Origin: Micromonospora luteifusca
GTDB taxonomy: Bacteria > Actinomycetota > Actinomycetes > Mycobacteriales > Micromonosporaceae
DNA: 64,000 nt
Direction of reading: 5' to 3'
Assembly: GCF_016907275.1 (NCBI RefSeq)
Contig: NZ_JAFBBP010000001.1
Location: 1,612,001-1,676,000, forward strand
Numbering within the stretch: position 1 is the first letter of the stretch; each line of letters opens with the position of its first letter. The notes beneath the pieces were generated by a model. It ran no database searches. It worked only from the letters and a program-made list of their open reading frames with translations, and was not told the origin of the DNA. Below are positions 1-64,000 of this stretch, piece after piece. The position numbers were made by a program, and so were the translations under genes.

Positions 1-198
1 GTGCTCCCCCGAGCCACCGACCGCGCCAAGGACCTCGGCGTCATCAACATCGCCAACTCGGCGCCGCAGGTGCTCGGCCCGGCGCTCTCCGCCCCGCTCG
101 TGGTGTACCTGGGCGGTTACCCCACGCTCTACGCGGTCACCGCCGTGGTCACCCTGATCGGCAGCGCCCTGGTCGTCAAGATCCGCTCAGTCCCCTGA
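1..198 (+). CDS. MFS transporter, C-terminal fragment (cut by window edge)
   Basis: Only the last 65 residues are in the window. The reading frame is open from base 1, so the true start lies upstream. The fragment holds two hydrophobic stretches, about residues 20-38 and 42-60, consistent with the last membrane helices of a major facilitator superfamily permease. The stretch reading NIANSAPQVLGPALSAPLVV resembles the helix-11 region of multidrug-type MFS proteins. The substrate cannot be inferred. It ends 51 bases before gltX on the same strand. Confidence 0.6.
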   Translation: MLPRATDRAKDLGVINIANSAPQVLGPALSAPLVVYLGGYPTLYAVTAVVTLIGSALVVKIRSVP

Positions 199-236
199 GT
201 CAGGGGGCCGTGGCGGAAAGCCGTCGACGGTCGCCG

Positions 237-242
237 TAGGCT
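237..242 (+). promoter_or_regulatory. Candidate -10 element of gltX (leaderless)
   Basis: TAGGCT ends 7 bases before the GTG start of gltX, the spacing expected between a -10 hexamer and a transcription start at or next to the start codon. No clear -35 was found. The G-rich run before the GTG could alternatively act as a ribosome-binding site. Confidence 0.35.
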
Positions 243-249
243 GGGGGAC

Positions 250-1659
250 GTGACGGTTCGCGTGCGCTTCGCTCCCTCCCCGACCGGTATGTTCCACGTC
301 GGCGGCGCCCGCTCGGCGCTGCAGAACTGGATCTACGCCAAGCAGCAGGGCGGTGTGTTCGTACTTCGCATCGAAGACACCGACGCGGCGCGCAACAAGC
401 CCGAGTGGACCGAGGGCATCCTCTCCGCGCTGGACTGGATCGGCATCTCCCGGGGCAGCTACGAGGGCCCGTACTTCCAGTCGGAGAACGCCGGCGAGCA
501 CCGGGCCGCCGCCGCCCGCCTCTACGAGTCCGGCCGCGCCTACTACTGCGACTGCACCCGCGAGGACGTGCAGGCCCGCACCGGCTCGCAGTACCAGGGC
601 TACGACGGCTACCACCGCGACCGCAACCTCGGCCCCGGGGTGGGGCACGCACTGCGCTTCCGTACGCCGGACGAGGGCACGACCGTGGTGGTCGACCTGA
701 TCCGCGGTGAGCCCACCTTCGAGAACCGACTCATCGAGGACTTCGTCATCGCCCGGGGCGACGGCTCGCCGGTCTTCCTGCTGGCCAACGTCGTCGACGA
801 CATGACCATGGGGATCACCCATGTGGTCCGGGCCGAGGAGCACCTGCCCAACACGCCCAAGCAGCAGCTGCTCTGGGACGCTCTCGGGGTCAAGCCGCCG
901 GTCTGGGCGCACGTGCCGGTGGTGGTCAACGAGAAGCGGCAGAAGCTCTCCAAGCGGCGGGACAAGGTGGCGCTGGAGGCGTACCGCGAGGAGGGCTACC
1001 TTCCCGGCGCGATGCGCAACTACCTGATGCTGCTCGGCTGGGCGCCCTCGGGGGACCGCGAGATCGTCCCCTGGTCGGTCATCGAGGACGAGTTCCGGCT
1101 GGAGGAGGTCAACCCCTCCCCCGCGTTCTTCGACGAGAAGAAGCTGCGCGCTTTCAACGGCGACTACATCCGCGCGCTGCCGGTGGATGAGTTCGTCGAC
1201 GCCTGCCAGCCATGGCTGACCGGCACCGGGACGATCGCGCCGCCGCCGTGGCAGCCCGAGGAGTTCGACGCCGAGGCGTTCGCCGCCGTGGCGCCGCTGG
1301 CCCAGACCCGGATCACGGTGCTCAGCGAGATCGTGCCGAACGTCGATTTCCTCTTCCTGGCCTCGCCGCTGATCGACGAAGCCGCCTGGGCCAAGACGAT
1401 GAAGGACGGCTCGGCCGAGCTGCTGGACTCCGCCATCGCGGCGTTCGACGCGCTGGAGTCCTGGGATGCCGACTCGCTGAAGTCGACGCTGGAGGCGGTC
1501 GGCGCCGAGCGTGGTCTCAAGCTCGGCAAGACGCAGGCGCCGGTCCGGGTCGCGGTCACCGGCCGCACCGTGGGCCTGCCGTTGTTCGAGTCGCTGGAGG
1601 TGCTCGGTCGCGAGCGCACCCTGACCCGGATGCGCGCCGCCCGACTCCGCCTGGTCTGA
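250..1659 (+). CDS. gltX: Glutamyl-tRNA synthetase
   Basis: Cytoplasmic class I aminoacyl-tRNA synthetase charging tRNA-Glu, 469 residues, the usual length for a bacterial GluRS. The N-terminus [18 protein letters not shown] carries the HIGH-equivalent signature (HVGG at about 16-19). The KMSKS-equivalent is KLSKR near residues 232-236. The C-terminal third is the helical anticodon-binding region. The GTG start puts the Rossmann strand [10 protein letters not shown] at the extreme N-terminus, as in orthologs. In actinobacteria a single non-discriminating GluRS usually also makes Glu-tRNA-Gln for GatCAB. That is family knowledge and is not shown here. It stands alone between the MFS gene and the convergent CopC-like gene. 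Confidence 0.96.
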
Positions 1660-1722
1660 TCTCCGAACCGACTCCCGCGCCGTCTCGGCGGCCGGTCGCC
1701 GGCCAGCCTGGTGCCCGGCCGC

Positions 1723-2388
1723 TCAGCGGCGTCGGGCTCGGTGCCGCCGCTGCAACCCGACGACGAGCGCGCCCACCAGCAGAGCCGCCGCGATCGTCCA
1801 CAGCCAGCCGCGCAACTGGCTGCTCTCCTGCGCCACCGGCACCGGGCTGCCCGTCGGAGTCGCACCAGCGGTCGCGGTGGCGGCCGGCGTCACCGACGAC
1901 GCCGCGTTCGCGGTCGGACCCACCGCCGCGGTCGGGGCGGAGCCACCGGCGGTCGGGGCGGAGCCGTCAGTGATCGACGGCGAGGCGGACGGGTCGGCGG
2001 CGGTGCCGGTCGTGAGGGTGAACCGCACCTCGCCCTTCACCGGGTGCCCGTCGCTGGACGCGAGCTGGTAGCCGACGATGTAGAGCCCAGCGGCACCCGG
2101 CTTGAACGGCACACGCACGCGGCTGCCATCGAAGGCCGGTGGGCCGCCAGCGACCACATTGTCCGGTCCGGTTATTGTGATCTTCGTTGTAGCGGGTGCT
2201 GGCCTGGCCAGGAACCGCAGCTCGATCCGGGCGGGCGCCTTCGCCACCCGGGCGCCGTCGCGCGGATCGCTGCCGGTCAGCGAGTTGTGCGCGGCGGCCG
2301 GTGTCGCAGGCACCAGAAACGACACACCGAACGCCACGCCGAGCACCACTGGCACAACTCGCGCAGCACGTGCGACCCTGCCCACCAT
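1723..2388 (-). CDS. CopC-domain copper resistance-like membrane-anchored protein
   Basis: 221 residues. A signal peptide ends near ATPAAAHNSL, so the mature protein would start with the His that serves as an N-terminal copper ligand in CopC proteins. The beta-sandwich CopC domain (about 35-125) includes GSDPRDGARV and SSDGHPVKGEVRF, the second with a conserved His. A Ser/Thr/Pro/Ala-rich linker (about 130-185) leads to one transmembrane helix (about 190-210) and an Arg-rich cytoplasmic tail. Role: extracytoplasmic copper binding or delivery. The usual partner CopD is absent here. A strong SD, GGAGGGG, lies just upstream of the ATG. It is convergent with gltX and divergent from the gene at 2609. 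Confidence 0.85.
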   Translation of the reverse strand: MVGRVARAARVVPVVLGVAFGVSFLVPATPAAAHNSLTGSDPRDGARVAKAPARIELRFLARPAPATTKITITGPDNVVAGGPPAFDGSRVRVPFKPGAAGLYIVGYQLASSDGHPVKGEVRFTLTTGTAADPSASPSITDGSAPTAGGSAPTAAVGPTANAASSVTPAATATAGATPTGSPVPVAQESSQLRGWLWTIAAALLVGALVVGLQRRHRARRR

Positions 2389-2608
2389 GAACCCCTCCGT
2401 AAGGGTACGATCCGCCCGCTGATCAAACGGCTCCTCATTAGTTGAGCAGAGATCGCAGATAGTTCCAATTACTGTTCCACAAGCTGCAACTCATCGACGT
2501 TCTGCGGAGTCTGTAGGAGTAGGCCTCGGCCATCCGGTCGGCGCCGCACCGGCAAACCGGTCCAGGCGTCACAGCGAAGCCATCCATCGAACGGGGCGAG
2601 GAGGCGGG

Positions 2609-3259
2609 ATGGTCCGACAGATGAGGCGGTTGGCCGCCGTGCTGGCGGGCACGCTGGCGACGGCGCTGCTGTCGCTCGGCACCGCCGGCCCGGCATGGGC
2701 GGCGCCGAACCCGGCACCGGCCGGGGTGGACATCACGGGCGTGGGGTTGTCCGAGCCGCTGCGGTTACGCGCGGACAAGCAGCCCGCTCACGTCACTGCG
2801 GTCATCGAGCAGGTCAACTTCCTCGCTCGTACCGGCATGTCGACCGGCCCCAAGCCAGCCGACCTCGGTCCGAAGTACACGATCGTGGTGCTCGCCGGCG
2901 AGACGCCGAAGCAGACGTACGACCTCTATCCCAAGGCTGTCGGTGGTCCGCGGGTCTTCCGGCCCGCGAAGCAGCCGGACGCCCGCAAGACCAGTGCCGG
3001 TTGGTTCCTGGGCCGGCTCAGCATGTCCGAGACCCTGCGCACCGCCGGTGTGCCACTGGAGCGGCAGTTCGACACGGTCAGCGGCGGCGTGGGCGGCGGC
3101 GAGCGGGTGCTCCCGGAGGACACGCTCGACCCCGCGAAGGATCTCGACGAGGCCCTTGGCGACCTGCAGCACCTGCTGCTGCTCAATGTCGGGGTGATGC
3201 TCACCATCACGGTCGGCCTCGCCGGGATCGCCCTGCTGATCCGCCGCCGCACCCGCTGA
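2609..3259 (+). CDS. Secreted, C-terminally anchored hypothetical protein
   Basis: 216 residues. Signal peptide with signal-peptidase site near GPAWAAPNPAP, an extracytoplasmic region of about 155 residues, a C-terminal transmembrane helix (LLLNVGVMLTITVGLAGIAL) and a short Arg tail. SD GAGGAGG precedes the ATG. No catalytic motif is recognised. The topology (type I, exposed domain, single anchor) matches many uncharacterised actinobacterial envelope proteins. It is divergent from the CopC-like gene over a relatively AT-rich 220-base gap (2389-2608) that probably holds both promoters. Confidence 0.75.
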   Translation: MVRQMRRLAAVLAGTLATALLSLGTAGPAWAAPNPAPAGVDITGVGLSEPLRLRADKQPAHVTAVIEQVNFLARTGMSTGPKPADLGPKYTIVVLAGETPKQTYDLYPKAVGGPRVFRPAKQPDARKTSAGWFLGRLSMSETLRTAGVPLERQFDTVSGGVGGGERVLPEDTLDPAKDLDEALGDLQHLLLLNVGVMLTITVGLAGIALLIRRRTR

Positions 3260-3330
3260 CCTGCTCGGCGTCGGCGGTGGGCGTCAGCGGCCAGACAGCC
3301 CTCGCGGATCGCTCTCCCAAGCGTCGGTGG

Positions 3331-3657
3331 TCAGCACCAGCGGCGCGGTGGGCGCTCCCGACGGGTCGCCCGCGGACGCGGTCGAACGGGGCCGTGCCGA
3401 TGTGCCCCGGCCCAGCCGGAAAGTTCGCTAAGGCAACCAGCGGGGACGTCTGTGTCGGGCTCGGCGAGGGCGTTGGGCTCGCCGGAGCGCTGGCGCGGGA
3501 GCAGGGTCTCGTCCTCGGCCCGGCCGGCGAGGGGCTCCGCCGGGTGCGATGGCGTGCCGCCGACCGGCCGGCGGTGCTTGCCCGCCGCCTGTGGGTCGTG
3601 CCCCGGCCGGTTGGGCTCGCCCTGGGCGCAGCCGTGCTCGGCCTCCCCGTGCGCCAT
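3331..3657 (-). CDS. Small hydrophilic hypothetical protein
   Basis: Proposed from sequence only: 108 residues, rich in Pro, Glu, Arg and His, with no membrane segment and no recognised domain. The start is ATG at 3657 with SD GAGGAGA about 6 bases upstream. In this frame third codon positions are almost all G or C from the start to about base 3430. The preference then weakens, so the true end may lie near 3425 or a frameshift may be present. It occupies most of the otherwise empty 3260-3870 interval. The remaining bases, 3658-3870, show nothing clear. Confidence 0.45.
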   Translation of the reverse strand: MAHGEAEHGCAQGEPNRPGHDPQAAGKHRRPVGGTPSHPAEPLAGRAEDETLLPRQRSGEPNALAEPDTDVPAGCLSELSGWAGAHRHGPVRPRPRATRRERPPRRWC

Positions 3658-3870
3658 CCCCGGTCTCCTCACGCTCGCCTCACCCGCGGGTGCTCCCCCC
3701 GACGTGCCCTGTCACCGTACTGGCCGGGACCGACGGGCCGCGCGCAGCGTACCTGGGGTCGGCACCGGCCAGTCCACGACGACGACGGTGAGCGCGGGAT
3801 CTGGTAGCGCAGTTCACAGCTTCTTTCCGCGCCGTTCATCTGGAGCGGCCGCAGCCGGGCGGACCGGCGG

Positions 3871-4422
3871 TCAGCGGGTGCGGTGCGCCTCCAGGTCCGC
3901 CCGGCGCAGGAGCGCCCGCAGCGCCACGCCGTGAGCGGCGAGCGCCTCCGCCCCTCCCTCGACGCGGTCGATGACGCAGAGGGCGTGCTCCACCCGGGCA
4001 CCGAGTTCGCGTAGCTGGCCGGTGGAGATGACCACCTGGCCGCCGGAGGTGACGACGTCCTCGACCACCAGCACTCGCCGCCCGGCCAGCTCCGCCCCCT
4101 CGGCCAGCCGGGCCGTCCCGTACGGCTTCGCGGTCTTGCGGACGAAGGCGCAGGGCAGCCCGGTGTGCCGGCCGAGCGCGGTCACCACCGGGATCCCGCC
4201 CATCTCCAACCCGGCCAGCACCTCGGTGTCCGTCGGGACCAGGTGCACCAACTGGGCGGCGACCCGGTCCAGCAGGCGGGGATCCGCCTCGAAGCGGTAC
4301 TTGTCGAAGTACTCGTCGGCGGTCCTGCCGGAACGGAGCACGAACGTGCCGGTCAGCCGGCAGGTCGCGTCGATCTCACGAGCCAGCGCGGCCATCGTTC
4401 CCAGATCAGTCATGATGATCAT
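3871..4422 (-). CDS. pyrE: Orotate phosphoribosyltransferase
   Basis: Converts orotate and PRPP to OMP in pyrimidine synthesis; cytoplasmic. 183 residues. The PRPP-binding loop VLVVEDVVTSGGQ (about residues 118-130) has the acidic pair and following T-S-G-G typical of type I phosphoribosyltransferases, and the mobile-loop segment FVRKTAKPYGTA precedes it. Actinobacterial PyrE is commonly monocistronic and about this long. ATG at 4413 (MTDLG) is an alternative start; neither has a strong SD. It is divergent from the histidine kinase at 4534. Confidence 0.92.
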   Translation of the reverse strand: MIIMTDLGTMAALAREIDATCRLTGTFVLRSGRTADEYFDKYRFEADPRLLDRVAAQLVHLVPTDTEVLAGLEMGGIPVVTALGRHTGLPCAFVRKTAKPYGTARLAEGAELAGRRVLVVEDVVTSGGQVVISTGQLRELGARVEHALCVIDRVEGGAEALAAHGVALRALLRRADLEAHRTR

Positions 4423-4533
4423 TGTCGCTCGGCGCGGGCACGATGCGCGTACCCCTTTCGGCGCATGTCGGTGCCGTCGGCCTCCTCCTCCGGTCGGTGT
4501 CCGAGGGTCGGCGGCTGTGGTGGGATCGTGGGC

Positions 4534-5727
4534 ATGCGACCGCGACCGTGGCTCAACTCCGGCACCCTGGGCCGCGACCTCGCGCTCGCCGGCGCGTCAC
4601 TCGTCGGCGGCCTGGTGCTGCACGCCCTGGGTTGGCAACCGCAGATCCATCCGCACCCGGACGTGCCGTCGGCGCTGTTCCTGCCCCCGCTGCTGGCGAT
4701 GTGCGTGGCGGTGGGCCTGCGCAGGATCGCTCCCCGCACCAGCCTGGCCACCGGCACCGCGGCGCTCGTCGTGGACACCGCGCTCGGCGGTTCGCTGGGG
4801 ACGATCCTGATCTACACCCAGGTGCTCTACGACGCCTGCGTGTACGGCCCGCCACGGCTGTGGCGGTGGTTGCTGCGGGTGACCATCGGCCTGAGCCTGA
4901 TCGGTGCGGCTGTCGGCGTGCTCGTCTTCGGCGAGTGGCGTGGGGTCGCCGTCGGGGTGCCGGTGGTGCTCGTCGGGTTGCTGCCGGTCCTGACCGGCAT
5001 CAGCGTCCGGCAGTACCGCGACCAGGCCGCGGCCGAGCGGGCGCGGGCCGAGCAGACCGCCCGGCTGGTCGAGTTGGACCGCTGGCAGGCGGTCAGCGCC
5101 GAACGGGCCCGGATGGCCCGGGAGTTGCACGACGTGGTCGCCAACCACCTCAGCGCGGTCGCCATCCACGCCACCGCCGTGCTGTCCGTGTCCGGGCTGG
5201 ATCGCGACCAGGTCTCCTCGGCGTTGCGGGTGATCCGGGAGAGCAGCGTGCAGGGCCTGGCGGAGATGCGTCAGATGATCGAGTTGTTGCGCGAGCCGGG
5301 GACCGGCGGTGGGCGGGCCCTGGCAGGCGAGCCGGAGGCGGTCACCGCGCGGCTCGCCGAGGCGGACGGGTTGGTCGAGCGGATCCAGGCCGCCGGCCTC
5401 GCGGTGCGGGTCCGCACCGATGGGGCGCCGGGGCCGCTGCCGGTGGGAGTGGACCTCGCCGCATACCGGATCGTGCAGGAGTCGCTGACCAACGCGCTCA
5501 AGCACGGCACGGGTGAGGCGGAGCTGACGATCGCGTACCGGCCGGCGGAGGTGGTGGTGACGGTGGAGAATCCGGTGCGCCGGGGCGTTGCCGGGGTGCC
5601 GGGCGCCGGGGCGGGGCTGATCGGGATGCGGGAACGGGCCACGCTGCTGGCCGGCCGGTTCACCGCCGGGCCGCGGGACGGCCGCTGGCAGGTCCGGGCC
5701 GCGTTGCCCACCGGGGAGGTCGGGTGA
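4534..5727 (+). CDS. NarL-family sensor histidine kinase
   Basis: 397 residues from ATG 4534 (GTG 4528 is possible). Four to five hydrophobic segments fill residues 10-150, followed by a short coiled coil and a HisKA_3 dimerisation/phosphoacceptor motif MARELHDVVANHLSAVAIHA with the acceptor His near 199. The C-terminal HATPase domain includes the N-box-like LTNALKHG and a GAGLIGMRER G-box. The signal is unknown. It overlaps the response regulator by GTGA, so the pair should be translationally coupled. The domain order is that of the DesK/LiaS type, often sensing membrane state. Confidence 0.9.
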   Translation: MRPRPWLNSGTLGRDLALAGASLVGGLVLHALGWQPQIHPHPDVPSALFLPPLLAMCVAVGLRRIAPRTSLATGTAALVVDTALGGSLGTILIYTQVLYDACVYGPPRLWRWLLRVTIGLSLIGAAVGVLVFGEWRGVAVGVPVVLVGLLPVLTGISVRQYRDQAAAERARAEQTARLVELDRWQAVSAERARMARELHDVVANHLSAVAIHATAVLSVSGLDRDQVSSALRVIRESSVQGLAEMRQMIELLREPGTGGGRALAGEPEAVTARLAEADGLVERIQAAGLAVRVRTDGAPGPLPVGVDLAAYRIVQESLTNALKHGTGEAELTIAYRPAEVVVTVENPVRRGVAGVPGAGAGLIGMRERATLLAGRFTAGPRDGRWQVRAALPTGEVG

Positions 5728-6425
5728 CCAGGCCGGCGCGGTCACCGGGCGACGCGGCCACGGCGACGGTACGGGTGGTCCTCGCGGACGACCAGCCGGC
5801 GGTACGGGCCGGGCTGGCCCTGATCCTGGGCGGCGCTCCGGGTGTCGACGTGGTCGGCGAGGCGGCCGACGGCGACGAGGCGGTGCGGCTGTGTCGGGAG
5901 TTGCGCCCGGACGTGGCGGTGCTGGACGTCCGGATGCCCCACCGGGACGGGATCTCCGCGACCCGGGCGATCGTCACCGATGGGCTCGCCGACGTACTGG
6001 TGCTCACCACCTTCGACCTCGACGAGTACGTCTTCGGCGCGTTGCGCGCCGGCGCGGCCGGGTTCCTGCTCAAGGACACCGATGCCGATGGCCTGGTGAC
6101 GGCGGTGCGTACGGTGGCGCGCGGCGACGGATTCATCGCCCCTGCGGTGACCCGCCGGTTGATCGCCGCCTTCGCGGCCACGGCGCCGGGCGCGTCGGCG
6201 GACACCCGGGCCGCCCTGGGCACCCTCACCCCGCGCGAGCAGGACGTGCTGGCCTGCCTCGGCCTGGGCCTGTCCAACCAGCAGATCGCCGACCGGTTGG
6301 TGCTGGCGGAGAGCACCACCAAGACACACGTGAGCCGGATCCTGGCGAAGTTGGACCTGCGCAGCCGGGTGCAGGCCGCGATCCTGGCCCAGGAGTTGGG
6401 GCTGCCGACTCCCCCGCAACCCTGA
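5724..6425 (+). CDS. NarL/LuxR-family response regulator
   Basis: 233 residues. Receiver domain (about 10-125) with phosphoacceptor Asp near 68 in VAVLDVRMPHRD, the conserved Thr in VLTTFD and Lys in FLLKDT. C-terminal GerE/LuxR helix-turn-helix (about 165-228) reads LTPREQDVLACLGLGLSNQQ then IADRLVLAESTTKTHVSRIL. The GTG start overlaps the kinase stop by four bases. It is the cognate regulator of the kinase at 4534. No target operon is adjacent, since the next gene downstream is the fatty-acid regulator. Confidence 0.93.
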   Translation: MTRPARSPGDAATATVRVVLADDQPAVRAGLALILGGAPGVDVVGEAADGDEAVRLCRELRPDVAVLDVRMPHRDGISATRAIVTDGLADVLVLTTFDLDEYVFGALRAGAAGFLLKDTDADGLVTAVRTVARGDGFIAPAVTRRLIAAFAATAPGASADTRAALGTLTPREQDVLACLGLGLSNQQIADRLVLAESTTKTHVSRILAKLDLRSRVQAAILAQELGLPTPPQP

Positions 6426-6543
6426 GCCGGCCGGCGAATTCCCGTGTCGGTCCGGCCCGGCCGAGCCGCTCGGGGCGGCTGCGAGCCCGCCCGGGGTCGG
6501 TGCCGACGTGGATGGCCTGCTCACCACGTGTCAGGCTAGGGCG

Positions 6544-7809
6544 GTGAGTACGCCGGGCGGTGGGGAGCTGGCGGCCACGCTGCGCCGGATCGAGCGTTCG
6601 GCGGGGGCGTTGGCCACCTCCAGCGTGGCCCGGATGGACGAGACGCTGCCGTGGTTCCGGGCGTTGCCGGCCGATCAGCGCTCCTGGGTGATGCTGGTGG
6701 CCCAGGCGGGCGCCCGGTCGTTGGTGCAGTGGTTGCGCGAGGGCGGCGGCACGGCGGACAGCACCCAGGAAGTCTCGGACGAGGTCTTCGCCGCCGCCCC
6801 GCAGGCGCTGGCCCGGTCGATCACCCTCCAGCAGACCGTGGCGTTGATCAAGGTGACCATCGACGTGGTCGAGGAGCAGGTGTCGCAACTGGCCGCCGAG
6901 GGCGAGGAGCAGCAACTGCGCGAAGCGGTGCTGCGCTTCTCCCGGGAGATCGCCTTTGCCGCCGCCCGGGTGTACGCGCGGGCGGCCGAGTCTCGCGGCG
7001 CCTGGGACGCCCGGTTGCAGGCCCTGCTGGTCGACGCGCTGTTGCGCGGTGACTCTCCGGATGTGCTGGCCAGTCGGGCCGCAGCGCTCGGTTGGGCGGA
7101 CGCGCCGCCGGTGGCGGTGGCGGTCGGCCGCTCCCCCGGTGGGGAGGTCTCCGCGGTGCTGCACGTGGTCTACCGGCAGGCCCGCCGGATCGGTGTGGAG
7201 GTGATCGGCGGGGTGCACGGCGACCGGTTGGTCATCGTGTTGGGCGGTGCGGCGGACCCGTTGACCGCCACCGCCAAGCTGCTGAGCGCGTTCGGCGACG
7301 GGCCGGTGGTGGTCGGTCCGGCCGTACCCAGTCTGGACGAGGCGACCGAGTCGGCGCGGGCCGCGCTGTCCGGCTTCCGGGCGGCGCCGGCCTGGCCCAG
7401 TGCCCCCCGTCCGGTGCCGGCCGCCGACCTGTTGCCCGAGCGGGCCCTCGCCGGCGACGCGGAGGCTCGTCGACGGCTGCGGCACGACGTGTACGCGACC
7501 CTGGTGCGCGCCGGTGGCGAACTGTTGGCGACCCTGGACGCCTTCCTGGCTGCCGGCGGCACACTGGAGAGCGCCGCCCGCGCGTTGTTCGTCCACCCGA
7601 ACACGGTGCGTTACCGGCTTCGGCGGATCGCCGAGGTGACCGGCTTCTCGCCGCTGTCGCCCCGGGACGCGTTCGCCCTTCAGGTCGCGCTGACGGTGGG
7701 TCGGTTGGATCCGGTCGCCCCGCTCACCTCGCCTGTCCCGACTCAGACAATGACCCCGGCGACCCGGAAAACCGCCCAAAACGAGGATGATCCTCGCCGA
7801 TCTTTGTAG
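6544..7809 (+). CDS. fasR: PucR-type regulator of fatty acid synthesis (FasR-like)
   Basis: 421 residues from GTG 6544 (an in-frame ATG at 6508 adds 12). The C-terminus has the PucR-family helix-turn-helix: LLATLDAFLAAGGTLESAAR then ALFVHPNTVRYRLRRIAEVT. The N-terminal two-thirds match the layout of the regulator that sits directly upstream of fabD in Streptomyces and activates the fabDHPF cluster (established for FasR). The position here, 78 bases before fabD, is the strongest support. A CAGGCT hexamer ends 7 bases before the GTG, allowing leaderless transcription. The symbol is inferred from family plus synteny. Confidence 0.8.
   Translation: MSTPGGGELAATLRRIERSAGALATSSVARMDETLPWFRALPADQRSWVMLVAQAGARSLVQWLREGGGTADSTQEVSDEVFAAAPQALARSITLQQTVALIKVTIDVVEEQVSQLAAEGEEQQLREAVLRFSREIAFAAARVYARAAESRGAWDARLQALLVDALLRGDSPDVLASRAAALGWADAPPVAVAVGRSPGGEVSAVLHVVYRQARRIGVEVIGGVHGDRLVIVLGGAADPLTATAKLLSAFGDGPVVVGPAVPSLDEATESARAALSGFRAAPAWPSAPRPVPAADLLPERALAGDAEARRRLRHDVYATLVRAGGELLATLDAFLAAGGTLESAARALFVHPNTVRYRLRRIAEVTGFSPLSPRDAFALQVALTVGRLDPVAPLTSPVPTQTMTPATRKTAQNEDDPRRSL
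7782..7796. promoter_or_regulatory. Short inverted repeat upstream of fabD promoter
   Basis: CGAGGA-TGA-TCCTCG, a perfect 6-bp dyad inside the 3' end of the fasR-like gene and just before the proposed fabD promoter. It is a possible binding site for the regulator, but short dyads arise often in GC-rich DNA. Confidence 0.25.
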
Positions 7810-7832
7810 GAAACCTCTAAACGTCCTAGTGT
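7804..7832 (+). promoter_or_regulatory. Candidate promoter of the fabDHPF operon
   Basis: TTGTAG (7804-7809, overlapping the fasR stop) and TAGTGT (7827-7832) are separated by exactly 17 bases, a good housekeeping-sigma arrangement. Transcription would start near 7839, leaving a leader of about 50 bases with SD GGGAGAG (7873-7879) before the fabD GTG. Confidence 0.5.
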
Positions 7833-7887
7833 GGTTTGGTCGGAGGCGGCACAGCGTTACCCGCCCGTATCCGGGAGAGTCATAGGC

Positions 7888-8814
7888 GTGCTCGCCGTAC
7901 TTAGTCCCGGCCAGGGTTCTCAGAAACCCGGCTTCCTGACCCCATGGCTCGACCTGACCGGCACCGAGGCGCGACTGCGCGAGTGGTCGGCGCTGGCCGG
8001 GGTCGACCTGATGCACCTGGGCACCGCCGCCGACGCCGACGAAATCAAGGACACCGCCCGCACCCAGCCGCTGCTGGTCGCCGCGGCCTTGCTCGCGGCC
8101 GAGCACCTGCCGCTGGACGGCGTCACGCTCACCGCCGGGCACAGCGTCGGCGAGCTGGGCGCCGCCGCCCTGGCCGGTGTGCTGACGGCCGAAGCCGCGA
8201 TCACCCTCGCCGGCGTACGCGGCCGGGAGATGGCCGCCGCGTGCGCGCTGGAGCCGACCGGGATGGCCGCGATGCTCGGCGGCGACCCCGACGAGGTGCT
8301 CGCCGCGATCGAGGCGCACGGGCTGTACCCGGCCAACCGCAACGGCGCCGGGCAGATCGTCGCCGCAGGCGCGCTGGACGGGCTCGACAAGCTCGCCGCC
8401 GAGCCGTCCGCCCGGACCCGGGTCATCCGACTCCAGGTGGCTGGCGCGTTCCACACCCCGTACATGGCCCCGGCCGAGACCGCGCTCGCCGCGGTCGCCG
8501 CCGGGATCACCCCCGCCGACCCGGCCCGGACCCTGCTGTCGAACCTCGACGGCACCGCGGTCGACAACGGTCCGGAGATGGTGCGGCGCCTGGTCCGCCA
8601 GGTCACCGCCCCGGTGCGCTGGGACCTGTGCATGCGTACGCTGGCCGACCTCGGGGTCACCGGCGTGATCGAACTGCCACCGGCCGGCACTCTCGCCGGG
8701 CTGGTCAAGCGGGACCTCAAGGGCGAGGGCGCGCCGGAGATCGTCACCCTGAACACCCCGGACGACCTGCCGGCCGCACGGGACCTGATCGCCCGTATCG
8801 GAGGTCGTTCATGA
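7888..8814 (+). CDS. fabD: Malonyl-CoA:ACP transacylase
   Basis: Loads malonate from CoA onto ACP for type II fatty acid synthesis. 308 residues from GTG 7888, chosen because SD GGGAGAG lies 8 bases upstream and the protein then begins with the family start VLAVLSPGQGSQ. Active-site Ser is in GHSVGE (about residue 86). The partner His lies in GAFHTPYM. The stop overlaps the fabH ATG by four bases. First gene of fabD-fabH-acpP-fabF. Confidence 0.95.
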   Translation: MLAVLSPGQGSQKPGFLTPWLDLTGTEARLREWSALAGVDLMHLGTAADADEIKDTARTQPLLVAAALLAAEHLPLDGVTLTAGHSVGELGAAALAGVLTAEAAITLAGVRGREMAAACALEPTGMAAMLGGDPDEVLAAIEAHGLYPANRNGAGQIVAAGALDGLDKLAAEPSARTRVIRLQVAGAFHTPYMAPAETALAAVAAGITPADPARTLLSNLDGTAVDNGPEMVRRLVRQVTAPVRWDLCMRTLADLGVTGVIELPPAGTLAGLVKRDLKGEGAPEIVTLNTPDDLPAARDLIARIGGRS

Positions 8815-9755
8815 CTGGCAGTCGCATCGTCTCGATGGGGCACTACCAGCCCTCCCGGGTGGTGACCAACGACGACATCGCCCAGCTCGTCGACACCAAC
8901 GACGAGTGGATCCGCGACCGGGTCGGCATCGTCAGCCGGCGGATCGCCGACACCGAGACGGTGGCTGACATGGCCGCTGCCGCCGCCGGCAAGGCCCTGG
9001 CCAACTCGGGCCTGACCGCCGCCGACATCGACCTGGTCGTGGTCGCCACGTGCACGTCGATCGACCGCAGCCCCAACGTGGCCTGCCGGGTCGCCGCCAA
9101 GCTGGGCATCACCGCGCCGGGCGCGTACGACGTGAACACCGCCTGCTCGGGCTTCGCGTACGCGCTGGGCACCGTCGACCACGCCATCCGGGCCGGGGCG
9201 TCGCGCAACGCGATCGTCATCGGCGCGGAGAAGCTCTCCGACTTCACCGACTGGACCGACCGCTCCACCTGCATCATCTTCGCCGACGGCGCCGGCGCGG
9301 CGGTGGTCAGCGCCACCGCCGACGACGAGCCGGCCGGGATCGGCCCGGTGGTCTGGGGTTCGGTGCCGGAGAAGAGCGACGCCGTGCGCATCGAGGGCTG
9401 GCGCCCGTACGTCCAGCAGGAGGGGCAGGCGGTGTTCCGCTGGGCCACCACCGAGCTGGCGCCGCTCGCCCTGCAGGCCTGCGAGCGGGCCGGGGTCGAC
9501 CCGTCGGAGCTGGCCGCGTTCGTGCCGCACCAGGCCAACGCCCGCATCATCGACGGCATCGCCAAGCGGCTCAACATCCCCAACGCGATCATCGCGAAGG
9601 ACATCGTCGAGTCCGGCAACACCTCTGCCGCGAGCGTGCCGCTGGCCCTGTCCAAGCTGGTCGAGCGCCGGGAGGTGCCCTCGGGCGCGCCGGTGCTGCT
9701 GTTCGGCTTCGGCGGTGGCCTGACCTACGCCGGTCAGGTCGTCCGCTGCCCCTGA
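8811..9755 (+). CDS. fabH: Beta-ketoacyl-ACP synthase III
   Basis: Condenses an acyl-CoA starter with malonyl-ACP to begin fatty acid synthesis. 314 residues. The catalytic triad is visible: Cys112 in NTACSGF, His240 in VPHQANAR and Asn270 in ESGNTSAAS. The closing glycine-rich strand is LLFGFGGGLTYAGQVV. The ATG overlaps the fabD stop (ATGA). In actinomycetes FabH usually prefers branched short-chain acyl-CoAs; this is family knowledge and cannot be read directly here. Confidence 0.96.
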   Translation: MTGSRIVSMGHYQPSRVVTNDDIAQLVDTNDEWIRDRVGIVSRRIADTETVADMAAAAAGKALANSGLTAADIDLVVVATCTSIDRSPNVACRVAAKLGITAPGAYDVNTACSGFAYALGTVDHAIRAGASRNAIVIGAEKLSDFTDWTDRSTCIIFADGAGAAVVSATADDEPAGIGPVVWGSVPEKSDAVRIEGWRPYVQQEGQAVFRWATTELAPLALQACERAGVDPSELAAFVPHQANARIIDGIAKRLNIPNAIIAKDIVESGNTSAASVPLALSKLVERREVPSGAPVLLFGFGGGLTYAGQVVRCP

Positions 9756-9841
9756 AGACCAACCTCGGGCGCATACGCGTCGAGGAGTGGCGGCCGGCGA
9801 CGCCGGCCGTCGGACAACCCCGATGAAAGGAACCAACCGCA

Positions 9842-10081
9842 ATGACCCGTGACGAGATCACCACCGGCCTCGCCGAGATCCTCGAAGAGGTTGCCGGGGT
9901 GAACCCGGACGACGTGGCCGAGGGGAAGTCCTTCACCGACGACCTCGATGTCGACTCGCTCTCCATGGTGGAGGTCGTGGTGGCTGCCGAGGAGAAGTTC
10001 GGCGTCAAGATCCCGGACAACGAGGTGCAGAACCTCAAGACCGTTGGCGACGCTGTCAGCTACATCGCGGCGCAGTCCTGA
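9842..10081 (+). CDS. acpP: Acyl carrier protein
   Basis: 79 residues, acidic. Phosphopantetheine attachment Ser39 lies in DDLDVDSLSMVEV at the start of helix II, as in all type II ACPs. SD AAAGGA is about 8 bases upstream of the ATG. It sits between fabH and fabF, with only two bases between its stop and the fabF ATG, so it is the housekeeping ACP rather than a polyketide carrier. Confidence 0.96.
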   Translation: MTRDEITTGLAEILEEVAGVNPDDVAEGKSFTDDLDVDSLSMVEVVVAAEEKFGVKIPDNEVQNLKTVGDAVSYIAAQS

Positions 10082-10083
10082 TC

Positions 10084-11310
10084 ATGAGTCGTCCCGACGT
10101 CGTCGTCACCGGGCTCGGCGCGACGACCCCGCTTGGCGGGGACGTCGCGTCGACCTGGGACGCCATGCTCGCCGGCCGCTCCGGGGTGAGTGCCCTCACC
10201 CAGGAGTGGGCCGCGCAACTGCCGGTCCGGATCGCCGCCCAGTTGGCCGTGGAGCCGTCCGAGGTGCTGGACCGGGTCCGACTGCGCCGCCTGGACCGTT
10301 CCGAGGCGATCGCGATCATCGCGGCGCAGCAGGCCTGGGCGGATGCCGGCCTCGCCGGCTCCGACCTTGACGGGGAACGGCTGGCCGTCAGCGTCGGCTC
10401 CGGCATCGGCGGTGCCACCACCCTGCTCGCCCAGGACGACATCCTCGAAGCGTCCGGGCCGCGGCGGGTCTCCCCGCACACCATCCCGATGCTGATGCCG
10501 AACGGTCCGGCCGCCTGGGTCGGGCTGGAGCTGGGCGCCAAGGCCGGCGTGCACTCGATGGCCAGCGCCTGCGCCACCGGTGCCGAGGCGATCGCTCTGG
10601 GCCTGGACATCATCCGCTCCGGTCGGGCCGACGTGGTGGTGGCCGGTGGCACCGAGGCGGTCATCCACCCGCTGCCGATCGCCGGCTTCAGCTCGATGCG
10701 GGCCATGTCGACCCGCAACGACGAGCCGGAGCGCGCCTCCCGCCCGTGGGACCGGGGCCGGGACGGCTTCGTCCTCGGCGAGGGCGCCGGCATCCTGGTG
10801 CTGGAGCGGGCCGAGCATGCCGCAGCCCGGGGCGCCCGGGTGTACGCGCGGCTCGCCGGGGCCGGCATCACCTCGGACGCGTACGACATCGTGCAGCCGC
10901 ACGCTGAGGGCGAGGGCGCCATCCGGGCCATCGCCAAGGCGATCGCGGACGCGGGTGTGGCCAAGCGGGACATCGTGCACGTCAACGCGCACGCCACCTC
11001 GACGCCGGTCGGTGACATGCTGGAGATCGGCGGGCTGCACAAGGCGCTCGGCGACCACCCGGTGCTGTCCGCGACCAAGTCGATGACCGGTCACCTGCTC
11101 GGTGCGGCCGGCGCGCTGGAGTCGATCGCCACCATCCTGGCCATCCGCGACAGTGTCGTCCCTCCGACGATCAACCTCGACGACCCGGAGCCCGGCCTCA
11201 CGCTGGATGTCGCGGCACACAAGGCGCGCCACATGGACATCCCCGCCGCATTGAACAACGCGTTCGGCTTCGGCGGCCACAACGTGGCGCTCGTCTTCGC
11301 GCGGCCCTGA
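10084..11310 (+). CDS. fabF: Beta-ketoacyl-ACP synthase II
   Basis: Elongating ketosynthase of type II fatty acid synthesis, 408 residues. Catalytic Cys163 in SACATGAEA, His303 in VNAHATSTPVGD and His337 in SMTGHLLGAAG form the KAS I/II triad. The end NNAFGFGGHNVALVF is the usual conserved C-terminal strand. Last gene of the fab operon. Transcription probably stops at the hairpin beginning 77 bases downstream. Confidence 0.96.
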   Translation: MSRPDVVVTGLGATTPLGGDVASTWDAMLAGRSGVSALTQEWAAQLPVRIAAQLAVEPSEVLDRVRLRRLDRSEAIAIIAAQQAWADAGLAGSDLDGERLAVSVGSGIGGATTLLAQDDILEASGPRRVSPHTIPMLMPNGPAAWVGLELGAKAGVHSMASACATGAEAIALGLDIIRSGRADVVVAGGTEAVIHPLPIAGFSSMRAMSTRNDEPERASRPWDRGRDGFVLGEGAGILVLERAEHAAARGARVYARLAGAGITSDAYDIVQPHAEGEGAIRAIAKAIADAGVAKRDIVHVNAHATSTPVGDMLEIGGLHKALGDHPVLSATKSMTGHLLGAAGALESIATILAIRDSVVPPTINLDDPEPGLTLDVAAHKARHMDIPAALNNAFGFGGHNVALVFARP

Positions 11311-11387
11311 GGCCCTGCGAAGGACTCGTCGAAAGGACCCCCCAGGCGCTGGCCGCCGCACACGGCAAGAGCTCGCTCCAGAAGTTC

Positions 11388-11432
11388 GGAAGGGTCCCCA
11401 CTCCTCGCCTGGCGACGAGTGGGGACCCTTCC
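11388..11432. terminator. Strong hairpin after the fab operon
   Basis: 22-base arms (11388-11409 and 11411-11432) pair with one mismatch around a central T. No U-tract follows, typical of actinobacterial hairpin terminators. It separates fabF from the convergent small gene at 11437 and can serve both strands. Confidence 0.85.
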
Positions 11433-11436
11433 GGTT

Positions 11437-11655
11437 TCAACCTCGGTTGCGGGGGTGCCGTTTCGCGGTGCGCTCGTTGCCGTGGCGGTAGTTGCCGGTC
11501 CAGCGGGCCATCACCAACTGCGGGTCGTCATCGACCTCGGCGAGGAACTCCGCTGCCCGGCCACCCCGCAGCGTGCCGGCCACCCGGCCGTGGTGCGTGA
11601 TCACCACCGTGCCATCCGCCCGCACCACGTACCGGAATCCCTCTGCCGCTCCCAT
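11437..11655 (-). CDS. Small conserved actinobacterial protein
   Basis: 72 residues. Two-stranded beta start FRYVVRADGTVVITHHGRVA, a helical centre and a basic, His/Asn-rich tail ending KRHPRNRG. No known catalytic or binding motif. The pattern is that of small conserved proteins of unknown function found beside actinobacterial housekeeping genes. No SD precedes the ATG; GTG codons nine and ten residues in are alternative starts preceded by GAGGGA. It is convergent with fabF across the hairpin. Confidence 0.7.
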   Translation of the reverse strand: MGAAEGFRYVVRADGTVVITHHGRVAGTLRGGRAAEFLAEVDDDPQLVMARWTGNYRHGNERTAKRHPRNRG

Positions 11656-11815
11656 CCCGGGAGGTTGTCAGATTGACCGGGGGCGGGGCGACCCGATTTC
11701 TGGTCGACGTGAACGCGAACCCGATTGACGTCGGAGGGCCGCACGGCTTCGGTAGGCCGACCGAAGATCGCCCAACAGCGGTTGGCGCCCGTGGACACTC
11801 GTACTCCGCTCGGAG

Positions 11816-13543
11816 TCAGCTGGTGCCGCAGGTGGTGGCCGGCAGGCCGGGCACGGCCACCGGGGACCGGCCGCCCGGCCGGGCCTTGCCGGCCAGCACG
11901 GCGGCCAGTGCCGTCATCGACGCCCGGCTGGAGGAGTAGGTGGCCAGCAGCGTCGGCGACTTCGCGTCTGCCAGCACGTACGGGGTGTCCATGGCGACCG
12001 TGACCGCCGCGTCGGGGCTCAGGTCCTTGGCACCGTCGCCGTAGCCCACCAGGTGCACGATCGTGCCACCGCTGGCCTTGACCTGCACCCCGGCGGCGGT
12101 CAGCGCGGCGGTGAGCGTGGCCCGGGTGCCGTCCCGACCACTGGACGAGGTGACGGTGACCGGCCCCCGCACCGCGCCCCCGCAGGCACCCCGCAGCACG
12201 GTGACGGCGGCGGCGGCCAGCGCGTCGGCCGCCGCCCGGTGCTCCGGGGTGGCGAGCGTGGACATCTGCGCGGCGGGAAGCTCCGCGAGCCGGAACTTCA
12301 TGGTCAGCACCCGGGTGACCGCCTCGACCAGCCGGGTCCGGGGCAGTGACCCGCCGCGCAGCGCGGCGAGCAACCCGTCGTACGCCTGACCGACGTTCGG
12401 GGTCATCAGGATGAGGTCGTTACCGGCGTTCAACGCTCGGACCGCCGCCTCGCCGGGTGCCCAGCGCTTCGCGGGCGGCATGTTCATCCCGTCGGTGATC
12501 ACCACGCCCTTGAAGCCGAGCTGGCCCCGCAGCACGTCGGTGAGCAGCTTGTGCGAGAAGGTCGCCGGCGTTCCCGGATCGATCGCGCGCGCGTCCAGGT
12601 GCCCGGACATCACGGCCATCGCCCCGGCGTCGATCCCCGCGGTGAACGGCGGCCAGGCGCCGCTCTGCAACGTTGCGGCGGACTGGGTGAGCACCGGCAG
12701 ATCCTGGTGCGAGTCGTCGGCGCTGTGGCCGTGCCCGGGAAAGTGCTTCAGGGTGGCCGCGACTCCCGCCGCCTGCAGCCCACGGACGGCCCCGCCCACC
12801 TGCACGGCGGCCTGCTTCGGGTCGGCGCCGTACGAACGGGAGCCGATCACGGTGCTGCGGGTGGCCAGCACATCGGCCACCGGGGCGAAGTCGACGTTGA
12901 TGCCCATCGCGGCCAGCTCGGAGCCTGCGGCGTGCCAGGCGGCCTCGGTGAGCTTCGGGTCACCGGCGGCGCCCGCCGCGAGGGCGCTGGGCAGCACGGT
13001 GACGCCGTCGGTCACCCGGGTGACGACGCCGTACTCCTGGTCGGTGCCGATCAGCAGCGGCGCGGGGCCGGCGGCGAGCCGACCGGCGGCGGCACGCAGC
13101 CCGGTGGTGAGCTCGTGCACCTGCTTCGGGTTGTCGACGTTCGTGGTCTCCTGGTTGCCCTTGGTCGGGTCGTCGGCGCTGAAACCGACCAGGATCAGGC
13201 CACCCAGCCGGTACTTGGCGATCATGTCGGCGGGGGTGTCGACCCCGGCGAGGGCCTGGTTACCGGCGACCGAGCCGGCGGAGACCTTCGTCGCCGAGTC
13301 GCCGTACGCGTACGGCATCAGCACCTGGCCGACCAGGTCTTCGTCGGACAGCGTGGCGACGAGCGCGGCGGCACGGGCGGCCGGGTCGCCGGCCACCGGT
13401 GTGGCGGGGGCGCTGGGGCCGGCGGAGGTGCCGGTCGGACCGGGCGTCGGGGCGGGGCGGTCCGGGGCACCCGAGCAGCCGGAGACGAGCAGGACGGTCA
13501 GGGTGGCGGCAGCGACGCAAGCGCGCCACGGGCGATTCGACAC
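11816..13543 (-). CDS. NagZ-like glycoside hydrolase family 3 lipoprotein
   Basis: 575 residues. A lipobox (LLVSGCSG, Cys about 23) predicts lipid anchoring outside the membrane. After a Pro/Thr/Ala linker the GH3 TIM barrel contains KHFPGHGHSADDSHQDLP (about 264-282), the loop of beta-N-acetylglucosaminidases where His and Asp act as the acid/base dyad. The nucleophile Asp is in VVITDGMNM. A second alpha/beta domain (about 420-575) follows, as in longer secreted members. Likely role: trimming GlcNAc-containing muropeptides or chitin-type oligosaccharides. GTG start, with no strong SD. Monocistronic, with a 160-base gap before the gene at 11437. Confidence 0.9.
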   Translation of the reverse strand: MSNRPWRACVAAATLTVLLVSGCSGAPDRPAPTPGPTGTSAGPSAPATPVAGDPAARAAALVATLSDEDLVGQVLMPYAYGDSATKVSAGSVAGNQALAGVDTPADMIAKYRLGGLILVGFSADDPTKGNQETTNVDNPKQVHELTTGLRAAAGRLAAGPAPLLIGTDQEYGVVTRVTDGVTVLPSALAAGAAGDPKLTEAAWHAAGSELAAMGINVDFAPVADVLATRSTVIGSRSYGADPKQAAVQVGGAVRGLQAAGVAATLKHFPGHGHSADDSHQDLPVLTQSAATLQSGAWPPFTAGIDAGAMAVMSGHLDARAIDPGTPATFSHKLLTDVLRGQLGFKGVVITDGMNMPPAKRWAPGEAAVRALNAGNDLILMTPNVGQAYDGLLAALRGGSLPRTRLVEAVTRVLTMKFRLAELPAAQMSTLATPEHRAAADALAAAAVTVLRGACGGAVRGPVTVTSSSGRDGTRATLTAALTAAGVQVKASGGTIVHLVGYGDGAKDLSPDAAVTVAMDTPYVLADAKSPTLLATYSSSRASMTALAAVLAGKARPGGRSPVAVPGLPATTCGTS

Positions 13544-13648
13544 GCCGCCTATCCCACCAGTTCCCCCTTATCGGGGCAACTTGACCTTACCGCCCGCACA
13601 CCCCCACAGCGGCGTGCGCGCAGGTGGCCCGACTCGCACGCGCTCGGG

Positions 13649-14140
13649 TCAACCGACCCGGGTGAGCAAGGTCACCGGAGCACCGTCGCCGGCGTACCGG
13701 TACGGCTCCAGATCAGCGTCCCACGCGGTGCCCAGCGCCTTGTCCAGCGCGTGGGCCAGCGCCTCCGGAGCCCGGGAGGCGGCCATCAGCGCCCGCAGTC
13801 GGTCTTCGCCGAGCTGGATGTCGCCGGCCACGCCGACGGTGGCCCGGAACAGACCACGCGCCGGAACGTACATGAAACGCTCGCCGTCGGCACCGGGACT
13901 CGGCTCCTCGGTGACCTCGAAACGGATCATGGGCCACTGCCGTAGGGCAGCAGCCAGCTCGGCGCCCGTCCCCGGACGACCGGTCCACCCGCACTCGGCC
14001 CGGCGTGCGCCGGGGTCGACGGGCTGAGCCGTCCACTGCAGGTTGACCGGCGCGGCTAGGACGCGCGCGATCGCCCACTCGACGTGCGAGCACACGGCGA
14101 GTGGGGTCGAGTGGACGTATACGACGCCACGCGTTGGCAC
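13649..14140 (-). CDS. DUF3145 family protein
   Basis: 163 residues. Starts GTG with SD GGGAGG, reading MPTRGVVYVHSTP, then VEWAIARVL and a central WTGRPGTGAELAAALRQWPM segment typical of DUF3145, a family almost restricted to actinobacteria and of unknown function. Length matches the family (about 160-170). No signal peptide or membrane segment. It is divergent from the gene at 14449. Confidence 0.85.
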   Translation of the reverse strand: MPTRGVVYVHSTPLAVCSHVEWAIARVLAAPVNLQWTAQPVDPGARRAECGWTGRPGTGAELAAALRQWPMIRFEVTEEPSPGADGERFMYVPARGLFRATVGVAGDIQLGEDRLRALMAASRAPEALAHALDKALGTAWDADLEPYRYAGDGAPVTLLTRVG

Positions 14141-14448
14141 GATGACCTCCCGGAGAGCGAGGTGCGTCTTCCCCTACGACCTCGTCCACCCAGGTGGCTG
14201 CTGCAACACATGATGACTCCTGTGACGCATGGTGCGCCAGGGAATCGGAAAAAACGCCGGGTGGAATAGCCGGACGGGTGGCCGCCGTTGCCTCTCAGGA
14301 CACCGCGACGACCAGCATGATGTCGTGGTCCTGTACAGTTCCACCGGCGGCTTATGCCGCGTTACACCTTCGCGAGCCGAGTGCAGTGCGGCCCGCACAC
14401 AGCCCCCGGACGTCCAGTCCTCCCGTACGTCTTGCAAGGAGTACCTCC
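14141..14448. other. Divergent intergenic region
   Basis: About 308 bases between two divergent conserved genes. A relatively AT-rich stretch near 14320-14370 includes TACAGT and TTATGCC, plausible -10 sequences for the rightward gene. SD AAGGAG at 14436-14441 serves the GTG at 14449. No RNA gene or additional ORF with convincing codon bias was seen. Confidence 0.5.
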
Positions 14449-14778
14449 GTGGCGAGCAACACCTCTAAGACCGCGCGCGCGTCCGTCCGGGCCGGCCAGG
14501 CTGGCCAGGGTGGCGCCCTCAGCGTGCTGGGCGAGTTCAAGTACCTCATCCCGCTCAACGGCGGCAAGCACGCCTACGTGCGGAACCTGACCAACGGCAA
14601 GACCGCGCACCTGCGCACGGACTCCGACGCCTTCGTCGAGGAGATCCGCGTGCTGGCCGCCGCCGGCCACGCCGCCAAGATTCGGGCGGAGATCAACAAC
14701 CTGGCTGCCACCCACCCGGGTGACGGCTGGGAGGCCACCGAGAAGCGCCTGGTCGCGGCCGGCGTCTTCGAGGGCTGA
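14449..14778 (+). CDS. Conserved actinobacterial protein of unknown function
   Basis: 109 residues from GTG 14449 (SD AAGGAG, 7 bases upstream). After a Ser/Thr/Ala-rich leader of about 25 residues, the core reads [20 protein letters not shown] then [20 protein letters not shown], alternating strands and a helix. It ends in an acidic helix. It is predicted soluble. I do not recognise a named domain; highly expressed small proteins of this shape are common in actinomycetes. A perfect hairpin follows 22 bases after the stop. Confidence 0.75.
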
Positions 14779-14800
14779 GCCCTTCCCCACCGCACCAACC

Positions 14801-14834
14801 AAACCGCCCGCCGGGAGTTCCCGGCGGGCGGTTT
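14801..14834. terminator. Perfect 16-bp hairpin terminator
   Basis: Arms 14801-14816 and 14819-14834 pair perfectly around a 2-base loop. The left arm begins AAA and the right arm ends TTT, giving a short U-run. It terminates the gene at 14449 and may also act on the convergent carbonic anhydrase transcript. Confidence 0.88.
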
Positions 14835-14847
14835 CGCGTCCCGGGCG

Positions 14848-14912
14848 GGCTCAGCCCGGGAGCGAGCAGGCTCAGCCTGCGCCGAGCAGGGCGGGCTCAG
14901 CCCGGGTCGAGC
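14848..14912. repeat. Short imperfect tandem repeats
   Basis: Three degenerate units of about 23-25 bases built on GGCTCAGCC(C/T)G...CGAGCAGG lie between the hairpin and the carbonic anhydrase stop. The last unit overlaps the gene end and encodes part of its C-terminus. Each unit also holds a small GGGCT/AGCCC dyad. Confidence 0.5.
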
Positions 14913-15523
14913 AGGGCGACCTCGCCGGTGGCCAGGTCGTAGAGGCCGCCGACCACGGCCACCCGACCGGCGGCGACCGGGCCGGCCAACAGGTCGTCCT
15001 CGCGCAGGGTGCGCACGGTCCGCCGGACGTGCCGGCGGATCGCGAGCGGCTGCACCGCCGGGTCGTCGAGGCCCACCTCGGTCACCGCCGGAGCGATCTC
15101 GTCCACCAGGTGCGCCAGCGAGCCGCCAGGCCGCTCCCCGGTGCGCAGCGCGTCCACGGTGGCGCCCACCGCGCCGCACCGCTCGTGACCGAGGACCATC
15201 ACCAGCGGTACGCCGAGCTGACCGACCACGTACTCGATCGACCCGCACACCGCGCGATCGAGCACGTGCCCACCGGTACGGATCACGCAGATCGCGCCGA
15301 AGGTCTGGTCGAAGATCGCCTCCAGCGGGACCCGCGAGTCGATGCAGCCGAGCACCACGGCGTACGGCTGCTGGTCGCCGGAGGCGGCGGCCGCGGCGGC
15401 CGTGACGTCGTGCCCGTGCACCGGCTGGCCGCTGACGAACCGCCGATTACCGGCGAGCAGGTCGGCCAGAGCGGCGCGGGGTGTGCCGCCGGCCTGCCGC
15501 CCCTGCCCCGACGTGTCGCCCAT
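14897..15523 (-). CDS. Beta-class carbonic anhydrase
   Basis: Interconverts CO2 and bicarbonate using zinc. 208 residues from ATG 15523, preferred because SD GGGAG sits just upstream; in-frame starts at 15544 and 15601 lack one. Zinc ligands and dyad are visible: Cys and the Asp-Arg pair in [10 protein letters not shown], then His and Cys in [12 protein letters not shown]. Helical N-terminus [15 protein letters not shown] is typical. Predicted cytoplasmic. Divergent from the hydrolase at 15695. Confidence 0.9.
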
Positions 15524-15694
15524 GGGCGCTCCCGACGACCCCATGCCGTTCAGCTTGGCGCGACACCGGCAACCACGGGCGAGGTCGGGAATGTTAGCCA
15601 CGGCGCGATTGGCGTGCTGTCATGACGGGTAGCCGGGTGTTACCACCGGGTATCCCGGTGCTCGTGGTGCCGGGGCGGCCCTGGGGAGGTGGCG

Positions 15695-16645
15695 ATGCCG
15701 GAGCGGTTCGAGGTCGGTCTGCCGGACGGCGTGCGGCTCAACGTCGAGGCGACGGGGCCGGCGGACGCCCCGGTCACCGCCATCCTGCTGCACGGCTGGA
15801 CGCTGGATGGGCGCGCCTGGCACCGGCAGGTCGACGCGCTCACCACGGCACCCGACGGTGGGGCGGTGCGGGTGGTCACCTACGACGCGCGGGGGCACGG
15901 CCGGTCGAGCTGCATGGCGCTGCCCACGGCCACCCTGGCCCAGCTCGGCGACGACCTGGCCACGGTGATCGACACGGTGGCGCCGACCGGGCCGCTGGTC
16001 CTGGTCGGGCACTCGATGGGCGGCATGACGATCATGGAGTACGCCCACCGCCACCCCGCGCACTTCGCCGCCCGTACGGCCGGGCTGGTCTTCGTCTCGA
16101 CCACCGCCGAGGGGCACACGCACACCGTCTACGGGCTCTCGCCGCGGATCGCCCGGCTGATCCGGCTGGCCGAGACGACCGGCGCCGGAGTGCTGGCCCG
16201 GTGCGGCTCGTGGCGAGCGCCGCGAGCACTGCTGAAGGCGCTGCAGCCGAGCCTGCGGTGGATGCTCTTCGGTGACCGCTGCGAGCCGGCCGACATCCGC
16301 CTGGTGACGTCGGCGGTGGCTCGTGCCTCGCTGCGGTCGATCGGCGGGTTCCGGGCCTCCATCGGCACTCAGCACCGATTGGACACCCTCGCCGCGTTGG
16401 CCCACCTGCCGGCCGCAGCCCTGGTCGGCGACCGGGACCGGCTGACCCCACCGCCGTGCGCCGAGTCGATCGCGGCGGCCCTGCCGGCCACCGAGCTGAC
16501 CGTCTGCCCGGGTGCCGGGCACATGCTGATGTTGGAGCGCCCGGACGTGGTCAACGCCGCGCTCACCGGTGTCCTGAGCCGGGTGCTCGCCGAACCGCAG
16601 CCCCGAATCTGCGGCACGCCGGCCCCCGCCGAGACGGGTGCCTGA
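15695..16645 (+). CDS. Alpha/beta-fold hydrolase
   Basis: 316 residues from ATG 15695 (SD GGGGAGG at 15683-15689). Oxyanion motif LLHGWTLDGRAWHRQ, nucleophile elbow GHSMGGMT (Ser about 109), acid Asp in VGDRDRLTPP and His in GAGHMLMLERP complete the triad. A cap region of about 70 residues follows the elbow. No signal peptide. The family covers esterases, lactonases and haloperoxidase-like enzymes; the substrate cannot be assigned. It precedes the helicase gene by about 108 bases. Confidence 0.87.
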   Translation: MPERFEVGLPDGVRLNVEATGPADAPVTAILLHGWTLDGRAWHRQVDALTTAPDGGAVRVVTYDARGHGRSSCMALPTATLAQLGDDLATVIDTVAPTGPLVLVGHSMGGMTIMEYAHRHPAHFAARTAGLVFVSTTAEGHTHTVYGLSPRIARLIRLAETTGAGVLARCGSWRAPRALLKALQPSLRWMLFGDRCEPADIRLVTSAVARASLRSIGGFRASIGTQHRLDTLAALAHLPAAALVGDRDRLTPPPCAESIAAALPATELTVCPGAGHMLMLERPDVVNAALTGVLSRVLAEPQPRICGTPAPAETGA

Positions 16646-16753
16646 CCACGTTCGCGCACCTCGGGCGGCGCGGGCTGCGCCGGGGGCCGTACCCTTCTGC
16701 GGTTGGCTCGCGCGGTTCCCGCCGCCTGCCGGCGACCTTCGAAGGAGCGTGCG

Positions 16754-18868
16754 TTGACCGACCAGACCGGCCTGGAGCAGGAGATTGCCGTCGAGCAACG
16801 ACACCTCGACCGGGTGTACGCACGACTGGCCGAACTGCGGCGCTCGGCGGTCCGCGCCGAGCGTGACGGCTACCGGATGGCCCGGGTAGGCACGTTCGGC
16901 GCGCTGGTCGAGCGTGACGCGATGGTCTTCCACGCCGCGCAGCGGCGGCACACCCTGGACGCCGAGTACGAGGGGTTGGTCTTCGGCCGGCTGGACCTGC
17001 GCGACCGTCAGGTGCTGCACGTCGGGCGACTCGGCATCCGGGACGAGGACGCCACCACGCTGGTCGTCGACTGGCGGGCGCCGGCCGCCGCCGCCTTCTA
17101 CCAGGCGACCCCGGCGCAGCCGCTGGACGTGGTGCGTCGCCGCACGATCCAGTCCCGTGCCGAGCGGGTCACCCGGATCGAGGACGATCTGCTCGACCCG
17201 ACCGCCGCCCCGGAGGGGATGACGGTCGTCGGTGACGGTGCGTTGCTGGCCACCCTGTCCAAGGCCACCGGCCGGGGCATGCGGGACATCGTGGCGACGA
17301 TCCAGCGGGAGCAGGACGACGCGATCCGCTCGCCCGGCTCCGGGGTGACGATCGTCGCGGGCGGCCCGGGCACCGGCAAGACCGCGGTCGCCCTGCACCG
17401 GGCCGCGTTCCTGCTCTATTCCGAACGCAGCCGGTACGCGGGCGGCGGCATCCTGGTGGTCGGCCCGTCGTCGGTCTTCGTCGAGTACATCGCCTCGGTG
17501 CTGCCGTCGCTCGGTGAGGACACCGCGACCCTGCACTCGCTGGGCACCCTCTTTCCGGGGATGACCGCCACCCGCCCCGACCCGCCCGAGGTCGCGGCGG
17601 TGAAGGGCTCGCTGCGGATGCGCCGGGTGCTGGAGCGTGCGGCCCGCGACGCGGTGCCGGGCGGTCCGGGTGAGTTGCGGCTGCTCTACCGGGGCACGTT
17701 GCTGCGGTTGGACCGGGCCGAATTGGACCGGATCCGGGATCGCGTGCTGCACCGGGGCGCTCGACGCAACGAGGTGCGCCGGGCCGGCTTCGACGGGGTG
17801 TTCGCCGCGCTCTGGGCGCAGGCCCGGGAGGTGGGCATCAGACTGCCGGAGCAGCGGACCTTCGAGGGCGAGATCGCCGAGCGGGCCGAGTTCCGGGAGT
17901 TCCTCAAGGCGTGGTGGCCGCGGCTGCACCCTCGCCACGTGCTCGGCTGGCTGGCCCGACCGGATCGGCTGCGCCGGTACGCGAGCGGGATCCTCTCCAG
18001 CGCGGAGATCCGGCTGCTCAGCGCCGCGTACCGGAGCCTGGACACCGACGGGCTGACCATTGCCGACATCGCGTTGTTGGACGAGTTGGACGCGCTGCTC
18101 GGCAAGCCGGCAAAGCCGGCCCGGGCTCGGCGCGATCCGTTCCAGCTGGCTGGCGGTGTACGCGAGCTGAGCACCCTCGGCGAGCGCCAGCGGGCGGCCC
18201 GGGCGGCGGCCCGGGAGCGTCCGGAGGATTACCGGGACTACGCGCACGTGGTGGTGGACGAGGCACAGGACGTCTCGCCGATGCAGTGGCGGATGGTCGG
18301 TCGGCGTGGCCACCTGGCGTCCTGGACGGTGGTGGGTGACCCCGCGCAGACCGCGTGGACCGGCGATCCGGAGGAGCTGAACCGGGCCCGCGACCAGGCG
18401 CTGGGCCGGCGCAAGCGACACGACTTCACGCTCACCACCAACTACCGCAACTCGTCGGAGATCTTCGCGGTGGCGGCGGCGGAGATCCGCCGGCTCTACC
18501 CTGACCTGCCGCTGCCGACCGCCGTCCGCTCCACCGGGGTCGATCCGGTCGAGCTGGTGGTGCCCCCGACGGGGTTGGAGACCGCCACCGTGGAGGCGGC
18601 GGCCGGCCTGCTGGCCGAGGTGGAGGGCACGGTCGGGGTGATCACCCCGGTCCCCCGCCGCGACGAGGTCGCCGGCTGGCTCACCGCGCTCGACGCTCCG
18701 CGGCTGCAGGTGGTGACCAGCCTGGAGGCCAAGGGCATGGAGTACGACGGGGTGGTGCTGGTCGCCCCGAGCGAGATCCGGGCGGATCCGGGTGCCGGGG
18801 TACGCACCCTGTACGTGGCGCTCTCCCGGGCCACTCAGCGACTCACCACCCTCGACCCGACCGGCTGA
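16754..18868 (+). CDS. HelD-like superfamily 1 helicase (RNA polymerase recycling type)
   Basis: 704 residues from TTG 16754, chosen because SD GAAGGAG lies 6 bases upstream. The N-terminus is a long antiparallel coiled coil (EQEIAVEQRHLDRVYARLAE onward), the arm that HelD proteins insert into RNA polymerase. Then come Walker A GGPGTGKTAVALHR (about 202), DEXX motif VVVDEAQDVSP, motif TTNYRNSSEIF and C-terminal LYVALSRATQRLTTL. This order and the early coiled coil separate it from UvrD/PcrA DNA helicases. Known role of the family: ATP-driven release of stalled RNA polymerase, with some actinobacterial members (HelR) conferring rifamycin tolerance. Which subclass this is cannot be told from sequence alone. 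Confidence 0.85.
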   Translation: MTDQTGLEQEIAVEQRHLDRVYARLAELRRSAVRAERDGYRMARVGTFGALVERDAMVFHAAQRRHTLDAEYEGLVFGRLDLRDRQVLHVGRLGIRDEDATTLVVDWRAPAAAAFYQATPAQPLDVVRRRTIQSRAERVTRIEDDLLDPTAAPEGMTVVGDGALLATLSKATGRGMRDIVATIQREQDDAIRSPGSGVTIVAGGPGTGKTAVALHRAAFLLYSERSRYAGGGILVVGPSSVFVEYIASVLPSLGEDTATLHSLGTLFPGMTATRPDPPEVAAVKGSLRMRRVLERAARDAVPGGPGELRLLYRGTLLRLDRAELDRIRDRVLHRGARRNEVRRAGFDGVFAALWAQAREVGIRLPEQRTFEGEIAERAEFREFLKAWWPRLHPRHVLGWLARPDRLRRYASGILSSAEIRLLSAAYRSLDTDGLTIADIALLDELDALLGKPAKPARARRDPFQLAGGVRELSTLGERQRAARAAARERPEDYRDYAHVVVDEAQDVSPMQWRMVGRRGHLASWTVVGDPAQTAWTGDPEELNRARDQALGRRKRHDFTLTTNYRNSSEIFAVAAAEIRRLYPDLPLPTAVRSTGVDPVELVVPPTGLETATVEAAAGLLAEVEGTVGVITPVPRRDEVAGWLTALDAPRLQVVTSLEAKGMEYDGVVLVAPSEIRADPGAGVRTLYVALSRATQRLTTLDPTG

Positions 18869-18903
18869 TCCGTGACGAATGACCGGACGGGACAGCGGCC
18901 GGC

Positions 18904-18938
18904 CGCATACTTGCATACATAGCGATGTGAGCATACAT
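18904..18938. promoter_or_regulatory. Candidate metal-responsive operator/promoter of CDF gene
   Basis: An AT-rich island in GC-rich surroundings with three GCATAC copies (18904, 18913, 18931) and an imperfect dyad TGCATACAT-AGCG-ATGTGAGCA (7 of 9 paired). ArsR/SmtB-type repressors bind similar AT-rich dyads. It lies 38 bases before the exporter start. Confidence 0.4.
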
Positions 18939-18975
18939 TTGACCGGGTCCCGACTGGCGGCGGAAGGTGGGTCTC

Positions 18976-19893
18976 GTGGGCGCAGGTCATGACCACCACC
19001 ATGGGTCGGTCGCCAATGCCGCACACCAGCACAGGGGACGGCTCTGGGCGGCGTTCGGGCTCCTCGCCACCCTGATGGTGGTCGAGGCGGTGGCCGCCCT
19101 GCACACCGGCTCACTCGCCCTGCTCTCCGACGCCGGGCACATGTTCACCGACGTGCTCGGCATCGGCATGGCGCTCGCCGCGATCACCGCCACCCGGCGG
19201 GCCACCGGCGACCCGCAGCGCACCTTCGGGCTCTACCGACTCGAGGTGCTCGCCGCACTCGCCAACGCCGTCCTGCTCTCCGCCGTCGCGGTCTACGTGG
19301 TGATCGAGGCGATCCGCCGCTTCGGTGATCCGCACGAGGTCATCGCCGGACCAATGCTCGCGGTGGCCGTGCTCGGCCTGCTCGCGAACGTCGGCGCCTT
19401 CGCCCTGCTCCGCGCCGGAGCCCGGGAGAGCATCAACCTTCAGGGCGCCTATCTCGAGGTGCTCGGCGACCTGCTCGGCTCGGTCGGCGTGATCGGCGCG
19501 GCGCTGCTCATCACCGTCACCGACTGGTGGTGGGCCGACCCACTCGTCGCGGTCGCCATCGGTGTGTTCATCCTGCCGCGCACCTGGCGGCTGGCACGCG
19601 CCGCCGTCCGCATCCTGGTGCAGGCCGCCCCGGAGCACCTCCAGGTGACCGCCGTGCACGACCGGCTGGCCGCCGTCCCCGGTGTGGTCGAGGTGCACGA
19701 CCTGCACGTCTGGACGCTCACCTCGGGCATGGAGGTGGCCTCCGCACACCTGACCATGGCGCCCGGCGCCGAGGTCGGCGCAGTGCTCAGCGCGGCGCGT
19801 ACAGCCCTGCACGACGACTTCCGAATCGAACACGCGACGTTGCAGATCGAGCCCGGTGCCACCTCCGGGGCCTGCGGCTCAATCGAGTGGTGA
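18976..19893 (+). CDS. Cation diffusion facilitator metal exporter
   Basis: 305 residues from GTG 18976 (SD GGAAGG). N-terminal His cluster GHDHHHG, six predicted helices (about 25-190) with the metal-site signature LLSDAGHMFTDVLGIGMAL in helix 2 and the second Asp/His-type site in LEVLGDLLGSVGVIGAAL in helix 5, then a cytoplasmic ferredoxin-like domain (about 205-290) with VHDLHVWTLTSG. This is the ZitB/CzcD group, exporting Zn(II) and sometimes Cd or Co using the proton gradient. Upstream AT-rich dyads suggest metal-dependent control. Confidence 0.92.
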   Translation: MGAGHDHHHGSVANAAHQHRGRLWAAFGLLATLMVVEAVAALHTGSLALLSDAGHMFTDVLGIGMALAAITATRRATGDPQRTFGLYRLEVLAALANAVLLSAVAVYVVIEAIRRFGDPHEVIAGPMLAVAVLGLLANVGAFALLRAGARESINLQGAYLEVLGDLLGSVGVIGAALLITVTDWWWADPLVAVAIGVFILPRTWRLARAAVRILVQAAPEHLQVTAVHDRLAAVPGVVEVHDLHVWTLTSGMEVASAHLTMAPGAEVGAVLSAARTALHDDFRIEHATLQIEPGATSGACGSIEW

Positions 19894-20012
19894 CGGCGCT
19901 TTTCTGGTGACGGCGCACGCACCGTCCGTCACATCGGCTGCAACCGCCCCACCGGCACCGGTAGGCTCGGTCCCGGCCTCCACCAGGCGGCGCCCTCCCG
20001 GCGCCGGTGGCG

Positions 20013-20126
20013 GTCGCCGCCTAATTGCCACATAGGCGAACCGGGGAACCACGTTCCTGGGGTGCATCCGCGTCAGCGGTAGGGATCTTCCGTCCCGAAC
20101 CCGTCAGCTAACCCGGTCGGCGGCTG
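20013..20126 (+). ncRNA. Cyclic di-AMP riboswitch (ydaO/yuaA class)
   Basis: The conserved blocks of the ydaO motif appear in order: CCGGGGAACC (20041-20050), CTGGGGTGCATC (20057-20068), GGTAGGGATCTTCCGTCCCGA around 20078-20098 in two parts, and CCGTCAGCTAACCCGGTCGG (20101-20120). GCCGCC (20016-20021) can pair with GGCGGC (20119-20124) as closing helix P1. In actinobacteria this class commonly precedes cell-wall hydrolase or Rpf-like genes and turns them off at high c-di-AMP. The downstream gene starts 17 bases later. Confidence 0.88.
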
Positions 20127-20143
20127 ACGGAAGGACATGCACA

Positions 20144-21208
20144 GTGGCACCAGCACGACCACCCGCCGCCCGACTCGCGGCCCTGATCGTCGCGATGCTC
20201 GCCCTCGGCATCGCTCTCCCGGCCGGCACCGCCTCGGCCGCTCCCCCGACCGGCCTGCAGGCCGCCGCACCCGACTCCGACGAAGAGGGTGGCACCCCGG
20301 CGCTGCGCGCCCAACTGGAGGCCGCCAGCAAGGGCTACCTGGACGCGAAACGCGCTCTGGACACCTCCGTGCAGCGCCAGCAGCAGCTCACCACCCGGCT
20401 GAAGACCATCGAGGTCGAGCTCGCCCAACGCAACGGCAAAGTTGGCGAGATCGCCGGCGTGGCGTACCGCACCGGCCGGCTCGGCACGATGGCGGCGCTG
20501 CTCAACAGCGGCACCCCCGACGGATTCATGGACCGGGCCGCCACCCTGGGCGCGGTGGCCGCCAACGAGGACAAGGTGCTGCGCGACCTGCACACCAGCA
20601 AGGACCAGGCCAACCGCACCCGGGTCGCCCTCAACGGCGAGGTCACCGAGCAGCGCAAGCAGGTCGCGGTGATGGCCAAACGCAAGGAGCAGGCCGAGCG
20701 GGCCCTCACCGTGGCCAACACATCCACGCCGCAGACCACCGCCGACACCGGCTCCAACCGGGGCACCTCCGCCGCCAACGCGAAGCCCGCGCCACGCAAC
20801 TCCAACGGCTCCTGGCCATCGGAGTCGTGCAGCGTCAACGACCCCACGCCCGCCAGCGGCTGCATCACCCCGCGCACCCTGCACGCGCTCAACCAGGCCA
20901 AGGCCGCAGGCTTCACCCGGTACGTCTCCTGCCACCGCCCCAGCGGCTCCGGAGAACACCCGAAGGGCCGGGCCTGCGACTTCGCCGCGCAGAAGAACGG
21001 CTTCGGCGGAAACGCCACCGGCGGCGACAAGACGTACGGCAACAACCTGGCCGCGTACTTCATCCGCAACTCCAACCAGCTCGCCGTCCTGTACGTGATC
21101 TGGTACCGGCAGATCTGGCTGCCCAGCAGCGGGTGGAAGTCGTACAGCGGGGCGGGCGGCGACCCGTCCAGCGCCCACACCAACCACGTGCACCTGTCGG
21201 TCTACTGA
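20144..21208 (+). CDS. Secreted coiled-coil protein with ARB-07466-like C-terminal domain
   Basis: 354 residues from GTG 20144 with SD GGAAGGA. Signal peptide ending near TASAAPP. Long coiled coil (about 50-190), Ser/Thr/Asn linker, then a C-terminal domain (about 225-354) with CSVNDPTPASGC, SCHRPSGSGEHPKGRACDFA and a final SSAHTNHVHLSVY, the His/Asp pattern of the ARB-07466-type domain found in secreted actinobacterial proteins. The layout resembles RipA/NlpC-type wall enzymes with a coiled-coil autoinhibitory segment, but no NlpC Cys-His-His triad is visible. The c-di-AMP riboswitch in its leader supports a wall-remodelling role. Confidence 0.82.
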   Translation: MAPARPPAARLAALIVAMLALGIALPAGTASAAPPTGLQAAAPDSDEEGGTPALRAQLEAASKGYLDAKRALDTSVQRQQQLTTRLKTIEVELAQRNGKVGEIAGVAYRTGRLGTMAALLNSGTPDGFMDRAATLGAVAANEDKVLRDLHTSKDQANRTRVALNGEVTEQRKQVAVMAKRKEQAERALTVANTSTPQTTADTGSNRGTSAANAKPAPRNSNGSWPSESCSVNDPTPASGCITPRTLHALNQAKAAGFTRYVSCHRPSGSGEHPKGRACDFAAQKNGFGGNATGGDKTYGNNLAAYFIRNSNQLAVLYVIWYRQIWLPSSGWKSYSGAGGDPSSAHTNHVHLSVY

Positions 21209-21320
21209 CCCACCCGCTGTTCGGGATGTGTCACGGCGGGGCTCACCGCCGCAGACCCGCCCGAGGCGGGTAGGTCTCCCGGCCGGACCGGCCAGGGGAT
21301 GATCCACACGCTTTCGCCGA

Positions 21321-21355
21321 TGTCGGGGTATCCGGGTTGACGGGATACCCCGACA
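21321..21355. terminator. Perfect 13-bp hairpin
   Basis: Arms 21321-21333 and 21343-21355 (TGTCGGGGTATCC and its complement) pair perfectly around a 9-base loop, 113 bases after the stop of the coiled-coil gene. A weaker 6-bp stem, CGGCGG/CCGCCG, lies nearer the stop at about 21233. No U-tract follows. Confidence 0.7.
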
Positions 21356-21485
21356 CTGGCGACGTGTTATCGATCTTGGATGGGTGACGATCTCGCCGCC
21401 CACGGACCGGCTACGTCGCCGGGCGTACCTCTGATGTCGTCGGCGGTCGGACGACCCGGCAGTGACCCGCGGGCAGCATCGCGGT

Positions 21486-21995
21486 ATGCCTCGGATCCCA
21501 CCCACCGCCCGCAAGGGCCTCCTCACCCTGCACCTGGTCACCTCGCTCGGCTGGCTCGGCACCGACCTGGTGCTGCTCACCCTCGGCATCGCCGTGCAGC
21601 GTGGCGCCGATCCGGCGGCGGTCTACCCGGTCACGGCGCTGGTCGGCACCGTGCTGTTCGCGCCGCTGAGCGTCCTGGTCTGGCTGATCGGTGTCGCCAG
21701 CGCGCTACTCACACCGTGGGGCCTGCTGCGCTACCGCTGGGTGCTGGTCAAGCTCGTGCTCACCACGGTGATGGTCGGGCTGGTGCTGTTCCTGCTCACC
21801 CCGAACCTGCGGCACGCCGGCGCGTTGGGCGCCGCCCTGCCCGCACGCGATCGCGCCGACCTGGTGATCGCACCCGCGGTGTCGACCAGCCTGATGATCA
21901 TCGCGACGGTGCTGTCCACCTACAAGCCCTGGGGCCGGCGTCCCGCCGCGCGAGCCGTGATCGCGAGCCGCGATCGCACTACAACCAGGATTTAG
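21486..21995 (+). CDS. Four-helix integral membrane protein, unknown function
   Basis: 169 residues from ATG 21486; GTG 21462 is possible. Four hydrophobic segments: about 12-33, 45-72, 84-105 and 125-145. The pattern RKGLLTLHLVTSLGWLGTDL with a conserved His in helix 1 resembles the DUF2269-like membrane proteins. No catalytic motif. The stop codon lies inside the left arm of an inverted repeat (21985-22030). Confidence 0.72.
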   Translation: MPRIPPTARKGLLTLHLVTSLGWLGTDLVLLTLGIAVQRGADPAAVYPVTALVGTVLFAPLSVLVWLIGVASALLTPWGLLRYRWVLVKLVLTTVMVGLVLFLLTPNLRHAGALGAALPARDRADLVIAPAVSTSLMIIATVLSTYKPWGRRPAARAVIASRDRTTTRI

Positions 21996-22030
21996 TGGCC
22001 TCGTCGCGCCCACAGACCACTACATCCTGG
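21985..22030. repeat. Inverted repeat between convergent genes
   Basis: 14-base arms (21985-21998 and 22017-22030; CCAGGATTTAGTGG against CCACTACATCCTGG) pair at 13 positions over an 18-base loop. The left arm contains the stop codon of the membrane-protein gene. It may be a bidirectional terminator or a REP-like palindrome. A further partial copy, CACTACAACCAGGA, begins just upstream at 21977. Confidence 0.6.
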
Positions 22031-22095
22031 ATCGAGCACGATCATGCCGTGGGGCGCGAGGCCCGCACGGCGCGAGGCCGGGGGCTGCCGGGTGG

Positions 22096-22563
22096 TCAGG
22101 GGGCGGGGGGTGGGTTGCCGGTGCGGTCCAGCGCCGCGCCGAGCCGGGTGGCCAGGGCGAGGTGAGCGTCGCGGGCCTGGCGGAACGCGTACCGGAACAG
22201 CAGGGTCGGTGCGGTCAGGGTGATCTCGACGTCGATCCGGACCAGGCCGTCCGGTTCGGCACGCAGTCGGGTGTGGTTGCGTACGGTGGTGGCCGGCCAC
22301 TGGCGGGCCACCGTGACGATTTCGTCGTCCTCGCTGATCAGCACGTCCGCGTGGTAGGTGGTCCGGAAGCGTAGCGGGCCGGCGGCCAGCCGGTCGTTGA
22401 TCGTGTAGCTGGCCCGGGCGCCCGGTCGGGGCGGCACTCGGCGGACCCGAACGATCAGCGGGTGCAGCTCACCCTGTCGGGTCAGATCGCTGAGCAACGC
22501 CGCCGCCTCGGCTGGCGAGCACCGGGCCTGGACGGTGTAGCTGAAGGTATCGCTGCTGAGCAC
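22096..22563 (-). CDS. SRPBCC (START-like) family protein
   Basis: 155 residues from GTG 22563 (SD GGGAG). Begins TFSYTVQARCSPAEAAALLS and continues through alternating strands to a long C-terminal helix RYAFRQARDAHLALATRLGA, the helix-grip fold order of SRPBCC/polyketide-cyclase-like proteins that bind hydrophobic ligands. No catalytic residues can be named. It is divergent from the PfkB-SurE operon and convergent with the membrane protein at 21486. Confidence 0.75.
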   Translation of the reverse strand: MLSSDTFSYTVQARCSPAEAAALLSDLTRQGELHPLIVRVRRVPPRPGARASYTINDRLAAGPLRFRTTYHADVLISEDDEIVTVARQWPATTVRNHTRLRAEPDGLVRIDVEITLTAPTLLFRYAFRQARDAHLALATRLGAALDRTGNPPPAP

Positions 22564-22735
22564 ACCGTCTCCCGCCGTCGTTGGTCGCACGATCGTCCCG
22601 TACCGATGTCTGGCTGGCAACGCCCGACGGTGGCCAACACCAGGGCGAAACCTCGCCTGGTGGATGGCCTGCCACCACCTGTCCTATTAGGGTCGGTTAG
22701 TGATAATTCACCCGACTGTCCTGGAGAGCGACATC

Positions 22736-22756
22736 ATGAACGGCGACGACCGGTGA
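22736..22756 (+). other. Six-codon leader ORF overlapping the PfkB start
   Basis: ATG at 22736 with upstream GGAGAG opens a six-residue ORF (MNGDDR) whose TGA overlaps the GTG start of the PfkB kinase (GTGA). It could couple or tune translation of the kinase, or it may reflect a mis-set kinase start. Confidence 0.35.
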
Positions 22757-23730
22757 GCGGGCACGTCATGGTCTTCGCGCCCACTCCGCAGCTCACCGTG
22801 ACCGTGGACCAGCCGAACGACCATCCCGAGTTGCACCTGCACCCCGGCGGGCAGGGCGTCTGGCAGGCCCGGATGGTGATGTCACTCGGTGTCGACGTGG
22901 TGCTCTGCGCCGCCCTCGGCGGCGAGATCGGCCAGGTGTTGGAGCCGCTGCTGGTCAGTGAGGGCGTGGACCTCAAGGTGGTGGTCCGTGACTCCGGCAG
23001 TGGCGGGTACGTGCACGACCGCCGCAACGGCTCCCGGCAGGAGATCGCCGACGTGCCCGGGCAGCCGCTGAGTCGGCACGAGATCGACGAGCTGTACAAC
23101 CTGGCCCTCGGCGAGGGCCTGCGGGCCGCGGTGAGCGTGCTCAGTGGGCCGAACGAACCGTGGCTCGTCCCGGCCGACCTGTACCGGCGCTTCGCCGCCG
23201 ACCTCGGCGCCAACGGCGGGCGGGTGGTCGTCGACCTCTCCGGCGATCACCTCGGCTCGGTGCTGGAGAGCGGCGTGTTCTTCCTCAAGGTGAGCCACGA
23301 GGAGCTGATCCGCGACGGCCGCGCCCGCAGCGACGACAGCCTGGAGCTGACCCGGGCCATGTACGAACTGCACGCCGCCGGCGCCGAGACGGTGGTGGTG
23401 AGTCGGGCCGACCAGCCGGCGCTGGCGCTCATCGACGGGGAGTTGTTCGAGGTCGAGATGCCCCGGCTGGAGGCCGCCGACCCGCGCGGCGCGGGCGACT
23501 CGATGACCGCCGGGGTGGCCGCCGTCGTGGCCAGAGGCGGGGACATCCGGACCGCCATCCGGACCGGCGCTGCCGCCGGTGCGTTGAACGTGACCCGGCA
23601 CGGCCTGGGCACCGGCCGGTTGGACTCGATCACCGGCCTGGTCGACCGGGTCCAACTGGTGCCGGCGGACAGTCGACAGCAGGAGCGGACCACCCCGGAC
23701 GAGTTGGCCGACCGAGTGGTCGAGCGATGA
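22753..23730 (+). CDS. PfkB family carbohydrate kinase
   Basis: 325 residues from GTG 22753 (ATG 22768 also possible). N-terminal LTVTVDQPNDHPELHLHPGG is unusual for the family, but HPGGQGVWQARMVMSLGVDV matches the GG-containing PfkB signature 1. Signature 2 is present as LEAADPRGAGDSMTAGVAAVVA, with the anion-hole GAGD and catalytic Asp. ATP-dependent phosphorylation of a sugar or nucleoside is expected. It overlaps surE by four bases, a pairing that hints at nucleotide or sugar-phosphate salvage, but the substrate is unknown. Confidence 0.88.
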   Translation: MSGHVMVFAPTPQLTVTVDQPNDHPELHLHPGGQGVWQARMVMSLGVDVVLCAALGGEIGQVLEPLLVSEGVDLKVVVRDSGSGGYVHDRRNGSRQEIADVPGQPLSRHEIDELYNLALGEGLRAAVSVLSGPNEPWLVPADLYRRFAADLGANGGRVVVDLSGDHLGSVLESGVFFLKVSHEELIRDGRARSDDSLELTRAMYELHAAGAETVVVSRADQPALALIDGELFEVEMPRLEAADPRGAGDSMTAGVAAVVARGGDIRTAIRTGAAAGALNVTRHGLGTGRLDSITGLVDRVQLVPADSRQQERTTPDELADRVVER

Positions 23731-24554
23731 CCCTGCGGGTGTTGATCACCAACGACGACGGGATCGCCGCCCCCGGCATCCAGGCGCTGGCCTGGGCGGC
23801 GGCGCAGCGGGGCCTGGACGTGGTGGTCGCCGCACCGCTGGAGGAGGCGAGCGGCACCAGCGCCGCGATGAGTGCCACCGAGCGCGACGGGCGGGTCGTC
23901 GTGAACGAGCACCCGCTGCCGGACCTGGCGGGTGTGCCGGCGTACGGCGTCGGTGGTTCCCCCGGCTTCATCACGCTGATCGCCCTGCACGGCGCGTTCG
24001 GCCCACCGCCGTCGGTCGTGTTGTCCGGTATCAACCGTGGTGCCAACGCCGGCCGGGCCGTGCTGCACTCCGGAACGGTGGGTGCCGCGTTCACCGCCGC
24101 CACGAACGGCTGCCGGGCGATGGCCGTCTCACTCGACGTGCTCTCCGCGGGCGAGGCGACGGCCGCGAGCGGTGGCGCCGCCGTGGACGCCGCCGCCCGG
24201 GTACGCGACGCCGAGCGGAACTGGAGCACCGCCGCGCGGGTCGCCCTGGACCTGCTCCCCCGGTTGACCTCCGCGCCGATGGAGAGCGTGCTCAACGTGA
24301 ACGCCCCGGACCTGCCGCACGGGCGGCTGCGGGGGGTGCGTCGAGGCACACTGGCCAGCTTCGGTCAGGTGCAGATGACGGTCGCCGAATCCGGCCACGG
24401 CTTCGTCCGTACCTCGCTCGAGGAGCCGGGCCAGGCCGCACAGCCCGGCACGGACGTGGCGCTGCTGGCCGCCGGGTACGCCTCGGTGACGGCCATCCGA
24501 GCGGTCACCGAGGCGACGGACATCGACCTGACCGGACTGGACGACCAGCCCTGA
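23727..24554 (+). CDS. surE: SurE-family 5'/3'-nucleotidase
   Basis: Divalent-metal phosphatase acting on nucleoside monophosphates. 275 residues. Starts MTLRVLITNDDGIAAPGIQA, with the adjacent metal-binding Asp pair near 10-11. The conserved VVSGINRGAN-type motif appears as VVLSGINRGANAG and HSGTVGAAFTA follows. ATG overlaps the PfkB stop. The C-terminal half is shorter on conserved motifs than E. coli SurE, as in other actinobacterial members. Confidence 0.92.
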   Translation: MTLRVLITNDDGIAAPGIQALAWAAAQRGLDVVVAAPLEEASGTSAAMSATERDGRVVVNEHPLPDLAGVPAYGVGGSPGFITLIALHGAFGPPPSVVLSGINRGANAGRAVLHSGTVGAAFTAATNGCRAMAVSLDVLSAGEATAASGGAAVDAAARVRDAERNWSTAARVALDLLPRLTSAPMESVLNVNAPDLPHGRLRGVRRGTLASFGQVQMTVAESGHGFVRTSLEEPGQAAQPGTDVALLAAGYASVTAIRAVTEATDIDLTGLDDQP

Positions 24555-24568
24555 GGATGCCTGCGCGC

Positions 24569-24931
24569 TCAGGCGCCGGGGAGCACCTCGGGGGTGACGG
24601 CGCCGGCGAAGTAGGGCTCGGGGGCACCGAACAGGCCGAGCAGGCCGGTCACCCAGAGCTGCCGGTGCACGAACCGGCTCGGCTCGGTGACGATCAGCTT
24701 GACGTCGCTCACCTCGGCCGTCTGGAAGCCGGCAACCATGGCGCTGATGCCGACGGAGTCGATGAAGGTGACCAGCCTCATGTTGAGCTCGATGCGGAGC
24801 GGCCGACTCTTGGCCAGCACCTCCGCGATCGCCTCGCGCACCTCGTACGCTGTGTCAACGTCGATCTCGCCACGCGGGGCGATCTCCACGACACCACCGG
24901 ACAAAACCGACTTCACGATCGACAGGCTCAC
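24569..24931 (-). CDS. STAS-domain anti-anti-sigma factor
   Basis: 120 residues from GTG 24931 (SD GGAGG). Contains IEIAPRGEIDVDTAYEVREA-like first strand and helix, then FIDSVGISAMVAGFQ, where the Ser after Asp is the phosphorylation site of SpoIIAA/RsbV-type antagonists. Expected to bind an anti-sigma kinase when unphosphorylated. No RsbW-type kinase or sigma factor is adjacent, so the partner is elsewhere. Confidence 0.88.
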   Translation of the reverse strand: MSLSIVKSVLSGGVVEIAPRGEIDVDTAYEVREAIAEVLAKSRPLRIELNMRLVTFIDSVGISAMVAGFQTAEVSDVKLIVTEPSRFVHRQLWVTGLLGLFGAPEPYFAGAVTPEVLPGA

Positions 24932-25318
24932 GCGAGCACCTCCACCCGCCCGTCCCCCGGGCGCCTCATCAGTACGCGGGCCGCGACCGAGCGTATTCCT
25001 CTGACGGCCTCGGTCGCCACCCCTCGGGATGAGCAATTCGCGGATCCGGACCCACAAAGTCGCCCATATCCGCATTTTCGAGTATCTGACTAGTCAAGAG
25101 TTTCCGTTATCTGACTCCCGACGATCGGTCGTGACCGACGCGCCGCCGGACCAGGGTAGCCGTTCGGGCCCCATGTGCCCGTCAACCGGCCCACTATCGA
25201 CGCCGCCCCGCGCGCGACCGGCGTGTCGCCCGCGGACACCCCGCCCGACGCCCGCCCACGGTTGCCGACGCCACCTAGCATCGGGCCGGGACACCCACCG
25301 TTACGGAGAGGACCTTCG
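24932..25318. other. Intergenic region, relatively AT-rich in the middle
   Basis: 387 bases between divergent genes. A low-GC stretch (about 25025-25120) contains two direct copies of TATCTGACT (25083-25091 and 25108-25116), 25 bases apart, and a dyad CGGTC-GT-GACCG near 25126. These could be promoter and operator elements for the rightward lipoprotein gene. No RNA gene or codon-biased ORF was found. Confidence 0.4.
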
Positions 25319-25459
25319 ATGATCAAGCGACTTGCGGGGCTGGCCGGCGTCGGCGTGCTGCTCGCCCTCGTACTGGCCTGCGGTTTCGGCGGTGGAGACG
25401 ACGATGACGACGATGACGACGACTTTGCCCGCGGCGTCGCCGTGGTGGTGGTGCGCTGA
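25319..25459 (+). CDS. Tiny putative lipoprotein with a nine-Asp tract
   Basis: 46 residues. SD GGAGAGG is 8 bases before the ATG. A short charged start (MIKR), hydrophobic core and lipobox VLAC predict lipidation at Cys21. The mature peptide would be GFGGG, nine consecutive Asp, then FARGVAVVVVR. Such a peptide would present a dense negative patch at the outer membrane face, perhaps binding Ca or other cations. No homolog function is known to me. Codon use (GAC/GAT mixed in the tract) fits a simple-repeat origin. Confidence 0.6.
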   Translation: MIKRLAGLAGVGVLLALVLACGFGGGDDDDDDDDDFARGVAVVVVR

Positions 25460-25600
25460 GCTCCTGGCGGCGGGCCGACGCCGGCCGGGTTTGCGCCCGG
25501 GCGGCCCTGGGCACTGGCGGGGTAGGCGAACCGTGACGCGCTGAACAGACGCCGAAGTCCGAAGTGGCCGGCGGCTTCGGCACCCGAGGAGGTAACCACG

Positions 25601-25999
25601 ATGTTCGGAACCAACCTGCTGGACCGCCGCACCAGGCCAGAGCGGATCGCGGACCAGGCGTGGGAGCACCTGCTCTCCGCCGTCAGCTCCGCAGGAGACA
25701 GTGTCCGGGACACCGCCCGCTCCGCGCGCCGCAACAGCAGTGACCTCGCCGACGGGGCCGGTGACCTGGTGGGCTCCGCCGCCGACGAGGCGCGGCGCCG
25801 TGCCTCGCTGGCCTTCGACGCGCTCGCCGGCCGGCAACCGGCACTGCCCTGGACGCTGCTGATCGGCGCCGCGCTGGTCGGCGCGGCGGTCGGCTGGGCC
25901 GTCGGTTCCGCCGCGCGGGCGGCCGGCAGCCGGGACGTCCACTCCGTCGACGACGTGGAGTTCGTCGACGTCGACCGTCCCAACTCCCCCGCGGTCTGA
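25601..25999 (+). CDS. Single-pass membrane protein, unknown function
   Basis: 132 residues with SD GAGGAGG. The N-terminal amphipathic, Ser/Arg/Ala-rich helical region (about 15-80) is followed by one transmembrane helix LLIGAALVGAAVGWAVGSAA (about 86-106) and an acidic tail VDDVEFVDVD. The shape resembles ElaB/YqjD-like or Apolipoprotein-like stress membrane proteins, but no signature is present. A hairpin follows at 26025. Confidence 0.7.
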   Translation: MFGTNLLDRRTRPERIADQAWEHLLSAVSSAGDSVRDTARSARRNSSDLADGAGDLVGSAADEARRRASLAFDALAGRQPALPWTLLIGAALVGAAVGWAVGSAARAAGSRDVHSVDDVEFVDVDRPNSPAV

Positions 26000-26024
26000 A
26001 CGACCGAACGCACAGGTGATCTGC

Positions 26025-26058
26025 CGGGCCCCGCTCGACCACGGTCGAGTGGGGCCCG
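26025..26058. terminator. 16-bp hairpin terminator
   Basis: Arms 26025-26040 and 26043-26058 (CGGGCCCCGCTCGACC against GGTCGAGTGGGGCCCG) pair with one G-U around a 2-base loop, 26 bases after the stop of the gene at 25601. Confidence 0.82.
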
Positions 26059-26545
26059 TCTGGGTGATTGACACGCGGAGCTGGATGGGCCGGCCCGCCG
26101 GGTGCCGGACCCCTCAGGCAGCCCGACGGACCGGTGCTCGGGTGGTGGTCCGAGGCGTCCGGCACGGACAGGACGATGCTGGCGAGACTCCCGCCCGTCG
26201 GTGTTTCCTCTCCGGACCGAGCCCCGGGGGACGGGGGTCGACCGGGTGGATGCCGCCGTGGCCCGGGGGACGAGCACGACGACGGGACGGGCGGAGCTGC
26301 CCTGGCTCCCGCCACCCGACGCGACGGCTCCCGCAATCGAGGAACGCGATTACCGTAACCGAAATACGCTCGCTTTGGAAGCGCTCCCATCATCGATGTT
26401 CGCGCCCCTGGGAAGGAGCCTGGCGGTGCCGTCACCCGGTTCGGGCGAGGACTGTTCACCCGGGTCGGCGGCAGCCTCGGACACCGGCGGACCGTCGGCC
26501 GCAGCCGCCACCCGGTCCGCCCTCCACGCAGCGAAGGAGGGCCAG
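26059..26545. other. Long leader/promoter region of the BON-domain gene
   Basis: 487 bases without a convincing gene. Frames here lack consistent GC third-position bias. An AT-richer patch at about 26335-26400 holds ACCGTAACCGAAATACG and the LacI-type palindrome annotated at 26376. SD AAGGAGG (26534-26540) precedes the next ATG. Confidence 0.5.
26376..26389. promoter_or_regulatory. CebR-like LacI-family operator
   Basis: TGGAAGCGCTCCCA differs at one base from TGGGAGCGCTCCCA, the palindrome bound by the cellobiose repressor CebR in streptomycetes. It lies 157 bases before the BON gene. No LacI-type regulator is encoded in the window. Confidence 0.5.
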
Positions 26546-27232
26546 ATGGCGATCGCGGAGATCGGCCGCACCGACCAGGACATCCAGTCCGCCGTACTCG
26601 ACGAGCTGACCTGGGAACCGCGGGTGCAGCCGCACGAGATCGGCGTGACCGTCGCCGAGGGCGTCGTCACACTGACCGGCCGAGTGGACAGCTACGCCAA
26701 GAAATGGGCCGCCGAACGGGCCACCCATCGGGTCGCCCGGGTCCGGGCGGTCGCCAACGACCTGGCCGTGCAACTGGACAGCGGTGCTGAGCGCGCCGAT
26801 CCCGACCTGGCCGCCGCGGCCAGCCACGCGCTGGAGTGGGACGCGTTCGTGCCCATCGAGAAACTCCAGGTCACCGTCTCAGCCGGCTGGGTGACCCTGC
26901 ACGGCGAGGTCGAGTGGGAATACCAGCGCCGAGCCGCCGAACGGGCGGTCGGGCGGCTCACCGGCGTACGCGGGGTGAGCAACGGCATCGCCGTCCAGCC
27001 GGCCGCCGCGCCGGACGGCCAGAACCTGGCCAACCGGATCGTCGACGCCCTTGCCCGGGCCGGGGCGACCGAGGCCGAACGGATCAGCGTCCGGGTGCAC
27101 GGTGACACCGCGGTGCTGGCCGGCCTGGTGCACTCGATGCCCGAACGGGCCGAGGTGGAGCAGGTGGCCTGGTCCGCACCCGGCATCCGGGAGGTGCAGA
27201 ACCACATCGCGGTCGCCCCGGTGCTGCGCTGA
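26546..27232 (+). CDS. Triple BON-domain protein
   Basis: 228 residues from ATG 26546 with SD AAGGAGG. Three successive BON domains (about 8-75, 82-148, 155-225), each with the pattern of a helix, the beta unit V(T)V..G.V.L.G.V and a helix ending in V..V.N.(I/L). No signal peptide, so cytoplasmic, unlike OsmY. Cytoplasmic BON proteins are usually stress-induced and interact with membranes or ligands. A LacI-type operator upstream suggests sugar-linked control. It is followed by a hairpin and the peroxiredoxin. Confidence 0.9.
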   Translation: MAIAEIGRTDQDIQSAVLDELTWEPRVQPHEIGVTVAEGVVTLTGRVDSYAKKWAAERATHRVARVRAVANDLAVQLDSGAERADPDLAAAASHALEWDAFVPIEKLQVTVSAGWVTLHGEVEWEYQRRAAERAVGRLTGVRGVSNGIAVQPAAAPDGQNLANRIVDALARAGATEAERISVRVHGDTAVLAGLVHSMPERAEVEQVAWSAPGIREVQNHIAVAPVLR

Positions 27233-27248
27233 GCGAGCGCGAAACCAC

Positions 27249-27281
27249 CCGGGGTGGGTGAGCCGACCTCACCCATCCCGG
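27249..27281. terminator. 14-bp hairpin after BON gene
   Basis: Arms 27249-27262 and 27268-27281 (CCGGGGTGGGTGAG against CTCACCCATCCCGG) pair with one mismatch over a 5-base loop, 16 bases after the stop. Confidence 0.75.
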
Positions 27282-27296
27282 GAGCAGGCTGGTGGC

Positions 27297-27794
27297 ATGA
27301 GTGATCCGAACGGGCTGATCCAACCGGGGCGTCCCGCGCCCGGTTTCACTTTGCCGGCCACCCCGGACGGGGACCCGATTGGGCCCGAGCAGTTCCGTGG
27401 CCGGCCGGTCGTGCTCGCTTTCTATCCCGCCGACTGGAGCCCGGTCTGCGGTGACCAGATGTCGCTCTACCAATCGGCGGCACCCGTCTTCGCCCAGTAC
27501 AAGGCGGTGGTGCTCGGCCTCTCGGTGGACAGCATCTGGTCGCACCGGGCCTTCGCGGAGAGCCGGGGCATCGAGTTCCCCCTGCTGGCCGACTTCGAGC
27601 CGAAGGGTGAGGTTGCCCGCCGCTACGGCGCGTACAACGCGCAGGGTGAGGCGGACCGCGCACTGGTGGTGCTCGACCCAGCGGGCAAGGTGACCTGGAG
27701 TCACCGCTCCCCGCCCGACGTCAACCCGGGTGCCGACGGCATCTTCGACGCGCTGGACCAACTCGCCGCCGATCGGAAGGTGATGGCCGGATGA
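27297..27794 (+). CDS. AhpC/TSA-type peroxiredoxin
   Basis: 165 residues, cytoplasmic thiol peroxidase. The peroxidatic Cys is residue 51 in FYPADWSPVCGDQM, the PxxxS/TxxC active site. Downstream LGLSVDSIWSHRAFAE and a conserved Arg region complete the fold. No obvious resolving Cys elsewhere, suggesting a 1-Cys mechanism (AhpE/Bcp-like). ATG overlaps nothing upstream; SD GGGAGC lies about 13 bases before. The stop overlaps the DsbA-like gene (ATGA), indicating a two-gene redox operon in which the partner may recycle it. Confidence 0.88.
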   Translation: MSDPNGLIQPGRPAPGFTLPATPDGDPIGPEQFRGRPVVLAFYPADWSPVCGDQMSLYQSAAPVFAQYKAVVLGLSVDSIWSHRAFAESRGIEFPLLADFEPKGEVARRYGAYNAQGEADRALVVLDPAGKVTWSHRSPPDVNPGADGIFDALDQLAADRKVMAG

Positions 27795-28339
27795 CCACGC
27801 CACTGCAGGTCACCGCCCGGCTTCGGGACCCGGTGACCACCGCGGACCATATCCGGGGGCCGGCCGACGCGTCGGTCACCATCGTCGAGTACGGCGACTT
27901 CCAGTGCCAGTTCTGCGGTGCCGCATACCCCAACCTGCACGAGGTGCTGCGACAGCGAGCCGACACCGTGCGATTGGTCTACCGGTACTTCCCGATCGCC
28001 AACGTGCACCCGTACGCCGAACGCGCCGCCGAGACGGCCGAGGCCGCCGCGGTCCGGGGCCGGTTCTGGGAGATGCACGACTGGCTCTACGAGCACCAGG
28101 ACCAACTCGACCCGGTGCACCTGTCGCTCGGTGTCGAGCAGGTCGGGCTGCCGCCGGACGAGTTGAACGCCGAGGTGGAGAGCCGAGCGCATGCGGACCG
28201 GGTGCGCCGGGACTTCGTGGGTGGCATCCGCAGCGGGGTGAACGGCACCCCCACCCTGTTCGTCAACGGTGTCCGCCACGAGGGCGGGTACGACCTGGCG
28301 GATCTGCTGGCGGCCGTGGACGCTGCGGGCAACGCCTGA
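27791..28339 (+). CDS. DsbA-family thioredoxin-fold protein
   Basis: 182 residues. Starts within four bases of the peroxiredoxin stop. CxxC active site CQFC at 39-42 in EYGDFQCQFCGAAYP, helical insert (about 75-150), then the cis-Pro loop NGTPTLFVNG. No signal peptide or membrane anchor, so a cytoplasmic DsbA-like (FrnE or NhaA-C-terminal type) oxidoreductase. Coupling to the peroxiredoxin suggests it reduces or oxidises that enzyme or shares a substrate. Confidence 0.87.
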   Translation: MTTPLQVTARLRDPVTTADHIRGPADASVTIVEYGDFQCQFCGAAYPNLHEVLRQRADTVRLVYRYFPIANVHPYAERAAETAEAAAVRGRFWEMHDWLYEHQDQLDPVHLSLGVEQVGLPPDELNAEVESRAHADRVRRDFVGGIRSGVNGTPTLFVNGVRHEGGYDLADLLAAVDAAGNA

Positions 28340-28357
28340 CCCCGATCCCGCGCACGC

Positions 28358-31225
28358 TCAGATCAGCCGCAACTCGCGCGCCCGCCGGACCGCTTCGCGC
28401 CGGCGGGTCGCGTCGAGTTTGCGGTAGATGTTGCGAACGTGGGTCTTCACCGTGTTGACCGAGAGGGACAGCTCGGTGGCGATCTCCACGTTGGACAGGA
28501 TGCTCTGCAGGTAGCGCAGGATCGTCAACTCCCGCTCGGTGAGCGGCTCGTCGAGCGTGCCCCCAGGCTCGGCCGCCGCCCGGGCGGTGCTCCTTCCGGA
28601 CCCCCGGACCAGGTCGCTGACCAGCGCGAAGTGCGCGGTGCCCGCGTCCAGGTGTGCGGCCAGCAGAGCCCGGACGGCCGGTTCGGCGCGGGTGAACACC
28701 CGTCGGCAGCCCTGCGGGCCAGCCAGATCCAGCACCTGTTCCAGGATCCGACCTGCCCGACGCCCGTCCCCGGCCTGCTCGGCCAGCACCGCGTCGAGCA
28801 GGCCCGCGTCCAGGCGTACCGGCAGGGGCCAGGCGGTGGCCGCTGGCGCCTGCCAGGCCGGCAGGGCCCGCCCGGTGGCAGCGGCGTCGCCAGCCAGCAG
28901 TTCCACCTTGGCCAGGGCCACCGCGAGCGCCGGCTCGGTCTCGTCGACGGCGGTGTTCCCCAGCAACTCGCGGGCGGCGCTCAGGTCGCCCCGTTCAGCA
29001 CGCAGTTCGGCCTCGGCGGCCCGCAGCAACCCGGCCAACTCGGCGGCGGACGGCCGGGTGACCAGCGCTTCCCGGGCCTGGACGAGCAGGCGTTGGCCGG
29101 CCGCCGGGTCACCGGAGTCGCGGTGCAACTGCGCCTGGCACAGTGCGGCCACCGCCGCCGCGACCGGTTCGCCGGAGGCGGCGGCAAGCCAGCCGTCTCC
29201 CGTAGCCGCCTCGGAGCTACCGACCCAGCCGGTGGCGACACCGAGCGCCGGGCCGGCGAGGGCGAGATTCGCCCCGGCCTCCTCGGGCTGGTCGCGCAGC
29301 AGTCCCACCAGGGCCAAGGCCAGGTACGCGTAGGCGCAGTCGAGCCGGCAGGACCAGCCCCGACACGGCGGCATGCCCAGCGCGTCCCGAGCCGCCTGCT
29401 CGGCCGCTCGCAGCTCACCGCGCACTGCGAGCAGCAGCGCGGCGCGGCTGGCGCCGACCAGCTCCGTACGCGGCCGGCCGGCTTCCCGGGCCGCCGCCCG
29501 GGCCCGAACGAAGCGGGCGGTCGGTAGCGCGCCCTCGGCCAACTCGACCAGCCCCAGCGCGGTGCCGGTGAACGCCCGCAGGTCCGCGTCATCGGCGGCA
29601 CCGCCCCCGCCGGCCGTCGGAGCGGAACCGGTTGCCCCGGGCGGCGCGGAGTCCGGCACTCGGGTCGGCGTGGCACCTGCCGGGCGGGTGCGCAGCAGCC
29701 GGGCGGCGGCGGCCCGGGCCTCCGCCGGGTCGTCGGCGAGCCGGGCCATGGTCAGCTCCAGCGCGGTGACCAACCGCAGGAACCGGTCCCGGCGTGGCAC
29801 CGGCAGGCCCGTGGCGTGCCCGGCGGCGGCGTGGAGGTGGCTGGTGGCGGCCGGGAGATCGCCGGCGTACGCACGCTCGGCGGCGAGAGCCAACGCCACC
29901 TCCGGGTCGGCGCGGATCACCTCCGTCGGCGGGGACGCGGGTGTCGAGGCGTGCACCGGATCGCGGTCGTACCGGGTCAGCTCCGGCCAGTGCGCGACGA
30001 ACAGGTCGCCGGCCAGGTCCCACCGGCCGGCGGCGAGCGCGTGCCGCAGACCGTCGGTCGGCCGGCCGGCGCCCGCGTACCAATCGGCGGCCCGTTCGTG
30101 CAGCTCGCGCAGCTCGTGACCGGGCAGCCGGGCCAGGTCGGCGCGGAGCAGGTCGGCGAGCAGGGGCTCGCAGCGGTACCAGGGCGGGCGGGTGTCCTCC
30201 CGGTGCAGCAGGCCACCGGCCCGGGCCAGGTCGGCGAGCGCCTGCCCGGCGTCGGCGCGACCGGTCAGCGCCTCGGCCAGGCCGGCGCAGACGTTCTCGA
30301 CCAGGGCGGTACGGCGCAACAGATCCACCTCGGTCGGGTCGAGCGTCGCGAGGACCTCCTCGTGCAGGTACCCGGCGATCTCCGGTTGGTCACCACCGAA
30401 CTGCCCCACCCAGCGCTCCGGGTCGGGCTGTCCGCGCACCGCCAGGGCGGCGATGCGCAGCGCGGCCGGCCAGCCGCCGGTGCGCTCACGCAGTCGGTGC
30501 ACGGCGACCGCCGGCAGGGCCGCGCCGTGCGCGGTGAGCAGGTCTGCCACCTCGTCGTCGGTGAACGCCAGATCGTCCGCACCGATCTCGGTCAGCTCGC
30601 CGGTGAGGCGAAGCCGGTGCAGGGGCAGGTGCAGCCCGGCCCGTGCCCCGATCACCAGGCGGAGCCGCTGCCCGGCATGCCGCAGCAGGAACTCCAAGCC
30701 GCTCAGCGCCGCCGGGTCCGCGACCCGGTGCAGGTCGTCCAGGATCAGCAGCACCGGCTGGTCCGCGTCGGCGAGTGTGGCGGCCAGCAGCTCCAACTGG
30801 TCGGGACGCGGCGGGCGGTCGGGCACCGGGCCACCCTCCGTCGACCCGGTCGCCGAGCGCAGTGCCGCCGCGAGGTACGCCCAGAGCCGATCCCCGTCGT
30901 CGCCGACCTCCACCGACACCCAGGCCGAGACCGGGCTGGCCTCGGGCTCGGCCGGCAGTTGGCCGGAGTCGGGCACGATCGCGCCCGGCTCGACCTCGGG
31001 CGAACCGCCGGCCAGTCGCACCCAGTTGGCGAGCAACGTGGTCTTGCCCCAGCCAGCGGGGGCGGCGACCAGGGTGACCGGTCCCGCACTCGCCTCGTCC
31101 AACCGGCGCAGCAGTCGGGGCCGGGCCACCACCGGCTCCGGCGGCACGGCCGGCGTCAGCCGGGACGCCAGCAGTGGCGACTCCACCGCCGTGTCGGCCC
31201 GTACGCGATTCTGCTGCGCTGGCAC
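28358..31225 (-). CDS. Large ATP-binding LuxR (LAL/MalT-like) regulator
   Basis: 955 residues, GTG start. Walker A VAAPAGWGKTTLLANW (about 54-69), Walker B VLLILDDLHRVAD, a STAND-type NTPase region, then about 450 residues of helical TPR-like repeats and a C-terminal LuxR helix-turn-helix: LTERELTILRYLQSILSNVE, IATELSLSVNTVKTHVRNIY. The size and architecture match MalT and LAL regulators, which bind an inducer and ATP before multimerising on DNA. The target is unknown; amylase lies 14 kb away. It is convergent with the redox pair and divergent from the gene at 31361. Confidence 0.9.
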   Translation of the reverse strand: MPAQQNRVRADTAVESPLLASRLTPAVPPEPVVARPRLLRRLDEASAGPVTLVAAPAGWGKTTLLANWVRLAGGSPEVEPGAIVPDSGQLPAEPEASPVSAWVSVEVGDDGDRLWAYLAAALRSATGSTEGGPVPDRPPRPDQLELLAATLADADQPVLLILDDLHRVADPAALSGLEFLLRHAGQRLRLVIGARAGLHLPLHRLRLTGELTEIGADDLAFTDDEVADLLTAHGAALPAVAVHRLRERTGGWPAALRIAALAVRGQPDPERWVGQFGGDQPEIAGYLHEEVLATLDPTEVDLLRRTALVENVCAGLAEALTGRADAGQALADLARAGGLLHREDTRPPWYRCEPLLADLLRADLARLPGHELRELHERAADWYAGAGRPTDGLRHALAAGRWDLAGDLFVAHWPELTRYDRDPVHASTPASPPTEVIRADPEVALALAAERAYAGDLPAATSHLHAAAGHATGLPVPRRDRFLRLVTALELTMARLADDPAEARAAAARLLRTRPAGATPTRVPDSAPPGATGSAPTAGGGGAADDADLRAFTGTALGLVELAEGALPTARFVRARAAAREAGRPRTELVGASRAALLLAVRGELRAAEQAARDALGMPPCRGWSCRLDCAYAYLALALVGLLRDQPEEAGANLALAGPALGVATGWVGSSEAATGDGWLAAASGEPVAAAVAALCQAQLHRDSGDPAAGQRLLVQAREALVTRPSAAELAGLLRAAEAELRAERGDLSAARELLGNTAVDETEPALAVALAKVELLAGDAAATGRALPAWQAPAATAWPLPVRLDAGLLDAVLAEQAGDGRRAGRILEQVLDLAGPQGCRRVFTRAEPAVRALLAAHLDAGTAHFALVSDLVRGSGRSTARAAAEPGGTLDEPLTERELTILRYLQSILSNVEIATELSLSVNTVKTHVRNIYRKLDATRRREAVRRARELRLI

Positions 31226-31360
31226 CCAGCCCCACCCCCATCACGCGTTCCGCCCCCGATCGGCGAGCGGTTACCCGACGCGGGCCGGTTCACCCCTTCC
31301 GGGCGAGCACGCTTCACCCGACCGCGACCGACGATCGGGGGACGTGAACCGGGAGGACGG

Positions 31361-31819
31361 GTGGGACAGGTGGGACCCATGGGACGGCTGGCGCGGGCGG
31401 GACCCGCCCTCGGCAGCGCGGCGCTGACCGGGGCGGTGCGGTTGTGGCGCGTACCCCGTTGGCGTGGTCGGACCGGCGCGGACAGCGACCCTGCCGCGCC
31501 GGCCCGGTGGGAGGTGGTGACGGTCGACCGGCCGCCGGATCAGGTGCTCCCCGGTGGCCACTGGCCCGAACCGCTGCGCCGCCTGGAGGGCGCGGTCGAG
31601 GTGCGGGTGCGGACGGCGCCCGGGGACCGGGGCACCGAGCTGGCCGCCCGCCCGTTGGCCGGTGCCACCCCGCCCACCGGACTGGCGGCGCACCTGGTCG
31701 GCGACGACCCGGGCCTGCTGGTCCGCCGGGCGCTGCGCCAGGTCAAGCAGCGGGTGGAGGCCGGCGAGGTGCTGCGCGCGGACCGGTCCGCGTTGGACCG
31801 TCCCGAGGCCCACGGGTGA
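31361..31819 (+). CDS. Conserved hypothetical protein coupled to ADH-like gene
   Basis: About 152 residues. GTG 31361 follows SD GGGAGGA; GTG 31370 and ATG 31379 are alternatives. A hydrophobic N-terminal stretch (GPALGSAALTGAVRLWRVP) could be a membrane anchor. The rest reads WEVVTVDRPPDQVLPGGHWP and a basic helix LVRRALRQVKQRVEAGEVLR. Its stop overlaps the downstream dehydrogenase start (GTGA), a tight coupling suggesting joint function. Paired hypothetical plus zinc-dehydrogenase genes recur in actinobacteria; function unknown. Confidence 0.7.
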   Translation: MGQVGPMGRLARAGPALGSAALTGAVRLWRVPRWRGRTGADSDPAAPARWEVVTVDRPPDQVLPGGHWPEPLRRLEGAVEVRVRTAPGDRGTELAARPLAGATPPTGLAAHLVGDDPGLLVRRALRQVKQRVEAGEVLRADRSALDRPEAHG

Positions 31820-32952
31820 GGGCGCTGTGCTGGGTGGCCGCCGACGAACTGGCGGTACGCGAGGTGCCCGACCCGGAGCTGCGCAACGAACGTGACGTCA
31901 TCGTCCGGGTACGCCGCAGTGCGACCTGCGGCGGGGACCTGCCGTTGCTGGCCGGCCGGGACCCGCTGCTGCGGGCCGGCGACGTGCTCGGGGCCGAGTT
32001 CCTGGGCGAGGTGGTCGAGGTCGGCCCCGGGGTTCGCCGGCACCGGACCGGCGACCGGGTGGTCGTCGGCGCGAGCGTCGCCTGCGGTGGCTGCTGGTAC
32101 TGCCGCCAGGGCCTGCACGCCTGCTGCGACAACGCCAATGCCGACCCGGCGAGCGTCGACCCTGACTGGGAGCGCTCGGACGCCGGCTGCTTCGGTCGCC
32201 CCCTGGCGGCGGGCGGCTTCGCGGGCGGTCACGCCGAGTACGTGCGGGTGCCGTACGCCGACGTGGGCGCCTTTCGGGTGCCGGATGCGGTCGACGACGA
32301 CCGGGCGGTGTTCGCCGCCGACGCGGCGCCGACCGGGTGGCTGGCCGCCGAGTTGGGTGCGGTGCGGCCCGGCGACGTGGTCGCGATCTGGGGTGCCGGG
32401 GCGGTGGGCCAGTTGACCGCTCGCGCTGCCGTGCTGCGCGGTGCCGCCCGGGTGCTGATGGTGGACCGGCACGAGGACCGGTTGCGGATGGCCGAGCGGC
32501 ACTCCGGTGCGGAACCGCTGGACTATCGCCGCACCGACGTCGCGGCCGAGTTGCGCGACCGCAGCGGTGGGCGCGGGCCGGACGTGTGCGTGGTCGCGGT
32601 CGGCGCGCCACCGCCCGACCGGCTCGGTGGCCGATCCGCCGACCGCCCGGACGCAAGACGTGAGGCCGTGCACGCCTGCCGCAAGGGCGGTGTGGTGGTG
32701 CTGCTCGGGGCGATGGACGGGTTCGTCGACGCGTTCCCGCTGGGCGCGGTGACCGACCGGCGGCTCACGCTGCGCGGGGCCCGTCGGCCGGACCTGCGGG
32801 ACGTGCCGATGCTGCTGGACCGGATGGCCCGCGACGAGCTGTGCACCGAGCACCTGGCCACCCACCGGCTGCCGCTGGAGCACGGTCCCCAGGGGTACGA
32901 GCTGTTCCGGGACCGGGCCGACGGTTGTGTGCGAGCCGTGTTCACGCCATGA
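31816..32952 (+). CDS. Zinc alcohol dehydrogenase-like protein with altered catalytic zinc site
   Basis: 378 residues, MDR superfamily. Structural-zinc Cys cluster CGGCWYCRQGLHACC is intact. NAD(P)-binding Rossmann motif VAIWGAGAVGQLTARAA (about 190-206). The catalytic-zinc region reads TCGGDLP and LGAEFLGEVVEVG where relatives such as formaldehyde-dehydrogenase-like ADHs have CGSDLH and LGHEF. Thus the Cys remains but the His ligand is Ala. Activity may be zinc-independent or lost. The family name is secure; the substrate is unknown. Overlaps the preceding gene by GTGA. Confidence 0.85.
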   Translation: MRALCWVAADELAVREVPDPELRNERDVIVRVRRSATCGGDLPLLAGRDPLLRAGDVLGAEFLGEVVEVGPGVRRHRTGDRVVVGASVACGGCWYCRQGLHACCDNANADPASVDPDWERSDAGCFGRPLAAGGFAGGHAEYVRVPYADVGAFRVPDAVDDDRAVFAADAAPTGWLAAELGAVRPGDVVAIWGAGAVGQLTARAAVLRGAARVLMVDRHEDRLRMAERHSGAEPLDYRRTDVAAELRDRSGGRGPDVCVVAVGAPPPDRLGGRSADRPDARREAVHACRKGGVVVLLGAMDGFVDAFPLGAVTDRRLTLRGARRPDLRDVPMLLDRMARDELCTEHLATHRLPLEHGPQGYELFRDRADGCVRAVFTP

Positions 32953-33002
32953 CGCCCTGCTCGTGATCAGTCATCGGCGTACGCGGATGGCAGACTCTGG
33001 GA

Positions 33003-34187
33003 ATGGCTGGGGAGCGAACGTACGACGTGGTGCTGTTCGGAGCGACCGGGTTCACCGGAGGCCTGACCGCCGAATACCTGGCCCGACACGCGCCGGCCCG
33101 GCTGCGCTGGGCGCTGGCCGGCCGCAACCCGGACCGTCTCGCCGCCGTACGGAGTCGGCTGACCTCGATCGATCCGGCGCTGGTCGACCTGCCACTGCTC
33201 ACCGCCGACGTGACCGACGCCGATTCGCTGCACGCGGTGGCGGAGTCCGCCCGGGTGGTGGCCAGCACGGTCGGTCCGTACGTCCACCACGGCGAGCCGC
33301 TGGTCGCGGCGTGCGCCCGGGCCGGCACCGACTATCTGGACATCACCGGCGAGCCGGAGTTCGTCGACCTGATGTACGTGCGCCACCACGCCGAGGCGAC
33401 CCGCACCGGCGCACGGCTGGTGCACGCCTGCGGGTTCGACTCCATCCCGCACGACCTGGGCGTCTGGTTCACCATCAAGCAACTGCCCGCCGACGTCCCG
33501 ATCACCGTGGACGGCTACGTGCGCGCCGGTGGCCGGTTCTCCGCCGGCACCTACCATTCGGCGCTCACCGCGTTCTCTCGTACCGGGCAGGCCAGCCAGG
33601 CGGCCCGGGAGCGTCGGGCGGTCGAATCGCGCCCCACCGACCGCCGGGTCCGCGCGGTGCCCGGGCGGCTGGCCCGCTCCGCCGAGCTGGGCATCTGGAC
33701 CGTGCCCCTGCCGACCATCGACCCGCAGGTGATCCGTCGCTCGGCGGCGGCCCGACCGGAGTACGGCCCGGACTTCCGCTACCGGCACTTCGCCGCCGTG
33801 AAGCGGCTGCCCACTCTGCTGGTCGGCGCGTTCGGCCTCGGCGCGCTGATCGGGCTGGTGAAGCTGCCGCCCAGCCGACGCTGGCTGCTCGGTCGACTCG
33901 CCTCCGGGCAGGGGCCCACCCCCGAGCAGCGGGCAACGTCCTGGTTCCGGGTCCGGTTCGTCGGCACCGGCGGCGGGCAGCGGGTGGTCACCGAGGTGGC
34001 CGGCGGCGACCCGGGGTACGACGAGACGGCGAAGATGCTCGCCGAGTCGGCGCTCTGCCTGGCGTTCGACGACCTGCCGCCGACCGCCGGGCAGCTCACC
34101 CCGGTCACCGCGATGGGTGATGCGCTGCTCGACCGGCTCGTCCGGGCCGGCCTCACCTTCCGTGTGCTGAAGCAGGGCTCGGCTTGA
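33003..34187 (+). CDS. Saccharopine dehydrogenase-like / trans-acting enoyl reductase family protein
   Basis: 394 residues. Rossmann start YDVVLFGATGFTGGLTAEYL, followed by WALAGRNPDRL and GEPEFVDLMYVRHHAEA, typical of the saccharopine-dehydrogenase-like family that includes mycobacterial trans-acting enoyl reductases of lipid synthesis. A hydrophobic stretch LLVGAFGLGALIGLVKLP (about 270-288) could be membrane-associated, as in those proteins. Acts probably on a lipid or ketone substrate. No SD is visible; CAGACT ends 7 bases before the ATG, so the mRNA may be leaderless. Confidence 0.85.
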   Translation: MAGERTYDVVLFGATGFTGGLTAEYLARHAPARLRWALAGRNPDRLAAVRSRLTSIDPALVDLPLLTADVTDADSLHAVAESARVVASTVGPYVHHGEPLVAACARAGTDYLDITGEPEFVDLMYVRHHAEATRTGARLVHACGFDSIPHDLGVWFTIKQLPADVPITVDGYVRAGGRFSAGTYHSALTAFSRTGQASQAARERRAVESRPTDRRVRAVPGRLARSAELGIWTVPLPTIDPQVIRRSAAARPEYGPDFRYRHFAAVKRLPTLLVGAFGLGALIGLVKLPPSRRWLLGRLASGQGPTPEQRATSWFRVRFVGTGGGQRVVTEVAGGDPGYDETAKMLAESALCLAFDDLPPTAGQLTPVTAMGDALLDRLVRAGLTFRVLKQGSA

Positions 34188-34212
34188 CCCTCAACCGGGT
34201 CGAGGGGGCAGG

Positions 34213-35295
34213 ATGCCCAGCGTGAGTGACCTGCACAGCATCGGCGAGCTGGCCCGGGCCAGCGGCCTGACCGTCAGCGCGCTGCGCTTCTACGACTCGG
34301 CGGGGGTGCTGGAGCCGGCCCTGGTCGACCCGGTGACCGGTTACCGCTGGTACACCGACGAGCAGATCACCCCGGCCCGGCTGGTAGCCGGGCTACGCCG
34401 GATCGGCATGCCGGTGCCGGAGATCGCCGCCGCGGTACGCGCCGACCCGGCGGCGGTGCACCAACTGCTCGACACGCACCTGCGGCGGCTGGCGGACGGG
34501 CTCACCGACGCCCGTCGTGAGGTCACCCGGCTCCGGGCCCTGGTGGATCCGGCCCGGCCCGTCACCACCATGCTGCTGCTCTCCCCCGCCGGCCTGGCCG
34601 CCGCGTTGGACGCGGTGCGTTTCGCCGTCGGCACCGACCCGGAGCTGCCGATGCTCTCCGGCGTGCTGCTCGACGTGGAGCCCGACGCCGTCCGGCTCGT
34701 CGCCACCGACCGGCACCGGCTCGCGCTGGCTCGGGCCGAGGCGGACGTCGACGGTCCGCCGGTGCGGGTGTTCGTTCCCGTGGCCCTCGTCGACGAACTC
34801 CGCGCACTGCTCGACGCCGCCGACCCCCGGCCGGTACGGCTGACCGTGGCGGGCACGGACCTGCGGGTGCTGGTGGCCGGCCGGACGCTGACCGGCACCG
34901 CCCTGCCGTACGACTTCCCGGACTACCGTCGGCTGCTGCGCGACGCCGTCGGCGAGCGGCCGGACGCTCGCCGGATCCCGGTGGACGTGGCCGCGCTGAG
35001 CGCCGCGCTGGCCGACCCGGCGGCTCCCACGGTCGCCCGTGAGTACGGGGGCAGGCCGCTGGCGGTCACCGTGCTCGGCCTCGACGACCAGGGCAGCCTG
35101 TGCCTGCTCCCCGCCACGGAGCTGACCTCCGACGAACTGCGGATCGGGGTCGACGGTGGATATCTGCTGGACGCGTTGAACGCGGCCGGCGCACCTCAGC
35201 TGGTGTTGGAACTGGACGGGCCGATCGCCCCGCTGGCCGTACGCCGCCCGGATGACGCGGAGACCTACTCCGTGCTGATGCCGATCCGGCTCTGA
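34213..35295 (+). CDS. MerR helix-turn-helix fused to a DNA sliding clamp (beta)-like region
   Basis: 360 residues with SD GAGGGGG. Residues 7-75 are a MerR-type winged helix: SIGELARASGLTVSALRFYD and GYRWYTDEQI. A coiled coil (about 78-112) follows. From about 117 the protein looks like domains II and III of DNA polymerase III beta: PMLSGVLLDVEPDAVRLVAT then DRHRLALARA, YDFPDYRRLL, YLLDALNAAG, and a C-terminus ending VLMPIRL that matches the MPMRL tail lining the peptide pocket of true clamps. Domain I is missing. The fold assignment is by motif; the function (clamp-ligand-responsive regulator?) is unproven. It lies just before serS. Confidence 0.85.
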   Translation: MPSVSDLHSIGELARASGLTVSALRFYDSAGVLEPALVDPVTGYRWYTDEQITPARLVAGLRRIGMPVPEIAAAVRADPAAVHQLLDTHLRRLADGLTDARREVTRLRALVDPARPVTTMLLLSPAGLAAALDAVRFAVGTDPELPMLSGVLLDVEPDAVRLVATDRHRLALARAEADVDGPPVRVFVPVALVDELRALLDAADPRPVRLTVAGTDLRVLVAGRTLTGTALPYDFPDYRRLLRDAVGERPDARRIPVDVAALSAALADPAAPTVAREYGGRPLAVTVLGLDDQGSLCLLPATELTSDELRIGVDGGYLLDALNAAGAPQLVLELDGPIAPLAVRRPDDAETYSVLMPIRL

Positions 35296-35387
35296 ACCCG
35301 GCCATCGCTCCCCGCCCCGGGCCGACGGGGCCGCGACGGTAGCATCTGGTGGTCCACCTGACCCCGGACGGAGGCAGACGGAGCAGC

Positions 35388-36677
35388 ATGCTCGACATGG
35401 AGTTGATCCGGAAGGATCGCGAGGCGGTGGCGACCGCGCTGGCGAAGCGTCTGGATCCCGCCGAGGTCACCCGTGCCCTGGACGAGATCCAGCGGCTCGA
35501 CCAGGAACGACGCAACCTGATCACCGAGATCGACGCCGAGCGGCAGCGCCGCAAGGCGGAGGCCCGGGCGTACGCGCAGGCGAAACGTGCCGGCGAGGAG
35601 CCACAGGCCAGTGCGCCGGAGGCTGAGCGTAAGCAACTCGCCGAGCTGGAGTCCCAGCTGGACGAGGTGCAGTCCCGACTGCGTACGGCGATGAGTGAGC
35701 TGCCCAACCTGCCTGCCGACGACGTGGTGGCCGGCGGCAAGGAAGCCAACCGGGTGGTCAAGACCTTCGGAGCGCCACCGGCGATCGAGAAGGTCCGCGA
35801 CCACGTGGAGCTGAGCCGCTCGCTGGGCCTCGTCGACTACGAGCGCGGGGTCAAGCTCGGTGGGTCCGGTTTCTGGATCTACACGGGAGTCGGCGCCCGG
35901 CTGGAGTGGGCGCTGCTCAACTACTTCATCGACCAGCACGTCAGGGCCGGGTACGAATTCCTCCTCCCGCCGCACCTGCTGCTCGACACGGCCGGCTTCG
36001 CCGCCGGGCAGTTCCCCAAGTTCTACGACGACGTCTACCACCTGGACTCCGAATCCGCGCCGCGCGGCCAGTTCCTGCTGCCCACGTCGGAGACGGCGAT
36101 CCTCGGCGCCTACCAGGACGAGATCCTGGAGACCCCGAAGCTGCCGCTGAAGGCATTCGCGTACACCCCGTGCTACCGGCGGGAGTCGGCCGGTTCGCAC
36201 TCGGACGAGCGCGGCACGGTGCGGGGGCACCAGTTCAACAAGGTGGAGATCTTCCAGTTCACCCTGCCGGAACAGGCCGACACGGCACTGGAGGAGATGC
36301 TCGCCCACGCGGAGAGCCTGGTCGAGGGGCTGGGCCTGCACTACCAGCGCACCCTGCTCTCGGCCGGCGACGCCAGCGCCTCGATGAAGAAGACCCTCGA
36401 CATCGAGGTGTGGATGCCGAGCACCGGCAAGTACAAGGAGGTGTCATCGGTCTCCTGGGCCGGTGACTACCAGGCCCGGCGGGCGGCGATCCGCTACCGC
36501 GAGCCCGGTGCCAAGCAGACGCGCTTCGTGCACACCCTCAACGGCTCGGCGCTGGCCACGAGCCGGCTCTTCCCGGCGATCCTGGAGCAGTACCAGCAGG
36601 CCGACGGCAGTGTCCTGATCCCCGAGGTCCTCCAGGACCGCCTGGGCACCGACCGCCTGACCCCTCGCGCTAGCTAG
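35388..36677 (+). CDS. serS: Seryl-tRNA synthetase
   Basis: Class II synthetase charging tRNA-Ser (and tRNA-Sec where present). 429 residues from ATG 35388, with an N-terminal coiled-coil arm (about 25-105). Motif 2 appears as AYTPCYRRESAGSHSDERGT and motif 3 as FVHTLNGSALATSRLFPAIL. The distinctive KEVSSVSWAGDYQARRAAIR segment is the serine/ATP pocket region. Weak SD GGAG. A TAGCAT hexamer at 35340-35345 may be its -10. A perfect hairpin ends the transcript. Confidence 0.95.
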   Translation: MLDMELIRKDREAVATALAKRLDPAEVTRALDEIQRLDQERRNLITEIDAERQRRKAEARAYAQAKRAGEEPQASAPEAERKQLAELESQLDEVQSRLRTAMSELPNLPADDVVAGGKEANRVVKTFGAPPAIEKVRDHVELSRSLGLVDYERGVKLGGSGFWIYTGVGARLEWALLNYFIDQHVRAGYEFLLPPHLLLDTAGFAAGQFPKFYDDVYHLDSESAPRGQFLLPTSETAILGAYQDEILETPKLPLKAFAYTPCYRRESAGSHSDERGTVRGHQFNKVEIFQFTLPEQADTALEEMLAHAESLVEGLGLHYQRTLLSAGDASASMKKTLDIEVWMPSTGKYKEVSSVSWAGDYQARRAAIRYREPGAKQTRFVHTLNGSALATSRLFPAILEQYQQADGSVLIPEVLQDRLGTDRLTPRAS

Positions 36678-36687
36678 AGGACGGGTA

Positions 36688-36725
36688 GCGGGACTGGTGC
36701 GGCCGAACGTCCGCACCAGTCCCGC
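36688..36725. terminator. Perfect 15-bp hairpin after serS
   Basis: Arms 36688-36702 and 36711-36725 (GCGGGACTGGTGCGG and its complement) pair perfectly around an 8-base loop, 10 bases after the serS stop. It may also act on the convergent gene at 36810. Confidence 0.87.
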
Positions 36726-36809
36726 CGCCGTCCATTCGGGCCACGGGTGTGACGCCGTGGTCAATCCCGACGCGGAGCTGTTCCGGCTCCGCGGACAGGC
36801 GGTGCCGGT

Positions 36810-39800
36810 TCAGGCACCGAACACCTCCGCGTGGGTCAGCCGGGCGTCACCGGGCTGCCAGTCGGCGACCGCGATCGCCACGTACCGCCCGGAGGACCTG
36901 GTCGAGATGGTGGTCTCGGGTCGCGGCTTCGGGACCGAGGCGACCGCTACGTAGCCGAGTCCGTCGGCAGAGGTGGCTACGGTGATCGGCCGCCGCCGAC
37001 CGGGAGTCCAGGTCAGGCGGACCGATGCCAGATCCTGGAGCGATCCGAGGTCGATCACCAATCGGCCGTTCGGGCCGGGTTGCCAGGCGGTACCCGGGTC
37101 GCCGTCGACGGCGGCCGACGGGTCGGTCATGCCAGCCGGGAGCGGTGACGTCGGGTAGGTCGTCCGAGACCGGGCCAAGTCGCTGGTCGGCGTCACCGTC
37201 CCACCCGCGAACGCGACGTCCCGGCTGCGTCCAGCGGGTACCGTCACCCGCCGTCGGGCGTCGCCAGCCGCGGACTCCAGCTGCACCATCACGATGTGCT
37301 CGGCGGGTGCGGTGATTCGGAGGTGGTGCGAGTCGGTGACGTCGAACCGGGTACCGGCGGGAATCGCCTTCCCAGGCTGTGCCGCGGTCGCGGTGAACCG
37401 GGGCGGCTCGACGCGTGCGGTGGCGGCGGCAAGGTCGACCTGGTAGTTGGTGGTCCCCGATCCGGTGACCTGGCTTCCGCGGTACAGCCGCAGCGTGGCG
37501 CGCTGCGACAGCGTGACGGCCGCCGTCGTGATGTCGTCGTCGGACAGGTTGAACAGGCTCAGGTATCCGTCCGCGTCACTCACCCGCAACGCCTCCGGAC
37601 CGCCGCTGGGCAGGGTTCGAGACGCTGCGGCGGCCAGGGCCGACCTGCTCGCGCCCGCGTACCCCTCGATGATCAGCCGAGTGCTGCCGGTGGCCGGTCC
37701 GCTGGACAGGGTGACGGTGGTGGCGGTCACGGTGATCGGATTCTGGCTGTTGTGGACTACCAGACCCGCTCGTCCGTCGACGTCCAGCCAGGAGCCGGCG
37801 ATGGTCGGGCTGTCCGGCACAACCGCCGCGTCGCTCCAGTTGGTGCCGTCAAGAGAGGTCTGGATGACGTAGCGGGTGCCGTACGCGGTCTCCCAGTCCA
37901 GGCGTACGCCGCTGATGTCGACGGACTCGCCGAGGTCGACGGCGAGCCAACTGTCCGCGCGGCCGCGTTCCTCACGGGCGACCGCCCAGCGGGTGCCGGG
38001 GTTGCCGTCGGTCGCACGCGCTGCGGGGTAGGCGGGGTCGGCGGACGACGCCGTGGTGGGCCGGCCGGTGGCGAGGTCGACCCCGCTGGCGTCGAGCACG
38101 GCGAAGGCGAACAGCGAGTAGCCGTACTGGTTGGCGGGGGATCGGCCGAGCATCCGCACGTACCTGGCTGGACGAGGCGTAAAGCCGATCTGGTCGGTTC
38201 CGCCGTCGCCGACGCCCTGTTGTCCAGCCAGGGTGACGGACCCCTGTTCGCCGGTGAAGGTGCGGGTGCCGGTGAGCCCGGGTACGCCGGGCATGTCCAG
38301 GTTGAACAGGGTGAGCGCGCCCTCATCGGCACCGACGCCCGTGGTGGCGTACACGACCGTACCGGTGGGCAGCGTGACGTATCCGGCGGCGCCGCCGGCG
38401 ACGCGGAGAACCGTGGCCGTGGCGTCGAGACCGTCCCGGGCCGTGGTGTACGCAGCGGAGGTGCGGCCGAGGACCGGCGCGGACTGCCTCGGCAGCAGCG
38501 AGGCGGCCCGGGTGTCGAACAACCAGTTGTCGTGGGCGGGGGCCCACAGGAACGAGACGAACCCGGTCCTGCTGACCGCCGCGGCGAAGGCAGTCGGGGT
38601 TTGTTGGGCGGTCAGCCCGGCCTGCTCCCCGAAGTCCCGGGTGCCCGCCGCCGACGCGAAGAACGTGGTGCTGGCGACCGGCTCGACCACGCCGCCGTTG
38701 GCTGCCCGCCAGGAATGGAAGAGATAACTGATGGCGAGTTCGGCCCGGGCCTCGGGCTCGTACTTCGGCTCGCCGCTGAACTTGGTGAGCCGATTCTCGG
38801 GCGGGTAGTTCAGGTAGGGCATGAGCCGGGCGGCGAGGTCCGCCTCGGCCCGGGCGGCGTGCCGGTCGCCCTGGACCTGCGCGAGGAAGGCGAGCGGCAG
38901 GACATCACGGCCGTACAGGTGGTAGCGGTCCGCGACCATCGGCATGAAGGGTTCGCCAGCATCGCTGGCCATCAGCCGCATGGTCCGCCACAGCTGGGCG
39001 CCGCTGGGCTGCCGGGTGAGTGCCTCGGGGAGCGGTTGGCCGGCGGTCAGGAAGTGCGCGGCGGTACGGCCCGCGGTGCGCCACAGTTCTTCCTGGTAGT
39101 GCGGGCCGAAGGAGTCGTGATTCTCGACGAGGAACGTGTCGTGGATGTTGTGGGCGGTGTTCCAGTCCGCGACCGCCCGCCCGTCGACGACGGCGGGGTT
39201 GGCGCGGTCGGCTGCGGGTAGTCCGGTCGCGTTGAGCGTCCACGTCAGGAACCGGTCGCGCCAAGCCGCGGCTGCGGGGTCGTCCGTCGCCCAGGCCAAG
39301 CCGGGCGCGATCGCCTGGGCGTAAACCCCCATCTCCTCGAGCTTGGTGTCACCGATCCAGCCACCGGTGAGGCCGTTCGGCGTCCAACTGCCGCTCAGCG
39401 GGTCGTTACCGGTGCCGAGGGAATAGGCGTACGCGGCCTGCCCGCGGGCGATGCGGTCGACGTTGTTGCGTGTCACCTCGTCCAGTTCGGACCAGAGCAG
39501 TCGGGCGGCCAGGACGAAGTACAGCTCGAAGGTGCTGTCCCAGAACAGCTGTCGGCCCCACTCGGTGCCGCCGGCGAGCCGGTTGGTGGCCGCAAAACGG
39601 CGGATGGTGGCGACGGTATGGGCGTGCAGCGTGTCCCGGTCGACGCCTGCTGCCGCCGGGTCGTACCCGGGCGAGATGAGCAGGACCGCGTTACCGAGGA
39701 CGACCGCGAACCTGAAGTCCGCGAGGCGGTACGCGTTGATCGCCGGATCCCATTGCTCCTCGGCCCATCGGGTGTGGGCGAGCAGCAGGGCGTGGTAGGT

Positions 39801-39953
39801 GTTGGCAACCGGGCCGGTGGCCGCGGCCGGTGACGTGGGAGCGGCTGGCGCGGCCTGGGCGGCGGCGGGTCGGGCGATGGCGAGTCCAGCGCCGACGGCG
39901 CTGCCAAGGATGAGGAGCCGCCGCCTGCTCAACTCGAATTCGGATATACGCAT
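36810..39953 (-). CDS. Tat-exported carbohydrate-active candidate with two discoidin domains
   Basis: 1047 residues from ATG 39953 (SD GAAGGG); the upstream ATG at 39983 would overlap the operator. Twin-arginine-like signal ELSRRRLLILGSAVGAG, cleavage near AAQAAPA. Residues about 50-420 are Trp-rich and helical, resembling the alpha/alpha toroid of polysaccharide lyases or unsaturated glucuronidases. A beta-rich middle follows, then two F5/8C discoidin-like domains (about 645-760 and 945-1045) marked by ARATDGNPGTRWAVA and AVDGDPGTAWQPG, which usually bind sugars. Catalytic residues cannot be named. A LacI-type operator just upstream supports sugar-controlled expression. Confidence 0.75.
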   Translation of the reverse strand: MRISEFELSRRRLLILGSAVGAGLAIARPAAAQAAPAAPTSPAAATGPVANTYHALLLAHTRWAEEQWDPAINAYRLADFRFAVVLGNAVLLISPGYDPAAAGVDRDTLHAHTVATIRRFAATNRLAGGTEWGRQLFWDSTFELYFVLAARLLWSELDEVTRNNVDRIARGQAAYAYSLGTGNDPLSGSWTPNGLTGGWIGDTKLEEMGVYAQAIAPGLAWATDDPAAAAWRDRFLTWTLNATGLPAADRANPAVVDGRAVADWNTAHNIHDTFLVENHDSFGPHYQEELWRTAGRTAAHFLTAGQPLPEALTRQPSGAQLWRTMRLMASDAGEPFMPMVADRYHLYGRDVLPLAFLAQVQGDRHAARAEADLAARLMPYLNYPPENRLTKFSGEPKYEPEARAELAISYLFHSWRAANGGVVEPVASTTFFASAAGTRDFGEQAGLTAQQTPTAFAAAVSRTGFVSFLWAPAHDNWLFDTRAASLLPRQSAPVLGRTSAAYTTARDGLDATATVLRVAGGAAGYVTLPTGTVVYATTGVGADEGALTLFNLDMPGVPGLTGTRTFTGEQGSVTLAGQQGVGDGGTDQIGFTPRPARYVRMLGRSPANQYGYSLFAFAVLDASGVDLATGRPTTASSADPAYPAARATDGNPGTRWAVAREERGRADSWLAVDLGESVDISGVRLDWETAYGTRYVIQTSLDGTNWSDAAVVPDSPTIAGSWLDVDGRAGLVVHNSQNPITVTATTVTLSSGPATGSTRLIIEGYAGASRSALAAAASRTLPSGGPEALRVSDADGYLSLFNLSDDDITTAAVTLSQRATLRLYRGSQVTGSGTTNYQVDLAAATARVEPPRFTATAAQPGKAIPAGTRFDVTDSHHLRITAPAEHIVMVQLESAAGDARRRVTVPAGRSRDVAFAGGTVTPTSDLARSRTTYPTSPLPAGMTDPSAAVDGDPGTAWQPGPNGRLVIDLGSLQDLASVRLTWTPGRRRPITVATSADGLGYVAVASVPKPRPETTISTRSSGRYVAIAVADWQPGDARLTHAEVFGA

Positions 39954-39968
39954 GGTGGCCCTTCGGTG

Positions 39969-39982
39969 TGACAACGTTGTCA
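39969..39982. promoter_or_regulatory. Perfect LacI-family operator palindrome
   Basis: TGACAACGTTGTCA, a perfect 14-base palindrome with the central CG of LacI/GalR sites, 16 bases upstream of the exported enzyme start on the minus strand. A repressor bound here would block transcription. No cognate regulator gene is in the window. Confidence 0.7.
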
Positions 39983-40097
39983 AACAGACTCCGACGATCG
40001 TTTCCGGATGTCAAGACCAACGCCGCTGCCTGCCCTCAGGTTTGCGGCCGGCGGGTTCCGGTGCCGCGACCCGGGCGCCCCACCCCACCCAGCCCTC

Positions 40098-40154
40098 TGA
40101 TCATGAAGTTATTGCCCCGCGCCTCGGCGTGTCGTGGCGATAACCTCATGATCA
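40098..40154. repeat. Long imperfect palindrome at the end of the CcdA-like gene
   Basis: 17-base arms (40098-40114 and 40138-40154; TGATCATGAAGTTATTG against CGATAACCTCATGATCA) pair with two G-U-type differences around a 23-base loop. It includes the stop codon and the last 14 codons of the CcdA-like gene. It probably acts as terminator, and its AT-rich arms look unlike the host gene, so it may be an inserted REP-like element. Confidence 0.6.
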
Positions 40155-40990
40155 ACGGGCGGGTGGTGGAGGCGCTTGAGGAGGGGCGGGGTCAGGATCA
40201 GGATGGCCAGGGCGGCCAGGAGCACCGTCGGGCCGATCCGGTCCAGGGCATCGGCCAGGGTGTGCTGGACCTGGGCTGCCATCCGGATCACCGGATCGTG
40301 CAGCGCATCCCGGCGGCCGGCGGCCAGCCGCAACTCGTACCAGCCGTACCAGGCGACGTAACCGCCTGCGACCAGCAGCACCAGGCCGCTGAGGCGGGGC
40401 ACCAACGCGCCGGCGACGCGCAGTCGGGCCACCAGACCGTCGCGCAACAGCGCCACGCCGAGCGCGGCGACCGCGACCACCAGGCCCATCCCGAGGGCGT
40501 ACGCACCGAACAGCGCCAACCCGCGTCCCGTCGAGCCGGCTTGCAGGCTGGTCACCACGATGGCCAGGAACGGCGCGATGGCGCAGCCGAGCGACGCCAA
40601 CGCGTACGCCGCGCCGAACAACGCCATCGACGGCCACGAGCGTGTGAGCCGGGGTGCCCGGGCGGACCAGCCGGGAGCGGGCAGCCGCCGGCCGGCGAGC
40701 AACCAACAGCCGGCCACGACCAGCAGCACGCCGAGCGCCACGGTCAGCCATGGCAGCCGGGGCCGCAGCCAGCCGGCCAGCGGCGCGAGTGCCAGGCCGA
40801 ACGCGCCGAAGACCACCACGTACCCCAGGGTCAGCCCGGCCGCCGCGGTGAGCGCGCGGCCGACCGCGCCGCGGGTGTCCGACGCCCCGGCGACCAACAG
40901 CGAGAGGTACGCGGGCAGCAACGCGAAGCCGCACGGGTTGACCGCTCCGAGCATGCCTGCGGTCAGCGCGAGCAGCAGGGGGCCGGTCAC
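40109..40990 (-). CDS. CcdA-type thiol:disulfide transport membrane protein
   Basis: 293 residues, GTG start overlapping the upstream redoxin stop (GTGA). Six or seven membrane helices. The two redox Cys are in GAVNPCGFALLPAY (helix 1) and LASLGCAIAPFLAI (helix 4), the hallmark of CcdA/DsbD-gamma proteins, which pass electrons from cytoplasmic thioredoxin to extracytoplasmic thiol proteins. The partner is the TlpA-like lipoprotein encoded immediately upstream. The C-terminal tail VDHEVIATTRRGAGQ lies inside a palindrome and may be a late addition. Confidence 0.9.
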   Translation of the reverse strand: MTGPLLLALTAGMLGAVNPCGFALLPAYLSLLVAGASDTRGAVGRALTAAAGLTLGYVVVFGAFGLALAPLAGWLRPRLPWLTVALGVLLVVAGCWLLAGRRLPAPGWSARAPRLTRSWPSMALFGAAYALASLGCAIAPFLAIVVTSLQAGSTGRGLALFGAYALGMGLVVAVAALGVALLRDGLVARLRVAGALVPRLSGLVLLVAGGYVAWYGWYELRLAAGRRDALHDPVIRMAAQVQHTLADALDRIGPTVLLAALAILILTPPLLKRLHHPPVDHEVIATTRRGAGQ

Positions 40991-41604
40991 GCCCCGGCCA
41001 GCGCGGCGACCCGGGCGGTGATCGCCTCGCCGTCCAGGAAGCCCTGGTGGATCACCTTGCCGTCCCGGTCGATGATCACGAAGATGCTCTGCTCGGTCAC
41101 CTTGAACCGGCGCCAGAGCGCGCCCGCACGGTCGTCGATCTGTGGCATCCCGGCGAGGTCGAACTCGGTGACGAACTCCTTCATGGCCCGCTGCTCGCCC
41201 AGCCCGGCGATGCCGACGATCGGCACGGTGTCGCGGTATCGGGGCGCGACCTCGGCCACCGTCCAGGCCTGGCTGGCGCAGGTGGCGCACCACGGTGCCC
41301 AGAACCACAGCACCACGGGCCGGCCGGCGAACTGCGCCGCGTCGAACGCGGTGCCGGTGAGGGTGGTCCCGGTGAAGCGCAGGATGTCCGGGACCTGCGC
41401 CGGGGTGACGTCCGGCGAGCTGGTCGGGGTGGCGGCGGCCGGTGCGGTGGTGGCCGGTGCGGTGCCGGCGACCGCCGATGACGGCTTGGCCGTGCCGGTG
41501 CAGGAGACCGCACCGAGCAGGGCGGCGGTCAGCGCCGCAGCGGTGCCGGCCCGGCGGGCCACACCAACCCTGGACTGCCGCCTCCGTGCGTGCCACCTGC
41601 GCAT
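40987..41604 (-). CDS. TlpA-like thioredoxin-fold lipoprotein
   Basis: 205 residues from ATG 41604 (the ORF is open further upstream, but the signal sequence begins here). Lipobox LGAVSC, Thr/Pro/Ala linker, then a TlpA/ResA domain with active site FWAPWCATCASQ and the cis-Pro region. Acts outside the membrane as a disulfide reductase or oxidase, receiving electrons from the CcdA-like protein encoded next. Third gene of the minus-strand redox operon starting at 44709. Confidence 0.9.
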   Translation of the reverse strand: MRRWHARRRQSRVGVARRAGTAAALTAALLGAVSCTGTAKPSSAVAGTAPATTAPAAATPTSSPDVTPAQVPDILRFTGTTLTGTAFDAAQFAGRPVVLWFWAPWCATCASQAWTVAEVAPRYRDTVPIVGIAGLGEQRAMKEFVTEFDLAGMPQIDDRAGALWRRFKVTEQSIFVIIDRDGKVIHQGFLDGEAITARVAALAGA

Positions 41605-41644
41605 CCGCGTCTCCGTTCGACAGTCGTCGGGAAGGTGCCCTTCC

Positions 41645-43108
41645 CTATTCGGCCTTGGCGAGTCGGAGGGCCAGCTCCGGGCACACCTTGACCGCCTTGA
41701 GCGCACCTTCCCGCAGCCAGGTCGGCACGGGGGTGGGGGGGAAGGCGGGGTATCCGTTGGCGTCGAGCCGGATGAAGTCCGGTACCACGTGCGCGCAGAG
41801 CCCGTGCCCGTCGCAGCGCGACCAGTCCAGGGTGAGCTTCTGCGGGTTCGCGTCGGGTGCGCCGGGCAACCCCATCACGCCCTTGACCCGCCGGCCGCAG
41901 CCGTCGCCGGTGCTGTGCATCCGCAGGTCCTCGGTGAAGACCTCGATCGCGGAGAGCGCGAAGCGGGCGGTGCCGTCCGGGTGGCTGCACGCGCCCCGGC
42001 CCTTCACCTCACCGGCGGCGGCGCGCACCACGTCGGCCGGTTGGCTGCCGGCCACGGCCAGGTCGACGGCGCGGGCCAGGTCCGGCAGGCCCATCTTGCA
42101 CGGCCCGCACTGGCCGGCGGACTCACCGGCGAGATAGCGCACCACCTGGGCGGCCTCACCGAGCGGGCAGGTGTCGACCCCGAGCGGGACGATGATGCCC
42201 GCGCCGAGGGTGCCACCGACCGCGGCCAGGCCCTTGCGGGAGACCTCGGCCTGCTCCGCCGCCTCCGGCGTGATCCACTTGCCGTGGTAGCCACCCATCA
42301 GGATGCCCTGGGTGTCCGGGACCTCGCACAGGTCGAGGACATCGCGCAGCGGCATCCCGGCGGTGCACTCCACCACGGCCGGTCGGCCCGCTGCGCCGGT
42401 CACGGTGAGCAGTACGGTGCCCGGCTCGTCGTCGGTGCCGAGCGCCGCGTACTCGTACGGGCCGAGTCGCGCCCCGACGGCGAGTTGGGCGTACGTCTCG
42501 GCGTTGGACAGCAGGGTGGGCAGGCCGCTGACCCCGGAGTCGCTGGAGCGCTTCTTGGTGCCGGGCGGGATGTGCGGCAGCCCGTTGATCCCGTTGACCA
42601 GTGCGCCGCCCTCGCCGGAGATGAACCGGTGCGGCACGGTGACGATGGTGGTCGGCACCGGCATCCGGCGCTCTTCGAGGGCCTCCATCAACGAGTCCCG
42701 GCCGACCCCGTCGTCGGCCACGCCGATCACGATCTCGTCGGCGTCCAGCGCGTACGCGGCCAGCGCCGCGCCGTCCAGGATCAGGTGCGGTGCGCGGGTC
42801 AGCAGCACCTTGTCCTTCCAACTGGCCGGCTCCCCCTCGGTGGCGTTGACGACCACCACGGCGGCGAGGTCCTGCCGTTCGCAGGACTCCAGCACGGCGC
42901 GCAGTTTGCGGGCGAACGGGAAACCTGCCCCGCCCTTGCCCTTGAGCTGCATGCCCTCGGCGAGCCGGAGCAGTTGGGCCGGCTCCATCGGGCCGATCGG
43001 GCCGTGCACCTCCTCGTGCGCGGCCAGGTCGAGCCGGCCGTACTCGGCGAAGCCTGCGGTGAGCCGAGGCTCTCCCACGCAGGCAACCGGTGGCACCGCT
43101 GTCCGCAT
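41645..43108 (-). CDS. NuoF-like flavoprotein fused to a ferredoxin domain
   Basis: 487 residues; ATG 43108 overlaps the upstream stop (ATGA). FMN/NADH loop LKGKGGAGFPFARKL and NATEGEPASWKDKVLL are as in NuoF. A SLBB region follows, then GESAGQCGPCKMGL, where the first cluster Cys of NuoF (ESCGQC) is Ala, and a later GRGACSHPDG gives a further Cys. The last 70 residues form a single-cluster ferredoxin: CDGHGLCAHVVPDF and VCPELAL. Predicted to oxidise NADH and pass electrons via FMN and Fe-S to a partner, here likely the membrane haem protein encoded upstream. A complete Nuo complex is not encoded nearby. Confidence 0.88.
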   Translation of the reverse strand: MRTAVPPVACVGEPRLTAGFAEYGRLDLAAHEEVHGPIGPMEPAQLLRLAEGMQLKGKGGAGFPFARKLRAVLESCERQDLAAVVVVNATEGEPASWKDKVLLTRAPHLILDGAALAAYALDADEIVIGVADDGVGRDSLMEALEERRMPVPTTIVTVPHRFISGEGGALVNGINGLPHIPPGTKKRSSDSGVSGLPTLLSNAETYAQLAVGARLGPYEYAALGTDDEPGTVLLTVTGAAGRPAVVECTAGMPLRDVLDLCEVPDTQGILMGGYHGKWITPEAAEQAEVSRKGLAAVGGTLGAGIIVPLGVDTCPLGEAAQVVRYLAGESAGQCGPCKMGLPDLARAVDLAVAGSQPADVVRAAAGEVKGRGACSHPDGTARFALSAIEVFTEDLRMHSTGDGCGRRVKGVMGLPGAPDANPQKLTLDWSRCDGHGLCAHVVPDFIRLDANGYPAFPPTPVPTWLREGALKAVKVCPELALRLAKAE

Positions 43109-44709
43109 CACTTCGCCTCACCCCGCAGCCCGGCCCAGTACGCCCCGTCCACCGCATCGGCGCTGGCCTTGCGGCGCTTGGCGGACCGGCCCTCGCCGGC
43201 TGCCCGCCGGGCGCGCCGGGACGCCAGGTCGACCAGGGTCGGGGTGTCGTCGACGGGTGGCGGCACCTCTTCCGGTACGTACCGGGCCGGCGGGCGCCAG
43301 TAGTCCGGTTCCTCCGGCAGATCGTCCTCGATGCTGTGCCGGCCACTGCCACTGCGCGGCGTCGCCGAGATCGGGCTGGCCGAGATCGGGCCAGCGGAGA
43401 TTGGGCCGGCCGAGATCGGCTCGTCGGCCTGCCACCGGCGCGGGCTGTCCCACGGCTCCTCGGGCTCGACCGTCGGCTGTGGTGGTGCGGAGTATCGGCT
43501 GCCGTCGTCCTCGCTGCGGGACCGGCGACCGGATCGTTCGGCGACCGGTTCCTCGCCGCGTCGCCGCCCGCTCGCAGCAGCCTCGTCCCGGGTACGCGAG
43601 CGCCGCCGGGTCACCGGCTCCAACTCCTCCTCGTCGCGCCGTCGGGTGACGGTCTCCTCGGCGCTGCGGCGCGTCGAGCGGCGGGTCGCGGGCTCCACCT
43701 CGTCACGGCGGCCGCGCGACGGCCGTTCGGTGTCGCGGCGGGCCGCCGGCTCTTGCACCCGCTGACGTCGGCTGGGCCGGGTCGGCTCGGCGAGCGAGCC
43801 GGGCTCGGGCACCACCGGGACGGTGAACCGTTCGGGGTCGCGCCGCGCGGTCGGCGCGGCCCACGTGGCGGTGGTGCTCTCCGCCCAGGCGGGCCGCTTG
43901 TCCGCGTCGGCGCTGCGGCGGCGGCTCAGCCCGGCCAGCTTCGATCGGCCGCGGGCCGCCTCACCGGCCCGACCGGCCAGTGCCGCGTTCCGCACCGCGG
44001 CCTGGTGCTGCTCGCGGCTGCGTCGCCCGATGGTGACCGAGAGCCGGACCAGCAGTGCCAGTACCACCAGCAGGATGCAGCCGAGGTAGCTGAACACCAC
44101 CCAGGGCTTCGCGGCCCGACCGGCGTTGAGGCCGTGCAGCACGGCGAACGGCCAGGCCAGGTACGCGGTGGAGTGCAGCGTGCGCCACAGCCACTTCGGA
44201 CCGACGCCGGCGAAGCGGGCCCGGATGATGCCGGTCCAGATCACGCTGACCATCAGCAGGGCGGCCACCGTGCCGAGCCCGACGTAGAGCCCTCGGCCGC
44301 CGACGAACGGCACCAGCGCGTCGGTCGCCGCCGCCCGCCCGGTGCCGATCTTCGTGAGGACGTGGAAACCGAGCCCGGCCACGCCCAGCACGCCGGTGGC
44401 CCGGTGCGCCGACTGCATCAGCACCCGGTGCGAGATGCGCAGCACCAGCCGGTCGGTGGCGAGCAGACCGAGCATCACGGTGAGGCTCAACGCCACCAGG
44501 GAGACCACCCCGGCGAAGAACTCGGTGAAGAAGAAGCCGTACGCGTACGCCGTCTGGCCGGCGCCGGTCAGCATGATCGCTGCCCAGAGCGCGGCGAGCA
44601 CCGACGCGATCAGCAGGGTGGCCGCAGACCGGGACGGGGCGCGCACCCCCCGACTGCTGGCGCTGGTCCGGACGGTCGCCGCCTTCTGGTTCTGCTGTGC
44701 CCGGGCCAT
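43108..44709 (-). CDS. Ferric reductase-like transmembrane haem protein with long charged tail
   Basis: 533 residues from ATG 44709 (SD GAGGAG). Five to six helices (about 32-255). Paired His in SAHRATGVLGVAGLGFHVL and RTLHSTAYLAWPFAVLHG, 13-14 residues apart in successive helices, are the bis-haem-b ligands of ferric-reductase-like proteins. Residues 260-533 form a cytoplasmic Arg/Glu/Ser-rich disordered tail, with a five-residue repeat (PISAG/PISAS/PISAT) near 430-450 and a more ordered end. No FAD/NAD domain of its own: the next gene (NuoF-ferredoxin) probably supplies electrons. First gene of the operon. Confidence 0.82.
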   Translation of the reverse strand: MARAQQNQKAATVRTSASSRGVRAPSRSAATLLIASVLAALWAAIMLTGAGQTAYAYGFFFTEFFAGVVSLVALSLTVMLGLLATDRLVLRISHRVLMQSAHRATGVLGVAGLGFHVLTKIGTGRAAATDALVPFVGGRGLYVGLGTVAALLMVSVIWTGIIRARFAGVGPKWLWRTLHSTAYLAWPFAVLHGLNAGRAAKPWVVFSYLGCILLVVLALLVRLSVTIGRRSREQHQAAVRNAALAGRAGEAARGRSKLAGLSRRRSADADKRPAWAESTTATWAAPTARRDPERFTVPVVPEPGSLAEPTRPSRRQRVQEPAARRDTERPSRGRRDEVEPATRRSTRRSAEETVTRRRDEEELEPVTRRRSRTRDEAAASGRRRGEEPVAERSGRRSRSEDDGSRYSAPPQPTVEPEEPWDSPRRWQADEPISAGPISAGPISASPISATPRSGSGRHSIEDDLPEEPDYWRPPARYVPEEVPPPVDDTPTLVDLASRRARRAAGEGRSAKRRKASADAVDGAYWAGLRGEAK

Positions 44710-45021
44710 GTGCTCCTCGATCGTCTCGCGGCGGCGTACCACCGGCCGACCCCTGCTCCCCCATCCAGTACGGACCGGCGGGGCGTGCGGATCACCCGTG
44801 GCCGGAAATTTCTGGGCCGACATCGAACCGAGTGGCGGCGGCGTGCGTTGTGCCCGCTCCCCCCGCACCGAACCGGGCAGTGACGAGTGTCCATGCATTG
44901 ACACTCGTTGCAACACGCTTGTAATCTTTCAGAAAATTTCAGCCCAGGTTGCAACGTCCCGGCAACCCGGCGCTTCCCCGCCGCACCACCAACCCCCTCC
45001 CTGCGCTCGTCAGGAGTCCCG
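44710..45021. promoter_or_regulatory. Divergent promoter region with two GTTGCAAC palindromes
   Basis: 312 bases between the redox operon and alpha-amylase. GTTGCAAC occurs at 44907-44914 and 44948-44955, flanking an AT-rich stretch with CTTGTAATC and a repeated TTTCAG. Such spaced palindromes resemble operators of the LacI-type MalR regulator of actinomycete amylases. SD CAGGAG (45011-45016) precedes the amylase ATG. Confidence 0.5.
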
Positions 45022-46467
45022 ATGCACCGACGTCGACGCGGCTCGGCGATCCTCGCCCTCGGCCTGGTCGCCAGCCTGCTCGTCCCCACCACCGTGACGG
45101 CACCCCCGGCCGTCGCCGCCCCGTCCGGGGCCAAGAAGGTCATCGTCCAGCTCTTCGAGTGGAACTGGCCCTCGGTGGCCAGCGAGTGCCAGAGCACGCT
45201 CGGCCCGAAGGGCTACGGCTACGTCCAGGTCTCGCCCCCGCAGGAACACGTGCGGGGCGACCAGTGGTGGCTGGCGTACCAGCCGGTCAGCTACCGGATC
45301 GAGTCCCGCAAGGGCACCCGGGCCCAGTTCCGGTCGATGGTCGACACCTGCCACGCGGCCGGGGTGAAGGTGATCGTGGACGCGGTCATCAACCACATGT
45401 CCGGTCAGGACAACGGCGGCACCGGCTGGGCCGGCTCGTCCTACTCGCACTACGACTACCCGGGCATCTACCAGACCCAGGACTTCCACCACTGCGGGCG
45501 CAACGGCGGCGACGACATCGCCAACTACAACGACCGGTACGAGGTGCAGAACTGCGAGCTGGTCAACCTGTCGGACCTGAAGACCGAGTCGGACTACGTC
45601 CGCACGAAGATCGCCTCGTACCTCAACGACCTGCTCTCCCTCGGCGTGGACGGCTTCCGAATGGACGCCAGCAAGCACATGCCGGCCGCCGACATCGCCG
45701 CGATCAGGGGCAAGCTGTCCCGCTCGGCGTACATCGTGCAGGAAGTCATCCACGGTGCCGGCGAACCGGTCCAGCCGACCGAGTACACCGGCAACGGTGA
45801 CGTGCACGAGTTCCGCTACGGCAAGGACCTGGCCCGGGTGTTCCGCTCCGAGCGGCTGGCCTACCTGCGCAACTTCGGCGAGGGTTGGGGGCATCTGCCC
45901 ACCGGGCCGGCCTCGGTGTTCGTCGACAACCACGACACCCAGCGCGACGCCGGCGGGGTCCTGACCTACAAGGACCGGGGCATCTACGCCCTGGCGAACG
46001 CCTTCATGCTGGCCTGGCCGTACGGCTCGCCGACCGTGATGTCCAGCTACACCTTCAGCAACCGCGACGCCGGCCCACCCTCGGACGGCGCCAACAGGAC
46101 ACTCAACACCACCTGCTACTCGGGTTGGGAGTGCGAACACCGCTGGCCGGTGATCGCCAACATGGTCGGCTTCCGCAACGCCACCGAGGGCGCCGGGGTG
46201 GCCAACTGGTACGACAACGGCAACAACCACATCGCGTTCAGCCGCAGCGGCAAGGGTTTCATCACCATCAACGACGAGGATGCCGCGGTGAACGGCCGCT
46301 CCTACTACACCGGGCTGCCCGCCGGTCGGTACTGCGATGTCATCCACGGCACGTACGCGGGCGGCACGTGCAGCGGTCCAGTGCTCACGGTGGACGCCAA
46401 CGGCTGGTTCGCGGCCAACGTGCCCGCACACGACGCGGTAGCGATCCACCTCGGCGCCCGCGTGTGA
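45022..46467 (+). CDS. Secreted alpha-amylase (GH13)
   Basis: 481 residues from ATG 45022. Arg-rich Sec signal peptide, cleavage near PAVAAPSG. Conserved GH13 regions: DAVINHM (I), GFRMDASKHM with nucleophile Asp about 215 (II), QEVIHGAGEP with acid Glu about 241 (III), FVDNHDTQR with Asp about 305 (IV). The small N-terminal start VIVQLFEWNWPSVASECQ is typical of streptomycete/animal-type amylases. C-terminal beta domain ends GARV; no starch-binding domain. Extracellular starch hydrolysis. Likely maltose-controlled through the upstream palindromes. Confidence 0.95.
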   Translation: MHRRRRGSAILALGLVASLLVPTTVTAPPAVAAPSGAKKVIVQLFEWNWPSVASECQSTLGPKGYGYVQVSPPQEHVRGDQWWLAYQPVSYRIESRKGTRAQFRSMVDTCHAAGVKVIVDAVINHMSGQDNGGTGWAGSSYSHYDYPGIYQTQDFHHCGRNGGDDIANYNDRYEVQNCELVNLSDLKTESDYVRTKIASYLNDLLSLGVDGFRMDASKHMPAADIAAIRGKLSRSAYIVQEVIHGAGEPVQPTEYTGNGDVHEFRYGKDLARVFRSERLAYLRNFGEGWGHLPTGPASVFVDNHDTQRDAGGVLTYKDRGIYALANAFMLAWPYGSPTVMSSYTFSNRDAGPPSDGANRTLNTTCYSGWECEHRWPVIANMVGFRNATEGAGVANWYDNGNNHIAFSRSGKGFITINDEDAAVNGRSYYTGLPAGRYCDVIHGTYAGGTCSGPVLTVDANGWFAANVPAHDAVAIHLGARV

Positions 46468-46476
46468 TCACCGCCG

Positions 46477-46522
46477 GGAAGGCACCCCCGTTGTCGCGTT
46501 TGGTATGGCAGGGGTGCCTTCC
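46477..46522. terminator. 12-bp hairpin after amylase
   Basis: Arms 46477-46488 and 46511-46522 (GGAAGGCACCCC and its complement) pair perfectly around a 22-base loop, 9 bases after the amylase stop. It directly precedes the proposed promoter of the transpeptidase gene. Confidence 0.75.
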
Positions 46523-46539
46523 TGGCAAGGTAAGTCGGA

Positions 46540-46545
46540 TACAGT
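46540..46545 (+). promoter_or_regulatory. Candidate -10 of L,D-transpeptidase gene (leaderless)
   Basis: TACAGT ends 7 bases before the GTG start, so transcription would begin at the start codon. No convincing -35 and no SD close to the GTG. Confidence 0.4.
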
Positions 46546-46551
46546 GAATTC

Positions 46552-47460
46552 GTGCGTTTTGACCGAATGTCCTCGTACCGCCGCCGCGCCGTCTGGGTTG
46601 GCGCCGCCATCGCCGTACCCGCGCTGCTGGTGGCCGCGCTGCTGGTGGGTCAGGCCCTCACGCCGCAATCGACGAGCCCCGACCTGCCGGCCGCGGCCTC
46701 CGACCCGACGCCGAGCAGTGTCGAGCAGAGCCCGGAGGAGTCGGTCCCCGCAGCCGCGCCCGCCCCGGCCGGGCTACCTGTGGTCGACTACGACCCGGCG
46801 CCCGGAGGGTTCCCCGTCGATCCGGGCGCCATGGACACCACGCCGCTGACCGAGGGCGCGCACCCGACCAAGCGGATCGCCGCGTACGACGCGCCCGGCG
46901 GTCGTCCGAGAGCCTTCCTCGAACCGACGATCAGCGGTGTCGACCTGACCATGCCAATCGCCGAGCGGCGCGCCGGCTGGGTGGCCGTCCTGCTGCCCTC
47001 CGCGAACCGGCGGCTCGCCTGGCTGCCTCCCGGCGGGTTCGACACCGTGCCGCTGCGCGACCAGATCGTGGTGGAACGCAAGGTCCACCGGCTCACCTGG
47101 TACCGGGCCGGAAAGGCGGTGCGCTCCTGGGAGGTCAGCCTCGGTCAGTCGGGGCAGGACACTCCGCTCGGGCGGACCTTCATCCTGGGCCGCACCCCGC
47201 CGCCGGAGGAGGTCTACGGCGGAGTGGACATCTACGCCCTCGGTGCGGTGCCCGACGACCCGGAGTCGGTGCCGGCCAGCCTGCGCGGTGCGCACATCGG
47301 GGTACACAGCTGGCACAACGACGACGAGTTGGGTGAGAACACCACAAACGGTTGCATCCGGCTGACCCGCAGCGGCCAGCGGGAGTTGCTCGCCGAGGTC
47401 CGCCCCGGCAGCAGCGTGGTGGTCGTCGACAAGCTGCCCACCCCGCCGCCAACCGCCTGA
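46552..47460 (+). CDS. L,D-transpeptidase (YkuD family)
   Basis: 302 residues from GTG 46552; ATG 46567 possible. One N-terminal membrane helix or uncleaved signal (about 14-36), Pro/Ser-rich linker, then a YkuD domain in the last 130 residues. Catalytic region HIGVHSWHNDDELGENTTNG ends at Cys268 in NGCIRL, giving the HX(n)NGC layout (the usual S/T-H-G-C is N-G-C here). It would form 3-3 cross-links in peptidoglycan or anchor proteins to the wall. Independent gene after the amylase hairpin. Confidence 0.88.
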   Translation: MRFDRMSSYRRRAVWVGAAIAVPALLVAALLVGQALTPQSTSPDLPAAASDPTPSSVEQSPEESVPAAAPAPAGLPVVDYDPAPGGFPVDPGAMDTTPLTEGAHPTKRIAAYDAPGGRPRAFLEPTISGVDLTMPIAERRAGWVAVLLPSANRRLAWLPPGGFDTVPLRDQIVVERKVHRLTWYRAGKAVRSWEVSLGQSGQDTPLGRTFILGRTPPPEEVYGGVDIYALGAVPDDPESVPASLRGAHIGVHSWHNDDELGENTTNGCIRLTRSGQRELLAEVRPGSSVVVVDKLPTPPPTA

Positions 47461-47470
47461 GCGGAAGCCG

Positions 47471-48115
47471 TCACTCGCCGAGCAGCCAACCGTTCTGCTC
47501 GGCGATCCGGATCGCCTCGGCCCGGTTGCGCGCACCGGTCTTGCCGATCGCCGCCGAGAGGTGGTTACGGATCGTCCCCTCGGACAGGTGCAGCACCCCG
47601 GCCAGGTCGGCGACCGTGCCGCCGCTTCGAGCCGTCCGCAGCACCTCGGTCTCCCGCTCGGTCAGCGGGCTGACCCCGGCGGCCAGGGTTTCGGCGGCCA
47701 GCGTCGGGTCGACCACCCGCAGGCCGGCGTGTACCCGGCGGACCGCGTCGGCGAGCTGCCGGGCCGGGGTGTCCTTGACCACGAAGCCGCTCGCGCCGGC
47801 CTCCATCGCCCGGCGCAGGTAGCCGGGCCGGCCGAAGGTGGTCACCATCAGCACCCGGCAGGTCGGCAGCGCGGTCCGTAACGCGGCGGCAGCGGCGATC
47901 CCGTCCAGGCCGGGCATCTCCACGTCCAGCAGGGCAACGTCCGGGGTGGTGCGGCGTGCCTCGGGCACCACCTCGTCGCCCCGGCCGACCTCGGCCACCA
48001 CGGTCAGGTCCTCCTCCAGCTCGAGCAGCGCGGCCAGCGCGCCCCGGACCAGCGCCTGGTCGTCGGCGAGCAGCAGGCGGATCGGGTTGGGCTGCTCATC
48101 GCCGGGGCCGCTCAC
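47471..48115 (-). CDS. NarL/LuxR-family response regulator
   Basis: 214 residues from GTG 48115, overlapping the kinase stop (GTGA). Receiver with phosphoacceptor Asp in VALLDVEMPGLDG, Thr in VTTFG, Lys in VVKDTP. LuxR helix-turn-helix LTERETEVLRTARSGGTVAD then LAGVLHLSEGTIRNHLSAAI. Closely resembles DesR/LiaR-type regulators. Last gene of a four-gene operon with ABC exporter and kinase, so it probably controls that exporter. Confidence 0.92.
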   Translation of the reverse strand: MSGPGDEQPNPIRLLLADDQALVRGALAALLELEEDLTVVAEVGRGDEVVPEARRTTPDVALLDVEMPGLDGIAAAAALRTALPTCRVLMVTTFGRPGYLRRAMEAGASGFVVKDTPARQLADAVRRVHAGLRVVDPTLAAETLAAGVSPLTERETEVLRTARSGGTVADLAGVLHLSEGTIRNHLSAAIGKTGARNRAEAIRIAEQNGWLLGE

Positions 48116-49242
48116 CGGGCCTCCGCCGGCGCGTGCACCCGGAGCAGGAAGCCACTCCCGTCCGGCCGTCGACCGACGCTCACCACGGCGTCCAGCTGCC
48201 GTGCCCGCTCCCGTAGGCCGACGAGCCCGTTCCCGGTGGCGTCGGGAGTGGACGGACCGCGGCCGTCGTCGCTCACCTCGACCCGACCCGGATGTACTCG
48301 GATCGTGCAGCACCGCGCCCCACTGTGCCGGACCACGTTGGTCACCCCTTCCCGTACCGCCCAGCCGAACAACCGGTCCCACTCGTCCGGCAGCGCCGGC
48401 ACCTCGGCCGGCAGATCCGCCGCGATGCCCGCCGCGGCCAGCGCGGAGCGGGCACCGGCCAGTTCCGCCGTGAGGCTGACCTCGCGGTACGCCCCAACCG
48501 TCTGCCGTACGTCGGACAGCGCGGCCCGGGCCAGCGCTTCCACCTCGGCGACCTCGACGGCGGCACGCTCGGTGTCCATCTCGATCAGCCGCCCGGCCAA
48601 CTCTGCCTTGATCGCCACCACTGTCAGCGAGTGGCCCAGGATGTCGTGCAGGTCGCGGGCGGCGCGAGCACGCTCCTCGGCCACCGCGAGCCGGCCGATC
48701 TCCTGCTGGGCGGCCTGGAGCTCACCGTTGCGTTGGGCCAGCCGCGACACCCCGAACATGGCGAACGAGGCGAGCAGCACCGCGAAGACGATGCCGCTCT
48801 CCGCCTCCCATCCCGGCACCAGCCAGGACGCCAGTGCGGGGGTCAGCGCGCAGACGGCCACGGAGGCCAACGCCTCCCACTGCGGCAGCAGGAACACCGC
48901 CGCCGCCGCGACGTAGACCAGTGTGGCCAGCCAGTCCCCGCCGGTGCCCGGGATGCTGACCAGGCCCACCGCGAGCATCAGCAGCAGCGCGACCCGCGCC
49001 CGGCCCGCCGGGATCGGAAGCAGCAACTGGCGCAGCCGGCGGGCCCACTGGAACAGCAGCACGTAACCGAGGGCGAAGACGACAAGCGCCACGACGCCGA
49101 GGATCCGCCGCCAGGGCTGTGGCTGGTGCAACGCGGTGGCGAGCGGCACGTTGAGGAAGAACAACCAGACGGCCGCCAGCAGCCAGCCGGTGAACCGCCA
49201 GTGGCGGCTCGCCGGCCGGGACTGCCCCGTCGAAAGGTCCAT
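48112..49242 (-). CDS. NarL-family sensor histidine kinase
   Basis: 376 residues from ATG 49242. Five to six membrane helices (about 18-150) with very short loops, the DesK-like intramembrane-sensing layout. HisKA_3 box RAARDLHDILGHSLTVVAIKA with His about 200, then HATPase with VTNVVRHSGAR (N box) and GNGLVGLRERA. Partner of the regulator overlapping its stop. The short loops suggest it senses membrane perturbation, perhaps by the substrate of the adjacent transporter. Confidence 0.92.
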   Translation of the reverse strand: MDLSTGQSRPASRHWRFTGWLLAAVWLFFLNVPLATALHQPQPWRRILGVVALVVFALGYVLLFQWARRLRQLLLPIPAGRARVALLLMLAVGLVSIPGTGGDWLATLVYVAAAAVFLLPQWEALASVAVCALTPALASWLVPGWEAESGIVFAVLLASFAMFGVSRLAQRNGELQAAQQEIGRLAVAEERARAARDLHDILGHSLTVVAIKAELAGRLIEMDTERAAVEVAEVEALARAALSDVRQTVGAYREVSLTAELAGARSALAAAGIAADLPAEVPALPDEWDRLFGWAVREGVTNVVRHSGARCCTIRVHPGRVEVSDDGRGPSTPDATGNGLVGLRERARQLDAVVSVGRRPDGSGFLLRVHAPAEAR

Positions 49243-49270
49243 TGGGTTCACGCTAGTGGTCGGTGCGCGC

Positions 49271-50071
49271 TCAGACCCGCGCGGTGTCCCGCCGGAACAA
49301 CCGCGCCGCACCGACGCCGAAGAGCAGCGCCCAGACGACGAGGTTCACCACCGGCGCCATGCTGACCCCTCCGCCGGTCAGCGGTGTACGGGCCAGCACG
49401 CCCATGCCGTACACCGGGGTGAACTTGGCGACCTGCTGAAGGACGTCCGGCAGCACCTCGACCGGAACGAACAGCCCACCGAACATGGCCAGCACGGCCA
49501 GGACCGGGCCGATGATCTGCATGACGTTCTCGGCCGGTGCCAGGTAGCCGATGAAGAGACCGAACGCGGCGAAGACCAGCGAGCCGAGCCAGGCGGCGAG
49601 CCCGGACAGCAACCAGATGTACGCCGGGATGCGGACGCCGGCCGCGGCACCGACGACGAACTCGACGACGACCGCGAGCAGACCGAGGCTCATCGCGGTG
49701 ATCAGCTTGGTCGCCACGTACGCCGCCGGGCGCAACGGGGTGAGCCGCAGTTGCCGGCTCCAGCCCAGCGCCCGCTCGGTGGCGACCGCGCCACCGACAC
49801 TGGTGGTCGCCACCATGGCCGCGTACACGGCCAGGCTGATCATGACGTACGCCGTCACCGGACGGCCGTTGTCCAGCGACTGCCCGCCCTGCGGCAGGCC
49901 GAAGATGAGGAAGAAGACGCCCGGCATGATCAGCGTGAAGGCGAGGGTGCGGCGGTTGCGCAGCACCCGGCGTAGCTCGATGCGCAGGGCGCCCGGGGCG
50001 AACCCGCCCAGTGCGGGCAGCCGACGGTCCGGCTCACTGGCGCGGATGGGGGTGGGGGTGGAGGTGGTCAT
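49271..50071 (-). CDS. ABC-2 type transporter permease
   Basis: 266 residues. Six hydrophobic segments starting with LAFTLIMPGVFFLIFGLP and a conserved ALGWSRQLRLTPLRPAAYVA cytoplasmic loop characteristic of DrrB/YhhJ-like ABC-2 permeases. Starts one base after the ATPase stop (50073), so cotranscribed. Probably exports a drug, lipid or peptide. Confidence 0.9.
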   Translation of the reverse strand: MTTSTPTPIRASEPDRRLPALGGFAPGALRIELRRVLRNRRTLAFTLIMPGVFFLIFGLPQGGQSLDNGRPVTAYVMISLAVYAAMVATTSVGGAVATERALGWSRQLRLTPLRPAAYVATKLITAMSLGLLAVVVEFVVGAAAGVRIPAYIWLLSGLAAWLGSLVFAAFGLFIGYLAPAENVMQIIGPVLAVLAMFGGLFVPVEVLPDVLQQVAKFTPVYGMGVLARTPLTGGGVSMAPVVNLVVWALLFGVGAARLFRRDTARV

Positions 50072-50072
50072 C

Positions 50073-50972
50073 TCAGGCTCCGGTGTGCGCGGTGGTCAGG
50101 GCGAGGAAGGCATCCTCGAGGTTGCGGGAGGTGATCTCCACGTCCCGTGCGTCGGTCCGGGTGAGCAGGTACCGGGCGATCGCGTCCGAGTCGCTGGTAC
50201 GCACCAGCACGCTGTCGCCGCGTACCTCCACGGCGTCCACGCCGGACAGCGCGGCCAGCGTGGCCTGGTCGGCGCCGGGCAGGGTGGCCCGCACCGTACG
50301 ACCGGCGGCCAGGTTCTTGATCTCCGCGGTGGTGCCGTCGGCGACAATGCGCCCCTGCCGGACCAGCACGATCCGGTCGGCGTACGCGTCCGCCTCGTCC
50401 AGGTAGTGGGTGGCGAAGATGACGGTCCGTCCGGCCCGGGCGTCACGGCGCAGGGCCTGCCAGAAGTCCCGCCGACCCTCGACGTCCATGCCGGTGGTCG
50501 GCTCGTCGAGCACCATCAGGTCCGGGTCGGGCAACAGCGCCAGCGCGAAGCGCAGTCGCTGCTGCTGTCCGCCAGAGCAACGCCCGACCACCCGCCCGGC
50601 GATGTCGGCGATGCCCGCCCGCTCCAGCACCTCGGCGGCCGGGCGGGTGTGCCGGTAGAAGTGCGAGGTCATCTCGACCGTCTCGCCGACGGTGAGGTCC
50701 TTGAGCAACCCGCCGGTCTGCAGGACGGCGGCGACCCGACCCCGGGCCACCGCGTTGTCCGGGGTGCCGCCGAGGATGCGGACGGTGCCCGCGTCCGGGC
50801 GGGCCAACCCGAGCAGCATGTCGATGGTGGTGGTCTTTCCCGCGCCGTTCGGGCCCAGGAACGCCACCACCTCGCCGGGCTGCACCCGCAGGCTCAGCCC
50901 GTCGACCGCGGTGACCGCGCCGAAGGTCTTGGTGAGGCCGTCCAACTCCACGGCCGGATTCGTACTGGTCAT
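50073..50972 (-). CDS. ABC transporter ATP-binding protein (DrrA-like)
   Basis: 299 residues from ATG 50972. Walker A FLGPNGAGKTTTIDML, signature VVGRCSGGQQQRLRFALALL, Walker B LMVLDEPTTGMD, H-loop FATHYLDEA. A C-terminal extension of about 80 residues is typical of DrrA-type exporters. First gene of the operon ATPase-permease-kinase-regulator, an arrangement of self-controlled stress or drug exporters. Confidence 0.94.
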   Translation of the reverse strand: MTSTNPAVELDGLTKTFGAVTAVDGLSLRVQPGEVVAFLGPNGAGKTTTIDMLLGLARPDAGTVRILGGTPDNAVARGRVAAVLQTGGLLKDLTVGETVEMTSHFYRHTRPAAEVLERAGIADIAGRVVGRCSGGQQQRLRFALALLPDPDLMVLDEPTTGMDVEGRRDFWQALRRDARAGRTVIFATHYLDEADAYADRIVLVRQGRIVADGTTAEIKNLAAGRTVRATLPGADQATLAALSGVDAVEVRGDSVLVRTSDSDAIARYLLTRTDARDVEITSRNLEDAFLALTTAHTGA

Positions 50973-51162
50973 GGTGTAGATGTTCCGGCCTGGCGTACTC
51001 CGATGCCTGGAGCGGCCGTCATGCCCCGACCATGACATTTGTCAGGGGCCGTCCCCGGGCGGCGGCGGCACGGAGCGGACGCGCCCGCACGGACGGCGGA
51101 GGATTTTCGCGCACCGCAACGGGTAACCGCCGGGCCGGACGCCGCGACACCGGGAGGACGCG

Positions 51163-52017
51163 ATGGGTGCCACGCCGCAGGGTCGGGTCGACACGGTCGT
51201 GCTCATCCACGGGCTCTGGATGACCCCGCGCAGCTGGGAGGGGTGGGCCCAGCGGTACACCGAGCGCGGCATGCACGTCATCACCCCAGCCTGGCCCGGC
51301 ATGGACCGCTCCGTGGAGCAGTTGCGCGACGACCCCGGCCCGATCGCCGAGCAGAGCATCGCCACGATCGTCGCGCACTACGACCGGATCATCCGCGCGC
51401 TGCCACGACCACCGATCATCATGGGGCACTCGTTCGGCGGCCTGATCGCGCAGGTCCTGGTCGACCGGGGCCTCGGCGCGGCCGCAGTGGGGGTGCACCC
51501 CGCGCAGGTGAAGGGTGTGCTCAAAATCCCGCTGAGCCAACTGCGCTCCGGCTTCCCGATCCTGCGCAGCCCCGCCAACCGGAGCAAGGCCGTCCCGTTC
51601 ACCCAGGACGACTTCGCCTACACCTTCGGCAACACAATGAGCCGTGAAGACTCCGACCGGGCCTGGCAACGCTACGCCGTCCCCGGCGCCGGCCGGGTGT
51701 TCTTCGAGGGCGCGTTCGCCAACGTCGACCCGCGCTCACCAGCCCGGGTCGACGTCGGGCGCCATGATCGCGCGCCGCTGCTGCTGATGGCCGGCGAACA
51801 GGACCACGTGGTGCCGGCGTCGGTGGTCCGCGCCAACGCGGGGCTCTACCAGAAGTCCCGGGCGCTCACCGCGTACGAGGAGTTCCCCGGCCGGTCGCAC
51901 TTCACCGTCGGCGAGGACGGCTGGGAAAAGGTCGCCGACTACGCGCTGGACTGGGCGCTACGCGCGGCGGCCCTACCGCGGGAAGCAACGATCGCCAGCG
52001 AAAGCCCCCGACGCTGA
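51163..52017 (+). CDS. Alpha/beta hydrolase (lipase/esterase-like)
   Basis: 284 residues, SD GGGAGGA. Starts VDTVVLIHGLWMTPRSWEGW (oxyanion HGLW), nucleophile elbow IMGHSFGGLIAQ (Ser about 88), Asp in LLMAGEQDHVVPA region and His in FPGRSHFTVGE. No signal peptide. Substrate unknown. It stands alone between the ABC operon (divergent) and the site-2 protease gene. Confidence 0.87.
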   Translation: MGATPQGRVDTVVLIHGLWMTPRSWEGWAQRYTERGMHVITPAWPGMDRSVEQLRDDPGPIAEQSIATIVAHYDRIIRALPRPPIIMGHSFGGLIAQVLVDRGLGAAAVGVHPAQVKGVLKIPLSQLRSGFPILRSPANRSKAVPFTQDDFAYTFGNTMSREDSDRAWQRYAVPGAGRVFFEGAFANVDPRSPARVDVGRHDRAPLLLMAGEQDHVVPASVVRANAGLYQKSRALTAYEEFPGRSHFTVGEDGWEKVADYALDWALRAAALPREATIASESPRR

Positions 52018-52055
52018 GCCCGCATGTGTCGGCCGGCCGAGGGTAACGGACAGGG

Positions 52056-53186
52056 ATGAGGGCCAGTTTCCGGCTTGGCCGGGTCGCGGGGGTGCCGGTC
52101 GGTGTCAACTGGAGCGTTCTGGTCATCTTCGCGTTGATCGCGTGGGGATTGGCCGCCAACCAGTTCCCCCGCTCGTACCCCGACAGCTCGCCGGTGGCGT
52201 ACGCCCTCGCCGGGCTGGCGGCGGCGGTGGTCTTCTTCGTCGGCCTGCTCGCGCACGAGGTGTCGCACGCGGTGGTGGCCAAGCGCAACGGGCTGACGGT
52301 CGACGGCATCACGCTCTGGCTGTTCGGCGGCGTGGCCGAGTTGCGGGGCGAGCCGCGCGACCCGGGCGCGGAGCTGCGGATCGCGGGAGTCGGCCCGCTG
52401 GTCAGTCTGCTGCTCGGGGCGTTCTTCGGCGCGATCGCCGCACTGCTCGCGCTGACCGGGCAGGACGGGCTGCTCTTCGGGGCGGTGGCGTGGCTGGCCG
52501 GCATCAACGTGCTGCTGGCCATCTTCAACGTCCTGCCGGCCGCGCCCCTGGACGGCGGCCGGTTGCTGCGCGCCGCGGTGTGGAAGGCGACCGGTGACCG
52601 GACCCGGGCGTCCGTGGTCGCCGCCCGAGCCGGTTGGGTGCTGGGTGTCCTGTTGATCGGTCTCGGGCTGTGGCAGTTCCTGTCCGGGGTCGGTTTCGGT
52701 GGGCTCTGGCTGGCCCTGATCGGCTGGTTCCTGATCGGTGCCGCCGGGGTGGAGGAGCGGCAGGCCCGCACCGGCAGTGCGCTACGCGGAGTACGGGTGG
52801 GCGACGTGATGACGCCGCAGCCGCAGACCGCCTCGGCGGAGATGACGGTCGCCGACTTCGTCGACCACTACCTCTTCGCGTACCGGCATTCGGCGCTGCC
52901 GTTGACCGAGGATGGTCGGCCGACGGGGCTGGTCACCGTCGACCGGGTGCGCGGCGTGCCGGCCGAGCGGCGGGCGTCGACCACGCTGGCCGAGGTGGCC
53001 TGCCGCGCCGACCAACTGGTCCTCGCCCAGACGGGTGAACAGCTCAACGACCTGCTCCCCCGGCTCAGTGAGTGCGCCGACGGCCGTGCCCTGGTGGTGA
53101 CGGACGGCCAGTTGGTCGGCATCGTCTCGCCCAGCGACATCAGCCGCGCCGTCCAGCGCAGCACCCTGCGCACCCAGAGGGCCTAG
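52056..53186 (+). CDS. Site-2-type membrane metalloprotease with CBS domains
   Basis: 376 residues. Zinc site HEVSH at 67-71 (in LLAHEVSHAVVAK) within a membrane helix, and the third ligand in PAAPLDGGRLLRA (about 160-172). Further helices to about 230, then two CBS motifs (about 250-365) reading VGDVMTPQPQTASAEMTVAD and VGIVSPSDISRAVQ. This is the SpoIVFB/Rip3-like subgroup, in which CBS domains sense nucleotides. It cleaves membrane or anti-sigma substrates. It ends overlapping the convergent oxidase gene by four bases. Confidence 0.92.
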   Translation: MRASFRLGRVAGVPVGVNWSVLVIFALIAWGLAANQFPRSYPDSSPVAYALAGLAAAVVFFVGLLAHEVSHAVVAKRNGLTVDGITLWLFGGVAELRGEPRDPGAELRIAGVGPLVSLLLGAFFGAIAALLALTGQDGLLFGAVAWLAGINVLLAIFNVLPAAPLDGGRLLRAAVWKATGDRTRASVVAARAGWVLGVLLIGLGLWQFLSGVGFGGLWLALIGWFLIGAAGVEERQARTGSALRGVRVGDVMTPQPQTASAEMTVADFVDHYLFAYRHSALPLTEDGRPTGLVTVDRVRGVPAERRASTTLAEVACRADQLVLAQTGEQLNDLLPRLSECADGRALVVTDGQLVGIVSPSDISRAVQRSTLRTQRA

Positions 53187-54466
53187 CGGGGGAAGTACCG
53201 GTCCAGCAGGTCGGTGCGGAACTTGCCGGTCGGGTCCAGGTGGGTCAGTTGGGCGGCGAAGTCGGCGTACCTCGGGTAGCGGGTGGCCAGCTCGGCTGGG
53301 TCGGTGACGAAGACCTTGCCCCAGTGTGGGCGGGGTGCGAACGGTGCGAGCCGTTCCTCCACCGCTGCCACCACCGGCAGGACGGCTGCGGTGTCGCCGA
53401 TCCAGGTGAAGTGCACGACGAAGCTGTCCCGGTGGTGGTTCGGGCTGAGCCACAGCTCGTCCGCCGCCACGGTCCGCAATTCGCACACCAGCAGCACCGG
53501 TGCGATCAGGTGCGCCACGTCGTCCAGCGCGGCGAGCGCGTCGGCGGCCGCCGTACGCGGCACGTGGTACTCGGACTGCAGTTCGTCGCCGCTGCTCGGG
53601 GTGAAGCCGAGTTTGAAGTGTGGCAGCCGCTCGTGCCACGGGCCCGGCTCGCCGAGCTGCGGGGTGCAGTTCTCCGGCGGCATCCCGAGCACCGGGTGCC
53701 GTGGCTCGTCGGCGGCGGTGGTGCCGAGCCAGTCCGCCGGGGGCGGCGACTGGTCCGCCACCTGCTTGCGCCACACCTCACGCAGCCGGGGCGTACGCCA
53801 GTCGGTGAAGACACTCACGCTGTACGCCGAGCCGAGAGCCTCGTCGAGCGCCTCCCGGTGCAGGTCGAGCGACACGTACTGGCGCAGCTCGAAGGCCGGC
53901 ACCACGTCCAGGGTGACCCGGGTGACCAGGCCGAGCGCACCGAGCCCGACCACCATGCCGGCGAACGTGTCCCCGTCGGCGTCGCGGTCGACCCGCAGCA
54001 GGTCACCGTCGGCGGTGACCAACTCCAGGCCCGCGACCGCGGTGGCCAGGTTGCCGTGGGTCTGGCCCGAGCCGTGGGTGGCGGTGGCCACCGCGCCGGC
54101 AACCGAGATGTGTGGCAGCGAGGCGAGGTTGGCGAGTGCGTACCCCTGGGTGTGCAGTTGTCGGGCGACGTCGCCGTAGCGCAGCGCGCCGCTCACGGTG
54201 ACCTGCCCCCGCTCGTGGTCCACGTCGACGGCCTGGGGCAGCCCGGCGAGGGTGACCAGGTCGCCGTCGGTGTCACCGAAGCGGTTGAAGGAGTGCCCGC
54301 TGCCCACCGCCCGGATCCGGGTGCTGCCGGCCACCAGTCGGCGCAGTTCGTCGGTGGAGGTCGGTCGGTGAAACGCCCGAGCGGCGTACCGCACGTTGCC
54401 GGCCCAGTTTCGGCGCGGAACGTCGGCCGTGGTGGCCGACGTGGCGTTCTGTCCCTGCACGATCAT
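53183..54466 (-). CDS. Alditol oxidase-like FAD-binding oxidoreductase
   Basis: 427 residues. FAD PP-loop with the covalent-flavin His58 in AVGSGHSFNRFG, second FAD motif LPHISVAGAVATATHGSGQT and a C-terminal ALO domain beginning near 190. Best match by motif is the streptomycete alditol oxidase (AldO), about 418 residues, which oxidises xylitol or sorbitol with O2. L-gulonolactone oxidases are alternatives. No signal peptide. ATG overlaps the upstream gene stop (ATGA), coupling it to the PH/DivIVA-like protein. Confidence 0.87.
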   Translation of the reverse strand: MIVQGQNATSATTADVPRRNWAGNVRYAARAFHRPTSTDELRRLVAGSTRIRAVGSGHSFNRFGDTDGDLVTLAGLPQAVDVDHERGQVTVSGALRYGDVARQLHTQGYALANLASLPHISVAGAVATATHGSGQTHGNLATAVAGLELVTADGDLLRVDRDADGDTFAGMVVGLGALGLVTRVTLDVVPAFELRQYVSLDLHREALDEALGSAYSVSVFTDWRTPRLREVWRKQVADQSPPPADWLGTTAADEPRHPVLGMPPENCTPQLGEPGPWHERLPHFKLGFTPSSGDELQSEYHVPRTAAADALAALDDVAHLIAPVLLVCELRTVAADELWLSPNHHRDSFVVHFTWIGDTAAVLPVVAAVEERLAPFAPRPHWGKVFVTDPAELATRYPRYADFAAQLTHLDPTGKFRTDLLDRYFPR

Positions 54467-55314
54467 GTTGCGGTCTCCCGATCGGTGGACTGGTGGTCGG
54501 CCAACGCGGCGACGAGGGCGTCCAGAACCGTATCCGTCTGGAGTGTGTTGTAGCCACGCTGGGCGATCGGCAGACCGGCCGCGGTGACGCGTTCGATCTC
54601 CCCCCGGGCCGCCTGCCGGGTCGGCGCGTCCCCGGCCACCAGGGCGTCCTGGCCGCGTCGGATCAACCGGTCGACCCGGTCCATCTGGTAGCCACGCAGG
54701 CCCACCGGAAGGTCCGGGTCCGCGAATGCCGCGCGGCGCAGAGCCGGCAGGTCGACGAAACGGTCGCCGGCGTAGCGCGAGAGCGCGGCGGACACCTGCT
54801 CGGGCTGCTCACGGACCTGGTCGAGGACGAGCAACTCGATGGCGGGGCGGCCGTCGAGTGGGTGGCGGGCGGTCACCGGCTCGATCGGCACCCCCGGCGC
54901 GGGCACCAACAGCAGCCGCGGCGGTTTCGGGTAGCCGTCGCGTCGGGGCGGCTCGTCGAGGACCAACGCGTCGACCTCGGTCCACCGGATCATCCGACGT
55001 AGGCCGGGCCGTCGGATGGTGAGCCCCTCGGCCCCGATCCCGAACCGGAACGGTCGCAGCGCGCTGACCAGCGCCACCACGCCGAGCGCGACGGCACCCC
55101 CCGCGATGATCGTCCGTAGCAGGGCGCCGTCGCTGGGATAGACCAAGAGGAGCACCCCGCCGAGTACGCACACCAGGGCGAGCGCACGGGACCCCCGATT
55201 CCGGCGCAATTCCACGCTCGGACCCCCGTTCATGACCGTGGCGTCGGTCCCAGCATCTTCCGCCAAACCGGGCACCGAGGACACCGGTCGATCGGGCACG
55301 GTTGTTCTCGTCAT
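54463..55314 (-). CDS. Membrane protein with PH-like and DivIVA-like segments
   Basis: 283 residues. Two transmembrane helices (about 43-85), then a bacterial PH-like domain FRFGIGAEGLTIRRPGLRRM then IRWTEVDALVLDE (about 90-160). The C-terminal 80 residues hold two GY...VD/TD units, VGLRGYQMDRVDRLIRR and AQRGYNTLQTDTVLDALV, which look like the repeats of short actinobacterial DivIVA-domain proteins that recognise curved or septal membranes. Role unknown. Its stop overlaps the alditol oxidase start. Divergent from the Pro-rich gene at 55335. Confidence 0.72.
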   Translation of the reverse strand: MTRTTVPDRPVSSVPGLAEDAGTDATVMNGGPSVELRRNRGSRALALVCVLGGVLLLVYPSDGALLRTIIAGGAVALGVVALVSALRPFRFGIGAEGLTIRRPGLRRMIRWTEVDALVLDEPPRRDGYPKPPRLLLVPAPGVPIEPVTARHPLDGRPAIELLVLDQVREQPEQVSAALSRYAGDRFVDLPALRRAAFADPDLPVGLRGYQMDRVDRLIRRGQDALVAGDAPTRQAARGEIERVTAAGLPIAQRGYNTLQTDTVLDALVAALADHQSTDRETAT

Positions 55315-55334
55315 CGTCGGGGAACCCTACGCTC

Positions 55335-55643
55335 ATGAGCAGCTACCGTGATCCGGCCCTACGGGGCGACGTCTTCCCCTCCGAGGAGGAGATGGACCCG
55401 ACCGGCATGGGGGTCGAGCAGGTCAGCGCGCCGCCGTCCGGCGGGTTGGCGAGCCATCCGTCGCCCACGCCCGGTCCCCGCCCCACACCGGCACCCGCCC
55501 CGGCCCCGACGCCGGTGCCGGCACCCGGGCCGCCGCCGCGCGCGCCCGGTGCCGGGGCACAGTCGATTGTGACCCGGCACCTGGACGGGTCGGTGGAGGT
55601 GGTCACCGACCTGGATGGCGACGGCCTCCCTGGAGGCGCCTGA
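55335..55643 (+). CDS. Proline-rich hypothetical protein
   Basis: About 102 residues from ATG 55335. Acidic start, a long Pro/Ala run of about 35 residues (PTPAPAPAPTPVPAPGPPP) and a conserved-looking end SIVTRHLDGSVEVVTDLDGD. No SD, signal peptide or membrane helix. The end motif supports coding on this strand, but a weaker ORF exists on the opposite strand, so the call is moderate. Convergent with the glycosidase-like gene. Confidence 0.5.
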   Translation: MSSYRDPALRGDVFPSEEEMDPTGMGVEQVSAPPSGGLASHPSPTPGPRPTPAPAPAPTPVPAPGPPPRAPGAGAQSIVTRHLDGSVEVVTDLDGDGLPGGA

Positions 55644-55651
55644 CCGGCCGT

Positions 55652-56692
55652 TCAGACGAACGGCGGGGTGGCGTACGCCGACCGCAGCGCGGCCAACCCG
55701 GTCGCCTTCGGTGTGAGTGTGCCCCACCCCGAGTTGAAGTAGTTGGTGCACGCGATAAGTGGCCCACGCTCGGCGTTGAGCTGGGCGATGGCCGCCGGCA
55801 CGGTCGCGATCCAGGCAGCCTGGTCGGGGATTTCCGCCACCCGCACCCCCCACTCGGCGATGAGCACCGGACGGGACAGTGCCACCGGCCCGAGGTCGGC
55901 CACCGCCCAGTCCTTGGTGCGGCGGAACCGGGCCAGCGCGGTGTGGCTGGCGTTGGTGGCGTAGACGTTCCACTGCAGGAAATCCAGACGGGTCATCAGC
56001 GGTTCCGGGTGGAGGCGCTGGAAGGAGGCCCGGTCGAAGCCGCCGATCCCGACCGAGAAGGTCGTGCCGCCGGGCAGCGTCCGCGCCTTGAACCAGGTGA
56101 GGATGTAGTTGACCGCCTGCACCGCGCGGGCGTCTGACTGCGCCCAGGTGTACGCCACACCGGCGTCGGTGGTGCCGAACTCGTGGTCGGTGTCGAATTC
56201 GGAGGCGAGTTGGATGTTCACGCCGAAGCCGAGCGTCCGATACTGCGCCAGAGCGCGGTGGAACAACCCGTCGCACTGGCCGTTGAGCACCTGGCTGTAC
56301 CCGTACGCCTTCGGCCAGGTCGTGCCGGGACGCTGCTGGATGGTCATCGACGGTGCCGGCACGGTGTAGGTGGTGCCGTCCACGGTGAAGGTCTGCGGCC
56401 CGGTGTCCGGGGCCCCGTAGTGCTTCAACTCCAGGACCATGTTCATCCGGATCCCCGCCCGGCCCAGGGTGATCAGCCAGGGCCGGTTGTAGCCGGGGAA
56501 GACGAAGCCGTCGGCGAAGCTGCGGTACTGGGTGAGCGAGCGGAAGTTGCCGCCGGTCATGTCGGCGGTCGGGTCGGCACCACCGGAAAGGTAGTAGCCG
56601 CCGAGAATGGGTTGGCTTGCCACGATGTAGTCGGCGGTGGCCGTCGCGGTGTGACCGGCGGCGTCGCGGACCCGGACGGTGACGCGGGGCAT
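55652..56692 (-). CDS. Glycosidase-like TIM-barrel protein with N-terminal Ig-like stub
   Basis: 346 residues from ATG 56692 (a GTG directly precedes it). Starts VTVRVRDAAGHTATATADYI, the end of an Ig-like domain, then GGYYLSGGADPTAD and a barrel with LASEFDTDHEF and PVLIAEWGVRVAE, whose Glu residues fit acid/base and nucleophile of a clan A glycosidase (GH26/GH5-like). No signal peptide, so its site of action is unclear. Similar cellulase-like modules occur in phage tail proteins of actinobacteria. TGATG joins it to the preceding Ig-like ORF. Confidence 0.72.
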   Translation of the reverse strand: MPRVTVRVRDAAGHTATATADYIVASQPILGGYYLSGGADPTADMTGGNFRSLTQYRSFADGFVFPGYNRPWLITLGRAGIRMNMVLELKHYGAPDTGPQTFTVDGTTYTVPAPSMTIQQRPGTTWPKAYGYSQVLNGQCDGLFHRALAQYRTLGFGVNIQLASEFDTDHEFGTTDAGVAYTWAQSDARAVQAVNYILTWFKARTLPGGTTFSVGIGGFDRASFQRLHPEPLMTRLDFLQWNVYATNASHTALARFRRTKDWAVADLGPVALSRPVLIAEWGVRVAEIPDQAAWIATVPAAIAQLNAERGPLIACTNYFNSGWGTLTPKATGLAALRSAYATPPFV

Positions 56693-56961
56693 CACGCCAC
56701 CGCTCGGTACACGGCGACCGCGCCGTTGTCGGAGACGCGGGCCCAGGCACGGCCGGAGTCGTCGGTGACGCTGACGGTGAGCGGGTCGATGACGACGTTG
56801 GCGGTGACCGGTGCGCTGCTGTTGCCCCGCGCGTCGGTGACCACGATGGTGACGGTGAGCGGTTTGTTGTCGGCGTCGGAGTAGTTGACGGTCAGCAGCA
56901 TCTGATCGCCCGGCGAGTAGGCCGACGCGCTCAGGGCTGCGATCGCGGTGGGAGTGGCCAT
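56692..56961 (-). CDS. Small Ig-like protein coupled to glycosidase-like gene
   Basis: 89 residues from ATG 56961 with SD GAGGGGG. Beta-sandwich pattern LTVNYSDADNKPLTVTIVVT, DARGNSSAPVTANVVIDPLT, typical of Ig/fibronectin-type modules. No signal peptide. Its TGA shares one base with the next ATG (TGATG), so the downstream ORF would be translated by reinitiation, or the pair was once one gene. The end VSDNGAVAVYRAVA breaks off in mid-domain. Confidence 0.65.
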   Translation of the reverse strand: MATPTAIAALSASAYSPGDQMLLTVNYSDADNKPLTVTIVVTDARGNSSAPVTANVVIDPLTVSVTDDSGRAWARVSDNGAVAVYRAVA

Positions 56962-57314
56962 GTGGGCCCCCTCTGATTGGTCGCGGTCCGGGCGGAGCGA
57001 ATGACCGACGCCGGACCGGCATCCTGCACGGGGTGCGAAAAGAAGGGCGGGACACCGGCGCAGGCGACGTGGCCGTGAGCGGTGTCGGCGGTGATGACGT
57101 CCTTGTCCCGGCGAGGAATGAAACCGCTGCGGGCGCGCCCCCAACGGCGTCAGTACCTGCCCCAACAGTGCCCCGCCCGGGGCTCCCCCGTCTTGTCCGG
57201 TTGGCGACAGGGACCCACTCTGACCTGGGAAAATGCGAATCGGCGCGGTTGCGGGGACGTCATCGCCGGGCTGCACCAACGCTGGAGCCGCGGGAGCTGG
57301 ATAGCCTGGTGATC
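56962..57314. other. Divergent intergenic region
   Basis: 353 bases between the Ig-like gene (leftward) and the GNAT gene (rightward). Frames here lack GC third-position bias. TAGCCT (57302-57307) ends 7 bases before the GNAT ATG and is its likely -10. No RNA gene or repeat was seen. Confidence 0.45.
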
Positions 57315-57761
57315 ATGGAGGACTGGACACTTCGACCGGCTTCGCTGACGGACGTCGACGCGGTGGCCGAACTGCGGGCCGTGGTGCTGCGGGCCGATCT
57401 GGAACGGCTCGGGCGGTACGACGAGCAACGGGTCCGGCAGCGCCTGCGGGACGGGTTCGTACCGGCGTACACCTGGGTTGTCGAGGTGGGCGGCGCGTTC
57501 GCCGGCTGCGTGGCGCTGCGCCCGGCGGACGACGCCCGCTGGCTGGAGCACTTCTACCTGGCGCCGCACCTGCAGGGCAGCGGCATCGGCACGGCGGTGC
57601 TGCGCGAGTTGCTGGAGCGGTGCGACCGCGACGGCACCCGGGTCCGACTGAACGTGTTGCAGGGCAGTCCGGCGCGGCGGTTGTACGAGCGGCACGGATT
57701 CACGCTCGAGACCGAGGACCCGGTGGACGTGTTCATGGTGCGCGCGCCAACTTCGGCCTAG
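57315..57761 (+). CDS. GNAT-family N-acetyltransferase
   Basis: 148 residues from ATG 57315. Acetyl-CoA motif A region LEHFYLAPHLQGSGIGTAVL with the Q/RxxGxG/A loop (QGSGIG), then LNVLQGSPARRLYERHGFTL typical of GNAT motif B. The acceptor substrate is unknown. No SD; the -10-like TAGCCT places the transcript start at or next to the ATG, suggesting a leaderless mRNA. Confidence 0.88.
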   Translation: MEDWTLRPASLTDVDAVAELRAVVLRADLERLGRYDEQRVRQRLRDGFVPAYTWVVEVGGAFAGCVALRPADDARWLEHFYLAPHLQGSGIGTAVLRELLERCDRDGTRVRLNVLQGSPARRLYERHGFTLETEDPVDVFMVRAPTSA

Positions 57762-57794
57762 AACCCACCACCGCCATGAGGGAGCAGCACGTGG

Positions 57795-57815
57795 TGTCAA
57801 TGTAGCGTTGACACG
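57795..57815. promoter_or_regulatory. Operator copy 1 at the start of the HTH gene
   Basis: TGTCAATG-TAG-CGTTGACACG: 8-base half-sites TGTCAATG and CGTTGACA pair at 7 positions across a 3-base spacer. The TAGCGT within it (57803-57808) ends 7 bases before the GTG and may be the -10, so a bound protein would block transcription. It matches operator copy 2 at 18 of 21 positions. Confidence 0.68.
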
Positions 57816-58294
57816 TGACGGCGGACCTGGCTCAGTTGGCGGACGTTCGCGCTACCCGTGCCCGACTGGACGAGCAGGAGTTGGCGCTCATCGACCGGGC
57901 GCGTCACGACGGCGCGACGTGGGCACAAATCGCGGAGGCGCTGGGCCTGGGCAGCCGGCAGGCCGCGGAGCAGCGCCGGCAGCGCCTGGTGGCGGCGCGG
58001 TGGTCACGTCGGCAGCACCTGGATCTCGATTATTCGGCGCGGATCGCGGAGCTGCGGAACGCCGTGGCGGACCTCGGGCGGTGGATCGCCACGGACCGCC
58101 GATGGGACACCCGGTTCGCTCGGGCGGCGCTGGTGCGAAGCACGGTGGACGCCGCGCTGGATGCCGTCCCGGGCTCGCTGTACGCGTTGGCCCTGCACCT
58201 CGTCGCTGACCTGGCCGAGGCGGGCGAATGCCTGCCGGTGCCCGTACGCGCCGCGGCAGCGAGGGCCGACGCGGCACTGTCAATGACACGTTGA
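57815..58294 (+). CDS. Small helix-turn-helix protein, probable autorepressor
   Basis: 159 residues from GTG 57815, with no SD. Helix-turn-helix in ALIDRARHDGATWAQIAEAL then GLGSRQAAEQRRQRLVAARW (about 24-63), close in pattern to the small actinobacterial proteins annotated as HSP18-type regulators. The remainder is helical and may bind ligand or dimerise. The gene is bracketed by two near-identical palindromes, one at its start codon and one overlapping its stop, ahead of an MFS exporter. Confidence 0.82.
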   Translation: MTADLAQLADVRATRARLDEQELALIDRARHDGATWAQIAEALGLGSRQAAEQRRQRLVAARWSRRQHLDLDYSARIAELRNAVADLGRWIATDRRWDTRFARAALVRSTVDAALDAVPGSLYALALHLVADLAEAGECLPVPVRAAAARADAALSMTR

Positions 58295-58298
58295 CACG
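58278..58298. promoter_or_regulatory. Operator copy 2 before the MFS gene
   Basis: TGTCAATG-ACA-CGTTGACACG, the same palindrome as at 57795 except the 3-base spacer. It overlaps the end of the HTH gene. Its TTGACA (58291-58296) is a perfect -35 followed 18 bases later by TAGCTG (58315-58320), a possible promoter for the MFS gene at 58371. Confidence 0.68.
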
Positions 58299-58370
58299 AG
58301 CCGCCGGCATTGCCTAGCTGTAGCTCAAGAATCAGGATGTGAGTCGTCTCGGCTCAACCCTGGAGGGCTC

Positions 58371-59555
58371 ATGCGTCGCAACGCGGGACTGTTCGTGGCG
58401 ATCTCACTGCTGTCCGGGTTCGGCAGCAGCGCCATGTCCCTGGTGGCCGGCATCTGGGTCCTGGATCTCACCGGCTCGACCGGGCTCGCGGCCCTCACCG
58501 GGCTGTGCGTGTACGCCCCGGTGCTTGCCGGCCCATGGCTGGGCGGTCTGCTCGACCGGGCGCCCCGACGGCCGCTGGTCATCGCGGTCAACCTCATGTT
58601 GGCCGTCGCCCTCCTGGCGCTCTTCGCGGTACGAGGGCCAGGGCAGACGTGGCTCATCTTCGCCGTCTCGTCCGTCTACGGCGTCAGTTACGTGCTCATC
58701 GGCGCAGGCGAGACGGCGCTGCTGCCGTCCGCGCTGTCACCGACCGAACTCGGCGACGTCAACGGCTGGCGCTCAAGTGCGCAGGAGGGCATGAAGCTCG
58801 TCGCTCCCCTGGCCGGAGCCGGCCTCTACACGTGGCGCGGCGGGCACGCGGTCGTCGTACTCAGCGCGGCCATGCCGGTCCTGGTCGCCATCCTGTACGC
58901 GACGGTGCGCCTGAGCCGGACGCCACCCGACCAACCGTCGCAGCGGCACCCTGTTCCGCGTACCGGATTGTCGGTCCTGTTCAAACAGCGAGCGACGGGC
59001 GTGCCGGTCGTGCTCGCCGCCGCGTCGATCGCCATGTCCGGATTCACGACCGCGGCGATCTACGCGGTCGTCGTCACGGAGCTGCGCCTACCGGCGACGT
59101 TCCTGGGCGTGCTGACCAGCGCCCAGGGTGCCGGTTCCATCATCGGTGGCCTGGTCGTCGGCCGGCTCATCACCGGCCGGGGTCCGGTCACTGTCGGTAT
59201 CGCCGGAACGATGCTGTTCGCCGTCGGTTGCCTGGCCCGGTGCCTTCCATGGTGGCCGGCCACGGTTGTCGGCGCGGCAGTGGCCGGCGTCGGCCTGCCC
59301 TGGACGCTTGTCGCGGCCGTGACCGCCGTGCAGACGCACACACCGTCGGGGCTGCTCGGCCGGGTCTCCGCAACGGCCAACACCGCGATGTTCGGGCCTC
59401 TCGTGGTGGCGATCCCACTCGGCTCGGCGGCCGTGCACCTCGGCGGACGCCCGCCGCTCATCGCCGCGGTCGTGATCTGCCTGGCGGCGGTGGCCGCCAC
59501 TCTCAGCTTCGGATACCCAGGCCGTCGCGGTCGAGCGCTGCTCGGATCTGGCTGA
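58371..59555 (+). CDS. MFS transporter (drug exporter type)
   Basis: 394 residues with SD GGAGGG. About 12 helices. Motif-A-like loop GGLLDRAPRRPLVIAVN between helices 2 and 3, LIGAGETALLPSALSPTELG loop, and VGRLITGRGP in the second half. Resembles the MFS_3/enterobactin exporter-like subfamily. Its promoter appears to overlap operator copy 2, so it is probably controlled by the HTH protein upstream. Its 3' end overlaps the convergent phosphotransferase gene by 53 bases. Confidence 0.9.
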   Translation: MRRNAGLFVAISLLSGFGSSAMSLVAGIWVLDLTGSTGLAALTGLCVYAPVLAGPWLGGLLDRAPRRPLVIAVNLMLAVALLALFAVRGPGQTWLIFAVSSVYGVSYVLIGAGETALLPSALSPTELGDVNGWRSSAQEGMKLVAPLAGAGLYTWRGGHAVVVLSAAMPVLVAILYATVRLSRTPPDQPSQRHPVPRTGLSVLFKQRATGVPVVLAAASIAMSGFTTAAIYAVVVTELRLPATFLGVLTSAQGAGSIIGGLVVGRLITGRGPVTVGIAGTMLFAVGCLARCLPWWPATVVGAAVAGVGLPWTLVAAVTAVQTHTPSGLLGRVSATANTAMFGPLVVAIPLGSAAVHLGGRPPLIAAVVICLAAVAATLSFGYPGRRGRALLGSG

Positions 59556-60354
59556 GCCACTCGGTGCCCAGCCGGCGCCCGTTGGGGAGTTGGTCGTCTC
59601 GATCCCAACGCCACGTTGTGATCATCGCCAGCACGAGGATCCGGCATTCGCGTAACAGGCCCTGATCGGCACCCGGATAGTGCTCGCCGACTTCTTCGGG
59701 CGCATGGGCGAGGTCGAACTCGACCGGCCCACGGCAGCACGTCTCGAGGTCTATGAACAGCAGCCCGTTCCTCGTGGCGAGCACGTTGCCCGGGTGCGGC
59801 TCGCCGTGCAGTAGCTGCTCGGCCCCGTCACGCTGGCCGATCACTCGCCGCAGGCTTCGTAAGGTGTTGCCGAGGAGTTCCCGGTCCGCGTCGGCGAGGG
59901 CCGGGGTGCGGTCGCGGCTTGCCACGAGTTGCTGGGCCCGCTCGACTCGATCGGTGAAGTGCGGCGCGGGGACATCGAGATTGCGCATGCCGGTATGCAG
60001 CCGCCCGAGCGCATCGGCGTAGTCGGCTGGTGAGACCTCTCGATGCGTCGCGGATTCGTAGTAGGTCCACAGCGTGACCACGAACCCGTCACGCTCGTAG
60101 ACACGTGGCTCCACCCGAGGCTCAAGAGCAGCTACCGGGCTGCCGGATTCGGTGAGCCGTTGCGCCAGCTCAATCTCGGTGTGTGCGACATGGTTCGCTG
60201 CAGGTGCCACCCGGGCCAGGACGTCACACGGCAGCAGACGCAGAGTCAGCTTGTTCGAGTTCTGAAGAACGACAGCGTCGTCGACCGTCAGGTCAACCGA
60301 TGCGGCGATCGACCTGGCGGCGGCCACCGCGTGCTGGAACTCCGACGCCTGCAT
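59503..60354 (-). CDS. Aminoglycoside phosphotransferase-like kinase
   Basis: 283 residues. APH/choline kinase fold: catalytic loop LLHGEPHPGNVLATRNG, where the usual HGD is HGE, and metal-binding LLFIDLETCCRGPVEFDLAH. N-terminal lobe with KLTLRLLPCDVLARVAP. The Asp-to-Glu change at the catalytic base is seen in one actinobacterial subgroup, so it need not be inactive. Substrate unknown (antibiotic or small metabolite). Its last 53 bases overlap the MFS gene end on the other strand. Confidence 0.85.
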   Translation of the reverse strand: MQASEFQHAVAAARSIAASVDLTVDDAVVLQNSNKLTLRLLPCDVLARVAPAANHVAHTEIELAQRLTESGSPVAALEPRVEPRVYERDGFVVTLWTYYESATHREVSPADYADALGRLHTGMRNLDVPAPHFTDRVERAQQLVASRDRTPALADADRELLGNTLRSLRRVIGQRDGAEQLLHGEPHPGNVLATRNGLLFIDLETCCRGPVEFDLAHAPEEVGEHYPGADQGLLRECRILVLAMITTWRWDRDDQLPNGRRLGTEWLSQIRAALDRDGLGIRS

Positions 60355-60438
60355 CGTCGCCGGCCCTCTCCCTTGCGCGCTGCCGTACCTTCCCAGCCGG
60401 GACCCTACATGCGTGCCAGGCGTGGATACTGTCGAGCC

Positions 60439-61383
60439 ATGGTGCTCAGTCTGGACGAGGTCGAGCTGTTCGAACGCTCCCGGGCGCGCCTAGAGGCGAT
60501 CGCCTATCGCCTGCTGGGCTCGGCGAGTGACGCGGAGGACGCGGTTCAGGACACGTTCCTGCGCTGGCAGGCCGCCGACCGGGAGCGCGTCGAGACGCCC
60601 GAGGCGTGGTTGACGAAGGTGCTCACCAACCTGTGCCTCAACCAGCTCACCTCGGCGCGGGCCAGGCGGGAGACCTATGTGGGCGCCTGGCTGCCCGAGC
60701 CGGTCCTCGCCGGGGACCGAATGCTCGGCCCGGTCGACACCGCCGTGCAGCGCGAATCGGTGTCGATGGCGGTGCTCACCCTGATGGAGCGACTGTCGAC
60801 CAACGAACGTGCGGTGTACGTGCTGCGCGAGGCATTCGGCTACTCGCACGGCGAGATCGCCGACTTCCTCGACATCACCGAGTCGAACTGCCAGCAGATC
60901 TTCCGACGCGCCAAGCAGCACGTCGCTTCGGGCCGGCCCCGCGCGGCGGTGGACGAAGCCGCCGCGCGGAAGATCGCCGCGGAGTTCCTCACCGCGGCCA
61001 CCAGCGGCGAGATCCAGCCGTTGATCGAGTTGCTGACCGACAACGTGACGAGCACCGGCGACACCGCCGGCACGATCCCGACCCGGTCCACGCCGGTCGT
61101 TGGCGCACTGGCGGTGGCGAGGTTCCTGCGCGGGCTGTTCAAGCCCACCGACGTCAAGCGGAACCTCGTGGGCGGCAGCCTCGCCTTCTACGCCGACGTC
61201 GTCAACGGCGGTCCCGCCGTGGTGCTCGTGATCAACGGCCAGGTCTTCGGCGTCATCTGCCTGGAGGTGACGCCGGAGGGTGTCGCGGCAATCCACAGCC
61301 AGGCCAACCCCGACAAACTCGTCCGCGCCACGCGCCAGTGGGCCGCCGCCGAGCATGGGGAGCCTCTACTCGACGGCTGGTGA
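60439..61383 (+). CDS. ECF41-like RNA polymerase sigma factor (SigJ type)
   Basis: 314 residues from ATG 60439. Sigma-2 domain with LEAIAYRLLGSASDAEDAVQ then DTFLRWQAAD, sigma-4 with EAFGYSHGEIADFLDITESN then CQQIFRRAKQ, and a SnoaL-like C-terminal domain ending with NPDKLVRATRQ, the NPDKL motif of ECF41. The DGGGK motif of that group is replaced near DNVTSTGDTAG. The extra domain replaces a separate anti-sigma factor in this family. TACTGT ends 7 bases before the ATG, so the mRNA is likely leaderless. The flavoprotein next door fits the oxidoreductases often linked to ECF41. Confidence 0.9.
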   Translation: MVLSLDEVELFERSRARLEAIAYRLLGSASDAEDAVQDTFLRWQAADRERVETPEAWLTKVLTNLCLNQLTSARARRETYVGAWLPEPVLAGDRMLGPVDTAVQRESVSMAVLTLMERLSTNERAVYVLREAFGYSHGEIADFLDITESNCQQIFRRAKQHVASGRPRAAVDEAAARKIAAEFLTAATSGEIQPLIELLTDNVTSTGDTAGTIPTRSTPVVGALAVARFLRGLFKPTDVKRNLVGGSLAFYADVVNGGPAVVLVINGQVFGVICLEVTPEGVAAIHSQANPDKLVRATRQWAAAEHGEPLLDGW

Positions 61384-61465
61384 CCCAGGTCATAGCCGAC
61401 TCCTGTCAGGAATCGGGTCGCTGTCCGGTTCAGGTAGCGACAACCACCCAGACAGGAGTGACACC

Positions 61466-62650
61466 ATGAAGCACCGCATCGTCGTCCTCGGGGCCGGATA
61501 CGCCGGAGCGATCGCCGCCGGGCGCCTCGCCAAGCGGCTGCACCCCGAGGACACGGAGATCACCGTCGTCAACGCCGACGCCGATTTCGTCGAGCGGGTC
61601 CGTATGCACCAGCTCGCCACCGGCCAGCACCTCAAGCCCCGGCCCCTGACCGATGTCTACGCGGGCACCGGCGTCGAGGTCCGCCAGGCCCGGGTCACCG
61701 CCGTCGACGTCGACCGCAGGACCGTCGCGCTCGTCGCCGAGCACGGCACCGGCGAGATCGGGTACGACACGCTCGTCTACGCCCTCGGCAGCGCGGCCGC
61801 GAACCACGGGGTCCCCGGCGTCGTCGAGCACGCGTACGACATCGCCGGCAGGCCCTCGGCGTTGCGGTTGCGCGACCGCCTCGACCAGCTCGCGGCCGGT
61901 GGGACGGTGCTCGTCGTCGGCGGGGGTCTCACCGGCCTCGAAGCGGTCACCGAGATCGCGGAGGCCCGGCCGGACCTCGACGTGGCGATCGCCGCCCGTG
62001 GTGGCCTCGGTGACTGGCTGAACGAGAAGGCGCAGCGGCATCTGCGCGGAGTCTGCGACCGACTTGGCATCACCGTGCACGAGCACGCCGACATCGCGCG
62101 AGTCGAGGCCACCGGCGCGGTCACCGTCGACGGCCGGGTGCTCCCGGCCCAGGTGACCGTCTGGACGGCCGGCTTCGCCGTCCATCCCATCGCCGCCGCC
62201 ACGAGCCTGACCGTCGCACCGACCGGGCAGATCGTCGTCGACGCCACCATGCGGTCGGTCTCACACCCCGAGGTGTACGCCGTCGGCGACGCCGCGCTGG
62301 CGGAAGGGCCGGGCGGCAAGCCCCTGCGGATGTCCTGCGCCACGGGGGGCCCGATGGCCTGGCAGGCCGCCGACGCCATCGCCGCCCGTCTGACCGGTCG
62401 GAAGATCCCCAAAACTGGGCTGCGCTACTTCAACCAGTGCATCAGCCTCGGTCGCCGCGACGGCATCATCCAGTACGTGACCGCCGACGATCGTGCCAAG
62501 CCATCCCTCCTCACCGGGCGGCTGGCGGCCCGCTACAAGGAGATCGTCTGCACCGGCGCGGCCTGGGGGGTCTCCCACCCGACGATGTACCCGGTGCGCC
62601 GCCACCACATCGCGGCGACGCGAGCGGAGATCCTCACCGCCGTTTCGTGA
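61466..62650 (+). CDS. NDH-2-like FAD/NAD(P)-binding oxidoreductase
   Basis: 394 residues with SD ACAGGAG. FAD GxGxxG at IVVLGAGYAGAIAAGRLAKR, NAD-binding VLVVGGGLTGLEAVTEIAE (about 145-163), and C-terminal FAD motif EVYAVGDAALAEGPGG. Members oxidise NADH without proton pumping, or use other acceptors. Preceded 83 bases upstream by the ECF41-like sigma factor, its probable controller. The stop overlaps a small downstream ORF (GTGA). Confidence 0.9.
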   Translation: MKHRIVVLGAGYAGAIAAGRLAKRLHPEDTEITVVNADADFVERVRMHQLATGQHLKPRPLTDVYAGTGVEVRQARVTAVDVDRRTVALVAEHGTGEIGYDTLVYALGSAAANHGVPGVVEHAYDIAGRPSALRLRDRLDQLAAGGTVLVVGGGLTGLEAVTEIAEARPDLDVAIAARGGLGDWLNEKAQRHLRGVCDRLGITVHEHADIARVEATGAVTVDGRVLPAQVTVWTAGFAVHPIAAATSLTVAPTGQIVVDATMRSVSHPEVYAVGDAALAEGPGGKPLRMSCATGGPMAWQAADAIAARLTGRKIPKTGLRYFNQCISLGRRDGIIQYVTADDRAKPSLLTGRLAARYKEIVCTGAAWGVSHPTMYPVRRHHIAATRAEILTAVS

Positions 62651-62763
62651 GACGTGCTCCTCCTGGCGACTTCGGCCGCCGCCCTGGTCCGCCCCGAGGT
62701 CGCTGGTGGCCGTTCGCAGTGGGGATTGTCGTGTTGGGCATGGCGGCGTTGTGGGGGCTGTGA
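62647..62763 (+). CDS. 38-residue single-helix membrane protein (candidate)
   Basis: GTG 62647 overlaps the oxidoreductase stop (GTGA). The product begins RRAPPGDFGRRPGPPRGRWW and ends PFAVGIVVLGMAALWGL, a basic Pro-rich head and one hydrophobic helix of about 17 residues. Translation would depend on the upstream gene. Third-position GC is high throughout. No homolog is known to me; a chance ORF is possible. Confidence 0.45.
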   Translation: MRRAPPGDFGRRPGPPRGRWWPFAVGIVVLGMAALWGL

Positions 62764-62834
62764 GCCGTCCGGTATCCCGGAAGCATCGAGGCGCTCTTCC
62801 TCACCAGTTTTCGTGCGTTTTCGGAGGCCCGAGC

Positions 62835-63715
62835 ATGACTAGCGCGCTGATCACGGACGGTCTGACCAAGCGGTACGGACGGCGCACCGCACTCAGGAAC
62901 TGCACTCTGGACATCCCGGCCGGCCACGTCGTGGGTCTGGTCGGGCCGAACGGCGCCGGTAAGTCCACGCTGCTGCAACTGGCCTGCGGGCTGCTCGATC
63001 CGACCGCGGGGCGGATCGAGGTGCTCGGCGCGCGGCCGGTCAGCGGGTCGCCGCGGGTCGGGTTCGTCGCGCAGGACACTCCGGTCTATGCCGGCCTGAC
63101 CGTTGCGGACCACCTGCGGATGGGCGCGCACCTCAACCCATCCTGGGACAGCGCGCTCGCCGAGCAGCGGATCGCCCAGGTCGGCCTGGACCCCGCACAG
63201 AAAGCCGGCAAGCTCTCCGGCGGCCAGCGCGCCCAGCTGGCCCTGACCGTCGCCGCGGCGAAGCGGCCCAATCTCCTGCTGCTCGACGAGCCGGTGGCGG
63301 CACTCGACCCGCTCGCCCGGCGCAACTTCCTCCAGGGGCTGATGGAGCTGACCGCAGCGCAGGGCATGAGCATCGTGATGTCCTCGCACCTGGTCGCCGA
63401 CTTGGAACGGGTCTGCGATTACCTGATCGTGCTGGTCGCCTCTCAGGTACGGGTGGCCGGCGACGTGGAGGACCTGCTCGCCACTCACCACCGAATGGTC
63501 GGGCAGCGGCGCGACACCATCGACCTGGGCGCCGGCGGGCCCTGGTGGAGCAGAGCCACACCGACGTGCAGTCGACCCTGCTGGTACGCAGCACCGCGCC
63601 GATCGACGACCCGTCCTGGCGGGTCGGTCAGCTGGACCTGGAGGACATCGTGCTGGCGTACATGAGTGGAGCCGCCGACACCGGGCCGGACCGGGTCCTG
63701 GAGGGACAGCGATGA
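62835..63715 (+). pseudogene. ABC transporter ATP-binding protein, frameshifted near its 3' end
   Basis: Starts ATG 62835 after SD GGAGG. Walker A LVGPNGAGKSTLL, signature KLSGGQRAQLAL, Walker B LLLLDEPVAALD, H-loop SSHLVADLERV are intact. In the starting frame the sequence becomes abnormal after about GQRRDTIDLGAGG and stops at 63665. A second frame from 63542 reads LVEQSHTDVQSTLLVRSTAP and GQLDLEDIVLAYM, the expected end of the family, and stops at 63715 overlapping the permease start (ATGA). A one-base indel between about 63510 and 63542 explains both. It may be a true mutation or a sequencing error. Confidence 0.85.
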
Positions 63716-64000
63716 TCTGGATGACCTGGCGGCAGTTCCGGACCCCGGCCCTGACCACCGGCGCCCTGTTGCTCGTGCTCATGGGTGGCCTGGCGCTGAC
63801 CTGGGCGGACGTGACGGAACTCGCCGCGCAGACCGGATACACCGGCTGCCAGGGCGATGCCTGCCGCGCCGCAGGCGACGCGTTTCTCCAAGCGCTGCAA
63901 CCGAAGTGGGCGAACGAGTTCCACATCGTCGCCATCGCAGCCCTGTACCTGCTGCCCGCCCTGGTAGGCATCTTCTGGGGCGCGCCGCTGGTGGCCCGGG
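63712..64000 (+). CDS. ABC transporter permease, N-terminal part (runs off window)
   Basis: ATG 63712 overlaps the corrected ATPase stop. The first 96 residues read MIWMTWRQFRTPALTTGALL, then a hydrophobic helix, a Cys-containing extracytoplasmic loop (GCQGDACRAAG) and the start of a second helix, FHIVAIAALYLLPALVGIF. This is the usual start of ABC permeases paired with such ATPases. The frame is still open at 64000. Confidence 0.8.
   Translation, partial: MIWMTWRQFRTPALTTGALLLVLMGGLALTWADVTELAAQTGYTGCQGDACRAAGDAFLQALQPKWANEFHIVAIAALYLLPALVGIFWGAPLVAR

Follow-up and report, generated by a model that had tools for sequence, protein, structure and literature searches.

A MerR-type regulator carrying sliding-clamp domains in Micromonospora: a candidate TipA-like sensor whose ligand domain may mimic a drug target

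Background

The TipA-class regulators (TipAL/TipAS and SkgA) place a C-terminal ligand domain behind a MerR DNA-binding domain, and the BmrR/Mta-type regulators, in which the ligand domain of BmrR is of a different type from the sensor domain described below, have exporter-type genes behind their operators. In BlaR1 and MecR1 the sensor domain resembles the target of the drug, and the response proceeds by membrane signalling. For tipA, a single autoregulated gene with two translation products is described as sensor, activator and drug neutraliser (PMC7762955, in excerpt). A second, defence-linked copy of a drug target is provided by GriR and MypR, which are encoded by extra dnaN genes in the griselimycin and mycoplanecin clusters; the pocket of DnaN is the target of these two actinomycete DnaN inhibitors (PMC10817943, in excerpt).

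The gene considered here lies in a window of 64,000 nucleotides (the whole stretch of DNA that was analysed) from Micromonospora luteifusca. Like the TipA class it joins a MerR DNA-binding domain to a C-terminal ligand domain, but this domain has the sliding-clamp fold where that of TipA has the TipAS fold, and its binding of a drug is putative. As in the BmrR/Mta type, exporter-type genes stand behind the (predicted) operator, but here the sensor domain is akin to a protein known as a target of antibiotics. Fold and ligand pocket are shared with domains II and III of DnaN, although domain I and, as judged by alignment, the dimer-interface segment are missing, and the clamp part is joined to a MerR domain. 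Whereas GriR and MypR are products of DnaN-encoding genes in drug clusters, the fusion carries a partial clamp (domains II-III only) within a regulator, and whereas BlaR1 and MecR1 work by membrane signalling, the fusion, for which a similar likeness of sensor to drug target is proposed, is a one-component DNA-binding protein. By analogy, the arrangement can be described as MerR/TipA logic with a replication-clamp sensor. No functional study of a MerR-clamp fusion was found in the open literature (subscription papers fell mostly outside its scope), a search for target-mimic sensors gave only unrelated plant and RNA work among the matches listed, and we know of no earlier case of a replisome-target mimic acting as a transcriptional sensor.

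Domain layout and distribution

The fusion gene is called as an open reading frame at 34222..35295 on the forward strand, as are all features of the window given with coordinates below, and probably has a leaderless GTG start and 357 codons plus stop. The listed frame starts at ATG 34213 (the 360-aa numbering, used here for residues). Because that ATG sits within the -10 element of the promoter, and because relatives have a GTG about 7-10 nt after the -10, equivalent to GTG 34222 in the window, the true protein is probably one of 357 aa translated from a leaderless mRNA beginning at this GTG. Database entries of 360 aa probably share the ATG at 34213, inside the promoter -10.

The MerR winged-helix DNA-binding domain (34237..34440, residues 9-76) matches PF13411 at 4.8e-12 and PF00376 at 6.1e-10. 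It is followed by a long helix (34447..34545, residues 79-111 by DSSP of the predicted structure) that by analogy may form the MerR-type dimerisation coiled coil. Clamp domain II (34555..34923, residues 115-237) is matched by PF02767 over residues 126-237 and superposes from residue 115; domain III (34969..35292, about residues 253-360, with its border set by eye on the predicted structure) is supported by superposition and by TIGR00663, which extends to residue 360. By the same profile and superposition, domain I is absent from the fusion. There is no TipAS-type effector domain, residues 115-360 having the clamp fold by profile and superposition. A misreading of the domains, or their appearance by chance, was ruled out by profile, PDB and fold results, and the initial annotation was right in assigning a MerR winged helix to the N-terminus and clamp domains II and III to the remainder.

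The fusion architecture is already visible in databases. A protein search scored 7995 candidates, of which 1562 were relatives at E<=1e-3; in the best 120 of these, the named ones are nearly all from Micromonospora and are titled either MerR regulator or 'DNA polymerase III subunit beta family protein'. The subfamily is present in 58 of 61 Micromonospora genomes. Genome G015 carries a 34% identical relative in its place, and in G043 and G051 no fusion regulator was found in the search of the 61. Class-wide, at E<=1e-40, members occur in 31 of 394 genomes (the window's own included) and in 13 of 137 genera, a distribution that is patchy outside Micromonospora. With the G015 protein as query, 216 of 7997 scored candidates matched at E<=1e-10, and names among the 120 listed include Polymorphospora, Dactylosporangium, Kribbella, Nocardia and Saccharopolyspora. 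Twenty of the 30 class-level loci were parsed, 13 of them first-subfamily and 7 second-subfamily. The G015 gene itself (L355, G015:C2:249383-250817) is a divergent second-subfamily fusion, with a variant upstream site TTGACCTTCAGGTTGGTTGAGGGCTCAGGAT scoring 27.6. Locus L102, titled Bacillus sp. AZ43 (UNVERIFIED_ORG), is Blastococcus-like and probably misnamed. The alignment retained 95 rows after 15 short ones were dropped; the 92-row set omits the misframed L021, L025 and L030, and the 90-row set also L002 and L004 (the window itself). Row sets were not de-duplicated, and some genomes enter twice.

Clamp pocket and ring interface

Column mapping on the E. coli clamp places three pocket segments in the fusion: A-T-D-R-H-R-L (34702..34722, residues 164-170, E. 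coli 171-177), D-F-P-D-Y-R-R-L-L (34912..34938, residues 234-242, with E. coli P242, R246 and V247) and the C-terminal L-M-P-I-R-L (35275..35292, E. coli 361-366). The pocket was defined as 18 positions given in a clamp review (PMC11139829, in excerpt) and compared over 226 columns in 90 fusion rows, with the 59 of 61 Micromonospora DnaNs that were long enough as reference. Mean entropy is 0.51 in the pocket vs 1.25 over the 226 columns, and random sets of 18 columns are equally low at a frequency of 5e-5 (90 members). At 14 of the 18 pocket positions the majority residue is that of Micromonospora DnaN, vs 21% elsewhere. The positions of T172, R176, P242, M362, P363 and R365 are retained in 88-90 of the 90 rows, those of R176, M362 and P363 without exception; the C-terminal pocket, whose loss in homologs had been named as counting against a clamp-like role, is thus kept. 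Position 246 is Arg in 82 of the 90 fusion members vs Ser in all 59 DnaNs, and the pocket is therefore no plain copy of that of DnaN. Within the clamp portion, the ligand pocket is the conserved part.

These results bear on whether the protein might be a general multidrug MerR regulator, binding unrelated ligands elsewhere on the clamp fold in a BmrR-like manner, with the pocket inherited and unused. MerR multidrug regulators often drive pumps (PMC9909328, in excerpt), and MFS-type genes do lie behind the operator described below; however, conservation is higher in the pocket than outside it, host-clamp residues having been retained there while other positions drifted, and such a regulator would leave the site at oriC/dnaN unexplained. 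We consider it unlikely.

The substitutions I272A/L273A turn the E. coli clamp monomeric (PMC11139829, in excerpt). Judged by alignment only, all 90 fusion rows have a gap at each of these two columns, which belong to the dimer-interface face of domain III. The usual clamp-ring interface thus appears to be lost, in agreement with the earlier view that a protein without domain I could not be a usual ring subunit. Two residues of the Micromonospora clamp that presumably face DNA, R198 and K205, have mostly not been retained in fusion members.

Operator in the promoter of the fusion gene

A predicted MerR-type promoter/operator is located at 34184..34214 (0 mismatches, control 0; matrix score 47.1). 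It consists of a -35 element TTGACC (34184-34189), a 19-bp spacer (34190-34208) and a -10 element CAGGAT (34209-34214), with a spacer palindrome CCTCAACC-g-GGTCGAGG at 34189-34205, centred on 34197. The spacer length, with a palindrome within, is as in MerR promoters, for which 19-20 bp is given (PMC9909328, in excerpt). At <=5 mismatches the operator is found in 94 of 94 upstream stretches, including all 26 from outside Micromonospora. The self site precedes 58 of 58 Micromonospora members (50 by matrix, at 35.3-52.4, 7 more at 40.3-50.8, and G060 by a pattern match with 0 mismatches), so that an operator in its own promoter, and with it predicted autoregulation, is shared with the TipA class. 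The matrix was built from 56 distinct self sites (31.1-52.5) of Micromonospora and relatives, and self-site scores are not independent, because it was trained on self sites of the same genomes. Outside Micromonospora, where 19 of 21 loci were covered, each of the 19 genomes searched has exactly one match, the self-site sequence, and control matches were 0. All 13 parsed first-subfamily loci of the class carry the operator (scores 36.9-49.7); the 7 second-subfamily loci have as their best upstream hit a variant that starts with TTGACCTTCRRG and scores low (3.2-28.8). The predicted operator very probably controls its own promoter.

It is highly improbable that the operator serves a different MerR protein and recurs for reasons unrelated to the fusion gene. 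Other MerR proteins could have related half-sites, and G051 has sites with no regulator found, but the site stands directly upstream of the fusion gene in 94 of 94 rows from several genera, the best-scoring other MerR match listed for the window's genome (G000; 44% identical, at 7005926) is without such a site, and the two genomes in which the 31-nt pattern has no match, G015 and G043, are also without the subfamily.

Recurrence of the operator in Micromonospora

Allowing <=3 mismatches, the 31-nt pattern gives 146 matches in the 61 Micromonospora genomes, and the reversed pattern 0. The genes behind them, assigned by hand, comprise 58 self sites, 27 at dnaA-dnaN/oriC, 39 at MFS-type genes, 18 at TPR-like genes and 4 others; predicted sites beyond the self site, at oriC/dnaN and MFS-type genes, set the Micromonospora fusion apart from the TipA class. 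The MFS-type group is made up of 31 copies of an MFS protein (PF07690/PF05977 in the G000 copy) and 8 of a second MFS-like type, 5 of which were recognised by blastp kinship with the first and 3 by shared sequence only; the TPR-like group holds 14 copies of a protein of 158-188 aa, with a weak TPR match (0.002), and 4 likely kin. Most MFS and TPR-like genes have an ATG 6-8 nt past the -10, which the second MFS type does not. An ortholog of the MFS protein at >=66% identity is present in 32 genomes; the operator is directly upstream at <=3 mismatches in 30 of them and in weaker form in the other two (G016 and G021, scores 29.1 and 27.6). The four matches in G000 are the self site, one at the TPR-like gene (6905961, minus strand), one at the MFS gene (3234486, minus strand) and one at 989667.

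The last of these (G000:C1:989667) is one of three occurrences, in three genomes (L154, L162, L163), of a variant TTGACTCTCGACCCGGTCGAGGGC without a proper -10, and transposase-like genes were seen by eye near two of the three. At L277, L285 and L322, operator-like sites are followed by a similar stretch (CGTCG..CAGCCAGT) with no clear gene, possibly an RNA or another kind of promoter. In genome G051 the MFS and TPR-like genes have operator sites, and the one at oriC/dnaN is weak (25.7); no regulator was found in its 590 contigs, owing either to an assembly gap or to recent loss. A looser 22-nt pattern gave 107 matches vs 5 control matches in 41 relatives' genomes, and matched twice in G015; since it does match the control, single weak matches are no proof. 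Relatives outside Micromonospora show the self site only, and pump and dnaN are therefore no general targets.

The site beside oriC and dnaN

When the 1.1 kb before dnaN was searched with the weight matrix, 54 of 61 Micromonospora genomes showed a site scoring >=17, at -688 to -714 before dnaN and pointing to it; thirty-four reach 30 and sixteen reach 40, and the maximum in mononucleotide shuffles (20 per genome) was 9.4. The site is flanked by the end of dnaA on one side and by the first TTGTCCACA boxes, presumably DnaA boxes, on the other, and oriC intervenes between the predicted promoter and dnaN, about 690 bp away. Information is 1.42 bits per position within the site vs 0.35 upstream and 0.85 downstream, a comparison in which anchoring by the matrix favours the site. 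The window's own genome has a weak copy, at 19.1 vs 31.1-52.5 for the training self sites. No good site was found in G008 (7.2), G012, G013, G015, G025 (11.7), G040 and G043; G015 and G043 are without the subfamily, and the other five do hold the regulator, frameshifted in G040 (L350, G040:C411:16614-18092, near residue 205), where the oriC/dnaN site is not intact either (-12.2). A small ORF behind the oriC-side promoter, with a GTG/ATG in leaderless position, was considered and dropped, as its frames across the first TTGTCCACA box differ by eye between G000 and G050.

In 19 non-Micromonospora genomes with the regulator, none has the site in the 1.8 kb before dnaN (best score -11.7), and the contrast with 54 of 61 makes it a Micromonospora trait. 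A tie between gene control and replication had been raised as a possibility in the initial annotation, and it gains ground to this extent, because copies of the predicted operator stand next to oriC and dnaN in the genus, not in the 19 others. One form of such a tie would be a clamp homeostat. The domain would then sense the cell's own clamp-binding proteins or peptides, whether unengaged polymerase or repair partners or clamp-binding motifs set free when forks run into trouble, and would adjust transcription at dnaN and oriC, with MFS regulation secondary. The conserved pocket for clamp-binding motifs, the operator at oriC/dnaN in most of the genus and the near-core status of the regulator there (58 of 61) agree with this. 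Nevertheless, the 88 non-self matches at <=3 mismatches include 39 at MFS-type and 18 at TPR-like genes beside the 27 at oriC/dnaN, the site is missing from all 19 other genomes, and a patchy distribution outside Micromonospora would be odd for such a role, so that the homeostat is a doubtful though not negligible reading.

An internal start in relatives

Where the MerR part joins the clamp part, a Shine-Dalgarno core together with an ATG/GTG at one aligned codon is present in 58 of 92 rows, 34 have neither, and none has only one. All 26 non-Micromonospora rows have the internal start, as do 32 of the 64 from Micromonospora and 10 of 13 first-subfamily loci at class level; it is absent from L360 (the window) and from L369 and L370, which are non-Micromonospora. 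The flanking residues vary (RE, QE, LE, PE, EE) while GGAG or GAGG is constant, and the aligned column is the best of all, the next having 39 of 90 where 73 rows carry a start codon. In the window the aligned codon (34561..34563; rows L002 and L004) is GTC with no Shine-Dalgarno, and the internal start has therefore been lost in its clade. In relatives it would give a stand-alone clamp II-III product; most relatives carry TipA-like signals for a putative short ligand-domain product, which the window's clade does not. Genomes with and without the internal start differ in the strength of the oriC/dnaN site, with medians of 39.8 and 27.1 (p 0.005; 32 and 18 genomes, kinship ignored), a difference that we do not count as proof; beside these 50 genomes, 7 further ones are without the internal start, and G060 was not parsed.

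The protein could also act mainly as a decoy or poison clamp, which would compete for clamp-binding proteins, sequester them from DnaN and slow replication, and which its DNA binding would direct to the oriC region. The conserved pocket, the ring interface lost by alignment, the internal start as a possible source of free decoy and the Micromonospora site at the edge of oriC could all be accommodated, but wiring to pump-like genes and to the clamp gene is unexpected for a poison, the internal start has been lost in 32 of 64 Micromonospora rows, and no oriC site occurs in the 19 genomes from elsewhere. This reading appears quite improbable.

Neighbouring genes

Upstream of the fusion gene is a saccharopine-dehydrogenase-like gene (33003..34187; PF03435, 4.9e-11), the stop codon of which overlaps the operator -35 and the cluster of which is directly upstream in 58 of 96 loci. 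Downstream lies serS (35349..36677; TIGR00414, 1.2e-109), which could be co-transcribed with the fusion gene. Whether the gene always lies near serS had been posed as a check, and it does not: the synteny holds in Micromonospora and is not common to Streptomyces or Blastococcus. Streptomyces neighbours, as judged by eye, are varied (an antiporter-like gene, ABC-permease-like genes), and no functional link is drawn from so diverse a set; with the serS synteny confined to Micromonospora, function from gene neighbours was dropped. At two Streptomyces loci, L089 and L094, a gene for a UvrA-like ATPase adjoins the regulator (by eye). Elsewhere in the window, 28358-31225 on the minus strand encodes a LuxR-type regulator of 955 aa that contains an AAA ATPase domain (GerE 8.7e-16).

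Proposed mechanism

From the computed fold, pocket conservation, ring-interface loss (by alignment), operator with its recurrence and internal start signals, we propose that the protein is a TipA-like autoregulated sensor in which the ligand domain mimics a drug target, the sliding clamp. A MerR dimer would bind within the 19-bp spacer of the gene's own promoter. In Micromonospora it would do likewise at the promoters of MFS-type genes, at that of the small TPR-like gene and at one on the dnaA-side edge of oriC, the last of these directed through oriC to dnaN. Once the DnaN-like pocket of domains II and III is filled by a ligand that blocks the clamp, for which a peptide antibiotic akin to griselimycin or mycoplanecin is the likeliest candidate, the MerR part would distort the promoter and activate it. 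The output would be more sensor, more pump, with the MFS-type proteins exporting the ligand, and perhaps more clamp, if the oriC-side promoter feeds dnaN; in lineages with the internal start, stand-alone clamp II-III from the same mRNA would mop up ligand. The whole chain we hold to be somewhat on the probable side, and that the sensor uses its clamp copy as antibiotic bait, wired in Micromonospora to oriC, the clamp gene and efflux, with a sponge in most lineages, is in our judgement an evenly balanced proposition.

The proposed induction of the sensor by itself, the pump-like genes, the region of the clamp gene and the free clamp domain, taken together, are better explained by defence against a clamp-pocket ligand than by any single rival. 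Against a sensor reading is the window's own clade, which is without the internal start and has a weak oriC/dnaN site. The earlier interpretation holds up as to a MerR regulator with clamp domains II-III that would form no ring in the usual way and that keeps its pocket in homologs; its suggestion of a reader of host clamp partners is probably less apt than a sensor and sponge for small clamp blockers, which agrees better with the predicted targets (the gene itself, MFS-type genes and the dnaN region) and with an internal start for a free clamp domain.

Significance

New here are the operator, its recurrence, the internal start of relatives and the pocket as the conserved part of the clamp. 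If the proposal is true, bacteria detect clamp inhibitors with a decoy of their target, and such inhibitors would then be common in soil. The regulator would offer a ready biosensor for new clamp-binding antibiotics and an example of a MerR promoter that borders on oriC, and pump, target and sponge together would be the expected logic of self-defence.
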